Both the position numbers and the translations under genes were made by a program. The notes beneath the pieces were generated by a model that worked only from the letters and a program-made list of their open reading frames with translations, did not search any database and was not told where the DNA came from. DNA of 64,000 nucleotides from Sandaracinus amylolyticus (GTDB lineage: Bacteria; Myxococcota_A; Polyangia; Polyangiales; Sandaracinaceae): the NCBI RefSeq assembly GCF_021631985.1, contig NZ_CP070225.1, forward strand, positions 3,472,001-3,536,000. The letters run 5' to 3'. Below are positions 1 through 64,000 of this stretch, in pieces. Every line of letters begins with the position of its first letter. The stretch's first letter is position 1.

Positions 1-853
1 ATCCCTCGTGCACCACGCGCGCGGGCACGAGCGCGGGACGTCCGCCGCGCGGTGCGTCGATCGCCTCGATCACGATCCCCTGCTTCTCGCGTCGCGCGGT
101 GAGCGCGCGACCATCGCCGATCGCGCGCACGGCGACGCGACGGCCGCGACAGCCCCAGCCCTCGTCGGCGCCGAGCGCGACGCGCGCGCTCCAGCCCTGA
201 GCGTCGAGGTCTTGGCGGTAGAAGCAATGCGAGCCGCGGCCGAAGAGCGCGATCGCGCCGTCGTGACCGACGAGGATCGAGGGGAGCTCGAAGCCCTGCT
301 CCTCGCCCTCGCGATCCCGATCGCGCTCGCGCATCGGCGCGGCGGGCTCGAGCACGTCGCCGTCGCGCGTCACGAAGCGCAGCGCGATCCACTTCACCAC
401 GTCGGGCGCGCCGTCGTCCTCGCGGAGGTCGTGGTGGAACGCGATCCACGCGCCGTCGTGGGTCGCGGCGATCGCGGGCGCGGCGACGATGGCGCTCGCC
501 TCCCACACGATCACCGGGCCGCGGGTCGCGCCTTCGACGACGACGCGGCCGCGCGCGCCCTCGCGCACGATGCGCACGCGCCACACGCCGTCGCGCGCCT
601 CGTCCTCGCTGCTCGGTGCGTCGGCCACGCGCGGAGACGACGCGTCGTGGGTCAGACCGGGCAGCGCGCTCGCGCGAAGCAGCTCGCGCGGCTCGGAAGC
701 GAGCTCGCCCTGTGCATCGAGCGAGACCACGACGTGCGCCTCGCCCTGCTCGTCCCAGCGCAGCACGTGCAGGTCGGCGACGGTGCTCGTGCCCGGCGCG
801 ACCAGCCGCGGATCGCGGAGATAACGTCCCTCGCCGTGCGTCCAGAGGGCCAT
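1..853 (-). CDS. Hypothetical protein, C-terminus cut by window edge
   Basis: An open frame of 284 codons runs from an ATG at 853 off the left edge of the window. A GGAGA ribosome-site-like stretch precedes the ATG. The N-terminus reads MALWTHGEGRYLRD and is followed by short beta-strand-like units such as VADLHVLRWDEQGEAHVVV and AIALFGRGSHCFYRQDLD. These look like blades of a beta-propeller or sentinel-type repeat, but I recognise no family. There is no signal peptide, so a cytoplasmic location is likely. It is divergent from the RpoC-like gene, with about 80 bp between the two starts. The long plus-strand frame over the same bases is a high-GC shadow. Function unknown. Confidence 0.6.
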   Translation of the reverse strand, partial: MALWTHGEGRYLRDPRLVAPGTSTVADLHVLRWDEQGEAHVVVSLDAQGELASEPRELLRASALPGLTHDASSPRVADAPSSEDEARDGVWRVRIVREGARGRVVVEGATRGPVIVWEASAIVAAPAIAATHDGAWIAFHHDLREDDGAPDVVKWIALRFVTRDGDVLEPAAPMRERDRDREGEEQGFELPSILVGHDGAIALFGRGSHCFYRQDLDAQGWSARVALGADEGWGCRGRRVAVRAIGDGRALTARREKQGIVIEAIDAPRGGRPALVPARVVHEG

Positions 854-935
854 GCGTCTCCGATGTCACGCGCGCCCGAGCACGTCCACTTCTCCGTCAG
901 GTCGCGCGATCGGATCGTGGTACACCGAGGGCCCC

Positions 936-1835
936 ATGTCGGCGGACGCGATCGACGACGCGCTGCAGGTGCTGCTCGGACGCCCCGAGGGAACGCCGCC
1001 GCTCGCCGCGCTGCGCATTCGTCCCGCGACCGCCGAGGAGCTGCGCGAGGGCACGACCGGTGAGGTGGTGCTCGGGGAGAGCCTCGCGGCGGACACGCTC
1101 GCGCCGATCGAGGGTGGGCTCTTCTGCGAGCGCATCTTCGGCTCGCTGGGCGCGACCGAGCCGACACGAGAGGCGTACCTGCGCGTGCTCGAGCCGCCGC
1201 TGATCCGCGCGCGCGAGGACGACGTGCTGCCGCCGCGCGAGCGCCTCGAGCGCTTCGGTCGGATCACGCTCGCAGAGCCGATCGATCATCCGCTGCTCAC
1301 GCGCGCGTCGTGGACCGAGCTGCTGGGCGAGGCGGGGCTCGAGTCGTGGCCGATCGAGGTGCTCCCGGTGCTGCCGCCCGACCTGCGCGCGGTGGTGCCG
1401 GTCGAGGGCGGCGAGCGGATGCGCTTCGCGGTGAGCGACCTGCACGAGCTCTATCGCGAGGTGATCCAGGCGAACGCGAGGCTCGCGCGCGTGAAGCAGC
1501 TGCGGGTGCCGCCGAGCGTGCTCGAGGTCGAGCAGGGACGGCTCGCGATCGCGATCGCGCAGCTCTTCGACAACGCGTCGACGACGACGCCGAAGCTCGG
1601 CCCCGCGGGGCGCCCGCTGGTGGGCATCCTCGGGATGCTCGCGCATCCGGCGCGACCGCTGTGGGGCACGCTCGCGGAGCTCGACGGAATGGTCGCGCGC
1701 GGCGTGGTGCGGACGTTGGCGCCGCCGCTCGCGAAGCGGAGCCTGCTGGTGTTGTGGCAGCTTCGGGCGCTCGCTGTGGCGATCGACATCGTGGGGGAGC
1801 CGCCTAGCGACTCTGGGGTGGCCACGGTGCACTGA
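936..1835 (+). CDS. RpoC-like protein: diverged paralogue of the N-terminal part of RNA polymerase beta-prime
   Basis: The 299 aa product carries, in the same order as RpoC, several hallmarks of the beta-prime N-terminal region. GGLFCERIFG lies at residues 60-69 (RpoC has GLFCxKIFG). ERFGRITLAEPIDHP lies near 105-119 (RpoC has ERMGHIELAxPVxHIW). LPVLPPDLR is at 143-151, FAVSDLHELYREV at 164-176, LFDN at 210-213, and a GRPL...L segment follows near 226. The four-Cys zinc site between the first two blocks is missing, and the protein ends before the catalytic NADFDGD loop, so it cannot polymerise RNA. An upstream in-frame ATG at 852 exists, but 936 gives the sensible N-terminus. It could bind polymerase, sigma or DNA as a decoy or regulator, or be a domesticated duplicate. 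The role is inference. Confidence 0.75.
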   Translation: MSADAIDDALQVLLGRPEGTPPLAALRIRPATAEELREGTTGEVVLGESLAADTLAPIEGGLFCERIFGSLGATEPTREAYLRVLEPPLIRAREDDVLPPRERLERFGRITLAEPIDHPLLTRASWTELLGEAGLESWPIEVLPVLPPDLRAVVPVEGGERMRFAVSDLHELYREVIQANARLARVKQLRVPPSVLEVEQGRLAIAIAQLFDNASTTTPKLGPAGRPLVGILGMLAHPARPLWGTLAELDGMVARGVVRTLAPPLAKRSLLVLWQLRALAVAIDIVGEPPSDSGVATVH

Positions 1836-1875
1836 GGAGGCCGCGCGCGGAGAGGCTTCGGTGTGGGTGCGGCCC

Positions 1876-3000
1876 TCAACGCCGCGAGACCCGAGCAGGC
1901 CGAGCAATCAGATAGCCCTGCCCCAGCTCGCACCCGATCTCGAGACACACGTCCCGCTCGCCCTGCGTCTCGATCCCCTCCGCGAGCACCCGGATCCCGA
2001 GGTCGCGCATCACTCGCGTCAGCGCCGCCACGAGATCACGGCGCGCCGGGCTCTGATCGATGTCGCGCACCAGCGAGAGATCGAGCTTGATGAAGTCCGG
2101 CGGCACCTCCGCCAGCTCGCGCAAGCGCGACTGACCCGCGCCGAAGTCGTCGTACGCGATCTCGATCGCGCGCTCGCGCAATCGCTCGCGCAGCCGGCCC
2201 ATCGCCGCGAGATCGGTGATCGTGCTCTCGTGCACCTCGATCACCGTGAGGCGCCCCTGGCCCACGCGCTGCGAGGCCTCCGCGAGCGCGTCGATCAACG
2301 TGTCGTCCTCGAGCTCCGCGGGATGCACGTTGAGGAAGAAGCGCAGCCCCTCGCCCGCGAGCAGCGGCGCGTCCGCGAGCTGCACCTCGCGCAGGAGACG
2401 GCTCAGCTCCGCCGCGCGGCCCTGGGCCTCGGCGCTGCGGAAGAGCTCGCCGATCGAGCGTGGCGGCTCACCGATCTCCCTCGGCACGTCGCAGCGACCG
2501 AGGCACTCGTAGCCGCGCAGCGCGCCCGTCGCGAGATCGACGATCGGCTGGAAGACCGCGTGGACTCGACGCTGCGAGATCGCGAGCGCGAGGTCGCGCA
2601 CGCCCACGAGATCGCCGCCGCTCGTGCCCAGCACGGTCGCGTCGTCGCGCTGCGCGCTCGGGCGCCCGAGGTGGAACGAGAACGCGCGATTCGCGACGTG
2701 CACCACGTCGCCGGGGCGCAGCCGTCGCGGCTCGGTCACCCGCTCGCCGTTGACGAACGTGCCGTTGCGGCTGCCGAGATCGCGCACGACCCACGTGTTG
2801 CGGCGACGATCGATCTCCGCGTGCTCCTTCGAGACGCGCGTCGAGTGGATCACGAAGTCGGCCTCGGCCGCGCGCCCGATGCGGAACGGCAGCCGCTCGA
2901 GCGTGATGCGGATCGGGTCCTCGTCCTCCGCGGCGCGGTGCTCGAGCCAGGGCACCGATTCGCCCGCGTCGTCCGCCTCAGCGTCGCTCACGCGGCCCAT
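1876..3000 (-). CDS. FHA-EAL protein, probable c-di-GMP phosphodiesterase
   Basis: The 374 aa protein has an N-terminal FHA domain at about residues 30-110, with RIG at 40-42, an SxxH-type S57/H60 and SRNGTFVNG at 78-86. An EAL domain spans about 135-370. The catalytic set looks intact: E165 in YECLGR (EAL written as ECL), N224 in FLNVHP, E255/E258, the DDFGAG pair D284/D285, K305 in FIKLD, E341 in AEGIET and Q361 in GQGY. It should hydrolyse c-di-GMP to pGpG in the cytoplasm, and the FHA domain should let a phospho-Thr partner recruit or gate it. There is no membrane segment. The ATG is preceded by the stop of no co-directional partner except the next gene downstream, which begins separately. 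This is the mirror image of the FHA-GGDEF protein at 38190. Confidence 0.9.
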   Translation of the reverse strand: MGRVSDAEADDAGESVPWLEHRAAEDEDPIRITLERLPFRIGRAAEADFVIHSTRVSKEHAEIDRRRNTWVVRDLGSRNGTFVNGERVTEPRRLRPGDVVHVANRAFSFHLGRPSAQRDDATVLGTSGGDLVGVRDLALAISQRRVHAVFQPIVDLATGALRGYECLGRCDVPREIGEPPRSIGELFRSAEAQGRAAELSRLLREVQLADAPLLAGEGLRFFLNVHPAELEDDTLIDALAEASQRVGQGRLTVIEVHESTITDLAAMGRLRERLRERAIEIAYDDFGAGQSRLRELAEVPPDFIKLDLSLVRDIDQSPARRDLVAALTRVMRDLGIRVLAEGIETQGERDVCLEIGCELGQGYLIARPARVSRR

Positions 3001-3001
3001 T

Positions 3002-3985
3002 CTAGTGCGTTTTCCTGGTGGACGTCGCCATCGTGCCTCGCCCCGACACCCAGGTCGGATGGATGCGTAGGGGACCGCCGCGCACCCGCAGCCACGCGAG
3101 CGTGAGCACGATGCCGAGCACCATCGCGCCGAGCCCCTCGAGACCGGCCTCGGGCCCGAACGCGCCGCCGGTCGCGATGTCCGGCCCGAGCTCGTCGCGC
3201 CGCAGCAGCGCGCCCTCGTCGAGCCACGTCTGCCCGCTCACCTGCATGCCGAAGAGGTTCTGGAACAGGTTCCACCCGAGGTGCGCGCCGATCGGGATCG
3301 CGAGATCGCCCTGCACCACGAGCCCGAGCACGAGGAAGAGCCCGCCGAACGCGATGTACGCGGTCGCGATCACGCTCGCGTTGGGGTTCATCGCGTGCGC
3401 GACGCCGAAGACGAGCGACGAGATCACGACCGCGATCGTGATCGCGACGTCGGGGCGCATCGCGCGCGGCAACATCTCGCGCAGGTTCGGCACCGGGTAG
3501 CCGCGGAACACGATCTCCTCGATCAGCGCGACCGCGACGAACACGGTGAGCGTCGAGCCGAACGCGGGCGCGGCCGCGACGAGCGCCTCGTCGCTCTCGT
3601 GGCGAAGCGCGTAGGCGCCCCACCCGAGCGCGACCTCGAGCACCGCGATCGCGCCCATGCAGATCGCACCGAGCACCACGCCGAAGAGCAGATCGACGAG
3701 GTACCCGGGGCGTGGCGAGATCCCGAGCGCGCGAACCGGACGTCGATCGAGGGCCCACGCGCAGAACGCGCCGACCGCGATCACGCCGAGCACCTGGGTG
3801 CCGAACCCCACCGCGCGCGCACCGAGCGAGCCGCCGAGCCACGACCCGAGCGTCCCCGTCGCGACGAGCACCACGAGCACGAGCGCGGTGAAGATCGCGA
3901 GGCGCACCAGCGCACGCAGACGTCGCTCTTCCGCGTTCCAGATCGGCCAGGCCGCACGCGCGAGGAAGGACACGCGCGCGAGCAT
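3002..3985 (-). CDS. CPBP-family intramembrane metalloprotease
   Basis: The 327 aa polytopic membrane protein carries the CPBP (CAAX protease and bacteriocin-processing, ABI) signature: EEIVFRGYP (EExxxR), FGVAHA (FxxxH) and HLGWNLFQN. The glutamate pair and histidines are the expected metal ligands. About seven to eight hydrophobic segments alternate with Arg-rich loops. The frame opens at 4177, but that would overlap the upstream FHA gene by 85 bases and add a 64-residue charged tail. The ATG at 3985, giving MLARVSFLARAAWPIW, is therefore preferred. The stop abuts the start of the FHA-EAL gene. In bacteria these proteases process prenylated proteins or peptides, or give bacteriocin immunity. 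The substrate here is unknown. Confidence 0.85.
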   Translation of the reverse strand: MLARVSFLARAAWPIWNAEERRLRALVRLAIFTALVLVVLVATGTLGSWLGGSLGARAVGFGTQVLGVIAVGAFCAWALDRRPVRALGISPRPGYLVDLLFGVVLGAICMGAIAVLEVALGWGAYALRHESDEALVAAAPAFGSTLTVFVAVALIEEIVFRGYPVPNLREMLPRAMRPDVAITIAVVISSLVFGVAHAMNPNASVIATAYIAFGGLFLVLGLVVQGDLAIPIGAHLGWNLFQNLFGMQVSGQTWLDEGALLRRDELGPDIATGGAFGPEAGLEGLGAMVLGIVLTLAWLRVRGGPLRIHPTWVSGRGTMATSTRKTH

Positions 3986-4092
3986 AGACCCGCGCGGCCC
4001 GATCGACCCGTGCGCGATCGTCGCGCGTCGAAGCGGGTCGGGGACCCGCGCGCAGTCGGGGGTCGACAGGGGGCGCGCAGCCCCGGGGACGA

Positions 4093-4953
4093 TCAGCCTC
4101 TGCGCAGCTGCTCGAGGCGCGTGAGGCGCGCGAAATCGGGGCTCGGCCCCGCGCCCGCGTGCTGCGATCGGAACCACGCGAGGTAGCCGTCGAGCACCGC
4201 CTTCGCGTCGGGGAACGCGTCGAGATCGACCTCTTCGATCCGATCGATCACGTCATCGCTCAGCATCATGCCCTGGCGGCGATGCAGCGTGAGCACCCAC
4301 GCGACCCACTCCGAGCCGCCGACGAGCCGCGCGAGGCGCACCGCGAACTGCGCGATCATCGACACGTGCGCGGGATCGAGGCGCTCGCCCGCGGCGAGGC
4401 GCTCGTCGACCTCCTTCGCCGCGCGACGCATGAGCCGCTCCGCCTCGAGCGCCTTGCCCGACGCGAGCGCGCGCTCGATGACCTCGCCGAGCAGCTGGAA
4501 CGTCCAGCTGCGCTTCGGCTCGACCATCACGCCGCTCATCGTGTCTTCTTCGCTCGCCGGCGGCGCACCGCAGTGCGGGCACTGCGGCGAGCCCTCGGGG
4601 TACGGCGTGTTGCACGAGTGGCAGACCCGCATGTACCCGGTCGGACGCGCCGCGCGCTGCTCCGCGCGCACCACCGCGAAGACGAGCTCCTGGGTGCCGA
4701 TGCGGATCCGGTCGCCCTCGCGGAGCACCTGCTCGCCCTTGATGAGGCGGCCGTTCACCCGCACGCCGTTGCGGCTGCCGAGGTCCTGCACCGTCGCGGT
4801 GTCGTCGTGGATCACCACACGCGCGTGACGACGCGAGATCAGCGGATCCTCGATGGTGATGTGACAATCCGGGCTGCGGCCGATCACCACCTCGGGGCCG
4901 ACGAGATCGAACTCCTGTAGCAGGAATCGCAGCCGAAAACGGGGCACAAGCAC
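4093..4953 (-). CDS. FHA domain protein with zinc ribbon
   Basis: The 286 aa protein has an N-terminal FHA domain at about residues 12-95, with VIGRSPDC, SRRHARV and DLGSRNGVRVNG. All key phospho-Thr contacts (R, S, H, N) are present. A short zinc ribbon follows at about 109-131: CHSCNTPYP, then CPHCGAPP. The remaining 150 residues are predicted helical, with no motif I recognise. The start is a GTG (MLVPRFRLRF) with GAG/GAGG close upstream and a TATCCT hexamer about 16 nt before it. It is probably a cytoplasmic adaptor reading phospho-Thr marks from Hanks kinases, which are abundant in myxobacteria. The partner is unknown. Confidence 0.85.
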   Translation of the reverse strand: MLVPRFRLRFLLQEFDLVGPEVVIGRSPDCHITIEDPLISRRHARVVIHDDTATVQDLGSRNGVRVNGRLIKGEQVLREGDRIRIGTQELVFAVVRAEQRAARPTGYMRVCHSCNTPYPEGSPQCPHCGAPPASEEDTMSGVMVEPKRSWTFQLLGEVIERALASGKALEAERLMRRAAKEVDERLAAGERLDPAHVSMIAQFAVRLARLVGGSEWVAWVLTLHRRQGMMLSDDVIDRIEEVDLDAFPDAKAVLDGYLAWFRSQHAGAGPSPDFARLTRLEQLRRG

Positions 4954-4999
4954 CTCGAGCGCGGCCTGCAGGATAGTTCAGCGCGACTTCGGGGGTAAA

Positions 5000-5036
5000 G
5001 ACGAAAACCCGCGCGGAGCTCCGCGCGGGTCTCGTC
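5000..5036 (-). terminator. Intrinsic terminator after the secreted protein gene at 5060-6124
   Basis: A perfect 10-bp stem (5007-5016 with 5021-5030) closes on an AGCT loop. Outer arms GACGA and TCGTC (5000-5004, 5032-5036) can extend it. Read on the minus strand, the GC-rich hairpin is followed by TTTTCG. It lies 24-60 nt past the stop of the upstream minus-strand gene. Confidence 0.75.
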
Positions 5037-5059
5037 GTTCCGGACGCTGATGCGTCGCG

Positions 5060-6124
5060 TCAGAGATCCATGCCGGCGAACGGATCGTCGGGATCGCCGC
5101 GGCGCTGCGACGAGCCCGATCCGCTCGTCGACGCGCCCGAGCTCGACGACGAGCTCGATCCACTCGACGACGTGCTCGACGCGGTCGCGGCGCCCTCGGC
5201 GGGCGCGTCCTGACGACGACGGATCTGACCGGTGATGCGATCCGCGACGTCCGCGTGGCGATCGCTCGCGCTCTCGCTGCCGCCCGGCTGCGCATCCTCT
5301 TCGCGCGTCACCGAGTCGACCAGCGCGTGGCCGTCACCACCGCGCTGCACGGTGTGCGTGCGCAGCTGCGGGAGCTGCTGCAGCGTCCCCTTGTCCTCGA
5401 ACACCAGGCAGAAGAACCCGTAGAAGCGGGTCTGATCGATCGCGCGCAGGCGCGTCGACGTGTCCTGCCACTCGATCCACTGCGCGGGCGCCCTGCCCTC
5501 GACGAGCGCGCCGCTGCGCTGCACGCCGCGACCGAAACGGCCCTGGATCGCCTCCGAGAACTGATCGAACGTCGCGCCCGCGAACACCGACGCGTCGAAC
5601 GCCTGGAAAACCTTCCACAGGCGGTCGTTGATGAAGAAGTAGAAGCGCTGCGAGTGCGTGGCCTCGTCGCGCCAGAGCATCATCGACTCGTTGTTGCCGT
5701 GCGTGAACTCGTCGCGGATGAACGCGGTGTCCCAGCCGCTCGCCTGACCGCGGAAGCGCACGTAGCTGGAGCGGAGACGGCGCGTCTCCTCCTGCATCTG
5801 CCCGCGCAGGCGATCCTCCTGGATCGCGTCGGTGCGCGCCGCCTTCTGCAGGCGCTCGCGGTAGCCCGTCTCCACCTGTCCCTTGAGGTGGTTGAAGGTC
5901 TCCTCGGGGGTCATGCCCCAGCGCAGGTCACCGAGCGCCGGCGCGATGGCCGCGCTCTGCGGCGCCTCTTCGGGCGCTGCCGCGGCCGCGCCACGACGGC
6001 TGCCTCGACCTCGACGCCCGCGCTGCGCCTCCGCGTCCTCCGCGACGAAGAGCGATGCCGCGATGCTCGCGACGCAGCTCACGAGCGCGAGACCGACCAG
6101 AAGCCTTCGACGATGCGACCGCAT
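5060..6124 (-). CDS. Exported hypothetical protein with Ser-rich C-terminus
   Basis: The 354 aa product begins MRSHRRRLLVGLALVSC, a classical n/h-region followed by a Sec cleavage site near AEDAEA-Q. It is therefore exported to the periplasm or beyond. The frame opens at 6343, but GGAGG lies 6 nt before the ATG at 6124 and the signal peptide starts there. The mature part has an Arg/Gly/Ala linker, then a folded region with LRWGMTPEETFNHL near residue 65 and many aromatic residues. The C-terminal 60 residues are a Ser/Gly run ending DPDDPFAGMDL. The WGMTPEE segment resembles small periplasmic domains annotated as hypothetical in myxobacteria. I do not recognise a function. A TATGCT hexamer sits about 60 nt upstream of the start, in a 259-bp gap otherwise without features. 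Confidence 0.7.
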   Translation of the reverse strand: MRSHRRRLLVGLALVSCVASIAASLFVAEDAEAQRGRRGRGSRRGAAAAAPEEAPQSAAIAPALGDLRWGMTPEETFNHLKGQVETGYRERLQKAARTDAIQEDRLRGQMQEETRRLRSSYVRFRGQASGWDTAFIRDEFTHGNNESMMLWRDEATHSQRFYFFINDRLWKVFQAFDASVFAGATFDQFSEAIQGRFGRGVQRSGALVEGRAPAQWIEWQDTSTRLRAIDQTRFYGFFCLVFEDKGTLQQLPQLRTHTVQRGGDGHALVDSVTREEDAQPGGSESASDRHADVADRITGQIRRRQDAPAEGAATASSTSSSGSSSSSSSGASTSGSGSSQRRGDPDDPFAGMDL

Positions 6125-6383
6125 CCCGTCCTCCGTCGCTCGCGGCGGTGAGTCCGCGAGCCATGAACACACCTCGGCGCGGCAGCATACACGCCGTCGC
6201 GCGCGTGAAACAGCCCCGTGCCCGCGTCGGCCTGCGACGAAGCGCACGAGGACGAGATTCATGGACCCGCGACGCCGCGCGGGATTGGCCGTCAATTCTG
6301 GACAGGAGTGCTCGCACGCGGGGGCGCGCACGGGAGCGCGCATCGCGCGCGGACGGAAGCGACCGACGTGGGCGAGCCGATGG

Positions 6384-7874
6384 TCAATTCCCGAGGCCGC
6401 CGACCGCGCCGCCGAAGAACGGGAACAGGTTCGCGAGGTCCTCGTCGTCGAAGCGCAGCATCGCGCCGAGGAAGATGTCGACCGTCCTCTCGTTCAGGAA
6501 GTCGTCGACACCGCCGAGGATGTAGAGGCTCGACACCAGCTCGAACGACGCGCGCACGCGCACGCGCGGGAACTGCGAGTACCCGAACTGGAAGATGTCG
6601 GCGTTGATCTCGAGCCGCTCGTCGAAGAAGTTCAGATCCACGCCGAGACCACCGCTCGACTCGAGGATGCCGAAGCGGAACGTCGCGAAGTAGACGCGCT
6701 GCGCGAGCATCAGCGTGAACACCAGCTGCTCGCTCGTGGTGATGCGCGTCTCTTCGTAGAACTCGGGCTCGCCCTCGGGCGGCGGGCTGCGCCGCACCTG
6801 CGTCGTCGTGACCGTCGTGCGGCCGCGCGGATCGTCGATCAGCTGCACGAGGAAGTAGCGCCCCTCGCGCGGCAGGATGCGGATGGAGAAGTAGTTCTTG
6901 AACGTGTTCGCGAGGAAATTGTACTCGCTGCGCAGCTCCATGATCGTGCGCAGGCGGACGAAGCTGCCGAGCACGTCGCTGACGCCCTCGACCGTCGTCT
7001 CGACCTCGTCGATCAGGTGCTCGTCGGTGGTGAGCCGGCCCAGCGTTCCTTCACCGGCCGCGGTGCGCTCGGTGATCTCGCCGACGTCCGCGAGCACCAG
7101 CTCGAGCTGCTCGCTCGCGCGGTGGATCGACGCGATGGTGTCGTCGACCTCGCCGACGCCCTGATCGATGTCGGCCTGGTTCGCCTCGACGACCTCGCGG
7201 ATGTCCTCGGTGACGCGCTGGATGTCGCGCAGGATCTCCTCGAGCAGCGGGCGCGCGTCGGCGGTGATCGCCTCGATGTTCTGCAGCGTCGCGCCGACCG
7301 ACTCCTCGTTCGCGCGGATCGTGCGGTTCACGGCCTCCAGCGCCTCGGATAGGTTCCGTAGCGCGCTGGCCATCTGTTGGCCCGCTTCGTCGGTGCCGAA
7401 GCTTCGTTCGAGCTGCGCGGAGACCGCGCGCACCGAGCTCGCGATCGCACCGACGTCGGTCATGATGTCGCCCATCCCCGGCGTCTCTTCGACGACCATG
7501 ATCCGATCGCCGTCGTGGAGGCGCGGCTGGGTCGGGGTGCCGGGATGGATCGCGAGCAGGTACTCGCCGAGGAGCGATGCCGAGACGCGACGCACGCTGG
7601 CGTCCTCGTAGAGCTCGACGTCGTCGTCGATGACCATGTCGACGCGCGCCTGCGCGCCCTGGAGCGTGATGCGCTCGATGCGGCCCACGGTGATGCCGGC
7701 GATCGTCACGCGCGACTTCGTGATCAGGCCTTGAGCGTCGTTGAAGAGCGCGTAGACGCGATAGCCGCCGCCGCGCGAGCTCGACTCGTCGACCGCGCGG
7801 TACACGAGGAACGCCGCGACGAGCGCTGCGACGACGAGCGCCCCGACACGGGCGGCTTTCAGCTGATCGCGCAT
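6384..7874 (-). CDS. MlaD/MCE-family lipid transport protein with beta-rich C-terminus
   Basis: The 496 aa protein has one N-terminal transmembrane anchor (residues 9-27). An MCE domain follows at about 38-115, with VYALFNDAQGLITKSRVTIAG and VGRIERITL. A long coiled coil spans about 130-330. The C-terminal 160 residues have alternating hydrophobic/aromatic strands, as in FATFRFGILE and LYILGGVDDFLNE, that look like outer-membrane barrel strands. MCE proteins form hexameric lipid shuttles between inner and outer membranes. The coding region starts 22 nt after the stop of the upstream MMPL gene, so the two are probably co-transcribed and functionally linked. No Mla ATPase or permease is in the window. 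The barrel-like tail is my reading from pattern only. Confidence 0.85.
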   Translation of the reverse strand: MRDQLKAARVGALVVAALVAAFLVYRAVDESSSRGGGYRVYALFNDAQGLITKSRVTIAGITVGRIERITLQGAQARVDMVIDDDVELYEDASVRRVSASLLGEYLLAIHPGTPTQPRLHDGDRIMVVEETPGMGDIMTDVGAIASSVRAVSAQLERSFGTDEAGQQMASALRNLSEALEAVNRTIRANEESVGATLQNIEAITADARPLLEEILRDIQRVTEDIREVVEANQADIDQGVGEVDDTIASIHRASEQLELVLADVGEITERTAAGEGTLGRLTTDEHLIDEVETTVEGVSDVLGSFVRLRTIMELRSEYNFLANTFKNYFSIRILPREGRYFLVQLIDDPRGRTTVTTTQVRRSPPPEGEPEFYEETRITTSEQLVFTLMLAQRVYFATFRFGILESSGGLGVDLNFFDERLEINADIFQFGYSQFPRVRVRASFELVSSLYILGGVDDFLNERTVDIFLGAMLRFDDEDLANLFPFFGGAVGGLGN

Positions 7875-7896
7875 GCGGGAAGGAAGCGGAGCAACT

Positions 7897-10431
7897 CTAT
7901 TCTACTCCGCCGCGAGCGTCGCCTTTGCGGGCACGCGACTCGAGCAGGTGGAGCACCGCGGGCAGTGCGAGGAGCGACGAGATCAAGCACGTCACCTCGC
8001 CGAGCGACATCGCGAGCCCGAACGAGTTGAGCGCGCGGTTCGCCGACGTGTAGAGCGAGATGTAGCCGATCAGCGTGGTGAGTGAGCAGAGGATCACCGC
8101 GCCGCCGGCGCCCTCCAGCGCCGCGCGCACCGCGCTCACGCCGTCGCCACGCGCGTCCTTCTCCTCGAGGAAACGCTTCACGTAGTTCACGCCGTACTCG
8201 ACGCCGATGCCGAACGTGATCGGGAACGCGATCATGTTGAGGAAGTTGAGGCGCGCCCCGGTCGCCGCGAGGAGGCCGGTCATCCAGAGCACGCCCGCGA
8301 ACATCGAGACGAGCGCGAGCACGCGCTCGCGCTGCCGCCGGAACGTGAAGAGCAGGAGGATCATCGTCGCCAGGAACGACGCGCCGATCGCCTGCGGGCC
8401 GTCCTCGAAGATCGTCTGGAGCAGATCGGAGAACACGACCGCGACCCCGGCCACCGCGGGGCGTGCGCCGTCCTCGGTGCGCGCCGAGCGGACCGCGCTC
8501 GACCACTCGATCATGTAGCGGCCGTCCCACGTGTCGCGGCCCTCGGCGTGCTCGACGAACACGAGGCGACCGAGCGTTCCGTCGCGCTCCATGAAGGGGC
8601 GCGACACGCTCGCGGGCAGATCCTCGACGCGCACCGGATCGACGCGCTCGGGCGGGAGCTGCTCGTCGATCTGTCGCCGTCGCGCCTCGCTCACGTAGGG
8701 CCGCACCTCGAGGAGCAGCCGCCGCAGCTCGCCGATCACCGGACGCTTCGCGTCCTGATCGCGCGGCATCAGATCCTCGATCGTGCGCACCGCGCCGATC
8801 ACGTTCGGATGGTTCTCGCCGTAGCGCTCGAGCTGCGCGCGCAACGACGCGACGTCGTCGCGGGTGGGCGCGAGGATCGCGAGGGCGCTCCCGGTGCGCG
8901 TCTCCTCGACGGTCTCGCCCATCCACGCGTTGACCTGCGACACGCGGCTCTCCTCGCCGCGCTCCGCCTGAAGATTGCGGAAGTCGTACTCGAGCGGATC
9001 GCCCGCGACCGCGAGCCCCACGCCGATCGCCGACACGATCGAGAGCACCGCGCACACGACCAGCATCGCGCGCGGACGATCGAGCGCGAGCTTCGCGAAG
9101 AGCACGCCGTACACGCCCTTGAGGCGCTTCTCGCTCTCGCCGAACACCATCGGGCGCCAGCGCTCGGTGATCACCACGAGCACCGGGAGCACCGCGTACG
9201 CGGCGACCCAGCAGAGCATCATGCCGAGCGCGCCGATGAACCCGAAGTCCCGGAAGCCGCGGTAGTCGGTCACGAGCAGCGAGCCGTACGCGAGCGACGC
9301 CGCGAGCGCGGCGGCGAACGTGCCCGCCCACGTGCCCTCGTGCGTCGCGCGGATCGCGCTCGGCACGTCGCGCCCCGCGCGGCGCTCCTCGAAGTAGCGG
9401 CCGAGCCACATGACGCTCGAGTTCACGCCGTTGCCGACGATGATCGAGCCGAGGAACGCGCTCGACGCGTTGAGGTAGTCGACGACGAGCTCCGCCGCCG
9501 CGAAGGTCACGAGCGTGGGCGCGATCAGCGTCGCGAGCAGCAGCGGCGCGGCGCGCCATCGCATGAAGAAGACGAAGATCGACGCGAGCAGCAGGACGAC
9601 CGTCACGATCGTCGAGTCCTGCACCGCCTCCTTGAGCGCTTCGTTCTCCTCGCGGACGTCCATCAGGTCGCCGCCGTAGTCGATGCGCAGCGTGCCCGAC
9701 TCCCAGCCGACGCTCGTGCCCGCGCTGCGCGACGCGCTCGCGCGCGTGCCCCGGACGTCGTCGGCCTCGCGCTCGATCGCGGCGATCAGCCGATCGATCG
9801 CGCCGCTCTCGCCCCCGCGGATCCCGGTGCGCACGAAGAGGAAGACGATCGCGCGCTCGGGGTGCTGGTAGAAGCCCTCGGGGAAACGATCCATCGCGCG
9901 GCGCGCTTCGTCCGCGTCGCGCTGGATGCGATCGATCACGGCCTCGGGATCGGGCGGCGCCTCGTCGCCGAGATCGATGAAGAACGGGTTCGCGCGCGCG
10001 CGCTCCCAGTCGAGCCGCTCCTGCAGCGCGTCGCGGATCGCGACGAGATCGTCGAGATCCGCGTAGAGGTGGCGATGCGCCGAGACGAAGCGCTCGAAGT
10101 CCGCGACGTTCCAGTCGACCGACGCGACCTGGAGCGCGTCCATCCCCTCGATGCGGGGCGCGAGCGCACGCGCGAGATCGCGCGCCTCGCGCACGTCGGC
10201 GCCCTCGCTCGCGGTGATCGCGAGCGCGAGCGTCGAGGTGCCGCCGAAGCGCGCGCGGATCTCGTCGAGGTCGCGCACCGACTGCGCGTGCTCGGGCAGC
10301 AGCGCCTGGAAGTCGCTGTCGAGCTCGAGCTGCGCGACCAGCGGCAGCGCGCCGATCGACAGCAGCAGCGCGACGACGACGAAGCCCCACGGCCGCGCGT
10401 GCTGCGCGCGCGCGACGCGCGCCCAGCTCAT
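7897..10431 (-). CDS. MMPL/RND-family transporter (HpnN-like)
   Basis: The 844 aa protein has the RND two-repeat layout. A first transmembrane helix near residue 20 is followed by a periplasmic loop of about 210 residues, then a six-helix bundle starting near STIVTVVLLL. A second periplasmic loop runs to about residue 640, and a final bundle contains FPITFGIGVEYGVNY. The GxGxEYG-type motif in a transmembrane segment is typical of MMPL and hopanoid/lipid exporters. It probably moves lipids or other hydrophobic substrates, driven by the proton gradient. It sits directly upstream of the MCE gene and 7 nt downstream of the flippase-like gene. This gives a minus-strand run of four membrane or lipid genes. 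Confidence 0.85.
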   Translation of the reverse strand: MSWARVARAQHARPWGFVVVALLLSIGALPLVAQLELDSDFQALLPEHAQSVRDLDEIRARFGGTSTLALAITASEGADVREARDLARALAPRIEGMDALQVASVDWNVADFERFVSAHRHLYADLDDLVAIRDALQERLDWERARANPFFIDLGDEAPPDPEAVIDRIQRDADEARRAMDRFPEGFYQHPERAIVFLFVRTGIRGGESGAIDRLIAAIEREADDVRGTRASASRSAGTSVGWESGTLRIDYGGDLMDVREENEALKEAVQDSTIVTVVLLLASIFVFFMRWRAAPLLLATLIAPTLVTFAAAELVVDYLNASSAFLGSIIVGNGVNSSVMWLGRYFEERRAGRDVPSAIRATHEGTWAGTFAAALAASLAYGSLLVTDYRGFRDFGFIGALGMMLCWVAAYAVLPVLVVITERWRPMVFGESEKRLKGVYGVLFAKLALDRPRAMLVVCAVLSIVSAIGVGLAVAGDPLEYDFRNLQAERGEESRVSQVNAWMGETVEETRTGSALAILAPTRDDVASLRAQLERYGENHPNVIGAVRTIEDLMPRDQDAKRPVIGELRRLLLEVRPYVSEARRRQIDEQLPPERVDPVRVEDLPASVSRPFMERDGTLGRLVFVEHAEGRDTWDGRYMIEWSSAVRSARTEDGARPAVAGVAVVFSDLLQTIFEDGPQAIGASFLATMILLLFTFRRQRERVLALVSMFAGVLWMTGLLAATGARLNFLNMIAFPITFGIGVEYGVNYVKRFLEEKDARGDGVSAVRAALEGAGGAVILCSLTTLIGYISLYTSANRALNSFGLAMSLGEVTCLISSLLALPAVLHLLESRARKGDARGGVE

Positions 10432-10438
10432 CGCGCCC

Positions 10439-11506
10439 TCAAGGCTCGACGGTCGCGCCGTCGTCGACCGCGACGTCGGCCGGGCTCGCCTTCCACAGTG
10501 CGCTCACGATCAGGCACGTACCGGCGAGCGAGAACTGGCAGATGCGCGCGACCAGCGCAATGCCGATGGCCCGCGCCGCTTCGTGCTCGAGGCCCAGCGC
10601 GGGCGCGAAGAGGCGATACGCGCCCTCGGTGATGCCGACCTGGTTCGGCACCATGTCGCCCATGCCCGCGCCCACGAGGTGGATGCCCTGCGACACGAGC
10701 GCGCTCACGATCGTGAGCGAGCCACCGACCGCGAGCAGGATGAGCCCGTACTGCAGCGTCTGGAACGCACGCCCGATCGCGGTCGCGACGATCGCGGGCG
10801 ACCACGGCGTGTCCTGACGCAGCGCCGCATCGAAGCTCGTCCCGTGCGCCGCGAGCATCGGCACGCGACGCCCGAGCCACTCGCCGAGCGACGACTTGCG
10901 GCTCGCCAGCACGATCGCCCCGCCGATCACCGCGGTGATGAGGCCGTTGCCGATGATCGCCCAGAAGAGCGGGCTCTCCGCGACCGGCACGTCGACCGCG
11001 AGCGCGACGCCGATCGCGCACGGGATCGAGATGATCGTGTTGCCCAGCAACGTCGCGGCCTGGAGGCGCGTCGCCGCCGCGGCCGCGCGCGCCGCGCCAC
11101 CGACGTACGGCGAGAGCCCGGCCGCACGCGCGACCTCACCGCCCGCGCGCCCCGCGGGCAGCAGCTGCATCACGCCGTACTGCAGGAACGCGGTGCGCAC
11201 CCACACCGCGACCGGCACGCGCCTTCCGCGCTCGCCCATCAGCCCGCGCAGCGCGACCACGTCCATGCCCATGAAGCAGCACTCGAGCAGCACGATCAGC
11301 GGGATCCACGGGCCCGCCTGCACCAGCGTCTCGAGCACACGATCGGGCCCCGCCTCGCGCACCAGCAGCACGACCGCGGTGACGCCGAGCACGAAGAGCA
11401 GCGCGCGCCCGATCCGCTTGATCCAACGCCAGCGCGCGCTCCCCTGCTTCTCCGTCGAGCCGGCGGTCATCGAGGGCGCTGCGGGATCCGAATCGGGCGC
11501 GCTCAT
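10439..11506 (-). CDS. Lysylphosphatidylglycerol synthase TM-domain / flippase-like membrane protein
   Basis: The 355 aa polytopic protein has about eight transmembrane segments in the arrangement of the LPG-synthase transmembrane family (UPF0104, YbhN-like). Characteristic stretches are LPAGRAGGEVARAAGL near residue 117 and the late MVPNQVGITEGAY, in the position of the family PxxxGxxE element. Family members act in lipid or glycolipid translocation or polyisoprenoid-linked sugar metabolism. There is no C-terminal aminoacyltransferase domain, so it should not make lysyl-PG itself. It starts 10 nt after the aminotransferase stop, implying one operon. With the inositol genes upstream, a role in exporting an inositol-containing lipid is a reasonable guess. 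Confidence 0.8.
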   Translation of the reverse strand: MSAPDSDPAAPSMTAGSTEKQGSARWRWIKRIGRALLFVLGVTAVVLLVREAGPDRVLETLVQAGPWIPLIVLLECCFMGMDVVALRGLMGERGRRVPVAVWVRTAFLQYGVMQLLPAGRAGGEVARAAGLSPYVGGAARAAAAATRLQAATLLGNTIISIPCAIGVALAVDVPVAESPLFWAIIGNGLITAVIGGAIVLASRKSSLGEWLGRRVPMLAAHGTSFDAALRQDTPWSPAIVATAIGRAFQTLQYGLILLAVGGSLTIVSALVSQGIHLVGAGMGDMVPNQVGITEGAYRLFAPALGLEHEAARAIGIALVARICQFSLAGTCLIVSALWKASPADVAVDDGATVEP

Positions 11507-11515
11507 CTCGGCTCG

Positions 11516-12835
11516 TCAGCCCTTCGCGACCTGCACGAGATCGGCGCGGTGCTCCCAGATCTTCCGGAACGCGTCGGCGTACGCGTCGACCGTCGCCGCG
11601 TCCTGCGCGATCAGCGGGCACGTCTGCGAGAAGAGCACGATCGACGAGTCGAGCAGGCGACGCGACGTCGGGAAGTTCTCGGCGCCATAGTTGGCCTTCA
11701 CGCGATCGAGATCGCCCGCGCTCCACGGGAAGCCCTTCCCGTAGCCGCGCAGATCCTGGAACACCGGGTACGCAGGCATCGGATCGCTCTGCCACATCAC
11801 GACCTCGCAGCCTTCGGCCGCGAGCGCCTTGCGCACCGCATCGCGCATCTCGGTCGGGCTGAGATCGACGCCCGCCGCGACGGGATCGATCCATACGCGG
11901 TACTTATGGAACACCGTCGTTCGATTCGCGGGAACGATGGGAGGCGTGACGCCCGGCAGCTGCGCGAGCGCCTTGCCGAGCCGCAGCCCGTTCTCCTGCG
12001 AGCGCGCGGTGCGCTCCGGCAGCTTGCGCAGCTGCGCGCGCGCGAACGCGGCCATCATCTCGTTGCCGCGGTACATCGAGCCGATGCCGGTCGAGACGTG
12101 CGTGCTGCCGTCGAGCGGACGCTCCGCGTTCCACTTGCCGGTGCCGACGCGCGCGAGGTTCTGCGCGAAGTTGCGGATCTTGTTCGCACGGTCGAGCGCG
12201 TCCTCGTCGTTCGTGACGTAGACGCCGCCCTCACCGGCCGAGAGGTTCTTGCTCGACTGCAGCGAGAACCCGCTGCCCGCGTCGTAGGTGCCGACCTTCT
12301 TGCCGCCGTAGGTCGCGCCGTGGGCCTGCGCCGCGTCCTCGATGATCGCGATGCCGCGCGGCTTCACGATCTTCGCGATCGCGTCGAGATCCGCCGGCAT
12401 GCCGTGCACGTGCACCGGCATGATCGCCTTGGTACGCGGCGAGATCGCGGCCTCGAGCTTCGACGCGTCGAGGTTCCCGTCCTCACCGACGTCGACGAAG
12501 ATCGGGATCGCGCCCTGCGACACGATCGCGAGCGCGGTCGCGACGAACGAGTACGCGGGGATGATCACCTCGTCGCCCTCGCCGATGCCGAGCGCGCCGA
12601 TCGCGACCTGCAGCGCGCTCGTGCCCGAGTGCGTGAGCAGCGCGTGCTTGGCGCCCTGGAACGCGGCGAACTCTTCCTGGAACGCGCGCGCTTCCGGCGC
12701 TTCCGAGCCGCTCATCACACCACGATCGAGCACGGCCATCACGGCCTTGCGGCAGTCGTCGTCGACGACCGGCCACTTGCCGTGTCGATTCCGATCGATC
12801 ACCGGCGACCCACCGAGAACCGCCAACTTGCTCAT
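11516..12835 (-). CDS. DegT/DnrJ/EryC1/StrS-family PLP aminotransferase
   Basis: The 439 aa protein matches the sugar aminotransferase family: LLTHSGTSALQVAIGALG (PLP phosphate contacts), EVIIPAYSFVATA, AIIEDAAQAHGA and the Schiff-base lysine in FSLQSSKNLSAGEGG. MYRGNEMMAA and FHKYRVW lie further on. Length and motifs resemble the subgroup acting on ketocyclitols (scyllo-inosose aminotransferases) as well as nucleotide sugars. The myo-inositol-1-phosphate synthase just upstream makes the cyclitol option attractive. The ATG is preceded by GAGG. Substrate assignment needs phylogeny. It forms part of the minus-strand inositol cluster. Confidence 0.88.
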   Translation of the reverse strand: MSKLAVLGGSPVIDRNRHGKWPVVDDDCRKAVMAVLDRGVMSGSEAPEARAFQEEFAAFQGAKHALLTHSGTSALQVAIGALGIGEGDEVIIPAYSFVATALAIVSQGAIPIFVDVGEDGNLDASKLEAAISPRTKAIMPVHVHGMPADLDAIAKIVKPRGIAIIEDAAQAHGATYGGKKVGTYDAGSGFSLQSSKNLSAGEGGVYVTNDEDALDRANKIRNFAQNLARVGTGKWNAERPLDGSTHVSTGIGSMYRGNEMMAAFARAQLRKLPERTARSQENGLRLGKALAQLPGVTPPIVPANRTTVFHKYRVWIDPVAAGVDLSPTEMRDAVRKALAAEGCEVVMWQSDPMPAYPVFQDLRGYGKGFPWSAGDLDRVKANYGAENFPTSRRLLDSSIVLFSQTCPLIAQDAATVDAYADAFRKIWEHRADLVQVAKG

Positions 12836-12865
12836 CGAGACCTCGTTCCGGGGCTGGAGAGACGA

Positions 12866-12899
12866 ACGGGCCCGTCCACGATGACGCAGACGGGCCCGT
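12866..12899 (-). terminator. Strong stem-loop between the inositol synthase and aminotransferase genes
   Basis: A perfect 11-bp inverted repeat (12866-12876 with 12889-12899) has a 12-nt loop. Each arm also contains the self-palindrome ACGGGCCCGT. On the minus strand it follows the inositol synthase gene and is trailed by TTCGTCTC rather than a clean T-run. It may attenuate readthrough into the aminotransferase gene or protect a processed 3' end. Confidence 0.5.
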
Positions 12900-12907
12900 A
12901 ATTCACG

Positions 12908-12927
12908 GCGAGCTGCGGAGAGCTCGC
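12908..12927 (-). other. Small stem-loop just after the inositol synthase stop
   Basis: A 7-bp perfect stem (GCGAGCT at 12908-12914 with AGCTCGC at 12921-12927) and a 6-nt loop begin 7 nt past the stop codon. It is stacked next to the larger hairpin at 12866-12899. Two hairpins in series at one gene boundary suggest RNA processing or partial termination. Confidence 0.45.
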
Positions 12928-12934
12928 TATCCGA

Positions 12935-14146
12935 TCACTTCTTGTCCGCGTGCTCGCGGCACCACTTCATGAGCATGCGCTCCTGCTCGAAGACGTCGTG
13001 CTCCGCCTTCTCGCCCTCGCCGGTGTACGGCGACTTGAAGTAGATCGAGAGCTGGCGCTGGATGCCCTTCTCGCCGCGCGCCTTCGCGACCTCGACGAGG
13101 CGGACCATGTCGAGGACCAGCGGGGCCGCGAGGATCGAGTCCTGGCAGAGGAAGTTGATCTTCATCTGCATCGGCACGCCGCAGAAGCCGCCGATGTCGA
13201 TGTTGTCCCAAGCTTCCTTCGCGTCGCCGCGGGGCTTGTAGTAGTGGATGTGGACCTGGTGGTTCTCGACGCGGTAGCCGACGATCGAGTCGAGCACGGC
13301 CGCCTTCGACAGCACCTTGGTCTTGTTCGACGCCGGGTTGTCCAGCACGAGACCGTCGTTGTTGCCGAGGAAGTTGACCGAGTACCAGCCGACGACCTTG
13401 AGGTTGCGCAGGCGGAACATCGACGCGAGCGCCGTCTTGAGCAGCGTCTGGCCGGTCTTGCCGTCCATGCCGCAGTACGGGTTGCGGAGCTCGTTCGCCT
13501 GCTCCTGCAGCGCCGGGATGTTCGTGAGCGACGGCGCGAAGTTGCAGTACGGGACGCCGAGCTTGTTCGCGACGTAGAAGTAGCGCATCGCGGGCGCGAT
13601 CGCCGAGTGGTTCTCGTCGAGGCCCTTCTCGAACGCCGCGAGCGTCTTGTGGACGTCGAGGAGCTCCTGGTAGCGCTCGGTCGACGCGAGGTTGACCATC
13701 ACCACGGTCTCGCAGTTGTTCGCCTTCTTGAAGTCCGTGATGGTCTTCTCGATGTGGGCGAGCTCCTCGCGGAAGTTCTTGACCTTGACGATGTTGTCGC
13801 CCTTCGCGTTCGCGGCGTACTCACCGCTGAACACGGCCGGCCACGGCTTGATCGCCTGGAGCTTGTCCTTGACCTGATCGAGCTGCGCGTCGGGCAGCAC
13901 GCCGTGGTGCTTCGTGGCCGCGTAGACGTCGCTGAACTGCAGGTCCCAGCCGCCGAAGACGATGTCCTCGAGCGCCGTGAACGAGAGGTGGTCGAGGATC
14001 TGCTCGCCGGGCGCGGGGTTGCCGGGCTCCGTGAGCATGCCGACGCGCGGCACCAGGCCGCGGACCATCAGCTCCACACCCGCGATGACGGTGGAGGCGA
14101 CGGCGCCGTTGACGCCGACGATCACGACTCCGAGCTTCTTACCCAT
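12935..14146 (-). CDS. ino1: myo-Inositol-1-phosphate synthase
   Basis: The 403 aa NAD-dependent enzyme isomerises glucose 6-phosphate to 1L-myo-inositol 1-phosphate. The Rossmann motif GVNGAVASTVIAG is at residues 13-25. Family blocks VVMVNLASTERY, FAPSLTNIPALQE, GMDGKTGQTLLKT and GWYSVNFLGNNDGLVL are all present, the last holding conserved catalytic-region residues. MKINFLCQDSILAAPLVLD near the end matches the family C-terminal core. A GGAAGAAG stretch sits before the ATG. The gene lies between the GH3-like gene and the aminotransferase gene, and inositol monophosphatase is encoded just beyond GH3. The first two steps of myo-inositol synthesis are thus both here. The protein is rich in Lys/Asn compared with its Arg-rich neighbours. 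Confidence 0.93.
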   Translation of the reverse strand: MGKKLGVVIVGVNGAVASTVIAGVELMVRGLVPRVGMLTEPGNPAPGEQILDHLSFTALEDIVFGGWDLQFSDVYAATKHHGVLPDAQLDQVKDKLQAIKPWPAVFSGEYAANAKGDNIVKVKNFREELAHIEKTITDFKKANNCETVVMVNLASTERYQELLDVHKTLAAFEKGLDENHSAIAPAMRYFYVANKLGVPYCNFAPSLTNIPALQEQANELRNPYCGMDGKTGQTLLKTALASMFRLRNLKVVGWYSVNFLGNNDGLVLDNPASNKTKVLSKAAVLDSIVGYRVENHQVHIHYYKPRGDAKEAWDNIDIGGFCGVPMQMKINFLCQDSILAAPLVLDMVRLVEVAKARGEKGIQRQLSIYFKSPYTGEGEKAEHDVFEQERMLMKWCREHADKK

Positions 14147-14200
14147 GTCTTCTTCCTCTGTTCCTTCTCTCGCGTACTTCGTTCGTGTTCGCGGCGTCGA

Positions 14201-14214
14201 GTCTTCGCGAAGAC
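14201..14214. promoter_or_regulatory. 14-bp perfect palindrome upstream of the inositol synthase gene
   Basis: GTCTTCGCGAAGAC is a perfect palindrome 55 nt upstream of the inositol synthase start, in a 156-bp gap. It could be an operator for a dimeric regulator. No core promoter was clear next to it. Confidence 0.35.
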
Positions 14215-14253
14215 CGCGGTCACCGGTGAGAGCGAGCGGCGTGCTCGCGAAGG

Positions 14254-14286
14254 CCCGGGCGCAGCCTTTGGCTCGGCTGCGGGCCC
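14254..14286 (-). terminator. Hairpin after the GH3-like gene
   Basis: A 7-bp perfect stem (CGCAGCC 14260-14266 with GGCTGCG 14275-14281) is extendable by GC pairs on both sides. It lies 20-50 nt past the GH3 stop on the minus strand. There is no T-run, so termination would be weak or Rho-assisted. Confidence 0.45.
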
Positions 14287-14302
14287 GTGCTTGGCTCGAA
14301 AA

Positions 14303-16006
14303 TCAGCTCTGCACGTAGGTGCGCAGGAGCTGCTTGCGCTCGTCGTCGAGGATGCGCGGGAACTTGCTCTGTACGCTGGTGTTCCCGATGTCCTTCATGA
14401 AGCGCTTCACCGAGCCGGGCGGCAGCGCGACGAGCTCGGGCGCGAAGATGCCGACGTCGTCCTTGCGGTGCTCGCGGTAGACGCGGTTCTGCTGGCAGAG
14501 ACCCTCGTCGAACGCGCGGGCGAACGCCTGCAGATCGGCGGGGGCGTGGCCCGGCTCGAACTCGGCGAAGAGCACGTAGCGCGAGCGCGCGGTGCCGTTC
14601 ACGCCGACGTCCGCGGCGCAGCCGTAGTCGACGGTCGTCGCGGGGATCGCGGTGAGCGCGTGCTCGACCGCGCGCTGGATCTCGACGTGCGTCGTGAGCT
14701 CCTGCGTCGTCGAGAGGCACCCGCTGACGCGGCCCGCGAACTCGACGCGATACGGGTCGGTCGACGTGAAGCGCACGAGATCGCCGAGGCGATACGAGTA
14801 GAGACCCGACACCGTCGTGACGTGGATCGCGTAGAGCTTGTCCTTCTCCACGCCCCAGAGCGGCACGCGGCGCGCCCACGGCCCGATGTTCGTCAGGTCG
14901 CTCGCGTCCTCGACCGGCACGAACTCGTAGAACACGCCGCGATCCGGGATCATCAGCATGCCGCGCTCACCGCTGTGATCGCTGCACGCGAAGATGCCGC
15001 CCTCGGTCGCGTTGTAGGTGTCGACGAGCACCACGTCGTCGCGGCCCATGCGCTCGCGGATGACGGGCATGTACGGATCGGCGCTCACGCCACCGCCGAC
15101 GAGCACGCGCAGGTTCGGCCAGAGGTCGCGCACCGAGTCGGCCTTGCGACCGCGACGCGCCGCCGCCGCGAGCAGCTTGTCGAACAGGATCGAGAACCAG
15201 CAGGTCGTGCCCGCGACCGCGCGCACGTCGTGATCGAGGTAGCGGTCCGCGATGCGCTCGAGCTTGTAGTCGTAGTCCGCGATCTCGCGGATCTCGGGCT
15301 CGGGGATCTGACAGACCTTGGTGAAGGCGGGCATCTTCACCGACTGCAGCGACGGATTCGTCGTGATGAAGACGGGGCCTTCCTTGCGCATCGTCGTCGG
15401 CGGGAAGAGCCCGAGCGTGTAGCCGCTCGTGAAGTCGTCCTCGCCGCGCCAGACGAGATAGCGGTACATCGAGTCCGCCGCGCTGCCGCGCTGGAACGCG
15501 ACCTGGCGCTCGGCGATCGGGAGGAACTTCGGCTTGCCCTTGGTCGAGCTGCCGCTCGAGTTGCCGAAGTACTTGATCTTCTCGGGGACGAGGATGCCGG
15601 TCTCGCCCGTGCGCATCGCCTCGAACGCCGGCGAGTGCGAGTCGTAGTCGCCGACCGGCACGCGCGCCGCGAACTGCTCCCACGAGCGAATGTCGGCGAA
15701 GCCGTGGCGACGACCGAACGTCGTGTTCTTCGCGTGGTCGACGATGCGGCGCAGCTGCTTGGTCTGCACCTCTTCGACGTTGCGCAGCGCGCGATCCCAG
15801 AGCGCGACGCGCACGCGGGCGGCCATGAGGAGCGCCTGGCCGACGCTGCGCGGGTACGCGCTGCGCTTCAGCGCGCGCGGGGCCTGGTGATCGACGGGTC
15901 GCGTGTCCACGTGGTGGCCGTTGGGCACCTTGGTCCCGTGCAACGAGGCTGACACCGCGCTCGAATCGGACACCGCGCTCGAATCGATCGTGCTGCGTGC
16001 TTCCAT
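14303..16006 (-). CDS. GH3-like acyl-adenylating enzyme
   Basis: The 567 aa protein belongs to the GH3 branch of the adenylate-forming superfamily. The P-loop-like FGNSSGSSTKGKPKFLP matches SSGTSxGxxK. YNATEGGIF is the family Y-x-x-[ST]-E-G element and YRLGDLVRF the YRxGD element. Plant GH3 proteins adenylate acyl substrates such as jasmonate or indole-acetate and join them to amino acids. Bacterial homologues are mostly uncharacterised. The frame opens at 16132, but the ATG at 16006 follows GAGAGGG and gives a plausible N-terminus (MEARSTIDSSAV). It sits between ino1 and the monophosphatase gene, so it may charge a fatty or aromatic acid for transfer to an inositol- or amino-cyclitol-based acceptor. 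That is inference. Confidence 0.85.
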   Translation of the reverse strand: MEARSTIDSSAVSDSSAVSASLHGTKVPNGHHVDTRPVDHQAPRALKRSAYPRSVGQALLMAARVRVALWDRALRNVEEVQTKQLRRIVDHAKNTTFGRRHGFADIRSWEQFAARVPVGDYDSHSPAFEAMRTGETGILVPEKIKYFGNSSGSSTKGKPKFLPIAERQVAFQRGSAADSMYRYLVWRGEDDFTSGYTLGLFPPTTMRKEGPVFITTNPSLQSVKMPAFTKVCQIPEPEIREIADYDYKLERIADRYLDHDVRAVAGTTCWFSILFDKLLAAAARRGRKADSVRDLWPNLRVLVGGGVSADPYMPVIRERMGRDDVVLVDTYNATEGGIFACSDHSGERGMLMIPDRGVFYEFVPVEDASDLTNIGPWARRVPLWGVEKDKLYAIHVTTVSGLYSYRLGDLVRFTSTDPYRVEFAGRVSGCLSTTQELTTHVEIQRAVEHALTAIPATTVDYGCAADVGVNGTARSRYVLFAEFEPGHAPADLQAFARAFDEGLCQQNRVYREHRKDDVGIFAPELVALPPGSVKRFMKDIGNTSVQSKFPRILDDERKQLLRTYVQS

Positions 16007-16159
16007 CTGGCCCTCTCGGCTCTGCCCTCTAGAGGCGCTGCCCTTCTCGAGGCCCGGGCGGCGCGCGGGTCTAGCCCCACCGGCGCGAATGCGCCAACCG
16101 TCTCGGTCCTGTCGACGCCGCGCTCGAACCACGAGCGATCAGCGCAATGCCCAAGAATC

Positions 16160-16179
16160 CGCCCGCAAGAAAGCGGGCG
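16160..16179 (-). terminator. Hairpin immediately after the inositol monophosphatase stop
   Basis: A 7-bp perfect stem (CGCCCGC with GCGGGCG on the minus strand) has a 6-nt loop. It begins 2 nt past the stop and is followed by GATTCTT. It is a good candidate for termination between the phosphatase and GH3 genes, which would give GH3 its own promoter in 16007-16150. Confidence 0.55.
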
Positions 16180-16180
16180 A

Positions 16181-17041
16181 CTATCCCATTTCTCCGGGTC
16201 TCCGCAAGTGAGGCCCCGCGCGATGCTCGACCCCGTCGATCGGCGGCAGCGACACGTCGCCCGCGAGCGCGCGCGACAGACGAGCGTGCAGGCGAGCGTT
16301 GCTCGCGAGGATGCGACCGGCGTCGAGCGCGACCGGCGATCCGTCGAAGTCCGTGACCAGGCCGCCCGCTTCGCGCACGAAGAGCGTGCTCGCGGCGACG
16401 TCCCACGGCTTCAGGCCGAGGTCCCAGAACGCGTCGTACGATCCGTCGGCGACCATCGCGATCTCGATCGCGCCGGCGCCGCAACGTCGCACGCCGTGCG
16501 TCGCCGCGTCGAGCGCGAGGAACGCACGGTAGTTGTTGTCGCCGCGGCTCGCGCGCCAGGAGGGAAATCCGGTCGAGAGCAGCGCGTCGTCGAGCAGCGT
16601 GGTCTGCGAGACCTGGCAGCGCGCGCCGTTGCGGGTGACGCCGCCGCCGCGCGTCGCGCACCACTCGAGCGAGAGCGCGGGCGCGATCACGATCCCGACG
16701 ACCGGCTCGCCCTCGTGCACGAGCGCCATCGAGACACAGAAGAAAGGATGCCCGTGCGCGAAGTTCGTGGTGCCGTCGAGGGGGTCGACGAACCACACGA
16801 GCGAGCCGCCCTCCCCTCCGCCTTCTTCGCCGACGATCGCGTGCGACGGGAAGCGCGCGCCGAGCTGCTCGCGGATGAGCGACTCGCTCGCGAGGTCGGC
16901 GTCGGTGACGAGATCGCTGCGCGACTTCGATCGCACCTCGGGGGTGCCGCGCCATCGGTCGGCGAGCACCTTCGCCGCGGCGCGCGCCACGGGCAGCGCG
17001 TCGCGGAGGATGGTCTCGAGGTCCTTCGAGTCGAGCGTCAT
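16181..17041 (-). CDS. Inositol monophosphatase family protein
   Basis: The 286 aa Mg-dependent phosphatase of the IMPase fold has the first metal-site motif in GEEGG, followed by VDPLDGTTNFAHG (DPxDGTTNF). The second signature is PWDVAASTLFVREAGG. Both match active inositol-1-phosphatases, and the length is typical. The frame opens at 17206, but the ATG at 17041 (MTLDSKDLETIL) starts the folded domain, and the extra 55 residues have no family match. Given ino1 two genes downstream, hydrolysis of inositol 1-phosphate to free myo-inositol is the likely job. A CysQ or fructose-bisphosphatase-like role is a weaker alternative. Confidence 0.9.
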   Translation of the reverse strand: MTLDSKDLETILRDALPVARAAAKVLADRWRGTPEVRSKSRSDLVTDADLASESLIREQLGARFPSHAIVGEEGGGEGGSLVWFVDPLDGTTNFAHGHPFFCVSMALVHEGEPVVGIVIAPALSLEWCATRGGGVTRNGARCQVSQTTLLDDALLSTGFPSWRASRGDNNYRAFLALDAATHGVRRCGAGAIEIAMVADGSYDAFWDLGLKPWDVAASTLFVREAGGLVTDFDGSPVALDAGRILASNARLHARLSRALAGDVSLPPIDGVEHRAGPHLRRPGEMG

Positions 17042-17301
17042 CGGGGAGTCGCGGCGCTCATCAGCAACGGACGGGCCAGCGATCCGGACACGCGTACAGT
17101 GCTCGGAGGTGTGCGCATTTTTCGGCTGATCGGCCGGAAATTGCTCCGTCGCCCGACGAAGCGCGGGGTCCACAGTGTGAAACCCCGGCGACGTGGAGCG
17201 CGTCACACGCGAAAGGCGCTACGCACAAGCGCGCAACACACTTCGCACTTTGCAAGTCCGCAGGTCGTGGCGTCCCGGATTGGGAGTCCATCGTCCTCGT
17301 C

Positions 17302-17330
17302 GTGACGGTGCGCGTCTCGCTCGCTACCCT
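17302..17330 (+). promoter_or_regulatory. Putative promoter of the RCC1-repeat lipoprotein gene
   Basis: GTGACG (17302-17307), a 17-bp spacer and TACCCT (17325-17330). The hexamer ends 8 nt before the ATG at 17339, so transcription would begin almost at the start codon. The rest of the 297-bp divergent gap (17042-17338) shows nothing else clear. Confidence 0.45.
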
Positions 17331-17338
17331 CGCGCGCG

Positions 17339-18952
17339 ATGATCTCCCGGTTTCGTGCGGGTGCGCTGGTGCTCGCGATCGCGCTGGGCTGCACCGAGGA
17401 TCTCCAGCTCGGCGGCCTCTGCTCGTACAACAGCGACTGTCCGTCGGGGCTGGTGTGCGGCTTCGGGCGCTGCCGCGCCGAGTGCCAGCAGAGCGTGGAC
17501 TGCCCCGCGGGCGCAATGTGCCTGGTCGACGAGAGCGGCGTGGGATCGTGCTCGGTCGTCGAGGACGCGTGCGAGCGCGACGCCCAGTGCCAGGGCGGGC
17601 TGCGCTGCGCGCTGGGCCGCTGCGTGAACGGGTGCGAGGATGACGGCGACTGCGCGCAGGGCGATCAGTGCTGGAGCGTGCCCGCGCTCGACATGGCGAT
17701 CTGCGTGGACCCGCGCGCGCGACCGGAGGCCGGGATGCCCGTCGAGCTCGACGCGGGCGTCGATGCGAGCACCGGTGACGACGACGACGCGGGCGCGGAC
17801 GGCGGCTCGAGCGACGCGGGGATCGACGGTGGAACGTGCCGAGGACCGGGCTGCGATCCGGTGCGGCGCGTCGGGCTCGGATGGCAGCACGCGTGCGCGG
17901 TGACCGAGGCGGGACGCGTGTGGTGCTGGGGACGCGACGTCGCGGGCGAGAGCTCGGGCGTGCGCCCCGACACCGCGGAGTGCGGCGTCGAGTACTGCCG
18001 CACCCGTCCCATCGAGGTGCGGCCCTTCGAAGAGGGTCGCCGCGCCGTCGATCTCGCGCTGGGCGACAGCTATTCGTGCGCGCTGATGGAGGACGGCAGC
18101 ATCCAGTGCTGGGGCGCGCGGCCCACGCCCGAGCCGCTGTCGCGCACGCCCGCGCTCGTCGAGCTCCCGCCGAACGGAGAGCCGGTGCGCGATGCGATCG
18201 CGATCCGCGCGGGACGCAGTCACTTCTTGTTCGAGCTCGCGGCCGGGATCTACGGCGCGGGAGACGGAACGCGCGGCGAGCTGGAGGGCGCGGACGGACC
18301 GACGCCGGTGCGCATCGACGATCGCCCGACGTCGAGCCGCTTCGGCGCGGGCGCGTTCTTCAGCTGCTCGGTCGAGAGCGGCGTCGCGTCGTGCTGGGGA
18401 TCGAACCGCTTCCGCCAGCTCGGTCGCGCCGAGCCCGCGCCGGCCGACGACGCGTTCGATCCCCAGCCCGCGCCGGTCGAGTCGATCGGGATCGGGCCGG
18501 TGATCGATCTCGTGGTCGGTGGTCAGCACGCGTGCGCCGAGGACGCGGACGCCGTGATCACGTGCTGGGGCCACTCGCGCGACGCGACGCCGACGCTCGC
18601 AGTGCCCGCGCGCGTGATCACCGGTGGCGCGGTGCTGCGCGATCTCGCGAGCGCGTCGAGCGCCGATCATCAGCTCACGTGCGCGCGCAGCGACACCAGC
18701 CCGTCGCGCGCGTACTGCTGGGGGCGTCCTTCGTCGTTCTTGCGCTTCTATCCCGAGGGCACCCTGGACACGACCCGCGCGGTCGCGATGTGGCCGACGA
18801 TGCTGGGCGACGTCGCGCAGGTCGCGACCGACGGCGGGACGGGGTGCGTGGTGAGCGACGGAGACGTGCTCTGCTGGGGAGACAATTCGGCGGGTCAGCT
18901 CGCGCAGGGCGACGGCGCGGGACACAGCGGACCGGTGCGCGTGCGCTGGTGA
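17339..18952 (+). CDS. RCC1-repeat lipoprotein with Cys-rich N-terminus
   Basis: The 537 aa protein has a lipoprotein signal (MISRFRAGALVLAIALGC, lipobox ALGC). A Cys-rich region with three EB/Dickkopf-like modules follows at about 20-125. An Asp/Ala/Gly linker spans 130-170. Then come seven RCC1-like repeats, each centred on CxxxxxxGxxxCWG, such as HACAVTEAGRVWCWG, SCALMEDGSIQCWG and GCVVSDGDVLCWG. The count fits a seven-bladed propeller. The third repeat lacks the Cys/Trp signature. It is probably an outer-membrane surface or periplasmic lipoprotein. Such proteins are common in Polyangiales genomes and have no defined role. It is likely monocistronic. Confidence 0.85.
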   Translation: MISRFRAGALVLAIALGCTEDLQLGGLCSYNSDCPSGLVCGFGRCRAECQQSVDCPAGAMCLVDESGVGSCSVVEDACERDAQCQGGLRCALGRCVNGCEDDGDCAQGDQCWSVPALDMAICVDPRARPEAGMPVELDAGVDASTGDDDDAGADGGSSDAGIDGGTCRGPGCDPVRRVGLGWQHACAVTEAGRVWCWGRDVAGESSGVRPDTAECGVEYCRTRPIEVRPFEEGRRAVDLALGDSYSCALMEDGSIQCWGARPTPEPLSRTPALVELPPNGEPVRDAIAIRAGRSHFLFELAAGIYGAGDGTRGELEGADGPTPVRIDDRPTSSRFGAGAFFSCSVESGVASCWGSNRFRQLGRAEPAPADDAFDPQPAPVESIGIGPVIDLVVGGQHACAEDADAVITCWGHSRDATPTLAVPARVITGGAVLRDLASASSADHQLTCARSDTSPSRAYCWGRPSSFLRFYPEGTLDTTRAVAMWPTMLGDVAQVATDGGTGCVVSDGDVLCWGDNSAGQLAQGDGAGHSGPVRVRW

Positions 18953-18973
18953 GAATTCCTCGTTGATTCCGCC

Positions 18974-18996
18974 GCGCGCGCCCTTGCGGCGCGCGC
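18974..18996 (+). terminator. GC hairpin between the RCC1 lipoprotein and ffh
   Basis: A 9-bp perfect stem (GCGCGCGCC 18974-18982 with GGCGCGCGC 18988-18996) has a 5-nt loop. It lies 22 nt past the stop, with no T-run. It may terminate weakly or insulate ffh. Confidence 0.45.
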
Positions 18997-19025
18997 GAGC
19001 GCCGTGCTAGGCAGCCCGACCGACG

Positions 19026-20618
19026 ATGTTCGAGACCTTGACCAAGGGGTTCCGCGCCGCGCGGAACCGTCTCGCGGGCCTGACCGAGCTCACCGAGGAG
19101 AACCTCGAGCCGGCGCTCCGCGACGTGCGCCTCTCGCTGCTCGAGGCCGACGTCGAATTCGGCGTCGTGAAGCGATTCCTCGGCCGCGTGAAGGAGTCGG
19201 TGATCGGCGAGACGATCACCAACGAGGTCGAGGCCAAGGGCAAGAAGCTCAAGATCGGCCCGGCCGAGCGCTTCATCAAGGCATGCCAGGACGAGCTCGT
19301 CGGCATGATGAAGAGCGAGGGCCCGGCGATCATCCACGCCAAGGCCCCGCAGCCGACCGGCATCATGATGGTCGGTCTCCAGGGCTCCGGTAAGACGACG
19401 ACCACCGGCAAGCTCGCGCGCCTGCTCGAGTCGCAGGGGAAGAAGCCCCTCCTCGTCGCGGCCGACGTGCAGCGCCCGGGCGCGATCGAGCAGCTCAAGG
19501 TGCTCGGCGAGCGCCTCTCGATCCCGGTGTTCTCGATCCCCGGTGGTCGCCCCGTCGACATCTGCACGAAGGCGATCGATCACGCGCGCAAGCTCAAGCG
19601 CGACGTGATCATCTACGACACGGCGGGCCGTCTCGCGGTCGACGAGCCGCTGATGGTCGAGCTCCAGCAGATCAAGACGAACACGAAGGCGGAGAACGTC
19701 TTCATGGTCGTCGACGCGATGATCGGTCAGGACGCCGTGAAGACGGCGGCCGCGTTCCACGAGCGCCTCGGTCTCACCGGCGTGGTGATGACGAAGCTCG
19801 ACGGCGACGCGCGCGGCGGCGCCGCGCTGTCGATCCGCGAGGTCACGGGCGCGCCCGTGAAGTTCGTCGGCATGGGCGAGGGCCTCGACAAGCTCGAGGA
19901 GTTCCGCCCCGAGGGCATGGCCAGCCGGATCCTCGGCTTCGGCGATGTCGTCGGCCTGATGAAGGACTTCGAAGGCGTCGTCGACCAGAACAAGGCCGAG
20001 CAGGACGCGAAGCGGATGCTCGAGGGGCGCTTCACGCTCCACGACTTCCTGGAGCAGATCCGCATGCTCCAGAAGATGGGCCCGCTGCAGGACCTCTTCG
20101 AGAAGCTGCCCTTCTTCGCCGACAGCGTGCCCGAGGGCTTCCAGGTCGACGAGAAGGAGCTCAAGCGCGCCGAGGCGATCGTCAGCTCGATGACGAAGCG
20201 CGAGCGCGTCGAGCCCGAGCTGTTCGCGAAGGACAAGGGCCGCATCCTTCGCGTCGCGAAGGGCTCGGGCCGCACCGACAAGGAGGTCGTCGATCTCCTC
20301 CAGCGCTTCTCGTTCATGAAGCAGATGATGGGCGACATCGGCCAGCAGGCCGGGTTGCTCCAGCGCCTGCCCGGCATGAAGCAGATGGCGATGTCCAAGC
20401 GCCTCAACGAGATGGTGCGCACCACCGGTCTCGAGGCGAACCCGATGATGTCGTCGCTCGCGGATCAGCTGCTCGAGGCGGCGGTCGCGGGCGAAGGCCC
20501 GATGGCGGCGATGATGCGCGGCGCGGCCGGTCCGAAGGCGATCAAGCCCGGCGACAAGACCAAGAAGAAGCACCTGCGCAAGCTGCAGAAGCAGGCGCGC
20601 AAGAAGTCGCGCAAGTGA
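19026..20618 (+). CDS. ffh: Signal recognition particle GTPase Ffh (SRP54)
   Basis: The 530 aa protein has the full SRP54 plan. The N domain is at 1-95. The G domain carries GLQGSGKTTTTGKLA (P-loop), DTAGR, TKLDGDARGGAALS and the closing GMGEGLDKLEEF. The Met-rich M domain from about 325 carries MLQKMGPLQ and MKQMAMSKRLNEM. It binds SRP RNA and signal sequences and docks with FtsY to deliver nascent membrane proteins. It is longer than the usual 450 residues because of a Lys-rich tail. Codon use is richer in Lys/AAG than in the neighbours, as expected for a highly expressed gene. I did not find the 4.5S RNA in the window. Confidence 0.97.
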   Translation: MFETLTKGFRAARNRLAGLTELTEENLEPALRDVRLSLLEADVEFGVVKRFLGRVKESVIGETITNEVEAKGKKLKIGPAERFIKACQDELVGMMKSEGPAIIHAKAPQPTGIMMVGLQGSGKTTTTGKLARLLESQGKKPLLVAADVQRPGAIEQLKVLGERLSIPVFSIPGGRPVDICTKAIDHARKLKRDVIIYDTAGRLAVDEPLMVELQQIKTNTKAENVFMVVDAMIGQDAVKTAAAFHERLGLTGVVMTKLDGDARGGAALSIREVTGAPVKFVGMGEGLDKLEEFRPEGMASRILGFGDVVGLMKDFEGVVDQNKAEQDAKRMLEGRFTLHDFLEQIRMLQKMGPLQDLFEKLPFFADSVPEGFQVDEKELKRAEAIVSSMTKRERVEPELFAKDKGRILRVAKGSGRTDKEVVDLLQRFSFMKQMMGDIGQQAGLLQRLPGMKQMAMSKRLNEMVRTTGLEANPMMSSLADQLLEAAVAGEGPMAAMMRGAAGPKAIKPGDKTKKKHLRKLQKQARKKSRK

Positions 20619-20663
20619 TGTGAGCGCGGGGCTGCGAGCTCCGCGCGAGGAATCGAGATCACG

Positions 20664-22070
20664 ATGAAGAAGAGCGTCCTCGTCTTCCTTGTCGCTTCGC
20701 TCGCGATCGCGTGCGTGGAGCAAGCGCCCGAGCTGAGCGCGGCGGAGCGCGAGCAGCTGCGCGAGAACATCTCGCGCGAAGCGCCGCACCCGCAGCACGA
20801 GCTCGACATCAACTTCGAGAACCGCGTGCGGCTGATCGGCTACGACGTCAGCACCGAGACCGTCACGCCGGGCCAGGCGTTCACGATCACTTGGTACTGG
20901 CACGCGCAGCGTCAGCTCGACGGCGGCTGGCAGATCTTCACGCACCTCGCGGACGGGCGCGGCGAGAACCGCGTCAACGAGGACACCAACGGTGTCGTGC
21001 GCCAGCTCTACCAGCCGGGCCGCTGGCGCGAGGGCGAGTACATCGAGGACCCGCAGACGATCACGCTGCCGGCCGACTGGGGCTCGGATCAGGTCGTCTT
21101 CTACCTCGGGCTCTGGAATGGGCCGCACCGCCTGTCGATCTCGCGCGGTCCGAGCGACGGCGAGAACCGCGCGCGCGCGGCGCAGCTGAGCGTCGCGACC
21201 GGGCCCACCGCCCAGGCCGCGCCGGAGCGCCCCGCGACGCCGCCGCCGTCGATCCGTGCGCAGCACGCGACGGGCGGCGTGCGCATCGACGGCCGGCTCG
21301 ACGACGCCGCGTGGCAGGTGCCCGCGTCGACGGGGTTCGTGAACACGGTGACCGGCGCGACGGGCGACGTGCGCGCGACGGTGCGCACCCTCTGGGACGC
21401 GCAGAAGCTCTACGTCGCCTTCGAGGTCGACGACACGTTCCTGCGCAACACGCTCGAGGGCCGCGACGCGCACCTCTGGGAGCAGGACGCGGTCGAGATC
21501 ATGGTCGATCCCGACGGCGACGGGCGGAACTACTTCGAGCTGCAGGTCTCGCCGACGGGCGAGGTGTTCGACACGCGTTACGACAGCCGTCGCGTGCCGG
21601 GCCCGATCGGTCACGCGGACTGGAACGCGGCGATCGAAGCGAGCGTCGCGACGCGCGGCACCGCGAACGACGACGCGGACGACGAGGGCTACAGCGTCGA
21701 GATCGCGATCCCGTGGAGCAGCTTCGTCGCGCCCGACGGCTCGGCGATGAGCGCGCCTCCCTCGGAGAGCACGTGGCGCATGAACTTCTACGTGATGGAC
21801 ACGACGCGCAGCGGATCGCGCTCGTCGGGTTGGTCGCCGACGCTCGAGCGCGACTTCCACGTGCCGGCGCGCTTCGGTCGCGTGACGTTCGCGCCGGCGC
21901 CGGTCGCGGCGGCCGAGCCTGCGGCGGAAGCGGCGCCCGCGCCGACCGCGCGCGCGATCCAGATCTCGCCCGAAGCACAGCGTCAGCTCCAGCGCGCGAT
22001 CGCGGCGGGCTCGCGGCCCTCGGCCGAGGCGGTCCGCCGGCACGGGCTCGAGCCGCTGCCGCAGCAGTGA
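20664..22070 (+). CDS. Lipoprotein with CBM9-like C-terminal domain
   Basis: The 468 aa protein has a lipobox (MKKSVLVFLVASLAIAC). An N-terminal beta domain at about 45-180 carries YDVSTETVTPGQAFTITWYW. A Pro/Ala linker follows, then a family-9 carbohydrate-binding-like domain at about 205-410 starting RIDGRLDDAAWQVP, with LYVAFEVDD, DAVEIMVDPDGDG and YSVEIAIPWSSF. The CBM9 fold is also found in extracellular enzymes and c-type-cytochrome-linked proteins, so ligand binding is likely but the ligand is open. The C-terminal 60 residues are Ala-rich with an ISPEAQRQLQRAI helix. It starts 45 nt after ffh and converges on yqgE with 1 nt between stops. Confidence 0.8.
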   Translation: MKKSVLVFLVASLAIACVEQAPELSAAEREQLRENISREAPHPQHELDINFENRVRLIGYDVSTETVTPGQAFTITWYWHAQRQLDGGWQIFTHLADGRGENRVNEDTNGVVRQLYQPGRWREGEYIEDPQTITLPADWGSDQVVFYLGLWNGPHRLSISRGPSDGENRARAAQLSVATGPTAQAAPERPATPPPSIRAQHATGGVRIDGRLDDAAWQVPASTGFVNTVTGATGDVRATVRTLWDAQKLYVAFEVDDTFLRNTLEGRDAHLWEQDAVEIMVDPDGDGRNYFELQVSPTGEVFDTRYDSRRVPGPIGHADWNAAIEASVATRGTANDDADDEGYSVEIAIPWSSFVAPDGSAMSAPPSESTWRMNFYVMDTTRSGSRSSGWSPTLERDFHVPARFGRVTFAPAPVAAAEPAAEAAPAPTARAIQISPEAQRQLQRAIAAGSRPSAEAVRRHGLEPLPQQ

Positions 22071-22071
22071 G

Positions 22072-22641
22072 TCAGCAGAAGTCGCCGCCCGACGGCGAGA
22101 TGATGCGTCCCGGATCGATGCCCGACTGAGCCAGCACGCGCGACCAACGCTGCTCGGGATCGACGTCGAACACGATCGACGGATCGAGATCACCCGGCAG
22201 CCACGCGCCCTGGCGGAACTCCGCGTCGAGCTGTCCCTCGGCCCACCCCGCGTAGCCGAGCGCGAGCATCGAGCGACGCGGCGCGCCTTCGCGCGCGATG
22301 CGCTCGAGCAGCTTCCGCGACGCGCTCACCGCGAGCCGATCGTGCACGACGAGCGCATCGTCGAGATCGGCGCGCGGCGCATCGTGGGGATCGAAGAGGA
22401 TCCACCCCGACTGCGGTGCGACCGGCCCACCCGTGTAGATCGGCAGCGAGTCGCCCGCCGACGAGTCGAGGCCGAGCGCGTCGACGACCTGACCGAACGA
22501 GAGCTGCGATGGGCGGTTCACCACGAAGCCCAGCGACCCGTTCGGCCCGTGCTCCACCAGCAGCACGACACCACGCGTGAAGTTGGGATCGCGCAGCGTG
22601 GGCATCGCCACGACGAACCCGGGCGCGAGATCGTTCTGCAC
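22072..22641 (-). CDS. YqgE/AlgH family protein (UPF0301)
   Basis: The 189 aa protein matches UPF0301 along its length: LAPGFVVAMPTLRDPNFTRGV at the N-terminus, VVLLVEHGPNGSLGFVVNRP, IYTGGPVAPQSGWILF and LALGYAGWAEGQLDAE. The family is widespread in proteobacteria and is linked to alginate regulation in pseudomonads, but its biochemical role is unclear. The start is a GTG. It is small, cytoplasmic and apparently monocistronic. It is convergent with the CBM9-like lipoprotein. Confidence 0.9.
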   Translation of the reverse strand: MQNDLAPGFVVAMPTLRDPNFTRGVVLLVEHGPNGSLGFVVNRPSQLSFGQVVDALGLDSSAGDSLPIYTGGPVAPQSGWILFDPHDAPRADLDDALVVHDRLAVSASRKLLERIAREGAPRRSMLALGYAGWAEGQLDAEFRQGAWLPGDLDPSIVFDVDPEQRWSRVLAQSGIDPGRIISPSGGDFC

Positions 22642-22739
22642 GAGGTCCGATGCTGCCAGAGCCGCGCGACGGATGTCGAGCGCGCGCGAGCTCTCCTCGT
22701 GCTCGAGGAGCGCCCGCGCGCGCCGGCGTGCACACGCGA

Positions 22740-23813
22740 TCAGCGGATCAGGTTGCGCTCTTCCGCCTCGGTCTTCGCGCGGTCCTTCGCCACCTTCGCG
22801 CCCTCCTTGACGGAGTCGATCGCGACGTGGCGCGCCTCGTCGGCGATGCGTCGCGCACGACCGAGGACCTGCTGGCGACGGTCACCGAGCAGACGATCCT
22901 CGCGCCGCGTGTGCGGCAGCGCGAGCCCGAGCCCGATGCCGGCGAGCAGCGCGATCGCGCCGAACGCGATCGGGTTGGCGTCGAACGCCTCGTTGCTCGC
23001 ATCGCGCGCACGATACGCGCGCTCGCGCGAGCGCTCCGCCATGACGCGGCTGCGATCCCGCGAACGCGTCGCGAGCTCCGACGCACGACCCCTCATGTCC
23101 TCGCTGAAGTGCGACGCGCGACCCCTCATGTCCTCGCTGAAGTGCGACGCGCGACCTCTCATGTCTTCGCTGAAGTGCGACGCACGCTCGCGCGCGTCGT
23201 GCGAAGCAGTCGAGAAGCGACCCTTCACGTCGCGCGCTCTGCTGCCCACGCGCTCGCGCGCGACCCGCGCGCGCTCCTTCGCGTTCTTGAGCCCGTTGCT
23301 CGGGACCTCGCCGTACGTCTCGGCGGGCGCCACCTCGGTGCGCATCGAGCTCGGAATCGGGCCCATCACGCCGGTCGCGTAGTCGATGGTCTCGTCGACC
23401 TCGATGTCGACGTCGAGATCGACCAGCGGCTCCACGTCGAGCTCCTCGCTCGCACGCAGCGGACGGAACGTCTCCCACACGAGCCAGCCCGCGCCGAGCC
23501 CGATCATCGCGACCGGGATCGGGTTCGCGCGCACCGCCGCTCCGAAGTCGGTGCCGACGCGCGACGCGTTGGACCTCACCAGCGTCGCGGTCTCGCCCAC
23601 GCGCTCCGCGACTCGATCGCGCGTCTCCATCGCCCGCTCCTTCACGCGATCACGCGTCTCGAACGCGCGCTCCTTCACCGTGTCGCGGACCGTGGCGCGC
23701 GCGTACTCGGGCGTCAGCTTGCCCTCGATCGCGTCGATCTCCGAAGAGATGCGCTGCCGCGTGTCCTCGATGTCCTTCCGGATGTCGTCGATGTTCTCTT
23801 CGTTGTCGCTCAT
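22740..23813 (-). CDS. DUF3618-domain membrane protein with tandem repeat
   Basis: The 357 aa protein starts MSDNEENIDDIRKDIEDTRQRI, the DUF3618 helix that precedes a transmembrane segment in envelope proteins. The ATG at 23813 has GGAGG 8 nt upstream and overlaps the stop of the previous gene by 4 nt (ATGA), ruling out the longer frame from 23969. Long amphipathic Arg/Glu helices follow, with a hydrophobic segment near 95 and another near 285 (NPIAFGAIALLAGIGLGLAL). An 11-residue unit ASHFSEDMRGR is repeated three times around residue 215. These proteins cluster with holin-X and helical membrane proteins, as here. The role is unknown, possibly envelope stress. Confidence 0.75.
   Translation of the reverse strand: MSDNEENIDDIRKDIEDTRQRISSEIDAIEGKLTPEYARATVRDTVKERAFETRDRVKERAMETRDRVAERVGETATLVRSNASRVGTDFGAAVRANPIPVAMIGLGAGWLVWETFRPLRASEELDVEPLVDLDVDIEVDETIDYATGVMGPIPSSMRTEVAPAETYGEVPSNGLKNAKERARVARERVGSRARDVKGRFSTASHDARERASHFSEDMRGRASHFSEDMRGRASHFSEDMRGRASELATRSRDRSRVMAERSRERAYRARDASNEAFDANPIAFGAIALLAGIGLGLALPHTRREDRLLGDRRQQVLGRARRIADEARHVAIDSVKEGAKVAKDRAKTEAEERNLIR
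23086..23184. repeat. Three tandem copies of a 33-bp unit
   Basis: Units lie at 23086-23118, 23119-23151 and 23152-23184. The first two are identical and the third has three changes. They are in frame and encode an 11-residue helix repeat in the DUF3618 protein. The near-identity suggests recent expansion and possible copy-number variation. Confidence 0.95.
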
Positions 23814-24256
23814 CGCACCGCCTCCCGCACCATGCGGACGTCGTTCTTCACACTTCGGATCGACTCCCTCGGCGCGAGATGCTCGCTCTGGAGCCGGTTC
23901 TTCCCGATCACCATCGCGGTCACACCGGCCGCGATCAGCACGAAGCCGACGAGCAACGCCGCGAGCCACGCCGGCATGACCAGCGCGAGCCCCAGGACGA
24001 TCGCTGCGGTCAGCGAGAGCAGCCCGAGGTAGGCGATCATGCCGCCCGCGCCGAGCACGATGCCCTGACGCTGCGCGGTCGAGATCTTCTGCTCGGTCTC
24101 CGCGCGGAAGAGCTGCGCTTCCTTGCGGATCAACGTCATCGAGTCGTTCGAGAGATCGCGGAGCAGCTGGGTCAGCGAGCGATCCTGGATCGCGCCTCCG
24201 TCGCCGGTGCTCGTGATCGCCTCGCGCGTCTCGTTCCCACGCGTGTAGACCTCCAC
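23810..24256 (-). CDS. Holin-X-like small membrane protein
   Basis: The 148 aa protein has an N-terminal amphipathic helix with SLTQLLRDLSNDSMTLIRKE (residues 27-46), then two long transmembrane helices at about 70-92 and 95-115. This matches the putative actinobacterial holin-X family (holin superfamily III). In chromosomal settings this family is usually not a phage holin. It travels with DUF3618 and YtxH-like genes, as it does here. The start codon follows GGAGG. The downstream overlap with the DUF3618 gene implies translational coupling. Confidence 0.75.
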   Translation of the reverse strand: MEVYTRGNETREAITSTGDGGAIQDRSLTQLLRDLSNDSMTLIRKEAQLFRAETEQKISTAQRQGIVLGAGGMIAYLGLLSLTAAIVLGLALVMPAWLAALLVGFVLIAAGVTAMVIGKNRLQSEHLAPRESIRSVKNDVRMVREAVR

Positions 24257-24268
24257 GGCGTCCTCCGA

Positions 24269-24937
24269 TCAGCTCTGGTTGTCGCCGCCGCCGCCGCCCG
24301 AGGAGCCGCCGCCGAACGTGCCGCTCGGAGGCGAGTACGGATACGCGGTGCTCGGCGACTGCGCGCTCGGGTAGGACGAGCCGAACGACGAGCTCGGCGT
24401 GTTGCCGGGCGTCGTCACCGGCGTGCCCACGGGCTGCACCGGCGACGTGACGACCGACTCGGCCTCGGGATATCCGGTGCCGACGTCGTAGCCGCCCATC
24501 GCGTAGCCCTCCTCGACCGTCGTGCCGCCGTCGGGGCTGCTCTTGAAGAAGCGACCGAGCACCAGGCCGAACGCGAACGCGCCGCCCAGGAAGAGCGCGG
24601 GCTGCGTGCGCGCGAAGCGCTCGACGCCGTCGACGAGATCGATCGCACGGTGCTCGCGCAGGTAGCGCGACGCGCGGTCGATCTGGTCGCCGAGGCTGTC
24701 GGCGTACTGCGAGAGATCGCCCGCCTGCTCGTCGCCGCGGAGGTTGTCCCCCGTGCCGCGCACCGCGTGCGCGATGTGCTCGAGCTGCTCCGCGAGTCGA
24801 TCCTTGCCGTGCTCCGCGAGCGAGCGGATCTGCTCCTTCGCGTTCTCCGCCTGATGCTTCGCCTGCTGCTCGAGGTCGCGCCTCGACCCCAGGCCGCCGG
24901 ACGTCGGCTGCCCGATCCGGTTCTCGAGTTCCACCAC
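24269..24937 (-). CDS. Helical membrane protein of unknown function
   Basis: About 222 aa from a GTG at 24937 with GGAGG 5 nt upstream. An in-frame ATG further up (25048) lacks a ribosome site and adds an unconvincing tail. Residues 10-115 are charged helices with repeated Gln/Glu/Arg heptads (HQAENAKEQIRSLAEHGKDR). A single hydrophobic segment (PALFLGGAFAFGLVLGRFF) follows. The C-terminal 80 residues are a Pro/Ser/Thr/Gly-rich tail. It resembles proteins found next to holin-X and DUF3618 genes. It ends 12 nt from the holin-X start, so the three form one operon. Confidence 0.65.
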   Translation of the reverse strand: MVELENRIGQPTSGGLGSRRDLEQQAKHQAENAKEQIRSLAEHGKDRLAEQLEHIAHAVRGTGDNLRGDEQAGDLSQYADSLGDQIDRASRYLREHRAIDLVDGVERFARTQPALFLGGAFAFGLVLGRFFKSSPDGGTTVEEGYAMGGYDVGTGYPEAESVVTSPVQPVGTPVTTPGNTPSSSFGSSYPSAQSPSTAYPYSPPSGTFGGGSSGGGGGDNQS

Positions 24938-25057
24938 TTCGACCTCCGCGAGTGAAAACGCGAAGGGACTTCGCAAGCGGAGTGCCGAAGATGCGTACAT
25001 CTCACGACGCGGTGCATCGTGCGACCGCGCACGAAGAGCGCGCGACACCGCGCCTCG

Positions 25058-26527
25058 TCAGCGACGCACGAGCACGACGTAGAAGTACGAGCCGTTCCAC
25101 GGAATCACGCGATCCACGCGGAAATTCTCACGGAGCCACGCGCTGGCGGCGAGGCGACGCTCGACGGGCTCGCCCGCGAGCCCCGTGACGCTCGCGTCTC
25201 GATCGATGCGCGGCGCCACGAACGAGCGGAGCACGATCACCGACGCGCCCCGCGCCGCGAGCAGCTCGGGCTCGACCTGTTTGTCGAGGTGTGCTCCAGG
25301 GCGCCGACCGATCGTGGGATCGGTGATCCCACCGAGATCGACCACGTCGAAGCCGCCCGCCCACGGCAGATATCCGACGTCGACCAGCGCGACCGGCGCG
25401 TCGCCCGCGAGCGCCGCGAGCTCGTGCGCGAGCGGTGCGCCGATGCGCGCGCGCGTCTCGCCGATCTCGCGGGCACGCGGGATCTGCACGAGCGCGTCGA
25501 CGGCGGGCGCGACGATCGCGAGCACGACCGCGACGATCGCGATGCGCCTCCGCAGCCCGCGCGTCAGCGCGATCGCGCGCGCGCCACCGATGCCCGCGAG
25601 CAGCGCGTACGCGGGAACGATCGGCGCGAACAGGCGGAACCCCGGCATCCAGTCTCCGCCCGCAATCGCCACCGCGATCACGTGCGCCGAGAGCGCGAGC
25701 GCGAGGAAGCGCAGCGTGCGCGCGCGACGCGCGGCGCGGAACGCGAGCAGCGCACCGCCGCCGAGCCCGGTCACGATCACGAGGCCGCGCGCCACGTAGC
25801 CGATGCCGCGCGAGAGCTCGCCCGGCTTCGCGTCCCACGCGAGCGGGATCGCGGAGCCGAAGAGCGCGACACGGAACGCGACGAGCGAGAGCGCACCGAG
25901 CGCCGCGATCGAGAGCGCGATCTTCGCCTCGCGTCGATCGCGCGCCGCGCACGTCGCGATCAGCGCAGTCGAGAGGACCGCGGTCTCGGGCCTGAGCCAC
26001 GCGAGCGCCGCGATCGCGACGCCGAGGATCGCACCGCGCGGCGCGGGTCGCGCGATCGCAGCGAGACACGCGATCGTCGCAGCGAGCGCGGCCATGCCGG
26101 TCTCGAGCCCCGCGACGCTCCAGATGCCGAGCGTCGCGCCGCTGCCCGCGATCAGCGCGACGAGCCACGCGCTCGGCCCACCGAGCGCATGCCGCGACGC
26201 TGCACGGCACGCGAGCGCCGCCGCGAGCGCGCCACACGCGAGGCCCACGATCTTCGACGCGATCAGCGGGTCGAGCCCGACGAGCTCCGCGACGACGCCG
26301 GGCACGATCGCGAGCGGCCCGGTGACGCCGTCGGTCGGAGGCCCGTCGATCATCGTCCAACCGAGGCCGCGCGCGAGCCGTCGCGCGTAGCGCGCGAGCA
26401 CGTAGGCGTCGTCGACCGTGTAGTCGAACGCCGCGCAGCCGATCGCGAGCACCAGCGCCGCTGCGAGGGCGGGCGGCGCGGCGCGCGCGCGATCGACGGG
26501 GCCACGTTCGAGCGGCGCGTTCGTCAT
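25058..26527 (-). CDS. GT-C-like polytopic glycosyltransferase
   Basis: The 489 aa membrane protein has about ten transmembrane segments. The first periplasmic loop carries the GT-C signature region: DYTVDDAYVLARYARRLA at 35-52 followed by DGPPTDGVTGPL, with the acidic pair D39/D40. This matches enzymes that use polyprenyl-phosphate sugars, such as the ArnT, PMT and arabinosyltransferase-like families. A C-terminal periplasmic region (from about 370) ends in WNGSYFYVVLVRR. It probably transfers a sugar to a lipid, glycan or protein at the outer face of the inner membrane. It is divergent from the kinase gene with only 38 bp between starts. Confidence 0.75.
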   Translation of the reverse strand: MTNAPLERGPVDRARAAPPALAAALVLAIGCAAFDYTVDDAYVLARYARRLARGLGWTMIDGPPTDGVTGPLAIVPGVVAELVGLDPLIASKIVGLACGALAAALACRAASRHALGGPSAWLVALIAGSGATLGIWSVAGLETGMAALAATIACLAAIARPAPRGAILGVAIAALAWLRPETAVLSTALIATCAARDRREAKIALSIAALGALSLVAFRVALFGSAIPLAWDAKPGELSRGIGYVARGLVIVTGLGGGALLAFRAARRARTLRFLALALSAHVIAVAIAGGDWMPGFRLFAPIVPAYALLAGIGGARAIALTRGLRRRIAIVAVVLAIVAPAVDALVQIPRAREIGETRARIGAPLAHELAALAGDAPVALVDVGYLPWAGGFDVVDLGGITDPTIGRRPGAHLDKQVEPELLAARGASVIVLRSFVAPRIDRDASVTGLAGEPVERRLAASAWLRENFRVDRVIPWNGSYFYVVLVRR

Positions 26528-26565
26528 CTCGGGTATGCTCGCTCCCGCCCTCGACGCGCGCGGCG

Positions 26566-27591
26566 ATGGAACCCGGCACCCGCATCGGCAAGTACGTGAT
26601 CGACGCCCGCTTGGGCGAAGGGGGCAACGGCACGGTCTACGCCGCGCGCGACGGAGTCCTCGGGCGTCACGTCGCGCTCAAGATCCTTCATCCGCACCTC
26701 GTCTCCGACGCGCAGATCGCGGCGCGCTTCAGACAAGAGGCGCAGGCCATGGCCCAGCTCAACCATCCCAACGTCGTGATCGTCCACGACTTCGTGGGCG
26801 AGGCCAACCGTTGGGCGATCGTGATGGAGCTCGCCGTGGACGGCGAGACCCTCGGATCGCTGATCAAACGCGAGCAGCGGCTCGATCCGGCGCGCGCGGT
26901 GCGGCTCTGCGCGCAGATCGCGGCGGGGCTCGGTCATGCGCATGCGCGCGGCATCGTGCACCGCGACGTGAAGCCCGCGAACGTGCTCGTGCTCCGCGAT
27001 GCCGGCCACGACGTCGCGAAGATCACCGACTTCGGCATCGCGCGCGTGGCGAACGGCGAGCGGCGCACCCAGGCCCAGCTGACGCTCGGGACGCTCTGGT
27101 ACATCGCGCCCGAGCAGGCGCAGAACTCGAGCGTCGACGCGCGCGCCGACGTCTACTCGCTCGGCGCGACGCTCTACGAGGCGCTCACCGGGAGCGTCCC
27201 CTTCCCCTACGACAACGCGGCGCGCGTGCTCGCGGCGCACATCTCGGAGATGCCGCGCCCACCGTCGACGCGCGCCCCCGGAGTCCCCGCGGCGCTCGAC
27301 GATCTCGTCCTGCGTTGTCTCTCGAAGAACCCCGACGAGCGCCCGCGCGACGGCGATCACCTCGCCGCGCTGCTCGGTGCGATCGTCCCCGCGCCCGCGC
27401 GTCTGCCGATCCCATCGACGCAGGTCGCGAGCGCCGCGCCCATCGCGCCCGTCGCGCCGCCGCGCCCGCAGCGCTTCACGCGCGAGGAGAGCCAGGTCGG
27501 CATGTGGATCGGCATCGGAGGCCTGGTGCTCCTCGCAGGAGTCTGCCTGCTCGGCAGCTTCCTCTGCGTGCTCACCGGCTTCCTCCGTTGA
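26566..27591 (+). CDS. Hanks-type serine/threonine protein kinase, membrane-anchored
   Basis: The 341 aa protein has a complete kinase domain at about 10-265. It shows LGEGGNGTVY (Gly loop), VALKIL with K39, HRDVKPANV, ITDFGIARV, GTLWYIAPEQ and ARADVYSLGATLYEAL. A Pro-rich linker leads to one C-terminal transmembrane helix (about 310-335), with almost nothing outside. There is thus no sensor domain on the far side, unlike PASTA kinases. It should phosphorylate Thr residues that FHA proteins read; three FHA proteins and a PP2C phosphatase are encoded in this window. A TATGCT hexamer lies at 26534-26539. Confidence 0.95.
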   Translation: MEPGTRIGKYVIDARLGEGGNGTVYAARDGVLGRHVALKILHPHLVSDAQIAARFRQEAQAMAQLNHPNVVIVHDFVGEANRWAIVMELAVDGETLGSLIKREQRLDPARAVRLCAQIAAGLGHAHARGIVHRDVKPANVLVLRDAGHDVAKITDFGIARVANGERRTQAQLTLGTLWYIAPEQAQNSSVDARADVYSLGATLYEALTGSVPFPYDNAARVLAAHISEMPRPPSTRAPGVPAALDDLVLRCLSKNPDERPRDGDHLAALLGAIVPAPARLPIPSTQVASAAPIAPVAPPRPQRFTREESQVGMWIGIGGLVLLAGVCLLGSFLCVLTGFLR

Positions 27592-27622
27592 GGGCGCTCG
27601 TCTCGTCCTTCGACACACACGC

Positions 27623-27653
27623 GTGACATCGCGCACGCGAGACCTGCTACCCT
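27623..27653 (+). promoter_or_regulatory. Putative promoter of the HD phosphohydrolase gene
   Basis: GTGACA (27623-27628) and TACCCT (27648-27653) with a 19-bp spacer. The latter lies 9 nt before the ATG. Both the GTGACR element and the GCTACCCTC context recur upstream of the RCC1 lipoprotein at 17339. Confidence 0.4.
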
Positions 27654-27662
27654 CCGCACGCG

Positions 27663-29420
27663 ATGCTCCGCACGCGCGTCATCGCCGGCTGGACCTCGTC
27701 GATCGTGCTCGCGCTGGTCTTCGCGACGCTCGTCACGATGTTCGCGCGCATCGAGGTCTTCGTGGAGCCACTCCGCGTGGTCCCCGGCGAGCCAGCACCG
27801 GTCACGCTGCGCCTCGCGCCCACGCGCATCCACGCGACCGAGGACGGGCAGGTCCGACCGATCCGCATGATCGCGCCGCGCGTCGCGCGCGGTGAAATCG
27901 TCGAGGATCCCGTCACCGCCGCGCTCGTGACGTCCTACGAGGACGCGCGCCGCCCGCCCCGCGCCGACGAGATCATCGGGCTCTTCGCGGTCTACTTCTT
28001 CCTCGGCCTGCTCGCGGCGACGTGGCTCCGCATGCTGAGCCCCGGGCGCGGCGCGCTGATGCGCACGCAGCTCGGCCTGCTCGGGATCACGCTGCTCCTC
28101 GTCTCGTACGCGAAGCTCTACTTCCTGCTCACCGACGCCGCGACGACGCTCGTCCCGATCGGTGCGCTCTCGCTCTGGGTGCGCGTCTATCTCGATCGCC
28201 GCACCGCGTTCATGATCGCGCTGGTCGCGAGCTGCGTCGTCGCGTCGATGGCGGACTTCGATCCGATCGCGGCAGTCGTCTTCCTCGCGTGCGGCATGAG
28301 CCCGGTGCTGCTCGTGCGCGATCGCAAGAAGACGTGGACGATGCTGCCCGCGGGCGTCGCCGGCGGCATCGCGGGCGCCGCGCTCTTCGCCGCGGCACGC
28401 GTGCTCTTCGTCGGCGAGTTCGATCTCGACGCCGAGCTCGCGCAGCCGCTGCGCTCCGACTTCCTCGGCGCGCTCGCGTCGGGCCCGCTCGCCGGGATCG
28501 TCGCGGTCGGCTTCCATCCGCTCTCGTGGCGCGCGCTCGGCGCGGTGTCGCGACAGCGCCTGCTCGAGCTCTCCGACCTCGATCAGCCGCTCCTCCGCAA
28601 GATGGCGAAGGAAGCGCCGGGCTCGTGGGAGCACGCGCGCGCGATGGCGAACCTCGCCGAGGCCGCCGCGAACGCGATCGGCGGCGACGCGCTGCTCACG
28701 CGCGTCGGCGCCTACTACCACGACCTCGGCAAGACGATTCAGCCGAAGCTCTTCGTCGAGAACCTCACGCGCGGCGAGCAGACGCCCCACGCGCAGTACG
28801 AGCCCGACGTGAGCGCCGACGCGATCATGGCGCACGTGGTCGAGGGCACGAACATCCTGCGTCGGGGCGGCGTGCCCGAGCCCGTCGTGGAGTTCGCGTA
28901 CACGCACCACGGCACGAGCGTGATCGAGTTCTTCTGGCACAAGACGCTCGAGGCCGGGAACCCGAAGGGCCGCGACGAGTCGTTCTTCCGCTATCCCGGC
29001 ATGCGCCCGCGCACGAAGGAGACGGCGATCCTCATGCTCGTCGACTCCATCGAGGCCGCGTCGCGCACGATCGACCCGCCCGAGCGCGACAAGTTCGAGG
29101 AGATGGTGCAGCGCATCGTCTTCGTGAAGCTGCGCCAGGGTCAGCTCGACGAGTCCGGCCTCACGCTCGCCGATCTGCGCACGCTGACGACGCAGCTCGT
29201 CGACACGCTCTGCAACGTGCACCACTCGCGCATCCGCTACCCGTGGCAGGACCGGAAGGACAAGGGCGAGAAGCAGCTGCCCATCCCCGGCGCGGCCACC
29301 GAAGAAGAAGTCGTCCGCGCGCGCGCCGAGGCCGAGGAGCGCGAGGCCGACACGCCGGAGAGCGAGACGCGTCCCACCGACAACGCATCCGAGGACCACG
29401 ACGACCATGACCACCACTGA
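27663..29420 (+). CDS. PgpH-like 7TM-HD phosphodiesterase
   Basis: The 585 aa protein has a first transmembrane helix, a short extracytoplasmic segment (about 30-105) and six to seven transmembrane helices to about 290. A cytoplasmic HD domain follows. The HD signature is GSWEHARAMANLAEAAANAIG, YYHDLGKTIQPKLFVEN, HVVEGTNI, THHGTSVIEFFWHK and LMLVDSIEAASRT. PgpH homologues hydrolyse c-di-AMP. This one has a much shorter external domain than the usual 250-300 residues. The C-terminus is acidic and His-rich (EDHDDHDHH). No c-di-AMP cyclase is in the window, so the substrate is by homology. It overlaps the acyl-CoA dehydrogenase gene by 14 nt. Confidence 0.88.
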   Translation: MLRTRVIAGWTSSIVLALVFATLVTMFARIEVFVEPLRVVPGEPAPVTLRLAPTRIHATEDGQVRPIRMIAPRVARGEIVEDPVTAALVTSYEDARRPPRADEIIGLFAVYFFLGLLAATWLRMLSPGRGALMRTQLGLLGITLLLVSYAKLYFLLTDAATTLVPIGALSLWVRVYLDRRTAFMIALVASCVVASMADFDPIAAVVFLACGMSPVLLVRDRKKTWTMLPAGVAGGIAGAALFAAARVLFVGEFDLDAELAQPLRSDFLGALASGPLAGIVAVGFHPLSWRALGAVSRQRLLELSDLDQPLLRKMAKEAPGSWEHARAMANLAEAAANAIGGDALLTRVGAYYHDLGKTIQPKLFVENLTRGEQTPHAQYEPDVSADAIMAHVVEGTNILRRGGVPEPVVEFAYTHHGTSVIEFFWHKTLEAGNPKGRDESFFRYPGMRPRTKETAILMLVDSIEAASRTIDPPERDKFEEMVQRIVFVKLRQGQLDESGLTLADLRTLTTQLVDTLCNVHHSRIRYPWQDRKDKGEKQLPIPGAATEEEVVRARAEAEEREADTPESETRPTDNASEDHDDHDHH

Positions 29421-31131
29421 TCGCAGCTTCATGAAGTCGCTCTTCGGCGGGGTGATCGAGCAGGACCTCGTCTTCCCGTATCCAGAGCTCAAGGCCGACG
29501 AGCGCGAGAACCTCTCGCTGATGCTCGACAACGTGCAGAAGTTCTGCGAGACGCGCGTCGACTCCAAGAAGATCGACAAGGAGCACACGATCCCCGAGGA
29601 GGTGCTCGCGGGCATGAAGGAGCTCGGGCTCTTCGGCCTCTCGATCCCCGAGGAGTACGGCGGGCTCGGCCTCAGCACGACGTCCTACGCGCGCGTGATG
29701 CAGGAGGTCGCGGCGTACGACGCGTCGCTCGCGGTCACGATGGGCGCGCACCAGTCGATCGGCTGCAAGGCGATCGTCCTGCTCGGCACCGAGGCCCAGA
29801 AGCGCAAGTACCTCCCGCGCCTCGCGAGCGGCGAGCAGGTCGCGGCGTTCGCGCTCACCGAGCCCGGCGCGGGCAGCGACGCGGCGAGCATCACCACGCG
29901 CGCCGAGCTCTCGCCCGACGGCGAGCACTACATCCTGAACGGCTCGAAGATCTGGATCACGAACGGCGGCTTCGCCGACGTCTTCACGGTGTTCGCGCGC
30001 ACCACCGAGCTCGATCCGAGCGCGAAGCCGAAGATCACCGCGCTGATCGTCGAGCGCGCACACGGCGTGAAGAACGGCCCGAACGAAGAGAAGATGGGCA
30101 TCCGCGGCTCGTCGACGACCGAGATCTTCTTCGACGACGTGCGCGTGCCCGCCGGCAACGTGATCGGCGAGGCCGGCCGCGGCTTCAAGGTCGCGATGGA
30201 GGTGCTCAACAACGGGCGCCTCGGCCTCGCGGCGGGCTGCGTCGGCGCGAGCAAGCGCCTCATCGACATGGCGACCGAGCGCGTCAACGAGCGCAAGGCG
30301 TTCGGCCGCAGCATCGGCGACTTCGGGATGATCAAGGAGAAGATCGCGCGGATGGTCTGCGAGACCTACGCGCTCGAGTCGATGACGTACCTGACGACCG
30401 GGCTCGTCGACGCGAAGGTCGCCGACTACTCGGTCGAGAGCGCGATCTGCAAGGTGTTCGGCAGCGAGACGCTGTGGAGCGTCGTCAACGAGACGCTGCA
30501 GATCGCGGCGGGCATCGGCTACATGGTCGAGTACCCGTACGAGCGCCTGATGCGCGACTCGCGCATCAACATGATCTTCGAGGGCACCAACGAGATCCTA
30601 CGCGCGTTCATCGCGCTCGCGGGCATGCAGGGCCCGGGGCGCCAGCTCGCAGAGGTCGCGCGCGCGATGCGCGAGCCGATCAAGGGCTTCGGCCCCCTCA
30701 GCGAGTACGTGATCCAGCGCGCGCGCAGCGTGATCGGCCGCGAGCGGCTGAGCCGCGCACATCCGGTGCTCGCGCGCGAGACCGTGCTCTTCGAGCAGCA
30801 GACCGCCGCGCTCGCCGCGGCGACCGAGCGCGTGCTGCGCAAGCACGGCAAGGACATCGCGGAGAAGCAGTTCGTGCAGAAGCGCATCGCCGAGGTCGCG
30901 ATCGACCTCTACGCGATGGCGGCGACGCTCTCGCGCACCACGCGCGCGATCGAGGCGCGCGGCGAAGAAGGCGCGCGGCGCGAGATCGAGCTCTGTCAGG
31001 GCTTCGCGATCATCGCCGAGAAGCGCCTCGCGGATCGGCTCGGCGAGATGGAGCGCGACAGCGACGAGCTGCTGAAGAGCATCGCGACCCGCGCCTACGA
31101 GGACCGCGGGTACCCGCTCGACATCGTTTGA
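29407..31131 (+). CDS. Acyl-CoA dehydrogenase (very-long-chain type)
   Basis: The 574 aa FAD enzyme has LGLFGLSIPEEYGGLGLS, FALTEPGAGSDAAS, NGSKIWITNGG and the catalytic-base region MIFEGTNEILR. The extra C-terminal helical domain (from about 425) is shared with mitochondrial VLCAD/ACAD9 rather than with short-chain forms. It should introduce the alpha-beta double bond in long acyl-CoA, passing electrons to an ETF. The ATG lies inside the last codons of the PgpH-like gene. No other beta-oxidation gene is adjacent. It could serve general fatty-acid catabolism. Confidence 0.93.
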   Translation: MTTTDRSFMKSLFGGVIEQDLVFPYPELKADERENLSLMLDNVQKFCETRVDSKKIDKEHTIPEEVLAGMKELGLFGLSIPEEYGGLGLSTTSYARVMQEVAAYDASLAVTMGAHQSIGCKAIVLLGTEAQKRKYLPRLASGEQVAAFALTEPGAGSDAASITTRAELSPDGEHYILNGSKIWITNGGFADVFTVFARTTELDPSAKPKITALIVERAHGVKNGPNEEKMGIRGSSTTEIFFDDVRVPAGNVIGEAGRGFKVAMEVLNNGRLGLAAGCVGASKRLIDMATERVNERKAFGRSIGDFGMIKEKIARMVCETYALESMTYLTTGLVDAKVADYSVESAICKVFGSETLWSVVNETLQIAAGIGYMVEYPYERLMRDSRINMIFEGTNEILRAFIALAGMQGPGRQLAEVARAMREPIKGFGPLSEYVIQRARSVIGRERLSRAHPVLARETVLFEQQTAALAAATERVLRKHGKDIAEKQFVQKRIAEVAIDLYAMAATLSRTTRAIEARGEEGARREIELCQGFAIIAEKRLADRLGEMERDSDELLKSIATRAYEDRGYPLDIV

Positions 31132-31143
31132 GCTCCAACCTTC

Positions 31144-31722
31144 TCAGCGCGCGAGCAGCGCGCCCGCCACCACGATCGGCCAAGCCCACAGCGCCAGCCC
31201 CGCGACCCACCACGCCGCGAGCAGCGCCGCATCCCCCACGCCGGGCTCGATCTCGCGATCGAGCCCGAGCCGCTTCCGCGCGTCCTCGACGCGCTCCTCG
31301 AGCATCGCCTCGTCGAGCTCGCTCGCCGCATAGAGGCTCTTGCTCCGGCGCCCCCGCGCGAACGCCGTGAGCACCGCGCGCGGCGCGATGAACACGCCGT
31401 ACTGCATCGCGAACAGGTTCAGCACCCACGCCGCGAGGTGCCCGCCGCACCCCGCGCCGATCTCCCACGCCGCGATCTCCGACTCACCGGTCCAGTCCGC
31501 CGCGTAGCCGGTGAGCACGTGGTGCAGGTCGTGGAGCTTCACCGCGCGACGGCGCGCGTCGCTGTTCGGGAAGCCGATCGGGATGCCCGCGATCTTCTTC
31601 AGCTCGACCCACGTCGCTTCGTAGCCGCCGTCTCCGAAGCCCCACGCGTCGAAGTACTTCTTCCGCGCTTCGCGGAGCGAGAGCGTTCCTTCGTAGACGA
31701 CCGTTCCTGCTGCTGCTTCCAC
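31144..31722 (-). CDS. Coq4-like protein
   Basis: A 192 aa product from a GTG with GGAGGAGGG 6 nt upstream. It contains a metal-binding motif HDxxHx(11)E (HDLHHVLTGYAADWTGE), the hallmark of the COQ4 family, which removes the C1 carboxyl and hydroxylates that ring carbon in ubiquinone synthesis. The C-terminal part adds one or two hydrophobic segments (AALLAAWWVAGLALWAWPIVV). It starts inside the tetR coding region, so the two genes overlap by 124 nt in different frames, and probably share a transcript. Coq4 homologues outside quinone operons occur in bacteria with unknown roles. Confidence 0.7.
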   Translation of the reverse strand: MEAAAGTVVYEGTLSLREARKKYFDAWGFGDGGYEATWVELKKIAGIPIGFPNSDARRRAVKLHDLHHVLTGYAADWTGESEIAAWEIGAGCGGHLAAWVLNLFAMQYGVFIAPRAVLTAFARGRRSKSLYAASELDEAMLEERVEDARKRLGLDREIEPGVGDAALLAAWWVAGLALWAWPIVVAGALLAR

Positions 31723-32363
31723 GATCCACCCTCCTCCGCGAGCCCGCGCACCAAGAGCTCGAGCGACGCGCGCAAATGCGCGCGCGCCGCGTCCACGCTC
31801 GGCGAAGCGCCGCCGAGCCAGCCCATCAGCGCGAAGATGTAGAGACCGAACACGGTCACCGCGGCGAGCATCGAGGGCACGTCCGCGCGCACCGCGCCGA
31901 CCTGCTTGTGCTGCTCGATGCGCTCGACGAGCGCGCCCACGAACGCCGAGTCGATCTCCTCGCGCGCGCGCCGCGCGCCCTCGGTCGCGAACGCGAGCTC
32001 CTTCACGAAGATGCGCGCGAGCTCCGGGTCCTTCGCGTACATCGCGAAGAAGCGTCCGAAGATCGCGTCGAGCTCCGCGACCAATCCGCCCTCGGTGCGC
32101 AGCGCGAGCGCCTGCGCGGCCGTGCGTCGCATGCGGTCCTGGAAGACCATCGCGACGAGGTCGACCTTCGTCGGCGCGTAGAGGAACACCGTCCCCTTCG
32201 CGATCCCGGCGCGCTCTGCGACCGCCTGGGTCGTCGTCGCGTCGAACCCTCGCTCCTTGAAGAGCGCAGCTGCCGCGTCGCGGATCGCCGCTTCCTTCTC
32301 GGCCTTCTTGCGCTCGCGGAGCCCGCCGCCCTCGTGCTCGTCCCGATTCATGACCCGAGTCAT
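31599..32363 (-). CDS. TetR-family transcriptional regulator
   Basis: The 254 aa regulator has an N-terminal helix-turn-helix at about 22-68 (IRDAAAALFKERGF...TTTQAVAERAGIAKGTVFLYAPTK). A helical ligand-binding domain follows to about 205. A Ser/Arg/Lys-rich tail follows, encoded by the stretch that overlaps the Coq4-like gene and probably constrained by that overlap. The start is either ATG 32363 or ATG 32351. The first lies inside a palindromic operator, so the second is possible. It probably represses itself, the Coq4-like gene and perhaps the divergent lipoprotein gene. The inducer is unknown. Confidence 0.9.
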   Translation of the reverse strand: MTRVMNRDEHEGGGLRERKKAEKEAAIRDAAAALFKERGFDATTTQAVAERAGIAKGTVFLYAPTKVDLVAMVFQDRMRRTAAQALALRTEGGLVAELDAIFGRFFAMYAKDPELARIFVKELAFATEGARRAREEIDSAFVGALVERIEQHKQVGAVRADVPSMLAAVTVFGLYIFALMGWLGGASPSVDAARAHLRASLELLVRGLAEEGGSWKQQQERSSTKERSRSAKRGRSTSTRGASETAATKRRGSS

Positions 32364-32379
32364 TTATGACCACAGTCAT
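32350..32379. promoter_or_regulatory. Twin TetR-type operators
   Basis: Two copies of ATGAC-N4-GTCAT (32350-32363 and 32366-32379) lie 16 bp centre to centre at the tetR start. They form an AT-rich island in GC-rich DNA. The perfect 5-bp half-sites and placement suggest autorepression by the adjacent TetR protein, perhaps with two dimers on neighbouring helical turns. Confidence 0.7.
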
Positions 32380-32483
32380 TTTCGTGGTCAAGACCGGGCC
32401 GCGCGCGCTGTCGTGTGCGGCCGCCTCTTGCGGCCGATCCGGCGAACGTGGACGATCCGACTCTTCCTCGGAGGTCCTGCTCG

Positions 32484-33443
32484 ATGCATCGCTTGCCGTC
32501 GTTGTTCCTCGCTGCGCTCCTCGTCACGAACGTCACGGCCTGCGCGGAAGGAGGAGGCGGCACCGGGGGTGGCACGGACAGCGGCCCCGTGACGACGTCC
32601 GACGCCGGCCCGCGCGAGGACGGCGGCGGCACGCGGCGCGACGCATCGAGCGGCACCTGCGGCGCGGGCCAGCACACGTGCGGCGGCGGCTGCATCGACG
32701 ATCTGCCGAACGAGCCGGAGAACGGCTGTCGCCTCGGCTGCGGCGAGGCCTGCCCCGCGCCGCCCGGCATGGGCACTACGATCTGCAACGCCGGGGGCGA
32801 GTGCGACTTCGAGTGCACGCCTCCGTTCAACCGCGACGGCGACGCGTGCGTCTGCGTGCCGCGCACGTGCGACGACATGGGCGCGATGTGCGGCGCGCCC
32901 GACGACGGCTGCGGCACTCCGCTCGACTGCGGCAGCTGCGGCGCCGGCGGCTCGTGCATCGACGGCCGCTGCGCGTGCACGCCCGACGCCCGCGAGCCGA
33001 ACGACTCGCACACCACGGTCACGAGCCTCGGCACCTACGCGGACTCCGACGATCCCGACTTCGAGATGACGATGGTCAACCTCGACGACGATCGCGACGA
33101 GGACTGGTTCCGCTACGAGATCACCGACAGCAACACCGACAACGCGGTGATCACCGTGACGCTCGACGACATCCCGGCCGGCAGCGACTACCGGCTCGCG
33201 GCCTACTACGACTGCGGCTCGGACCCCGACCTCAGCACGTGCACCGCCGGCACTGGGGACAACATGGTCGGCCGCGGCTGCGCGTCGGACAACGCGGGCA
33301 CCGCGAGCGAGACGGTGACGATCGACACCGACTGCGATCGCTTCCTCAGCGCCAACGACAGCGGCACGCTCTACGTCCGCGTGACGTCCGCCACCTTCGG
33401 CGGCAGCTGCCAGGCCTACAGCCTCTCGATGCGCGTGCGGTGA
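32484..33443 (+). CDS. Cys-rich lipoprotein
   Basis: The 319 aa product begins MHRLPSLFLAALLVTNVTAC, a lipoprotein signal, with GGAGG 9 nt before the ATG. The longer frame from 32415 lacks this. A Gly/Thr/Asp-rich linker follows the Cys. The middle region (60-180) has many Cys in CxxGCxxxC-like patterns. The C-terminal 140 residues (REPNDSHTTVTSLGTY...DDRDEDWFRYEI) resemble the pre-peptidase C-terminal beta-sandwich seen in secreted proteins. It is probably surface exposed, and similar proteins are abundant in Polyangiales. Role unknown. Its stop touches the stop of the convergent CPBP gene. Confidence 0.75.
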   Translation: MHRLPSLFLAALLVTNVTACAEGGGGTGGGTDSGPVTTSDAGPREDGGGTRRDASSGTCGAGQHTCGGGCIDDLPNEPENGCRLGCGEACPAPPGMGTTICNAGGECDFECTPPFNRDGDACVCVPRTCDDMGAMCGAPDDGCGTPLDCGSCGAGGSCIDGRCACTPDAREPNDSHTTVTSLGTYADSDDPDFEMTMVNLDDDRDEDWFRYEITDSNTDNAVITVTLDDIPAGSDYRLAAYYDCGSDPDLSTCTAGTGDNMVGRGCASDNAGTASETVTIDTDCDRFLSANDSGTLYVRVTSATFGGSCQAYSLSMRVR

Positions 33444-34064
33444 TCAGCGGTCGCGCCGCACGCGCGCGACGAGCTTCGGCGGCTCGAGCCGGCCATCGCC
33501 GGGATCGAGCCGCGCGTCGTGCCGCGCGATCACGCGCAGGTTCACGACGTTGATCAGCACGTGCGCCACGATCGGCCCCTCGAGCGCGCCCGTCAGCTCG
33601 TAGATGCCGCCGAGCACGAAGCCCATCACGACCGCCCACGCGGTCCACGGCACGAGGTCGCGGCGCGGCGCGAGGTGCAGCAGCCCGAACCCGATCGACG
33701 TGACGACGTAGCCCAGCGCGGGCTGGAGCGCGCCGCGGAACAGCAGCTCTTCCGCCACACCGCTCGCCAGACCCAGCAGAACGAGCTGCGCGCCGCTCGC
33801 GCCCTCGACGAACGTCTTGAGCTCGCTGCGCAGCGCCTTCGCCCACCGCGTCCGCGCGAGCAGCGAGCGCGTCGACATGATCGTGATCATACCGACCACG
33901 AGACCGAGGCCGATCGACACGACGCTCGCGGCGCCCCCGAGATCCACGATCGCCGACGGATGTCTCACGATCATCGGCCGCCCCAGCGCGAGCCCGAGGC
34001 CCAGCGCCACGATGATCGTCACGGCGTACGCGACGAGCGCACCGGTGATGCGCCGACGGCTCAC
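33444..34064 (-). CDS. CPBP-family intramembrane metalloprotease
   Basis: The 206 aa polytopic protein has GVAEELLFRGALQP (EExxxR), GFGLLHLAPRRD (FxxxH) and a final HVLINVVNLRV, the three CPBP signatures. About six transmembrane helices. The start is a GTG preceded by AGGAAA. It is smaller than the paralogue at 3002-3985 and similar only at the motifs. The substrate is unknown. It is monocistronic and convergent with the lipoprotein gene. Confidence 0.85.
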   Translation of the reverse strand: MSRRRITGALVAYAVTIIVALGLGLALGRPMIVRHPSAIVDLGGAASVVSIGLGLVVGMITIMSTRSLLARTRWAKALRSELKTFVEGASGAQLVLLGLASGVAEELLFRGALQPALGYVVTSIGFGLLHLAPRRDLVPWTAWAVVMGFVLGGIYELTGALEGPIVAHVLINVVNLRVIARHDARLDPGDGRLEPPKLVARVRRDR

Positions 34065-34098
34065 GAGTGTTTCCTCGCACGAGACCCGAGATGCAGCG

Positions 34099-34128
34099 TT
34101 GACACCCCAGGCCCCCGCGACCTACACC
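34099..34128 (+). promoter_or_regulatory. Putative sigma-70-type promoter of the REC-GAF-HD-GYP gene
   Basis: A perfect TTGACA (34099-34104), an 18-bp spacer and TACACC (34123-34128). It lies in the 192-bp gap before the response regulator gene and predicts a leader of about 120 nt. Confidence 0.55.
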
Positions 34129-34256
34129 AGCGGCCCCACGCGATCGCTCTGTCCACCCAGTTCCTTCTCGGGCAAGATCCGTCACCCGAGGTCCACGAGG
34201 CCTCTCCCGCGCGTCTGGCGCGCGACGAGGGCCGCCGCTCCTCGGGCTCGCTGTCG

Positions 34257-35750
<1,494 letters not shown>

Positions 35751-35765
35751 GCGCCAGCCGGCGAG

Positions 35766-35842
35766 ACCGCAGAGAACGCAGAGAGCCGCAGAGATCGGAG
35801 AAGCATCTCTCCTCTCTGCGGCCCTCCGTGGCCCTCTGCGGT
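35766..35842. repeat. Intergenic imperfect inverted repeat with CGCAGAG units
   Basis: Left arm 35766-35794 and right arm 35813-35842 are complementary at most positions (ACCGCAGAG...CCGCAGAGA). Each arm carries repeated CGCAGAG/CTCTGCG units. It sits between two convergent genes and can form a long hairpin in both transcripts. Its composition differs from the surroundings. Dispersed repeats of this type are known in several deltaproteobacteria and planctomycetes. It may be a bidirectional terminator or a palindromic mobile repeat. Confidence 0.7.
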
Positions 35843-35854
35843 TGATCTCTCTGC

Positions 35855-37519
35855 TCAGCGCGGCGACGTCGTGACGTGCAGCTCGTAGTCGGCGCGGTTG
35901 CCGCGGCCGCCATCGCGCACGTAGACGACGTACCAGCCGGGCTCCACCACGCGCGCGACCGCTTCGCTCGACGCGCGACCGCGCGCTGCATCGAGCACGC
36001 GTGCGCGCGCATCGCGCAGCTCGAGATCGAGATCCGTGCGATCCGCGTCGCCGCCGCTGCCGCGGATCACGAGGCGCACCGAGAGCATCGAGCGGCGCTC
36101 GACGCGCACGCGGTACGCGCGGATCGCATCGAAGCCGGTGTCCGGGCGGTTCGCACCGCCGCTCGGTGCTGGCTGCGTGAGCCCGTCGATCTTGCCCTGC
36201 GCCGCTTCGCCCGAGCGAAGATCGAGCGGCCACGGCGCGATGTCGCCCTCGGGCAACACCGACGCCGGCTCGCCGGTGCGCGCGAGCATCGTGCGCACGC
36301 CCATCTCCGGCACGCGCCCGCTCGCGACGAGGAAGCGCAGGAACGTCGGCAGCGACGGGAACGCCCCGTCGAGCCGCGCGATCTCGATCATCGCCTGGAG
36401 CAGCGGGGCTGCGCCGAGCGCAATGCCATCGGCGTCGTCGTCGGGGAGCGTTCCGTCGCCGTCCGCGAGATCCCAGAGGATGCCCGCGACGCTCGTCTCG
36501 GAGCCGATGCCACGCGGGCCCATCGGCGTCTCGAGGCTCTCGTCGACGCGCATGCGCCCGTGCGGCGCGAGCCCGATGGTGTCGCGATACGCCGGCGCGC
36601 CGAGCACCGCCGTCGCGAACCACGTCGCACGCCCTTCCTCCCACGCGAGCCCAGGATCGATCAGCGCGCCGCGCGGATGCTGACCGCCCACCGACGAGTC
36701 GCCGGTGAGCCGATCCATCACGAAGTGACCGAGCTCGTGCAGCACGATCGCTTCGTCGTGCTCGTCGGTATCGCTCGTCGCCTGTGCGCCGGGATCACCG
36801 CCGAGCAGCTCCACGCAGAAGCGTCCCGATCCCTCGGGGCGCTCACCGCGGTAGTAGCTCCACTCGCGCGTCACGCCGCGATCCCAGTACGCGTAGACCG
36901 GCGGCAGCACGCGGCCCGACCACGCGCGCACGGTCGCGATGCCGCGATGCATGGTGTCGAGCAGGTGCAGCGCGCCCGCGAACGAGCCCTGGTGATCGCG
37001 CGCGACGACCGTGATCTCGCTCGCCGACGCCGGCACCCGCACCGCGTGGATCTGCGCGCCCTGCGCGTCGCGCGTGACGGTGACCTCGTCCTCCGCGGTC
37101 TGCGCGCGCACCTCGACGAGCGCCGCGTTGCCCGGTGCCTGCACCTCGAAGCGCCCGTCCGGCGTGGTGCGCGTCTGCACCAGCGCGCGCCCCTCGCGAT
37201 CGAGCACGCGGATGACGATGCCGCCCGACGGGCGCAGCTCGAGCTCGTTCGAGAGCCCGTGCGGCGTCGGCGTCCGCGCCTCGAACATCACCGAGCCACG
37301 CAGCGCGATCGGCGCGATGGACCGCACATCCACCACGCGCGCCGGGCTCGCGCCGCAGCTCGTGAGGATCGCGGCCAGCGCGGCGATGGTCAGCCGAACG
37401 GCAAGATGCGCTGAGGCAGACTCTCCGCGATACGACCGACCAGCTCGCTGAGATGCGAGCCGTCGCGGAGAAAATCGTAGTCCTCTGCGCGGACCAACAG
37501 CTTCCGAGAACGGTCCCAC
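35855..37519 (-). CDS. Putative zinc-metalloprotease-like lipoprotein
   Basis: The 554 aa frame from a GTG at 37519 is the only standard start in phase. The signal-like stretch VRLTIAALAAILTSC (lipobox LTSC, Cys 55) begins about 40 residues in. The real start may thus be a non-standard codon near 37393 at the stop of the kinase gene. A beta domain like the carboxypeptidase regulatory domain spans about 75-150. HELGHFVMDRL at 261-271 gives the HExxH zinc motif, and EEGRATWF further on may supply the third ligand. A C-terminal PPC-like beta-sandwich follows from about 450. It is probably an anchored periplasmic or surface peptidase; activity is unproven. Confidence 0.7.
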   Translation of the reverse strand: MGPFSEAVGPRRGLRFSPRRLASQRAGRSYRGESASAHLAVRLTIAALAAILTSCGASPARVVDVRSIAPIALRGSVMFEARTPTPHGLSNELELRPSGGIVIRVLDREGRALVQTRTTPDGRFEVQAPGNAALVEVRAQTAEDEVTVTRDAQGAQIHAVRVPASASEITVVARDHQGSFAGALHLLDTMHRGIATVRAWSGRVLPPVYAYWDRGVTREWSYYRGERPEGSGRFCVELLGGDPGAQATSDTDEHDEAIVLHELGHFVMDRLTGDSSVGGQHPRGALIDPGLAWEEGRATWFATAVLGAPAYRDTIGLAPHGRMRVDESLETPMGPRGIGSETSVAGILWDLADGDGTLPDDDADGIALGAAPLLQAMIEIARLDGAFPSLPTFLRFLVASGRVPEMGVRTMLARTGEPASVLPEGDIAPWPLDLRSGEAAQGKIDGLTQPAPSGGANRPDTGFDAIRAYRVRVERRSMLSVRLVIRGSGGDADRTDLDLELRDARARVLDAARGRASSEAVARVVEPGWYVVYVRDGGRGNRADYELHVTTSPR

Positions 37520-38028
37520 GATTCGAAGAACGCATCGTACCTGAGACTCAGGTCCTCGAGGTACGAGATCGGGATCGAGTCCTCGTAATCGCGGCCACGT
37601 CGTGCGATGTTGTCGCGACAGCTCGCCACCGAGCGCTGCAGGTAGACCAAGAGGTCCGGCGGACGCACATCGGCGAGGAGCTGCGACGCGAGCATCCGAT
37701 AGGTCTCGAAGTCGCGATCATCCATCGCGCCGCGCCCGTGCAGGTTCGCGGCGAAGATGTCCGCGTCTTCCCACGGCGTGCGATCCCAGATCGCGCTCGC
37801 CCCCTCGTCGATCACCCGGCGCGTGTCGATGATTCGTTGCGCGAGGAAACGCAATTGAGCGGGCAGCGCATATCGACGCATGTCGCCGTAGAAGTCGGCG
37901 AGATACGGGTTCGCTTCGGTGCTCTCGAAGAGGCCGGTGAACCCGAGGCACGCGACGAGTCGGTGGGTCAGCGTCGTCTTGCCCGAGCCGATGTTCCCCG
38001 CCACCGCGAGCAGGACCTGACCACCCAC
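37390..38028 (-). CDS. Deoxynucleoside kinase
   Basis: About 212 aa from a GTG at 38028, the usual family length. It shows the P-loop VAGNIGSGKTTLTHRL, the acceptor region DRTPWEDADIFAANL (family E/D-R-S-x-x-x-D), and the LID with Arg cluster CRDNIARRGRDYE. It phosphorylates purine or pyrimidine deoxynucleosides for salvage, like the bacterial dGK/dAK. The frame extends upstream to 38139 with no ribosome site. TAGCGT sits 7 nt before the GTG and could be a -10 element. Its 3' end overlaps the 130-nt upstream extension of the metalloprotease-like gene. Confidence 0.88.
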   Translation of the reverse strand: MGGQVLLAVAGNIGSGKTTLTHRLVACLGFTGLFESTEANPYLADFYGDMRRYALPAQLRFLAQRIIDTRRVIDEGASAIWDRTPWEDADIFAANLHGRGAMDDRDFETYRMLASQLLADVRPPDLLVYLQRSVASCRDNIARRGRDYEDSIPISYLEDLSLRYDAFFESWDRSRKLLVRAEDYDFLRDGSHLSELVGRIAESLPQRILPFG

Positions 38029-38058
38029 GCGGGTGACGCTAGCACGCCCTTCCCGCGA

Positions 38059-38088
38059 TTGACGCCACCGAGGAAACTCCCGTAGTCT
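38059..38088 (+). promoter_or_regulatory. Promoter of the FHA-GGDEF gene
   Basis: TTGACG (38059-38064), an 18-bp spacer and TAGTCT (38083-38088), a good sigma-70-type match. The predicted start is near 38095, giving a leader of about 95 nt. The leader contains a 6-bp stem-loop (GGCTCC 38132-38137 with GGAGCC 38146-38151). Confidence 0.6.
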
Positions 38089-38189
38089 CAATCCATGTCG
38101 CGGGGTCCCGGCGTGGGCCCGAGAGCGACGCGGCTCCAAAGGAACGGAGCCGAAGGGGTCTCGAACTGCAGGGGTCGTCAGGGCGCATC

Positions 38190-39077
38190 GTGCAGGACTC
38201 CGACATCAAGACGCGCGTCACGCCGCTCGAAGAGCTCAAGATCGGGAGTCGAGCGGGCAACGATTGTCTCGTCGTCATCTACTCGAGCGACGCGCGCCAG
38301 TTCGGCAAGCGGTACGTCCTCGAGCGAGACACGCTCACGATCGGTCGCGGACAGGAGAACGTCGTCGTCCTCGACAACGACTCCGTCTCGCGTCGCCACT
38401 GCCGCATCGAGCGCCGCAACACGTCTTGGTACGTCGTCGATCTCGACTCGACGAACGGCACCTACGTCAACGACGACCTGGTCAAGGAGTACCAGCTGCG
38501 TCGAGGCGACCAGGTGAAGATCGGCGACACGATCATGAAGTACCTGAGCGGCGCCGACGTCGAGGCCCAGTACCACGAGACGATCTATCGGATGACGATC
38601 GTCGACGGGCTGACCGGCGCGCACAACAAGCGCTATCTGCTCGAGACGCTCGAGCGAGAGATCCCGCGCTCGCGTCGCCACGCACGGCCGCTCTCGGCCG
38701 TGATGTTCGACATCGATCACTTCAAGAAGATCAACGACACCTACGGCCACCTCGCGGGCGACTACGTGCTCAAGGAGCTCGCGACGCTCGTGAAGAGCCG
38801 GCTGCGCCCCGACGACATCTTCGCGCGCTACGGCGGCGAGGAGTTCTGCGCGCTGCTCCCCGAGACGCCGGTGCCCGGCGCGGGCGCGATCGCCGAGGAC
38901 CTCCGTCGTCGCGTGCAGGAGCGTCGCTTCACGTTCGAGAACGAGGTGATCCCGGTGACCGTCTCGCTCGGCGCCGCGGAGCTCGCCTCCGAGATGGACG
39001 TGACCGCGTTCCTCAAGGCCGCGGACGAGAAGCTCTACGAAGCGAAGCGCAGCGGCCGCAACCGCGTGTGCATCTGA
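38190..39077 (+). CDS. FHA-GGDEF protein, probable diguanylate cyclase
   Basis: The 295 aa protein from a GTG has an FHA domain at about 40-115 (LTIGRGQENVVVLDNDSVSRRH and STNGTYVND) and a GGDEF domain at about 130-290. The catalytic motif is YGGEEF near residue 214. FDIDHFKKINDTYGH gives the metal and substrate site. RPDD, just upstream, fits the RxxD product-inhibition site. It should make c-di-GMP from two GTP, with the FHA domain tethering it to a phospho-Thr protein. It lacks a membrane anchor. The PP2C phosphatase gene follows 278 bp downstream. Confidence 0.93.
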   Translation: MQDSDIKTRVTPLEELKIGSRAGNDCLVVIYSSDARQFGKRYVLERDTLTIGRGQENVVVLDNDSVSRRHCRIERRNTSWYVVDLDSTNGTYVNDDLVKEYQLRRGDQVKIGDTIMKYLSGADVEAQYHETIYRMTIVDGLTGAHNKRYLLETLEREIPRSRRHARPLSAVMFDIDHFKKINDTYGHLAGDYVLKELATLVKSRLRPDDIFARYGGEEFCALLPETPVPGAGAIAEDLRRRVQERRFTFENEVIPVTVSLGAAELASEMDVTAFLKAADEKLYEAKRSGRNRVCI

Positions 39078-39321
39078 TTCCGACTCACTCGCGACGGTGA
39101 GCGCGAACGGGCGCGCACACGTGCGTGAACAGTGCGCCGCCCGGTGGGGTGTCCGCATTCCAGGGGCTGGTGCGCTGGCCAGCATTCCGGGGTCGAAAGG
39201 CTCCGATTCGCTCCTGCAATCGCCTGGGCCCTGCGCGTTGTGGCACACGCGCCCACGGTCGCGCCGAAAATGCAAGCAGGAGATGCCTGGGCTTCGAATC
39301 GCGAGTCGCCCACTGGTGACG

Positions 39322-39337
39322 TGGCACACCTGTCGCT
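39322..39337 (+). promoter_or_regulatory. Sigma-54-like promoter upstream of the PP2C gene
   Basis: TGGCAC-N5-TCGCT has GG and GC exactly 10 nt apart, as RpoN promoters need, and lies 18 nt before the ATG. The -12 element is one base off TTGC. In the rest of the gap 39078-39355 I see nothing else. Confidence 0.35.
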
Positions 39338-39355
39338 AGGTGTGGCTCGAAGCCC

Positions 39356-40102
39356 ATGCGCGTCATCAGCCACGCCAGCACCCACGTCGGTCGCCGCGAC
39401 AACAACGAAGACGCGTTCTGTGCAGACGACGCGGCCGGCCTCTACGTCGTGGCCGACGGGATGGGCGGGTACGAGGGTGGCGAGGTCGCGTCACGCACGG
39501 CCGTCGACACGTTGCGCAAGTACTTCGCGCGCATGACGCCCGACGGCGGGCTCGGCCTCGAGGACGCGACCGACGATCACGCGCTGGCGCGAGGGCGCAT
39601 GGACCTGGCGCTGCGCATCGCGCACCGCGAGATCTGCCGCAAGAAGGTCGGCCTGCTCGCGCAGATGGGCTCCACCGTCGCGTCGGTCGTGCTGCAGCAG
39701 GGACACGCGCTCATCTCGCACGTCGGCGACAGCCGCGTGTACCGGATGCGCGGCGGGATCCTCGAGGCGATGACGCGCGACCACTCGCTCTACGCCGAGA
39801 TGGAGGCCGCAGGGCGCATGTCGCTCCCGCCGCGGCACCAGTGCAGCTTCCAGCACGTCATCACGCGCGCCCTCGGTGTGCCGGGCGACTCGCGCCCCGA
39901 CCTGCGCATCGAGCGCGCGCAGATCGGCGATGTGTTCGTGATCGCGAGCGACGGTCTCACCGACGTGCTCGAGGACGAGCAGCTCGCGGGCTGGGTGCTG
40001 ATCGAGCCCGCGGAGACGCTGACCGAGCGACTGGTCGAGGCCGCGCTCGGCGCGGGCGCGCACGACAACATCACAGTCGTGGTCGCGCGCGTCGTCGGGT
40101 AG
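39356..40102 (+). CDS. PP2C-family protein phosphatase
   Basis: The 248 aa protein has the full PPM/PP2C motif set: RRDNNEDAF, VVADGMGGYEGGE, MGSTVASVVL, SHVGDSRVYRMR, IASDGLTDVL and AHDNITVVVARV. The Asp residues that hold the two Mn/Mg ions are all present. It is a cytoplasmic phospho-Ser/Thr phosphatase with no membrane or sensor domain. It probably counters Hanks kinases such as the one at 26566. Its closeness to FHA-GGDEF suggests it erases the marks that recruit that cyclase. The small membrane-protein gene follows 47 nt later. Confidence 0.94.
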   Translation: MRVISHASTHVGRRDNNEDAFCADDAAGLYVVADGMGGYEGGEVASRTAVDTLRKYFARMTPDGGLGLEDATDDHALARGRMDLALRIAHREICRKKVGLLAQMGSTVASVVLQQGHALISHVGDSRVYRMRGGILEAMTRDHSLYAEMEAAGRMSLPPRHQCSFQHVITRALGVPGDSRPDLRIERAQIGDVFVIASDGLTDVLEDEQLAGWVLIEPAETLTERLVEAALGAGAHDNITVVVARVVG

Positions 40103-40149
40103 GGAACGCGCGCCTGGCATACGCGGGGCAGGCCGCGCATTTAAGAACC

Positions 40150-40509
40150 ATGAGCCTGATCATCTCGTGGGTGGCGCTGACGCTGTCGTTCTGGGTCGCC
40201 TCGCTGCTGTTGCCGGGCTTCAAGATCAAAGGCGGCGTCGGGAGCCATTTCGTCGTGTCCGCGGTGTTCGGCACGCTCAGCTTCTTCCTCGGCTGGGCGC
40301 TCTTCACCGCGATCGGGATCGGCACGCTGGGCATCGGCTTCCTCTTCCGATTCCTGACGCAGCTGGTCGTCGCCACGATCCTGCTGCTCGTGACCGACAA
40401 GCTCAGCAAGCGGCTGACGATCGACAAGGCGAGCACCGCGTTCCTCGCCGCGCTGATCACCGCGGTGATCGGCACCGGCGCCGAGCAGGTGCTGCACCGC
40501 GTGCTCTGA
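40150..40509 (+). CDS. Phage-holin-superfamily-IV-like small membrane protein
   Basis: The 119 aa protein has four transmembrane helices filling nearly the whole chain (SLIISWVALTLSFWVASLLL, VVSAVFGTLSFFLGWALF, FRFLTQLVVATILLLV, AFLAALITAVIGTG). LLPGFKIKGG after the first helix is typical of the PF04020 family. It is not part of a prophage here. The family is widespread with no firm role. The ATG follows TTAAGAACC without a clear ribosome site. It may be co-transcribed with the PP2C gene. Confidence 0.82.
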   Translation: MSLIISWVALTLSFWVASLLLPGFKIKGGVGSHFVVSAVFGTLSFFLGWALFTAIGIGTLGIGFLFRFLTQLVVATILLLVTDKLSKRLTIDKASTAFLAALITAVIGTGAEQVLHRVL

Positions 40510-40525
40510 GGCCAGCGAGGCCTGA

Positions 40526-41656
40526 TCAGCCGAAGTCGCGGCGGATGCGCAGCAGATCCGCGAGCGAGTGCGTCGCGCGCAGCGCGTCGTACGTCGGGTC
40601 GAGCACGAGATCGTCGTCGCGCAGCTGACCCGACTGATAGCCCGCGAGCATCGCGGACCACCACGCATCGACGTCGGCCTGCGCAGGGACTGCGCTCTCC
40701 TGCGCGGGCCACGGCAGCGGGATCAGGATCTCGCCGGCACGCGCAGCCGCGAGGATCGCGTCGCGAGCGCTCTGGTCCTCGGGGTCGCGCGACTGCGGCT
40801 CGAGGTTGTCGAGCGCGCGCATCAACGACTCGCGCAGCTTGCCCTCCGGCACCGTCGGGAGCGCGCGCGCGATCACGTACGCGACGCGCGACGGAGTCGT
40901 CCCGCGCTGCTCCCAGACCTGCTCCGGCGTGCGCTTCGCGAGGCGCCCTCCGCTCTCTGCAATCGCGTCGAGGTCACCGAGGATCGATGCGATCTTCAGC
41001 GCCTCCCAGTCCGCCCACGGGATCGCGGGCACGCAGCGCGCGCCCCGCAGGTACGACGCGAGCGCTTCCTCGGGACGCCCCGCACGACGCAGCGCATGGC
41101 CGACGGTCACGTGCGCGATCGAGACGTCGGGCTCGATCTCCACGTGGCGCTGGCCCTGGCGCAGGTACTTGTCGAGATCGAAGGGCGTGCCGTTCTCCGT
41201 CGTCCACTCGTTCACGCAGAGCCGGCACCAGCCATCGAACGTGCGATGGACGAGGCGCACCTCGCCGCTGTCGGGGTCATAGTCGACGATCGGCCACGTG
41301 TCGGCGACCGGCGCGGCGCTGCGATCGAACGCGAGCACGGTGCCGTGCTCGGTGCGATGGAAGGGCAGCAGCAGATCGGGATCGAGGAACGACGCGGCGC
41401 GCTGCGACGCGACCTCCTTGAGCGCCGCCTCGATCGTCGCGCCAGGCCCGGGCGCCGCGGTGAGCAGCGTCCCCGCGGGCGTGACCGCGCCGTTGAAGCG
41501 ACCGAGCACGAGCCGTAGGTCCGCGGGGAGCGGCGAGCCCACGTGGTGCTCGATCGCCTGGATGTCTCGCGCCTGCGCCGGAGGCTGCAGCGCGAGCCCG
41601 GTCTGCTCGCGGTGGTCCTCCATCCAGCGCACGAACTCTCGCACTCCCCGATGCAT
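40526..41656 (-). CDS. SMI1/KNR4 (SUKH) domain protein
   Basis: The 376 aa protein has a SUKH-type domain at about 25-165: AIEHHVGSPLPADLRLVLGRFNG, then LLPFHRTEHGTVLAFDRS and the closing WCRLCVNEW. The rest is a helical repeat region with a TPR-like unit (VTVGHALRRAGRPEEALASYLRGA). SUKH proteins are often immunity proteins against nuclease toxins but also occur as housekeeping scaffolds. No toxin gene is next to it. TAGACT lies 9 nt upstream of the ATG. It is probably cytoplasmic. Confidence 0.82.
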   Translation of the reverse strand: MHRGVREFVRWMEDHREQTGLALQPPAQARDIQAIEHHVGSPLPADLRLVLGRFNGAVTPAGTLLTAAPGPGATIEAALKEVASQRAASFLDPDLLLPFHRTEHGTVLAFDRSAAPVADTWPIVDYDPDSGEVRLVHRTFDGWCRLCVNEWTTENGTPFDLDKYLRQGQRHVEIEPDVSIAHVTVGHALRRAGRPEEALASYLRGARCVPAIPWADWEALKIASILGDLDAIAESGGRLAKRTPEQVWEQRGTTPSRVAYVIARALPTVPEGKLRESLMRALDNLEPQSRDPEDQSARDAILAAARAGEILIPLPWPAQESAVPAQADVDAWWSAMLAGYQSGQLRDDDLVLDPTYDALRATHSLADLLRIRRDFG

Positions 41657-41787
41657 GACCGCGGGAGTCTACTACGACGGCTCGGAATCCCTGGCAGTGA
41701 GCCGACCTTCCCTCGTCACGTCGCACACGAACGCACGGTGGCGCACTTTCTGGCCGTCTCCGGACGGGGCGCGCTAGCATCGCCGCG

Positions 41788-43722
41788 ATGCGACGGGCCC
41801 TGGGACTCGTGTGCCTGCTCGCGCTCGCAGGCGCGCCTTGCTGGTCGGGGCGCGCGCGAGCGCAGGAGGCGGAGCCAGCGGAGGACGCGATCCCCGGCGT
41901 CGAGGGCGAGGAGTCGCCCGAGCTGAGGGCCCTGCGCCTCGCCGAGCTCGAGATCTTCGGTCGCGATCAGGCGATCGTGGAGATCACGCCGCAGATGCCG
42001 CGTCCGGTGCGGCTGAGCGTGCCCGACGCGCTGACGAGCGATGCGCCGATGGCGCGCACCGAGTCCGGCGCGACCGGGCGCGCGCGCGATCTCTCGTGGC
42101 TCGAGGGGCTCACGCTGCCGGACATCCCGGTGCGCTGGGACGAGCGCGTGATCCGCTACCTCGAGTTCTTCCGCGACGATGCGCGCGGACAGCAGCTCAT
42201 CCGGAGCTGGATGCGTCGCCTCGATCGGTTCGGGCCGACGATCCGCCAGACCCTGCGCGAGCAGGGGCTGCCGGAGGATCTGATCTACGTCGCGATGATC
42301 GAGAGCGGGTTCGATCCGCGCGCGCGCTCGGGCGCCGGCGCGGTCGGGCTCTGGCAGTTCGTGTCGCGCACCGGCGCGGAGTACGGGCTCACCCAGGATC
42401 ACTGGGTCGACATGCGCATGGATCCCGCGGCGTCGACGGGCGCGGGCGCGCGCTACCTCGGCGCGCTGCAGCGTCGGTTCGGCACGTGGGAGCTCGCGTT
42501 CGCCGCGTACAACATGGGCTACGGCGCGCTGCTGCGATCGATCCGCAAGTACGACACCAACGACTACTGGGAGCTCTCGCACCTCGAGGCCGCCCTTCCC
42601 TTCGAGACCTCGCTCTACGTCGCGAAGGTGATGGCGTGCGCGATCGTCGGGCGGAACCCCGAGCGCTTCGGGGTCGGCGACATCGTCCGCGAGGATCCGA
42701 TCGCGATCGACGTGGTCGAGGTGCCGGGCGGCACGTCGCTCGGTCCGATCGCGCGCGCCGCGGGCACGACGGTCGAGGAGCTGCATCGGCTGAATCCCGC
42801 GCTGCGTCGGGATCGATGTCCGCCCGGCAGCGAGCGCGTGCCGGTGCGCATCCCGGGGGGCGCGCGCACCGCGTTCGAGCGCGCGTGGGCGCGCATCCGC
42901 CCGAGCGATCCCGTCGAGCGCAGCCACGTGGTGCGCTTCGGCGAGGATCTCGCGGCGATCGCGCGGCGCCACGGCGTGACCGAGCGCGAGCTCCGCGAGA
43001 TGAACGAGCTCGCGGAGGAAGATCGCGTCGGCGTCGGGCTCGCGATCGTCGTGCCCGCGACGACGGTGCGCGCGAGCGAGCGCGCGAGCGACCCGCCGGT
43101 GATCGCGATCCCGCCAGGCACGTTCGAGTACGCCGATCGACGTCGGGTGTTCTATCGCGTGCAGCGCAGCGATGAGCTGCGCGAGATCGCGCGGTTCTTC
43201 GGCGTGACGCTCGACGAGGTGCGGCAGTGGAACGCGATCGATCCGCGCGCCGCGCTGCAAGAGGGCATGTTCCTCCAGCTCTTCGTGCCGACGCGGATCG
43301 ATCTCGGTCGCGCGATCGTGATGAGCGCCGAAGAGGTGCGCACGATCGTGATCGGGAGCGAGGAGTTCTACGAGCACCACGTGCGTCAGGACGGGCGCGT
43401 GCGGCTTCGTTATCGCGTGCGCACGGGCGACACGTTGTCGGAGATCGCGGAGCGCTTCGGGCTCTCGACGGGATCGATGGCGCGCATCAACCAGATCGCG
43501 CGCGAGGCCACGCTGCGCGTCGGGCAGGAGCTCGTCGTGTACTGCGAGCCCGCGCGCGTGCCCGCGGAGCTGCGCGATCAGATCTCGAGCGAGCCGGTCG
43601 TGGCGCAGGCCGAGACCGAGGTCGAGGGCGAAGAGGCCGAGACCGAAGAGCCGGAGGCCGAAGAGGCCGAGGAGCCCGAGGCCGACATCGAAGCGTCCGC
43701 GGAGGCCGATCCCGCGGGCTAG
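41788..43722 (+). CDS. MltD-like lytic transglycosylase with LysM repeats
   Basis: The 644 aa exported protein (signal MRRALGLVCLLALAGAP, Ala-rich cleavage near RARAQ) has an SLT domain at about 130-275. The catalytic Glu is in MIESGFDPRARSGAGAVGLWQF, and AFAAYNMGYGALLRS follows. Four LysM-like units follow at about 310-350, 378-420, 450-495 and 545-590, the last (RYRVRTGDTLSEIAERFGL) the clearest. The C-terminus is an acidic Glu/Ala repeat. It cleaves peptidoglycan with 1,6-anhydro product formation. TAGCAT lies 7 nt before the ATG. Confidence 0.93.
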   Translation: MRRALGLVCLLALAGAPCWSGRARAQEAEPAEDAIPGVEGEESPELRALRLAELEIFGRDQAIVEITPQMPRPVRLSVPDALTSDAPMARTESGATGRARDLSWLEGLTLPDIPVRWDERVIRYLEFFRDDARGQQLIRSWMRRLDRFGPTIRQTLREQGLPEDLIYVAMIESGFDPRARSGAGAVGLWQFVSRTGAEYGLTQDHWVDMRMDPAASTGAGARYLGALQRRFGTWELAFAAYNMGYGALLRSIRKYDTNDYWELSHLEAALPFETSLYVAKVMACAIVGRNPERFGVGDIVREDPIAIDVVEVPGGTSLGPIARAAGTTVEELHRLNPALRRDRCPPGSERVPVRIPGGARTAFERAWARIRPSDPVERSHVVRFGEDLAAIARRHGVTERELREMNELAEEDRVGVGLAIVVPATTVRASERASDPPVIAIPPGTFEYADRRRVFYRVQRSDELREIARFFGVTLDEVRQWNAIDPRAALQEGMFLQLFVPTRIDLGRAIVMSAEEVRTIVIGSEEFYEHHVRQDGRVRLRYRVRTGDTLSEIAERFGLSTGSMARINQIAREATLRVGQELVVYCEPARVPAELRDQISSEPVVAQAETEVEGEEAETEEPEAEEAEEPEADIEASAEADPAG

Positions 43723-43731
43723 ACTCCGCGC

Positions 43732-44964
43732 GTGCTCTCCATCGCCGACGCGCTCGAGTCGATCCTCGCTTCGATCCCCACGCTCGGCGCCGAGCGCGTG
43801 TCGCTCGACGACGCGCTCGGTCGGGCTCTCGCTGCGCCCGTCTTCGCGCGGCACGACGCGCCCCCCTTCGACGCGAGCGCGATGGACGGCTGGGCCGTGC
43901 GCACCGTCGATCTCGCGGGCGCGAGCGACGCCGCACCGAGCACACTCGAGGCGAACGGGGAGTCACGCGCCGGCGGCGAGTGGCCCGCGCCGATCACCCC
44001 GCGCACCGCGATGCGCATCTTCACCGGCGCTCCCGTGCCCGAAGGGGCCGACGCGGTGGTGATGCAGGAGGACGTCGACGCGCAGGGCAGCCTCGTGCGC
44101 TTCCGTCGGGCGCCTCCGCGCGGCGCCCACATTCGATCGCGCGGCGAGGACCTCGCGGTCGGCGCGGAAATTCTGGCACTCGGTGCCAGAGTCGGCGCAG
44201 GCGAGATCGCGCTCCTCGCGAGCCAGGGCGTGACGAGCGTCGACGTGCTCCGCGCGCCGCGGGTCGCGGTGCTGGTGAACGGCGACGAGCTGCGCGACCC
44301 CGGCGAGCCCGCGCGAGCGGGCACGATCTTCGACTCGAACGGGCCCACGATCGCTGCCGCGGTGCGCGAGGCGGGTGGTGTCGCGATCCGGATCCCGCGC
44401 GCCCCCGACGAGCTCGAGGCGCTCACCACGCGCGTGCGCGAAGGGCTCCTCGCCGACGCGCTCGTCGTGTGCGGCGGCGTGTCGGTCGGCGATCACGATC
44501 TCGTGCACCTCGCGCTCGCCGCGGCAGGTGTCGAGGCGCGCTTCTGGAAGGTCGCGATGAAGCCCGGCAAGCCGCTCACGTTCGGCCTCGCGGGCACGAC
44601 GCCGGTGTTCGGGCTGCCCGGCAATCCGGTGAGCGCGTGGGTCACGTTCGAGCTCTTCGTGCGGCCCGCGCTGCGCCGGATGATGGGCGATCCGCGCCCG
44701 TTCCGGCGCGTGATCGAGGTCGAGCTCGGGCATGCGCATCGACGCTCGACGGGACGCATCGAGCTCGCGCGAGCGCGCCTCGAGTGGCGCGACGGTCGCG
44801 CGATCGCGTCGATCGGCGGGAAGCAGGGCTCGGGATCGACGCAGTCGATCGCGAACGTCGACGCGCTGCTGATCCTGCCCGCGGAGATCGGGACGTTCGA
44901 GCCGGGCGCGCGCGTCCCCGCGATGCTGCTGCGCGAGGGCTCGGACGCGAGCCCGTTCGCGTGA
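43732..44964 (+). CDS. moeA: Molybdopterin molybdenumtransferase MoeA
   Basis: The 410 aa protein starts at a GTG 9 nt after the transglycosylase stop. It shows PPFDASAMDGWAVR, RIFTGAPVPEGADAVVMQED, VLVNGDELRDPGEP (usually TGDEL), CGGVSVGDHDLV and FGLPGNPVSAWVTFELFVRP. These are the MoeA domain III motifs for inserting molybdate into adenylated molybdopterin. No other Moco gene is in the window. A TAGACT stretch overlaps the previous stop. It converges directly on uvrA, with no intergenic space. Confidence 0.95.
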   Translation: MLSIADALESILASIPTLGAERVSLDDALGRALAAPVFARHDAPPFDASAMDGWAVRTVDLAGASDAAPSTLEANGESRAGGEWPAPITPRTAMRIFTGAPVPEGADAVVMQEDVDAQGSLVRFRRAPPRGAHIRSRGEDLAVGAEILALGARVGAGEIALLASQGVTSVDVLRAPRVAVLVNGDELRDPGEPARAGTIFDSNGPTIAAAVREAGGVAIRIPRAPDELEALTTRVREGLLADALVVCGGVSVGDHDLVHLALAAAGVEARFWKVAMKPGKPLTFGLAGTTPVFGLPGNPVSAWVTFELFVRPALRRMMGDPRPFRRVIEVELGHAHRRSTGRIELARARLEWRDGRAIASIGGKQGSGSTQSIANVDALLILPAEIGTFEPGARVPAMLLREGSDASPFA

Positions 44965-47760
44965 TCACGCGCGCTCGCGCAGCAATCGTCCGGTGTGCGA
45001 CGCGGGCGCCTTCGTGATCTCGTCGGGCGTGCCCGCGACGACGATGCGCCCGCCGCCCGGGCCTCCCTCGGGACCGAGATCGATCACCCAGTCCGCCGCC
45101 GCGACCACCTCGAGCGCGTGCTCGATCAGCACGACCGTGTTGCCCTGCTCGACGAGATCCTCGAGCACGCCGATCAGCACGTCGACGTCGGCGAGGTGCA
45201 GCCCGGTCGTGGGCTCGTCGAGCACGTAGAGCGTGCGTCCGGTCGCGCGCCGTGCGAGCTCGCGCGCGAGCGCGAGCCGCTGCGCTTCACCGCCCGAGAG
45301 CGTCGTCGCGCTCTGACCGAGCGTGAGATAGCCGAGCCCCACCGACGCGATCGCGTCGAGCCGCTCGCGGATCGCGGGCACCGCGCCGAGCAGATCGCGC
45401 GCCTCGCTGACCGTCAGATCGAGCACGTCGGCGATCGAGAGCCCGCGCCACTTCACGTCGAGCGTCTCGCGATCGTAGCGACGCCCGCCGCACACCTCGC
45501 ACGTCGCGAGCACGTCGGGGAGGAACTGCATGTCGATGCGGACGACGCCCTCGCCCTTGCACGTCTCGCAGCGACCGCCCTTCTGGTTGAAGCTGAATCG
45601 CCCGGCGTCCCATCCGCGCGCGCGCGCCTCGGGCAGCGACGCGAAGAGCTCGCGAAGCGGGCCGAAGATCCCCGAGTACGTCGCGGGGTTCGAGCGCGGC
45701 GTGCGACCGATCGGACGATCGTCGATCGCGATCACACGATCGAACGCATCGAGCCCCTCGACCGTCGCGCGCACCGTCTCGCCGCGCGCACCGTTGATCA
45801 GCTGGCGCGCGGCCTCGAGCAGCGTGCCCACGACGAGCGAGGACTTGCCCGCGCCGCTCACGCCGGTGACCGCGGTGAGCACGCCGACGGGCACCCGCGC
45901 GTCGACGCCCACGAGGTTGTGCAGCGTCGCGCCGCGGATGTTGATCCACCCGCGCGGTGCCCGCGGCGTCTTGCGCGCCCGGCCCACACGGCGCTTCCGC
46001 GAGAGGAACGCACCCGTCAGCGAGCGCTCGTCGCGCGCGATCTCGTCGGGCGTGCCGATCGCGATCACACGACCGCCCTCGGTGCCCGCGCCGGGGCCCA
46101 TGTCGATCACACGATCGGCGGCACGCACGACGTCGAGATCGTGCTCCACGACGAGCACCGTGCTGCCGCGATCGCGGAGCCGGCGGATGGTCTCGATCAA
46201 GCGCCCGGTATCGCGCGGATGCAGGCCGATCGAAGGCTCGTCGAGCACGTAGAGCACGCCGACGAGCGCGTGCCCGATGCGCGTCGCGAGCCGGATGCGC
46301 TGCGCCTCGCCGCTCGAGAGCGTGCCCGCGGATCGATCGAGCGACAGGTAGCCGACACCGACGTCCGCGAGGAAGCGCAGCCGCGATCGCACCTCGCGCA
46401 GGAGCGGCTCGGCGATCTCGGCCTGTCGCCCCTCGAGCGCGAGCGCGTCGACGTGCGCGCGTGCATCGTCGATCGAGAGCGCCTCGAGCGCGCGGATCGA
46501 GAGCCCGCCCACCGTGACGCCGAGCGCCTCGGCACGCAGTCGGGCGCCGCCGCACGTCGGACACGTCCCGCGCGCGCGGAACTTCGAGAGCTCGTCCGCG
46601 ATCCCCTCGAGCGCTTCGTCGTCGTCCTCGCCGCGCCGTGCGTCGAGCTCGATCCACTGTCGCTCGAGCGACGCGAGCACGCCCTCGATCTTCTTCTTCG
46701 AGGCGACGAGCCCGTTGAGCACCGCGTCGCGCATCTCGGGCGCGAGCTCGCTCCACGTCGCGTCGACGTCGATCCCCGCCTTCTTCAGCGCGGTGACGCG
46801 ATCTCGATAGGCCTTCTCGCGGGGCGCACCCCACGCCGCGATCGCGCCCTCCGCGATCGACTTCGACGCGTCGGGCACCACGCGCGCCTCGTCGAAGCGC
46901 TCGAGCTCGCCGAGCCCGCCGCACGTCGGGCACGCGCCCTCCGGTGAATTCCACGAGAACGTGCGCGGTGAGATCGGCGGCAGCAGCACGAGGTGCACCG
47001 GGCACGCGTGGCGCTCGGTGAAGAGCATCGGCTCGCCGTCCTGCGGCACCACCCGCACGATGCCGCCGCCGAGCCGCAATCCGAGCTCGATCGAGTCGGA
47101 CAGGCGCTGCCGCACTCCGTCCTTCACGACGAGCCGATCGACCTGCACGTCGAGGTCGTGCGCGACCTTCGCATCGAGGGTGATCGTCTCGCCGAGATCG
47201 CGCACCGCGCCGTCGATCACGACGCGCACGAAGCCGTCCTTGCGCAGCCGCGCGAGCTCACCCGCGAGATCGCCGATCACCCCGCGCGCGATCGGCGCCT
47301 GCACGACGACGCGCGCGCCTTCGCCCAGAGACAGCGTGCGATCGACCATCTCGGGCACCGTCCACGCGCTCACCGGACGACCGCAGATCGGACAGTGCGG
47401 CTGACCGACGCGCGCGTAGAGCACGCGCACGAAGTCGTGGATCTCGGTGACGGTGCCGACCGTCGATCGCGGATTGCGCGCCGGCACTTCCTGGCGCACC
47501 GCGATCGCGGGCGAGAGCCCCTCGATCACGTCGACGTCGGGCTTCGGCAGCTGCTCGAGGAACTGTCGCGCGTAGGTCTGCAGCGACTCGACGTAGCGAC
47601 GCTGCGCCTCTGCGTAGATCGTGTCGAACGCGAGCGACGACTTGCCCGAGCCGCTCGGCCCGGTGACGACGGTGAGCGCGCCGCGCGGCACGTCGACGTC
47701 GACGTCGCGCAGGTTGTGCATGCGCGCGCCGCGGACGACGATCGCGTCCTTCTCGCTCAC
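44965..47760 (-). CDS. uvrA: Excinuclease ABC subunit A (UvrA)
   Basis: The 931 aa DNA damage sensor has two ABC ATPase halves. Walker A elements are GPSGSGKSSLAFDTIYAEAQ and GVSGAGKSSLVV. There are two LSGGEAQR-type signatures (LSSGEAQRIRLA and LSGGEAQRLALA) and zinc modules (CPTCGGARL; CETCKGEG...CEVCGGRRYD). It recognises lesions with UvrB in nucleotide excision repair. The GTG at 47760 follows GGGGAG and overlaps the pdxA stop by 4 nt, so the longer frame from 47889 is rejected. In the first signature the second Gly is Ser (LSSGEAQ), which occurs in some UvrA proteins. Confidence 0.96.
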   Translation of the reverse strand: MSEKDAIVVRGARMHNLRDVDVDVPRGALTVVTGPSGSGKSSLAFDTIYAEAQRRYVESLQTYARQFLEQLPKPDVDVIEGLSPAIAVRQEVPARNPRSTVGTVTEIHDFVRVLYARVGQPHCPICGRPVSAWTVPEMVDRTLSLGEGARVVVQAPIARGVIGDLAGELARLRKDGFVRVVIDGAVRDLGETITLDAKVAHDLDVQVDRLVVKDGVRQRLSDSIELGLRLGGGIVRVVPQDGEPMLFTERHACPVHLVLLPPISPRTFSWNSPEGACPTCGGLGELERFDEARVVPDASKSIAEGAIAAWGAPREKAYRDRVTALKKAGIDVDATWSELAPEMRDAVLNGLVASKKKIEGVLASLERQWIELDARRGEDDDEALEGIADELSKFRARGTCPTCGGARLRAEALGVTVGGLSIRALEALSIDDARAHVDALALEGRQAEIAEPLLREVRSRLRFLADVGVGYLSLDRSAGTLSSGEAQRIRLATRIGHALVGVLYVLDEPSIGLHPRDTGRLIETIRRLRDRGSTVLVVEHDLDVVRAADRVIDMGPGAGTEGGRVIAIGTPDEIARDERSLTGAFLSRKRRVGRARKTPRAPRGWINIRGATLHNLVGVDARVPVGVLTAVTGVSGAGKSSLVVGTLLEAARQLINGARGETVRATVEGLDAFDRVIAIDDRPIGRTPRSNPATYSGIFGPLRELFASLPEARARGWDAGRFSFNQKGGRCETCKGEGVVRIDMQFLPDVLATCEVCGGRRYDRETLDVKWRGLSIADVLDLTVSEARDLLGAVPAIRERLDAIASVGLGYLTLGQSATTLSGGEAQRLALARELARRATGRTLYVLDEPTTGLHLADVDVLIGVLEDLVEQGNTVVLIEHALEVVAAADWVIDLGPEGGPGGGRIVVAGTPDEITKAPASHTGRLLRERA

Positions 47761-48740
47761 GCGCTCCCCGCGAGCACCCGCGCGCAGCGCGCCGCCGCGA
47801 TCATGCCCGCGGCATCGGCCTCGTCGCGCGACGCCGCGTCGTAGGCGACGCCGTGATCGACGCTCGCGCGTACGAACGGAAGGCCCCACGTGACGTTCAC
47901 CGCGGCGCCCCAGTCGAGCAGCTTCGACGCGATGGTCGCCTGGTCGTGCATCATCGCGACGACGCCGTCGATGGCGCCTTCCGCGGCGCGACGCAGCGCG
48001 GTCTCGGCGGGGACGATCCCGATCAACGAGAGACGCCCCGAGGCGTAGGGCTCTCTCGCGCGCGCCGCGTCGACCGCGGGCGCGATCACGCGCGCTTCTT
48101 CGTCGCCGAACATGCCGCTCTCGCCGGCGTGCGGGTTCAGCGCGGCCACCGCGACCTTCGCGCCGTGCGCGCGCCCGAGCCGCGCCATCGCCTCGCCGAG
48201 GTGCACCGTCGCACGCTCGACGCGCTCCTTCGTGATCTCGCGCGGCACGTCGCGCACCGCGAGGTGCGTGGTCACCAGCGCGAGGCGCAGCCGCGGCCCG
48301 AGGAAGAGCATCGTGACCTCGTCGTCGCGCAGCCCCGCGCCGCGCGCGAGGTGCTCGGTCTGACCGACGAAGGGCGTGCCCGACATCGTGACCGCCTCCT
48401 TGCTCGTCGGCGCGGTCACGAGCGCGCGCGCGTGCCCGTCGCGCACCGCGCGCGTCGCGGCGTCGAGCGCGCGGAGCTGCGCGGCCCCGACCTCGGGCGA
48501 AGGCGCGTGCCTCGCGATCACGGCGGCGTCGACGCGGCCGGTGTCGACGATCGCGATCTCGCCCGGCGCGAGCGCGATCGGCTGCGGCATCACCCGCGCG
48601 CTCGGCAGACGCGGCGCGAGCTGCGCCGCGTCGCCGAACACCAGCACCGCCTCGCCCTCGCGCGCGACCTCGAGCGCTGCGACGGCCGAGACCGCCGGCC
48701 CGACGCCCGCGGGATCGCCCGTCGCGAACGCGAGCGTCAC
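47757..48740 (-). CDS. pdxA: 4-Hydroxythreonine-4-phosphate dehydrogenase (PdxA)
   Basis: The 327 aa enzyme of pyridoxal-phosphate synthesis shows TGDPAGVGPAV at the N-terminus, ALVTAPTSKEAV, GQTEHLARG, the metal His in TTHLAVRDVP, and ALNPHAGESGMFG. It oxidises 4-phosphohydroxy-threonine with NAD. The GTG at 48740 overlaps the regulator stop (GTGA). The longer frame from 48869 has no domain content upstream. The uvrA start in turn overlaps its stop. It does not neighbour pdxJ or ksgA as in enterobacteria. Confidence 0.93.
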   Translation of the reverse strand: MTLAFATGDPAGVGPAVSAVAALEVAREGEAVLVFGDAAQLAPRLPSARVMPQPIALAPGEIAIVDTGRVDAAVIARHAPSPEVGAAQLRALDAATRAVRDGHARALVTAPTSKEAVTMSGTPFVGQTEHLARGAGLRDDEVTMLFLGPRLRLALVTTHLAVRDVPREITKERVERATVHLGEAMARLGRAHGAKVAVAALNPHAGESGMFGDEEARVIAPAVDAARAREPYASGRLSLIGIVPAETALRRAAEGAIDGVVAMMHDQATIASKLLDWGAAVNVTWGLPFVRASVDHGVAYDAASRDEADAAGMIAAARCARVLAGSA

Positions 48741-49417
48741 GGGGCCTTCATCTTGTAGCCGACCCCGCGCACGGTCTCGATCGGCTTGGCGGCGCTCGCG
48801 AGCTTCATGCGGAGGCGGCGGACGTGGATGTCGACCGTGCGCGAGCCGCCGTAGTAGTCGACGCCCCACACGCGCTCGAGCAGCTGCTGGCGCGAGAACA
48901 CGCGGCCGCGGTGGCGCGCGAGGAACTCGAGCAGCGCGAACTCCTGGTGCGTCAGTTGGATGAGCCGCCCGTCGACCAGGACCTCGTGCGCCGCGCGGTC
49001 GATGACGAGCGGGCCGAGCTTGAGGCGCTCGGAGTCGGAGTACTCACTGCGGCGCCACTCCGCGCGCCGGATGCGCACGTAGAGCTCGACCGGCAGGTAC
49101 GGCACGAGGACGATGTCGTCGAACGTGTCGCTGGGGTCGAGCCGCTGGAGCGCCGGCACCGTCACCGCGGCGAGGATGGGCACCTCGGCGAGCGGCGGTG
49201 CGGCGCGCAGCCGGCCGAGCGCGGCGCGCCCGGCTTCGACTTGATCCAGCACCTCCACGAGGACGGCGGCCGGGGGATCCTTCCCGAGCACCTCGTCGTG
49301 CTCCAGTGGTTCCCAGAGGTCCGCCGCTCGGACCCGGCATCCGAGCTCTCGGAGCACCGACAGGCCGCCCTCGCTCCGCTCGATGAGCTGGGGACTGCCC
49401 ACGACCAGAATCCACAT
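48737..49417 (-). CDS. OmpR-type regulator with degenerate receiver domain
   Basis: The 226 aa protein has a receiver-like N-terminus (1-115) and an OmpR/PhoB winged helix (130-226, with QLTHQEFALLEFLARHRGRVF and VDIHVRRLRMKL). The receiver lacks the standard phosphorylation set. E55 (AAVLVEVLD) sits where the phospho-acceptor Asp is expected, and the conserved Lys is replaced in VPYLPVEL. The acidic pair after strand 1 is absent (VVGSPQ). It is thus probably an atypical, phosphorylation-independent regulator, or one fixed in an active-like state. It heads a three-gene operon with pdxA and uvrA. Confidence 0.88.
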   Translation of the reverse strand: MWILVVGSPQLIERSEGGLSVLRELGCRVRAADLWEPLEHDEVLGKDPPAAVLVEVLDQVEAGRAALGRLRAAPPLAEVPILAAVTVPALQRLDPSDTFDDIVLVPYLPVELYVRIRRAEWRRSEYSDSERLKLGPLVIDRAAHEVLVDGRLIQLTHQEFALLEFLARHRGRVFSRQQLLERVWGVDYYGGSRTVDIHVRRLRMKLASAAKPIETVRGVGYKMKAP

Positions 49418-49446
49418 GAACGCACCTCGGTCGCGCTGCAGTGCGT

Positions 49447-49475
49447 CATCTACCGCCAGGCCCGCGAGTTTGCAA
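49447..49475 (-). promoter_or_regulatory. Putative promoter of the regulator-pdxA-uvrA operon
   Basis: On the minus strand TTGCAA (49475-49470), a 17-bp spacer and TAGATG (49452-49447). It lies 30 nt upstream of the ATG at 49417, which also has GAGGTG as ribosome site. Confidence 0.45.
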
Positions 49476-49493
49476 TCGGAACAGCCACGCGGC

Positions 49494-49523
49494 TTGACCG
49501 GCTGGAGCCACGGTTGTTACATG
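49494..49523 (+). promoter_or_regulatory. Putative promoter of the GAF protein gene
   Basis: TTGACC (49494-49499), then an extended -10 like TGT-TACATG (49515-49523), spacer about 18. It lies 26 nt before the TTG start. It is divergent from the promoter at 49447-49475. Confidence 0.4.
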
Positions 49524-49548
49524 CTGGCTCCCACGAGGGGGTGCCGGG

Positions 49549-51495
49549 TTGACGCAACGACGTTGGAAGCTCGTGGTGACGGGGCTCGGGAGCTCCGCGT
49601 CGCTCCACGAGGTCGTCGTCGAAGCGGGCGATTGGATGACCGCGCTGACGCGGGCGCGCGGGCAGATCGGCGAGAAGGGCGGCGTGCCGCCGGGCGCGAG
49701 CTGTGCCGTGGCACCGGATGGCAAGGTGACGATCCTCGACGCGGTCTCCCGTCGTCAGTACGCGCTCGCTCCGGTGGCGGACGGCGCGCCCGCGCCGATC
49801 GCGGCGACCCCCTCCCCGGCCCCGGTCGAGCTCGCGAAGCCGAAGAAGGCGTCCAAGCAGACGATCGCGTACATGCCCTCCCCGATCGCAGGCTCCGCCG
49901 CGCCGACGCCGGCGGCGGCACCCGCGACCAGCACCCCCGCCGCGGCGCGATCGGCGACCGCGCCCAAGCCCGCGTCGGCGCCGCCTCCCGCGGCGGCGAG
50001 CGCGCCCGAGGCGCCGTTCCGCCCGAACCAGACGGTCGCGTACGCCCCCGCGATCGCGCCGGCCGCACCCGCGCCTGCCGCACCCGCGCCGCCGCCGGCC
50101 GCACCCGCGCCTGCCGCAGAGCCGCCCAAGCCGGCGGCGCCGCCGACCGCGGCCGCGACGGCCGAGCCGCTCAAGAAGAAGGCGCCGAAGCACACCGTCG
50201 CCTATCTCCCCGGCGCCGGAGAGCTCGCCGCGAAGGCCGCGGCTCCGGCAGCAGCAGAGCCGGCCCCGACGGCCGCCCCTCAGCCGACCCCCGCCCAGCC
50301 GACCGCCGCGCAGCCGACCGCCGCGCCGCAGCCCGCGCCGGCTGCCGCCGCAGCGCCCCAGCCTGCCGCGGCCCCGCAACCGGCTGCCGCGCCCCAGGCC
50401 GCCAGCGCCCCCGCTGCGCGACCCGCTTCGGCGCCGCCCCCGGCGCGCCCGTCGCAGCCTCCGCCCGACGGCGCCGAGCTGCTCTACGCACGCGACGCCG
50501 AGCCCACGACCGACACCCCGCTGACGTATCGCGAGCGGACGTTCGTCGTCGATGCGGGCACGTCCGCCGACGACGCCGAGATGATCGTGCGTCGACGGTT
50601 CGCGCAGCTGCGCGAGGAGCTCGAGGAGCGCCCCAAGGGCAAGCTCGTCAACATCGCCGTGTTCGACCACCGCTGGGAGGGCCGGCCGCAGCGCCCGCCC
50701 CTCGTCGTCCTGCAGTGGAAGGACTGGCGCGGCGAGCCCGAGGTGCAGCGCCCCGCGCCCGCCACGCCCTCCCATCCGCCCGCCGCGCTCTCGCGTCCCG
50801 TGTCGCAGCCTCCGGTCGCGCCGGCTCCCGTCGCGCAGCCCGCGCAGCCTCCGGTCGCACAGCCTCCGATCGCGCCGCCCTCGCAGCCGCCCACCGCGAC
50901 CGCGCGTCCGAGCACGCCCGCGATCCCGCCTGCGGCTCCGGTGCCCAGCGTCGAGCGCCCCCGCACCACCACCCCCGCGCCCGACGACCGCCTCAGCCAG
51001 GCGTTCGAGGCGCTGCAGGATCTCTTCTTCCTCGGCACGCCGCTCGAGGGCGCCGACTTCGTGCTGAACCTGCTCGCGGACCTCGTCCCGAGCGAAGCCG
51101 CGAGCGTCTGCCTCTACGACATCAACAGCAACGAGCTGCGCTTCGTCGCGCTGCGCGGCCCGGGCGCCGACGAGCGCAAGGGCGAGGCGGTCCCGCTCGG
51201 TGCGGGGCTCATCGGCGCGGCGGGCGACGACTACGCCCGTCCCACCCTCTTCGAGCAGGTCGCGGCCGAGGCTCGCTACGACGCCGCGATCGACGGCCGC
51301 GCCGGGCTCGACGCGCGCACGATGGCGATCGTCCCGGTGTTCCACCAGGGTCGCCTGCAGGCCGTCGTGCAGCTGCTCAACCGCGAGGGTCAGGCCCAGT
51401 TCGGCAAGGGCGACGCGAACGTGCTCGGATACGTCGCCGAGAAGCTCGGCGAGTTCCTGCACCAGTCGCGGCTCTCCGAGCGTCCTCGCCGCTGA
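49549..51495 (+). CDS. GAF domain protein with Pro/Ala linker and repeated T-[IV]-A-Y-x-P motif
   Basis: The 648 aa protein has a TTG start after GAGGGGG. An N-terminal module at 1-75 (RRWKLVVTGLGSSASLHEVVV) is followed by a long low-complexity Ala/Pro linker (80-300). In the linker a short motif recurs three times: KQTIAYMP at T105, NQTVAYAP at T162 and KHTVAYLP at T216. A central domain lies at about 305-400, then a second Pro/Gln linker. The C-terminal GAF domain (515-640) has ASVCLYDINSNELRFVALRGP. The evenly spaced Thr residues in an otherwise feature-poor linker may be kinase sites read by FHA proteins. No output domain is present, so it may be an adaptor. Confidence 0.8.
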   Translation: MTQRRWKLVVTGLGSSASLHEVVVEAGDWMTALTRARGQIGEKGGVPPGASCAVAPDGKVTILDAVSRRQYALAPVADGAPAPIAATPSPAPVELAKPKKASKQTIAYMPSPIAGSAAPTPAAAPATSTPAAARSATAPKPASAPPPAAASAPEAPFRPNQTVAYAPAIAPAAPAPAAPAPPPAAPAPAAEPPKPAAPPTAAATAEPLKKKAPKHTVAYLPGAGELAAKAAAPAAAEPAPTAAPQPTPAQPTAAQPTAAPQPAPAAAAAPQPAAAPQPAAAPQAASAPAARPASAPPPARPSQPPPDGAELLYARDAEPTTDTPLTYRERTFVVDAGTSADDAEMIVRRRFAQLREELEERPKGKLVNIAVFDHRWEGRPQRPPLVVLQWKDWRGEPEVQRPAPATPSHPPAALSRPVSQPPVAPAPVAQPAQPPVAQPPIAPPSQPPTATARPSTPAIPPAAPVPSVERPRTTTPAPDDRLSQAFEALQDLFFLGTPLEGADFVLNLLADLVPSEAASVCLYDINSNELRFVALRGPGADERKGEAVPLGAGLIGAAGDDYARPTLFEQVAAEARYDAAIDGRAGLDARTMAIVPVFHQGRLQAVVQLLNREGQAQFGKGDANVLGYVAEKLGEFLHQSRLSERPRR

Positions 51496-52035
51496 TCAGC
51501 GCGACGGCTGGCCGAGCAGCGCGACGACCTCGCGCTCGAGCCGATCGCCGTCGCCGCTGCGATACCCGGCGTGCACGTGCCGCACGATGCCGCCGCGGTC
51601 GATGACGTACGACGTCGGCATGCGGGACGGGCGGTAGCGATTCGCGATCGCGTGCCCCTCGTCGAACAGCACCGGGAACGAGAGGTGGTGACGGCTCGCG
51701 AACTGCCGCGCGTTGTCGACGCGCTGGTCCTGCGAGATCCCGACGATCGTCAGGCCGCGCTCGCGGTACTGGTTGTAGAGCCGCTGGTACACCGGCATGG
51801 AGTCGGCGCACGGCTCGCACCACGAGGCCCAGAAGTCGACGACCACGACGCGCCCGCGCAGGCTCGCGATCGTCACCTGGTTGCCCTGCAGATCGCGCAG
51901 GCCCAGCTCGGGCGCGCGCGCACCGGGATCGAGCGCCATCGCGCTCGCCGCGATCGTGAGGGCGAAGACCGCGATCCCCGCGGCGACCACACGCGTCATG
52001 GCGGGCTTCGACGACCCGATCGACGCGCGATTCAC
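51496..52035 (-). CDS. TlpA/ResA-like thiol-disulfide oxidoreductase
   Basis: The 179 aa exported protein has a hydrophobic N-terminal segment (AGIAVFALTIAASAMA). A TlpA fold follows with ASWCEPCADSMPVY (active site C-E-P-C) and cis-Pro in MPTSYVID. It probably reduces disulfides in the periplasm. The ATG overlaps the stop of the DsbA-like gene (ATGA), so the two are co-translated. A signal peptidase I site follows ASA; no lipobox. Its stop lies 1 nt from the convergent GAF gene. Confidence 0.88.
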   Translation of the reverse strand: MNRASIGSSKPAMTRVVAAGIAVFALTIAASAMALDPGARAPELGLRDLQGNQVTIASLRGRVVVVDFWASWCEPCADSMPVYQRLYNQYRERGLTIVGISQDQRVDNARQFASRHHLSFPVLFDEGHAIANRYRPSRMPTSYVIDRGGIVRHVHAGYRSGDGDRLEREVVALLGQPSR

Positions 52036-52958
52036 TGGTCGAGCTCCTCGCGCACGTACGCCGGCAGCGACGTCGGAGGCTCACGGAAGCGACGCCCGTT
52101 CACGAAGAACGTCGGCGTGCCCTCGACGTTCAGGCGGCGGCCCTCCTCGCGGTCACGCTCGATCGCGGCCTGGGTCTCGGGCGAGTGCAGGTCCGCGTGG
52201 AAGCGCTCCATGTCGAGCCCGAGCTGCTGCGCGTAGCGCTCGAGATCCTCGTCCTCGAGCGCACGCTGGTGCTCGAAGAGCAGGTCCGCCATCTCCCAGA
52301 ACTTCCCCTGCTGACCCGCGGCCACCGCGGCGCGTGCCGCGGGCATCGCGCGCGGATGACCGCTCAGCGGGTAGTTGCGGAACACGACCTTCACCTGGCC
52401 CTCGAAGTCGCGCAGCAGCTCCGCGAGCAGCGGATGGGCGCGACCGCAGTACGGGCACTCGAAGTCGCTGAACTCGACGATCGTCACCGGCGCCATCGGC
52501 GCGCCGCGCATCGGGAAGCCCTCGCTCTGCACCTCGACCGCGGTGTCGCGGCCGTAGCGCAGCTCGTAGAGCTCCTCGATCTCCGAGCGCTCGTAGCCCT
52601 CGGCGATCAAGCGCGACACGTACCGCGCGGCGGGCACGCAGGTGCGGCAGGCACGTCCTTCGTCGGCGCAGCGCGCGACGCTCACCGGCTCGCCGCAGGG
52701 CGAGAGCAGCGCGTTCACGAGGTCGACCCAGACGCGGCGCTCGGCCGCGGTCAGGTCTCCGAGATCGACGGCTTCGAGCCGCTCGACGCGCGGGCCGCTG
52801 GGCGCCCGCGAGCCGCCTTGCTGCGGCTGTGCTTCGCCGGAGCCCTCGCCGCTCGTCTCACCGTTCCGCGCGCCGCTGCAGCTCGCGCCGATCGACAAGA
52901 GCGCCAGGGCACAGACGAGCCCCATCGGCGCGATTCGGATGCTGGTCCTTCCTCGCAT
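52032..52958 (-). CDS. DsbA-like lipoprotein with CcmH-like N-terminal part
   Basis: The 308 aa lipoprotein (MRGRTSIRIAPMGLVCALALLSIGASC) has a charged linker, then a small helical region with Cys pairs and a closing IEELYELRYG that resembles CcmH-type domains. A DsbA/thioredoxin domain from about 150 carries FSDFECPYCGRAHPL (C-P-Y-C) and cis-Pro in VEGTPTFFVNGR. It probably oxidises or isomerises disulfides at the outer face of a membrane. The ATG at 52958 gives the signal; the longer frame belongs to shadows of the flavoprotein gene. It is paired with the TlpA-like gene and 14 nt from the flavoprotein stop. Confidence 0.85.
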   Translation of the reverse strand: MRGRTSIRIAPMGLVCALALLSIGASCSGARNGETSGEGSGEAQPQQGGSRAPSGPRVERLEAVDLGDLTAAERRVWVDLVNALLSPCGEPVSVARCADEGRACRTCVPAARYVSRLIAEGYERSEIEELYELRYGRDTAVEVQSEGFPMRGAPMAPVTIVEFSDFECPYCGRAHPLLAELLRDFEGQVKVVFRNYPLSGHPRAMPAARAAVAAGQQGKFWEMADLLFEHQRALEDEDLERYAQQLGLDMERFHADLHSPETQAAIERDREEGRRLNVEGTPTFFVNGRRFREPPTSLPAYVREELDQ

Positions 52959-52972
52959 TTTCGGCGCGCATG

Positions 52973-54232
52973 CTACTGCACGTCGCGCGATTCTGCGAAC
53001 GCGGTGCGCGACGTCGCCGCAGGTCGCGCCACACGCGGGATCGGCGCGGCGCTGGGCGCACCTCGGCGCGCGATCTCGAGCGCGTAACGCGCGCACAGCG
53101 CGGGCACGTGGTGGGCGAGCCTTCCGTACGCCTCGCGCCCGCTGCCCGCGAGCGCGCGCAGGTACGGCATCCCGAAGAGCACCCGCAGCCAGCGGTGCGG
53201 GTGCCGCCCGTAGAGGCGATCCGCCAGGCGCGCCTGGAACCACAGGTTCCGGCCCTCGGCGCTCGCGAGGAAGCCCGTCTCGTAGCCCGCGATCGTCGCG
53301 CTGCGATCGTCGAGCGCGCGGCGCAGGCGCGAGGCGGCGTAGCTCGCGATCTCGAGCGAGGGCGCGATGCCCTCGCCGAGCAGCGCGTCGATGCCCAGCG
53401 CCTCGCCGACCAGCACGAGCCCGGGGCGATGCCCCTGCACGCCCGCGTCGAAGTAGCGCTCCGGCCAGCCGTGGATCTTCGAGTCCACCAGGCGGTATCC
53501 GAGGCGCGTCGCGTAGTCCTCGGTCCAGCGCCGCAGCACGTCGCCCGCGACCACGCCCCGCCCGTCCATCACGCCGATCTTGAAGAGCCCGTCGCGCCGC
53601 GCGGGATCGGGGAACGGGAAGACCCACGCGTAGCCGGGGATGCCGTCGAGGATCGGATCGAAGTCGAAGATCAACGTGCCCGGCTTGGTGTCCGCCGAGA
53701 CCGGCTCGAACACCGCCTCGACGAGCCGCCCGGTGATCCCCCCGCGCAATCCACTGGCGCGCCGCGAGAGCCCGTTCGCGCCGTCGGCACCGACGACCCA
53801 CTCGAACGTCTCGGTCGTGCTCCCGGTGCGCACCCGCCAGCCCGACGTCGCGGGCTCCAGCGCGCTCACCAGCGTCTCCTCGCGCACCTCGACCCCGCGG
53901 GCGCGACACGCCTCGAGCAGCGCGAGATCGAGCTCGCCGCGATCGAAGACCCACTGCGGTCCGCGCTCGCGCACCGCGAACGCGCCGAGCTCGCAGCGGA
54001 ACTCGAGCTCGTTCGTGGTCCCACCGCCCTCGGGCCGCGCCCCGAGCACCCGCGCGATCCACTCGGTGCCGCGGAACGTGATGCCGCCGCCGCAGAGCTT
54101 CGGGCGCGGGAAGCGCGCCTTGTCGATCAGCACGAGATCGTCGGGGTCGACGCCCGCCGCGATCAGCTCGAGGGCGGTCGCCGTCCCGCCGGGGCCGGCG
54201 CCGAGGATCGCGATGCGCTTCGCTCGTCCCAT
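52973..54232 (-). CDS. Geranylgeranyl-reductase-like FAD-dependent oxidoreductase
   Basis: The 419 aa flavoprotein starts MGRAKRIAILGAGPGGTATA, a classic FAD dinucleotide-binding motif. PRPKLCGGG follows near 50, the Cys-containing substrate motif of the geranylgeranyl reductase family, then DRGELD, VVGADGANGLSRR and GDALLGEGI-like IDALLGEGIAPSLE (GD motif changed). Family members reduce isoprenoid double bonds in archaeal lipids, chlorophyll or quinones. In myxobacteria a lipid or menaquinone substrate is plausible. The ATG at 54232 is chosen over frames running to 55216. It is divergent from the lipid operon across a 486-bp gap. Confidence 0.85.
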   Translation of the reverse strand: MGRAKRIAILGAGPGGTATALELIAAGVDPDDLVLIDKARFPRPKLCGGGITFRGTEWIARVLGARPEGGGTTNELEFRCELGAFAVRERGPQWVFDRGELDLALLEACRARGVEVREETLVSALEPATSGWRVRTGSTTETFEWVVGADGANGLSRRASGLRGGITGRLVEAVFEPVSADTKPGTLIFDFDPILDGIPGYAWVFPFPDPARRDGLFKIGVMDGRGVVAGDVLRRWTEDYATRLGYRLVDSKIHGWPERYFDAGVQGHRPGLVLVGEALGIDALLGEGIAPSLEIASYAASRLRRALDDRSATIAGYETGFLASAEGRNLWFQARLADRLYGRHPHRWLRVLFGMPYLRALAGSGREAYGRLAHHVPALCARYALEIARRGAPSAAPIPRVARPAATSRTAFAESRDVQ

Positions 54233-54367
54233 TCGCGGGGCCGAACATGTCCGCGGGCTCCAGGCCCGGTCAAATCGCGCGGGCGCTCCGGGAGGAGGCC
54301 TCCAGGGCTCGTCGAGCACCCCGCGGAGCGCTCGCGACCCTCCGCGGGTTCGAATCGTTGCGCCGGT

Positions 54368-54484
54368 GGAACGATCGAGCCCAATGAGGCTCCCGCGTTT
54401 CGCCGCGGGAAACGATCCGACTCTCGGAGGATGCTTCCGTTGCGCAACGGGAACGGAGTGGCGCTGAGGAGGCTCGATCGTTCC
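54368..54484. repeat. Nested inverted-repeat element
   Basis: An outer perfect 14-bp inverted repeat (GGAACGATCGAGCC 54368-54381, complement at 54471-54484) encloses two hairpins. One has a 7-bp stem (54391-54397 with 54404-54410). The other is a perfect 14-bp palindrome (CCGTTGCGCAACGG, 54437-54450). The whole could fold as a multi-branched RNA or cruciform. It may also be the ends of a small non-autonomous element. Confidence 0.7.
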
Positions 54485-54681
54485 AGCCGCGGAAACGATC
54501 GAACCTTCGGTAGGCCGCGCATCGCTCGTCGCGGGCCGCGGGAACCCCCGGAGGGTTGCCCCGAGCGGCGGGCAGAACGTCGCGAGCCTCGGAGGGCTCG
54601 AAAGTGCTCGCGCCGAATCGTGAGAAGGCCAAGAACGTCGGTCGTCCGCCGTCCCCGGACGAAGACGACCGGAAAGACTGT

Positions 54682-54695
54682 ACTGACACGTCAGT
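54682..54695. promoter_or_regulatory. Operator-like palindrome before the lipid operon
   Basis: ACTGAC-AC-GTCAGT is a perfect 6-bp inverted repeat with a 2-bp spacer, 23 nt before the GTG of the first operon gene. It lies in a small AT-richer patch. The form matches TetR-family operators, but it differs from the ATGAC-N4-GTCAT sites of the TetR at 31599. Confidence 0.6.
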
Positions 54696-54718
54696 CTAGT
54701 TTTGCTAAGCACCCGGCC

Positions 54719-55387
54719 GTGAGAACGGCAGCCTTCTTCCGGCTCGAGGGTGCGCTCTCGGGCTCCCCCGCGTGGGCGGGCGCGATGTGGCTCGCGTCGA
54801 ACGCGCCCAGCGTGCGGCGGCGGCTCTTCGGGATCGGCGGGGTCGCGATCTCGGCGGCGCTGGCCGCGCGCGATCCCGCGATCACCCGGCACGTCGCGTG
54901 GTCGACGCTGCGCGGGTTCAGCGAGGACCGCCTGGTCGTGCTCGGCGACGACTACGCGCGCGATCGCGTGCTGCCCTCGATCAAGCCCGATGCCCGACGG
55001 CTGATCGACGAGGCGCGCGCGAGCGGTCGCACGCTCGTGCTGATCAGCGAGTCGATCGACGCGATCGTCCAGCCGGTCGCGGACGCGCTCGGGTTCGAGA
55101 TCGTGATCGCGAACGCGCTCGAGATGGACGGCGCCGAGGCCACCGGCGTGCTGCGCGAGCCGGTGGTCGGGCCCGAGATCGATCCCAAGCGGCTGCGCGA
55201 GATCGCGGCGCGCCACCAGATCGATCTCGCGCGCTCGTGCGGGTACGGCGCGTCGCGCAGCGACGGCGTGTTGCTCTCGCTCGTCGGGCTTCCTTGCGCG
55301 GTCGATCCCGATCGCGAGCTGGCGCGCGTCGCGCGCGATCTCGACTGGCCCGTGGTGCGCAGCGTGCGCGAAGAGGAGACGCGATGA
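54719..55387 (+). CDS. HAD-IB-like protein lacking catalytic Asp residues
   Basis: The 222 aa protein has the HAD subclass IB layout: motif I region AAFFRLEGAL, a cap with LVVLGDDYARDRVLPSIKP, motif II LVLISES, motif III PKRLREIA and motif IV region GYGASRSDGVLL followed by LPCAVDPDREL. In active relatives motif I is FFDLDGTL, so the nucleophile Asp is Arg8 and the acid/base Asp is Glu10. Motif IV has Ala for the first Asp. It should not catalyse the usual phosphoryl transfer and may act as a structural or regulatory subunit. It is the first gene of the lipid operon, and its stop overlaps the reductase start (ATGA). Confidence 0.82.
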   Translation: MRTAAFFRLEGALSGSPAWAGAMWLASNAPSVRRRLFGIGGVAISAALAARDPAITRHVAWSTLRGFSEDRLVVLGDDYARDRVLPSIKPDARRLIDEARASGRTLVLISESIDAIVQPVADALGFEIVIANALEMDGAEATGVLREPVVGPEIDPKRLREIAARHQIDLARSCGYGASRSDGVLLSLVGLPCAVDPDRELARVARDLDWPVVRSVREEETR

Positions 55388-57048
55388 GCCTGCGTGAAGA
55401 GCTCCGCGGCAAGCAGGTCCTGGTCACGGGCGTGACCGGCTTCGTCGCGAAGGTGTGGGTCGCGTTCCTGCTCGAGCGCGCGCCCGAGATCGGGCGCATC
55501 GTGCTACTCGCGCGCGGCAAGCGCGGACAGAGCGCGGCGTCGCGGGTGCAGCGCCTCTTCGAGCGCTCGCCGTGCTTCCGCCCGCTGCGGGATCGACACG
55601 GCGACGGCTTCGGCGCGTTCCTCGCGTCGCGCATCGAGGTGGTCTCGGGCGACGCGCGCCGTCCGATGCTCGGCATCGACGAGCGTGTGCTCGACGAGCT
55701 GCTGCCGCGCCTCGACGCGATCGTGCACATCGCGGGGCTGACCGACTTCGTGCCCGATCCGCGCGACGGCGTCGCGGTGAACGTGCGCGGCGCGCAGCAC
55801 GCCGCGGATCTCGCGGCGCGCACCCGCGGCAAGCGGCTCGTGCACATGAGCACGTGCTTCGTCGCGGGTCAGGGCTCGCGCGTCGTGCCCGAGGAGCTGA
55901 CCGCGGGCGTCGCGCCGAACGGCACGCGCTTCGATCCCGAGGGCGAGCTGCTCGCGATCGACTCGGTGTGCGCGGCGATCGACGCGCGGCTCGACAAGGA
56001 CGATCCCGCGGCCGCGCGGCGTGAGCGCATCGACGCGGGCACCCGGCGCGCGCTCGCGCTCGGTTGGCCGAACCTCTACACGTACACGAAGGGCCTCTCC
56101 GAGCACCTGCTCGCGATCCGCGAGGACGACCTGGCGGTCACGATCGTGCGCCCGTCGATCGTCGAGTGCGCGCACGAGACGCCGTTCTCGGGGTGGAACG
56201 AGGGGATGAACACCTCGGGCCCGCTGGTGTGGCTCGTGGGGACGCCCCACCGCCGCATGCCCTTCTCGCCGAAGCATCACTTCGACGTGGTGCCGGTCGA
56301 CAGCGTCGCGCGCGGCACGACGCTCGCCCTGGTGAGCGCGCTCCGCGAGCGCGACGCGCGCGGGGTGCGCGGCGTGTGGCAGCTCGCGTCGTCGGATCAC
56401 AACCCGCTGACGCTCGGTCGCGCGCTCGATCTCTCGACGCTCGCGCGGCGCCGTCAGTACGCGAAGAGCGACGATCCCTTCGAGCGCTTCGTGCTCGCGC
56501 ACCTCGAGAGCGTGCTCGCGTCGCGCTCGGCGAGCGACGATCTCGTGCTGCCCACCGCGCGCAAGGCGACGCGCGCGCTGCGCGATGCGCTGGTCGCGTT
56601 CGACCCCGAGCACTACCTGCCCTCGTCGCTGCGCGAGAAGCTCGGCGAGGGATTGGCCAAGCGCGCGCAGCGCGCGGCGAAGACGCTCGGGAACACGTCG
56701 CGCACGATCGGCCAGGTCGAGCAGATGCTGCGCGTCTACCAGCCCTTCGTGTGGGACGACGATCTCGTCTTCCGCACCGACACGGTGCGCGAGGCGAGCG
56801 CGATGTTGAGCGACGAGGATCGCGCGCTCTTCGGGTTCGACGTGCACACGATCGATTGGCGCCGGTACTGGCTCGAGGTGCAGATCCCCGGGCTCGACAC
56901 GTGGTCCTTGCCGCTCTTGAAGGGCGAGCGCGCGCCCGAGGATCCCGCGTGCGTGATCACGCCCGGACTGCGCGAGCTGGTGGCGCGTGAAGCGGTGCGT
57001 CTGGGCGCGCCGGCCGCGATGGTCGCGATGGGAGAAGAAGCGGAATGA
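55384..57048 (+). CDS. Fatty acyl-CoA reductase-like protein (NAD-binding, male-sterility type)
   Basis: The 554 aa protein has an extended SDR Rossmann start (KQVLVTGVTGFVAKVWVAFLL). Male-sterility/FAR blocks follow: VVSGDARRPMLGI, DAIVHIAGLTDFVPD, HMSTCFVAGQ, the active-site YTYTKGLSE (YxxxK) and VRPSIVECAHETP with GWNEG. The C-terminal 200 residues are a sterile-like domain. Such enzymes reduce fatty acyl-CoA or acyl-ACP to alcohols or aldehydes. Operon neighbours supply acyl-ligases and an ACP, so the substrate may be ACP-bound. Overlaps of 4 nt on both sides. Confidence 0.87.
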   Translation: MSLREELRGKQVLVTGVTGFVAKVWVAFLLERAPEIGRIVLLARGKRGQSAASRVQRLFERSPCFRPLRDRHGDGFGAFLASRIEVVSGDARRPMLGIDERVLDELLPRLDAIVHIAGLTDFVPDPRDGVAVNVRGAQHAADLAARTRGKRLVHMSTCFVAGQGSRVVPEELTAGVAPNGTRFDPEGELLAIDSVCAAIDARLDKDDPAAARRERIDAGTRRALALGWPNLYTYTKGLSEHLLAIREDDLAVTIVRPSIVECAHETPFSGWNEGMNTSGPLVWLVGTPHRRMPFSPKHHFDVVPVDSVARGTTLALVSALRERDARGVRGVWQLASSDHNPLTLGRALDLSTLARRRQYAKSDDPFERFVLAHLESVLASRSASDDLVLPTARKATRALRDALVAFDPEHYLPSSLREKLGEGLAKRAQRAAKTLGNTSRTIGQVEQMLRVYQPFVWDDDLVFRTDTVREASAMLSDEDRALFGFDVHTIDWRRYWLEVQIPGLDTWSLPLLKGERAPEDPACVITPGLRELVAREAVRLGAPAAMVAMGEEAE

Positions 57049-58211
57049 CGATCTTCGTCACCGGAGGAACCGGTTATCTGGGCTCGTACGTCGTGACGCG
57101 CCTGCTCGAGCAGCACGACGATCGGCTGCTGCTCATGGTGCGCGGCAAGACGCGCGACGAGGCGGTCACGAAGCTGTGGAACGGTCTGCAGCTCCACATG
57201 GACGCCGCGAGCTTCCGCGCCGCGCTGGAGCGCATCGACTTCGTGTCGGGCGACCTGACGATGCCCGGGCTCGGCATCACCGGCGACGAGCGCCGTCGCG
57301 TCACGCAGTCGGTGGACTCGGTGCTCCACATCGCGGCCTCGCTCAATCGGAAGAGCGAGAAGGCGTGCCTCAACTCGAACCTGCGCGGCACGCTCAACGT
57401 GATCCAGCTCGCGCGCGACGTCGCGAGCGCGCGCGGTGGGCTGCGCCGGTTCAGCCACGTGTCGACGGTCGCGGTGTGCGGGCAGCGTGATCGCGAGGAC
57501 GTCACCGAGGACGCGTCGGTCGACTGGGATCGCAGCGACTACGATCCCTACGGGCGCACCAAGAAGTTCTGCGAGCACATGGTCCGCGAGCTCCTTCCGG
57601 ACGTGCCGAAGACGTTCTTCCGCCCGTCGATCGTGATGGGCGACTCGCGCCATCCGCGCACGACGCAGTTCGACATGGTGCGCGCGACGTGCCTGCTGAT
57701 CGACGCGCCCTTCGTGCCGATGCGCGCCGATGCGCGGGTCGACATCGTGAACGCCGACTACGTCGGGCGCGCGATCGCCGACATCCACGTGAAGGAGTCG
57801 CCGCGCTACGACTGCTATCACCTCTCGAGCGGCCGCGCGTCGAAGCGCGCGAGCGAGATCGACGCGGTGCTCACCGAGAAGATCGCGGGGCGTCGTGCCG
57901 CGCGCTTCGCGCCGCGCCTCGAGAAGCCCTTCGCGTCGCTCATGAACGGCATGGCGGGGCTGCCGCGCTCGCAGGCATCGCTCGTCGGATCGCTGTTCAA
58001 GGTGTTCATGCCGTACATCACGTTCGACACGGTCTTCGTGAACGATCGCGTGTGCGAGGAGCTCGGCGAGACGCCGATCCCGTTCACCGAGTACTGCGCG
58101 GGGCTCTATCGCTGGGCGAAGGAGCAGGACTACACGTTCCCCTACGTCGCGCTCCCTGCGGCGCCGAGCGTCGATCACGGCGCGAAGAACGGAGCGGGCG
58201 CATGGGCCTGA
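57045..58211 (+). CDS. NAD-dependent epimerase/thioester-reductase-like SDR protein
   Basis: The 388 aa extended SDR has TGGTGYLGSYVVTRLL at the N-terminus, GDLTMPGLGI, LHIAASLNRK, HVSTVAVCGQ and YDPYGRTKKFCE (YxxxK). RPSIVMGDS follows. It resembles the reductase domains that release thioesters from carrier proteins as aldehydes, and also the N-terminal half of FAR. Having two related reductases side by side suggests stepwise reduction, acyl to aldehyde to alcohol, or action on two substrates. ATGA overlap with the FAR gene and a 10-nt overlap with the next gene. Confidence 0.83.
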   Translation: MTIFVTGGTGYLGSYVVTRLLEQHDDRLLLMVRGKTRDEAVTKLWNGLQLHMDAASFRAALERIDFVSGDLTMPGLGITGDERRRVTQSVDSVLHIAASLNRKSEKACLNSNLRGTLNVIQLARDVASARGGLRRFSHVSTVAVCGQRDREDVTEDASVDWDRSDYDPYGRTKKFCEHMVRELLPDVPKTFFRPSIVMGDSRHPRTTQFDMVRATCLLIDAPFVPMRADARVDIVNADYVGRAIADIHVKESPRYDCYHLSSGRASKRASEIDAVLTEKIAGRRAARFAPRLEKPFASLMNGMAGLPRSQASLVGSLFKVFMPYITFDTVFVNDRVCEELGETPIPFTEYCAGLYRWAKEQDYTFPYVALPAAPSVDHGAKNGAGAWA

Positions 58212-59755
58212 GCAGCAAGCTCTTCGCGCAGCTCGCGGGCCGCGCTGCGAAGGCGGCGGCGAAGCGCACCAAGGAGGCGCTCGATCCCGATCGCCTGCTC
58301 CAGCTCACGATGGAAGGTCTCGTCGAGACCGCGCGCGAGCGGCACGAGAGCGAGCCCTCGCCGCGCTGGCGTCCCGGCGAGCCGATCAAGCTGCTCTTCG
58401 CGGGCTACGTCGGAACGCGCAACACCGGCGCCGACGTGCGCGTCGAGGAGATGCTGCGGCAGTTCCGGCATCTCTTCGGCGACGAGCACTGCGACCTCTC
58501 GATCCTCACGATCGATCCCAGCAAGACCCGCGGGTACTTCAAGACCGTCAAGCAGGTCCACGTCCCCCAGATCTTCCCGAAGTTCCTCTTCGATCAGGTG
58601 CGCGCGCAGCACGGCGTGATCGCGTGCGAAGGCTCGATGTTCAAGAGCAAGTTCGCGAGCGCGCTGACGACGATGATGGCCGGCGCGCTGGGCCTCGCGG
58701 TCGCGGAGGAGAAGATCGCGGTCGGCTACGGCGGCGAGGCGGGCGCGATGGACGCGTCGCTCGAGGACATGATCCGCCGGACGCTCGGTGAGCGCGCGCT
58801 GGTGCTCACGCGCAACGACGAGTCGAGCGCGATCCTCGAGCGGCTCGGCGTGCCGACGCGCGTGGGGACCGACACCGCGTGGACCTACGAGGGCGCGCCC
58901 GACGAGCTCGCGGAGAAGCTGCTGCGGCGCGCGGGCTGGGACGAGAAGAAGCCCGTCGTCGTGGTGTGCCCGATCCATCCGTTCTGGTGGCCGGTGAAGC
59001 CGGACCCGCTGCGCGCCGCGGTGCACGGGCTGACGGGCGCCTACGAGAAGAGCCACTTCGAGTCGATCTACTTCCACGAGGACGGGCCCGAGGTCGACGC
59101 GCGCTTCGATCGCTACATCGCGGGGCTCGCGGGCGCGCTCGACGACTTCCGGCGCGCGCACGACGTGTTCCCGGTGATCGTCGGCATGGAGGCGCTCGAT
59201 CGCACGGCGTGCGAGGCGCTCTCGAAGAAGCTCGCGCGGCGCGGCGCGCCCGCGATGTTCGTGTCGGACGAGCACGAGTACCGCGAGATCGTCGCGGTGC
59301 TGCGGCGCGCGTCGCTGATCGTGTCGTCGCGTTACCACGCGCTCGTGTGCTCGATGCCGGCCGCGGTACCGAGCGTCGGCGTCACGATGGACGAGCGCAT
59401 CCGCAACCTGATGCGCGATCGCGGCCAGCGCGATCTGCTGCTGAACGTCGACGACGAGGCGCTCGACGAGCGGCTCTTCGAGGCGATGCAGCGCGCGTGG
59501 TCGGATCCCGACGCGTCGCGTGTGGCGATCGAGCGCAGCGTCGCGCGCAGCCTGGTGCGGCAGGGCGAGATGGGCGTGCACCTCGTCGATCACGTGCGCG
59601 CGCACCATCCGCGCTTCCCGTTCGCGAGGCACCTCGGGTCGAGCGAGACCGGCGGCGACGGCGATCCCATCGCGCACCTTCCGCCGCTCGCGGCGCGGCA
59701 GCGCCTGATCCTCGAGCGCTGGCGCGCGGTCGAGCTGGGAGCACTGCAGGCATGA
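58202..59755 (+). CDS. Polysaccharide pyruvyl transferase family protein
   Basis: The 517 aa protein carries the PF04230 signature. FAGYVGTRNTGADVRVEEML appears near residue 65, and near the C-terminus VSSRYHALVCSM followed by PSVGVTMDERIRNLM. GYGGEAGAMDAS and RNDESSAILERLGV are further family blocks. Known members transfer pyruvate from PEP to sugars as ketals, or act on cell-wall polymers (CsaB, WcaK). It is longer than CsaB by about 150 residues because of a helical N-terminus and C-terminal extension. Its place in a lipid operon suggests a glycolipid head group. That is inference. Confidence 0.78.
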   Translation: MGLSSKLFAQLAGRAAKAAAKRTKEALDPDRLLQLTMEGLVETARERHESEPSPRWRPGEPIKLLFAGYVGTRNTGADVRVEEMLRQFRHLFGDEHCDLSILTIDPSKTRGYFKTVKQVHVPQIFPKFLFDQVRAQHGVIACEGSMFKSKFASALTTMMAGALGLAVAEEKIAVGYGGEAGAMDASLEDMIRRTLGERALVLTRNDESSAILERLGVPTRVGTDTAWTYEGAPDELAEKLLRRAGWDEKKPVVVVCPIHPFWWPVKPDPLRAAVHGLTGAYEKSHFESIYFHEDGPEVDARFDRYIAGLAGALDDFRRAHDVFPVIVGMEALDRTACEALSKKLARRGAPAMFVSDEHEYREIVAVLRRASLIVSSRYHALVCSMPAAVPSVGVTMDERIRNLMRDRGQRDLLLNVDDEALDERLFEAMQRAWSDPDASRVAIERSVARSLVRQGEMGVHLVDHVRAHHPRFPFARHLGSSETGGDGDPIAHLPPLAARQRLILERWRAVELGALQA

Positions 59756-61409
59756 GCTTCGTCGACGTCTTCCTCGCGAACCTGAGCGAGCACCCCGATC
59801 GCGCGTTCGTCACCGAGGTGTGCTGCACCGGGCTCGCGCCCGGGAAGGAGCGCCTCGTGCCCACGCGCGGCGGACGGCTGCGCGAGATGATCGAGCAGGC
59901 GCGCCACGCGCTGCGCGCGGCCGGCGTGAAGCCGGGCGATCGCGTGGTGCTCGTCGCGCCGAACTCGGCGCGCTGGATCGCGTGCGACGTGGCGATCCTC
60001 GCCGAGGGCGCGACCTGCGTGCCGATGTACGCGCGCCAGGCCGCCAACGAGCTCGTCGCGATGATGCGCGACTGCGATCCGCGGGTCGTGATCGTCGACG
60101 GAGCGCCGCTCGCCGAAGCGATCGCGGCGCACGCGCCGCCCGCGCCGATCGTGCAGCTCGACGCGCTGTTCGCGGGGCATCCCCCGAGCACGCTCGATCC
60201 GGGGCGACGGATCGATGCGACCAGCGTCGCCACGATCATCTACACGTCGGGCTCGAGCGGCGAGCCCAAGGGTGTGATGACGAGCGTCGCGAACGTCGAG
60301 CACATGCTGCCGGTGCTCGACGCGAAGCTGCGCGAGCTGACGGGCACGAGCGGCGGGCGCGATCGTGTCTTCCACTACCTGCCCTTCTGCTTCGCGGGAT
60401 CGCGCATGGTCCTCTGGGCCTGCCTCTTCCGCGCGAACGGCTTGTTCCTCTCGACGAACCTCGACGACCTCGCGCGCGAGCTGCGCGTCGCGGCGCCCGA
60501 GTACTTCCTCAACGTGCCGGCGCTGCTCGAGCGCGTGCGCGCCGGGGTCGAGAAGAAGCTCGCGGAGCGCCCGCTGCCGGTGCGGATGCTCTACGAGCGC
60601 GCGATCGAGGCGTTCCGTCGCGAGCGCGCGGGCATCGCGCGGAAGAGAGATCGTGCGCTGCTGATGGCGGCGAAGAGCGCGCTCTTCCCGAAGATCCGCG
60701 AGCAGATCGGGCACCAGATCACCGGGCTGATCTGCGGCTCCGCGCCGCTCGCGGAGGAGACCCAGGCGTGGTTCTCGGACCTCGTCGGCATCCCCGTCTA
60801 CCAGGTCTACGGGCTCACCGAGACCACCGCGATCGTGTCGATCGATCGCGTCGACGGAGTGGTGCCCGGGCGCGTCGGCCATCCGATCCCCGGATGCGAC
60901 GTGCGGCTCGGCGAGCACGGCGAGCTGCAGATCCGCGGGCCCAACGTGTTCCGCGGGTACTTCCGGCGCGACGCGGCGACGCGCGATGCGTTCACCGACG
61001 ATGGCTGGTTCCGCACCGGCGATCAGGCGACGATCGACACCCGCGGTCTGCTCCAGATCATCGGGCGCGTGAAGAACATCCTCGTGCCGAGCTCGGGGCA
61101 CAACGTCGCGCCCGAGCCGATCGAGCAGCTGATCATGGAGCGCGTCCCGAGCGCGTCGCACGCGGTCGTGATCGGGCATGGTCGCCCCTACCTCGTCGCG
61201 CTGCTCGCGGGCACCGCGGACCGCGGCGCGATCGATCGCGCGATCGACGAGATCAACGAGGCGCTGCCGCACTACCGGCGCATCCGGAAGGTCCACGTGC
61301 ACCAGGACCCGCTCACGATCGAGAGCGGAATGCTCACCGCGAACCAGAAGCTGCGGCGCCAGGCGATCGAGGCGCACTTCGCGCGCGAGATCGACGCGCT
61401 CTACGCGTG

Positions 61410-61410
<1 letters not shown>
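59752..61410 (+). CDS. AMP-dependent acyl-CoA synthetase/ligase
   Basis: The 552 aa ANL-family enzyme has TIIYTSGSSGEPKGVM (P-loop), LPFCFAGSRM, the YGLTETTAI core motif, GWFRTGDQATID (RTGD) and a C-terminal LTANQKLRRQ with the catalytic Lys. The long lid insertion after residue 240 is typical of long-chain fatty acyl-CoA synthetases. It should activate a fatty acid as the acyl-adenylate, then pass it to CoA or to the operon ACP. ATGA overlap with the gene before and TGATG overlap with the gene after. Confidence 0.93.
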
Positions 61411-62230
<820 letters not shown>

Positions 62231-62234
<4 letters not shown>

Positions 62235-62473
62235 GCACCGCGAACGACGTGCTGCCGCGCCTGATGACCCTCGCCGCCGAACGCTTCGGAAAGCGCTCGA
62301 GCGAGCTGCGCCCCGCCGACGATCTCTTCGACGCGCTCGGCATCGACAGCGTCGAGGCGATGTCGCTCGTCACCGCGCTCGAGGAGCGCTTCGGCATCGA
62401 GATCCCCGACTACGAGGTGCAGGACGTGCGCACCTTCGAAGAGCTCGCGACCGTGATCGCGCGGAGGGTCTGA
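62231..62473 (+). CDS. Acyl carrier protein
   Basis: The 80 aa protein has the 4'-phosphopantetheine site in ALGIDSVEAM (Ser of the DSx motif) and an acidic helical bundle typical of ACPs (LRPADDLFD and EERFGIEIPDYEV). It is a dedicated carrier rather than the housekeeping AcpP: it lies in a lipid operon between enoyl hydratase and AMP-ligase genes, which suggests in-trans loading. Overlap of 4 nt with the preceding gene. Confidence 0.92.
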
Positions 62474-62478
62474 GCTCG

Positions 62479-64000
62479 ATGATGATCCCGCCCGAAGGCT
62501 ACGACTCGCTCGGAGAGCTGCTGCACGACGCGCTCGTGCAGTGGAAGAGCGAGACCGCGCTGATCGAGGTCGATCGGCGCGCCGAGAAGAAGCGCCTGAC
62601 CTATCTCGACGTGCGTCGCGAGGTCGCGCCGGTCGCGCGCTGGCTCGCCGATCGCGGCGTGGGCCCTGGTGATCGCGTCGCGATCGTGATGAGCAACCAG
62701 GCGCGCTGGCCGATCGCGGCGATCGCGCTCTTCGCGCGCGGCGCGGTGATGGTGCCGCTCGACTACAAGCTCTCGGGCGACGAGCAGGTCGCGCTGCTGC
62801 GCCATGCCGGTGCACGCGCGCTGATCACCGAGCACCCGCTGCTGCGGCGCATGAAGGACCTGCCCGCGATCGACGTGCTGGTCTCCGAGGCGCCGGAGAG
62901 CGAGAGGAGCGCGCAGCGCTGGGAGGATCTCGACCCCGACGTGATCGCGCCGCCGGTCGAGCGACGCATGCGCAGCGACGCCGCGAGCATCGTGTACTCG
63001 TCGGGCACCGGAGGTCGCGCCAAGGGCTGCGTGCTCACCCACGACGCGTACCTCGAGCAGCTCGGCGCGCTGATGCGCCTCTTCCCGATGCGCCCGGGGC
63101 ACAAGACGTTCTCGGTGCTCCCGACGAACCACGCGATCGACTTCATGGTCGGGTTCCTCGGGCCCTTCGCGTGTGGCTCGACCGTCGTGCACCAGCGCAC
63201 GCTGCGGCCCGAGTTCCTCGTGTCGACGATGCGCGAACACCGCATCACGCACATGGCGCTCGTGCCGCTGCTGCTCGCCGCGTTCGAGCGCGCGATCGAC
63301 GAGAAGATCGACGAGCGTCCGGCGTGGCAGCGCGCGGCGCTCGGGCTCGTCTCGCGTGCGAACGCGGAGCTCACCCGTGCGAAGCCCGACGTCGCGCTGA
63401 GCCGCACGCTGCTCGGCGGTGTGCACCATCAGCTGGGCGGCGCGCTCGAGCTGCTCTTCTGCGGCGGTGCGTTCGTCGATCGCCGCCGCGCCGAGCGCTT
63501 CTACGAGCTCGGGATCCCGGTGGTGATCGGCTACGGGCTCACCGAGTGCTGCACCGTCGCGACGGTCAACGATCTGCGCCCGTTCCGCGCGGACTCGGTC
63601 GGTCGCGCGGTGCACGGCGTCGAGGTGCGCGTGCACGCGCCCGGCGCCGACGGAGTCGGTGAGATCTGGATCCGCGGGCGCACCGTGATGCGCGAGTACT
63701 GGAACGACGCGGAGCTCACGGCGCGCACGATCACCGAGGACGGCTGGCTGCGCACCGGCGATCTCGGGTGGCTCGACGCGAGCGCGCACCTGCACCTCGT
63801 CGGTCGCAGCAAGAACATGATCGTCACCGCGGGCGGCAAGAACGTGTACCCCGAGGACGTCGAGTCGGCGTTCGAGGGCGTCGCGTGCGAGGAGCTCGCG
63901 GTGTTCGCGTCGGGCTACGTGTGGCCGCGCCACGCCGCGCTCACCGAGGAGCAGCTCGTCATCGTGGTGCGCACCAAGAGCGCGGCCGCGATGCGCGACG
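62479..64000 (+). CDS. AMP-dependent ligase, C-terminus cut by window edge
   Basis: 507 codons are visible from an ATG 5 nt after the ACP stop. It has SIVYSSGTGGRAKGCVLTH (P-loop), LPTNHAIDFMVGF, GYGLTECCTVATV, GWLRTGDLGWLD and a start of the C-terminal subdomain at KNMIVTAGGKNVYPEDVES. The expected catalytic Lys lies beyond the window. It is a second ligase distinct from the one at 59752 and probably loads the adjacent ACP, in the way of fatty acyl-AMP ligases. The insertion typical of FAALs was not tested. Confidence 0.88.
   Translation, partial: MMIPPEGYDSLGELLHDALVQWKSETALIEVDRRAEKKRLTYLDVRREVAPVARWLADRGVGPGDRVAIVMSNQARWPIAAIALFARGAVMVPLDYKLSGDEQVALLRHAGARALITEHPLLRRMKDLPAIDVLVSEAPESERSAQRWEDLDPDVIAPPVERRMRSDAASIVYSSGTGGRAKGCVLTHDAYLEQLGALMRLFPMRPGHKTFSVLPTNHAIDFMVGFLGPFACGSTVVHQRTLRPEFLVSTMREHRITHMALVPLLLAAFERAIDEKIDERPAWQRAALGLVSRANAELTRAKPDVALSRTLLGGVHHQLGGALELLFCGGAFVDRRRAERFYELGIPVVIGYGLTECCTVATVNDLRPFRADSVGRAVHGVEVRVHAPGADGVGEIWIRGRTVMREYWNDAELTARTITEDGWLRTGDLGWLDASAHLHLVGRSKNMIVTAGGKNVYPEDVESAFEGVACEELAVFASGYVWPRHAALTEEQLVIVVRTKSAAAMRD

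Follow-up and report, generated by a model that had tools for sequence, protein, structure and literature searches.

P0001, a 299-amino-acid protein of the soil bacterium Sandaracinus amylolyticus, is a free-standing paralogue of the N-terminal (clamp) part of RpoC, the β′ subunit of RNA polymerase, an enzyme whose large subunits are usually regarded as single-copy machinery. Its gene lies in a 64,000-nucleotide stretch of genomic DNA (the window). As read from its sequence, the protein is homologous to β′, has lost the zinc ligands and the positively charged surface, carries nothing catalytic, keeps the clamp-helix hairpin, evolves under selection and belongs to a family of such paralogues. 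We tentatively favour the view that P0001 is a catalytically dead clamp mimic that docks sigma region 2 and titrates sigma in the manner of an anti-sigma factor.

The reading frame contains, in β′ order, the four blocks (GGLFCERIFG through SDLHELYREV) on which the original prediction was built. Pfam model PF04997 (RNA_pol_Rpb1_1) matched P0001 in two stretches (70.1 bits, E = 2.7e-19; curated cut-off, 39.7 bits), the NCBIfam RpoC models matched significantly (E = 1e-26 to 2e-28) and β′ chains in the PDB matched at 6e-26 over two collinear stretches (residues 26–119 and 140–236). Because these matches are long and not of low complexity, the resemblance is not the short low-complexity hit that had been named beforehand as evidence against it. 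The equivalog cut-offs of the NCBIfam RpoC models were far from reached (for example, 93 versus 963.5 bits). We place the start at the ATG at position 936 and not at the beginning of a longer frame from 852, because positions 852–935 differ by indels between the window genome and a congener, G001. The promoter presumably lies within the leader.

Table 1. Features of the P0001 gene and its leader (window positions; residue numbers refer to P0001).
Feature	Position	Strand	Basis or remark
Intergenic leader	854..935	+	Lies ahead of the ATG, after the divergent neighbour gene; 92% identical in G001, with indels
Whole gene, 299 aa	936..1835	+	PF04997, 70.1 bits; PDB β′, 6e-26; dN/dS 0.115
β′ N-terminal strand and zipper block, aa 26–70, ending in GGLFCERIFG	1011..1145	+	E. 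coli β′ 18–63
Zinc-ribbon relic, aa 73–104	1152..1247	+	Length of the RpoC ribbon; four cysteines replaced by P, R, R, E
ERFGRITLAEPIDHP strand (RFGRI-LAEP), aa 105–119	1248..1292	+	β′ 121–232 missing next
LPVLPPDLR and lid-like stretch, aa 143–167	1362..1436	+	PDB matches and alignment
Clamp-helix hairpin, aa 168–213	1437..1574	+	AlphaFold, superposition; sigma region 2 docking element of β′
Rudder-like stretch, aa 214–229	1575..1622	+	Basic residues kept, 1/6
C-terminal extension, aa 236–299	1641..1832	+	No RpoC match

The anatomy of P0001 was read from its alignment to E. coli β′. The zinc-ribbon segment has kept its length and not its sequence, with none of the four cysteines (70, 72, 85 and 88) remaining, and β′ 121–232 and everything beyond the rudder are absent. 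The catalytic loop is missing because homology stops after the rudder; the lack of zinc cysteines and of this loop had been noted originally and holds. The net charge of the shared segment is −4 (pI 5.4) in P0001 versus +12 to +16 in RpoC, and given the loss of five of the six basic rudder residues as well, the nucleic-acid surface is gone. Sequence similarity suggests that the C-terminal extension is possibly related to the tails of three other paralogues (L041, L047 and L079); in the alignment the similarity was too weak to claim a tail as a trait common to the family.

AlphaFold confidence in P0001 was restricted to the hairpin (block means of pLDDT ~71–83), modelled as helices at residues 168–188 and 193–215. 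This hairpin superposes on β′ over ~90 columns at 2.5–2.9 Å. The N-terminal half yielded no confident model, which we regard as a limit of the method because a control fragment of true RpoC was equally poor in the zipper region (its hairpin was similar). The control was modelled best in a region absent from P0001.

P0001 and its G001 orthologue share 95% protein identity (dS 0.218, dN 0.025, dN/dS 0.115), and the gene is under purifying selection. The frame is intact in both species and its coding composition is typical (GC3 93%). The ordinary rpoC of the same genome lies ~0.9 Mb away, and a family profile search of this genome returned no further RpoC-N paralogue. A recent duplication of the genome's own rpoC was not supported by the tree, in which the distance of P0001 from that rpoC is about the same as from distant RpoC sequences. 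Monocistronic in its layout, the P0001 gene points away from its upstream neighbour and faces a convergent gene for an FHA-EAL protein (1876–3000, − strand), close to which lies a second FHA protein (4093–4947, − strand) with a zinc-ribbon-like CxxC stretch. An ECF-type sigma gene is found 2.5 kb upstream (window −2558 to −1650 in G000), with DoxX-like and NmrA-like neighbours; its linkage to P0001 was rejected because the cluster is missing from that place in G001, and comparison of the two genomes revealed no sigma gene stably linked to P0001.

PF04997 was run against 184 genomes from the order and 380 from the phylum, and we read the extra matches. RpoC-N paralogues outside rpoC occur in roughly 30 of ~460 distinct Myxococcota genomes, some as weak matches; the count is approximate because divergent members score near the threshold. 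The 20 genomes of other phyla gave a single PF04997 match each, which was rpoC, a single-sequence scan of genome contigs found no relatives, and the 80 loci from an alignment-based scan look like ordinary RpoC. As far as tested, the family is restricted to Myxococcota. The ordinary rpoC elsewhere in the genome, the low dN/dS and this phylum-wide family bear out the original idea of a domesticated RpoC-N paralogue; that first reading was right in its observations and partly so in its interpretation, and missed that the protein belongs to a large family.

Family members are free-standing or re-domained RpoC-N proteins without the catalytic motif. They comprise a short form (P0001, L041, L047, L079 and L068), a form of ~370 aa (L044, L045 and L048–L050), a zinc-ribbon form (L033, L042, L067 and L070), a TPR form (L078), a TIGR02996 form (L071), a form with a β-propeller-like C terminus, recognized by eye only (L056–L058, L061, L062, L069 and L081), and RpoB/RpoC-N chimeras in open frames of ~840–1,160 aa (L037, L038, L051, L059, L060, L065 and L073). 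The chimeras, present in several Myxococcota families, join the RpoB flap-base region and C terminus to RpoC-N, several ending in an α-CTD; having neither the flap tip nor NADFDGD, they are predicted to be polymerase-like proteins lacking an active centre. The propeller-like form carries a zinc ribbon and a conserved propeller-like region, and is single copy in several related large genomes. In L071 and L072, a TIGR02996 repeat-companion domain (the match being in L071) and leucine-rich-like sequence come after RpoC-N. A separate locus (L063:4429–10872, − strand, in G159) encodes a 2,147-aa RpoB–RpoC fusion with NADFDGD intact beside baseplate-like genes; it resembles the single-chain RNA polymerases of phage type, although the myxobacterial genome that holds it is large. 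In the tree, P0001 groups weakly (75/75) with L079, L041 and L047, and the support obtained (80/95) is compatible with a single origin of all paralogues and with several. Stand-alone proteins of this kind were not described in the literature searched, and the Myxococcota family of clamp pieces is apparently undescribed.

The clamp helices of β′ bind sigma region 2 and alter its DNA affinity (PMC12000874). Their contacts in the σ32 holoenzyme are R275, R278, R281, L282, L285, I291, E295 and M298 (PMC10216364), among which Arg275 has been called essential (PMC8321222). P0001 has A, R, R, V, L, V, E and R at these positions, and thus keeps three of the four polar contacts (R275, R278, R281 and E295) and has lost Arg275. 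Across 23 representatives, eroded groups included, polar sigma contacts were kept in 73% of cases versus 44% for random polar hairpin positions invariant in RpoC (P = 0.0003); for all eight contacts the values were 60% and 50% (P = 0.09). L071, L072 and L069 keep seven of eight contacts versus 9, 10 and 7 of 29 other positions, respectively, and L071 and L072 retain every polar sigma contact in a hairpin that has otherwise diverged. P0001 itself has no overall enrichment (4/8 contacts versus 15/29 other positions). R278 and E295 may be retained for helix packing and not for sigma. The competition for sigma suggested originally is plausible, favoured by the polar docking residues of the family and weakened by the loss of Arg275 in P0001, which leaves its exact partner uncertain. 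The window genome has 74 matches to σ70 region 2 and one to NusG. Among 73 sigma loci, many of them misframed, nearly all readable frames look standard in region 2.2.

In the mechanism that we propose, the zipper strand, lid and clamp-helix hairpin of β′ stand free as P0001, which would act through the hairpin by protein–protein contact. The hairpin would dock one sigma factor or several by their region 2 and keep the docked sigma off core polymerase, making P0001 a polymerase-derived anti-sigma factor or sigma buffer. Because Arg275 is Ala, P0001 would probably bind part of the sigma factors, or bind less strongly than core does. In favour of the sigma mimic we count the retained and modelled hairpin, the kept R278, R281 and E295, the erased nucleic-acid surface, the family-wide excess of polar contacts, the three members with seven of eight contacts, the many sigma factors against a single NusG, the chimeras of β C terminus, β′ N terminus and α-CTD without NADFDGD, and the precedent of the β′ clamp helices, with their effect on sigma region 2 given above. 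Against it we count the missing Arg275, the unenriched contacts of P0001, the marginal family excess over all eight contacts, the lack of a stably linked sigma gene, the binding of NusG to the same hairpin and the possible packing role of R278 and E295. A broader and slightly more doubtful possibility is that the catalytically dead RpoC-N modules and RpoB/RpoC/α-CTD chimeras of Myxococcota are core-derived anti-sigma factors or buffers, each suited to some of the sigma factors in a very large repertoire.

The chief general rival to sigma docking is a rebuilt face with a different protein partner: the clamp scaffold may have been retooled, its hairpin fold kept, in P0001, L041, L047 and L079. 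Arg275 is replaced in all four (by A, H, Y and C), as is R293, and P0001 has a C-terminal tail of its own; with most polar sigma contacts kept in P0001 and all of them in many family members, we consider this explanation possible and somewhat doubtful. NusG is the chief specific rival because it uses the same clamp-helix site: NusG and RfaH touch these helices (PMC9226497), and residue retention cannot separate NusG from sigma as the ligand. P0001 might then modulate elongation or termination, not initiation, but complete NusG binding needs the β subunit as well (PMC9226497) and the genome holds one NusG against its many sigma factors, so that we hold such a role to be rather unlikely.

A role in phage defence, also raised in the original prediction, found no backing: PADLOC models matched none of seven family members, no defence genes lie beside the monocistronic P0001 gene, and matches in phage and plasmid records were of RpoC type only. 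A phage or plasmid origin was rejected, as these tblastn matches stayed at <80% query coverage and <60% identity and a viral contig scan gave none. The diverse, fast-evolving paralogues with their variable C-terminal partners would suit a decoy for the proteins with which phages or competitors attack polymerase; given the PADLOC result, contexts that are not defence-like and strong purifying selection between congeners, a decoy seems quite improbable. The clamp is made of the β C terminus and the β′ N terminus, and the chimeras hold both, as might be expected if P0001 replaced the β′ N terminus on the β C terminus or other core parts and so lowered the level of core. Because the 121–232 subdomain, the zinc ribbon and all post-rudder parts are missing, little assembly surface is left, and we regard such competition as unlikely. 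That P0001 diverges much faster than RpoC (end branch 0.83) would fit a decaying, functionless rpoC duplicate, but a frame intact in two species, the low dN/dS, typical coding composition and a family maintained across the phylum make this already disfavoured explanation very improbable indeed.

If the sigma-docking reading is true, transcription regulators would have a new origin, in a family of natural, catalytically dead clamp modules, and many sigma factors could be partitioned in a new way. The concrete question to put is whether a natural clamp mimic binds sigma and, if so, which sigma factors.

P0001 shares with RpoC collinear homology over the zipper, lid, clamp helices and rudder (the PF04997 region). 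RpoC has in addition its full length, the catalytic barrel with NADFDGD, zinc ligands, the 121–232 subdomain and a basic charge; P0001, short and acidic, has none of these, and on catalytic motif, zinc ligands and length alike it is not classed by sequence as an RpoC. Other Myxococcota paralogues (L041, L047, L079, L044–L050, L067, L068, L037, L065, L071 and others) likewise carry the RpoC-N clamp outside rpoC, but many differ from P0001 in having the zinc ribbon or the full set of sigma contacts, and some are fused to RpoB pieces, α-CTD, TPR or TIGR02996. To our knowledge, no anti-sigma family derives from a core subunit, and P0001 matched no anti-sigma family in Pfam or NCBIfam. By analogy with anti-sigma factors directed at sigma region 2, P0001 may work by competing with core for sigma; such factors are often, though not universally, co-transcribed or linked with their sigma gene, whereas P0001 is monocistronic and stably linked to none. 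P0001 is also comparable with the isolated E. coli β′ 260–309 coiled coil, a free clamp-helix hairpin that binds σ70 and changes its DNA binding according to the work of Arthur 2000 and Young 2001 as related in PMC12000874. That laboratory fragment is artificial and has all contact residues, whereas P0001 is the product of a natural gene and lacks Arg275; if it does bind sigma, its family would be evolution's own version of this classic experiment.
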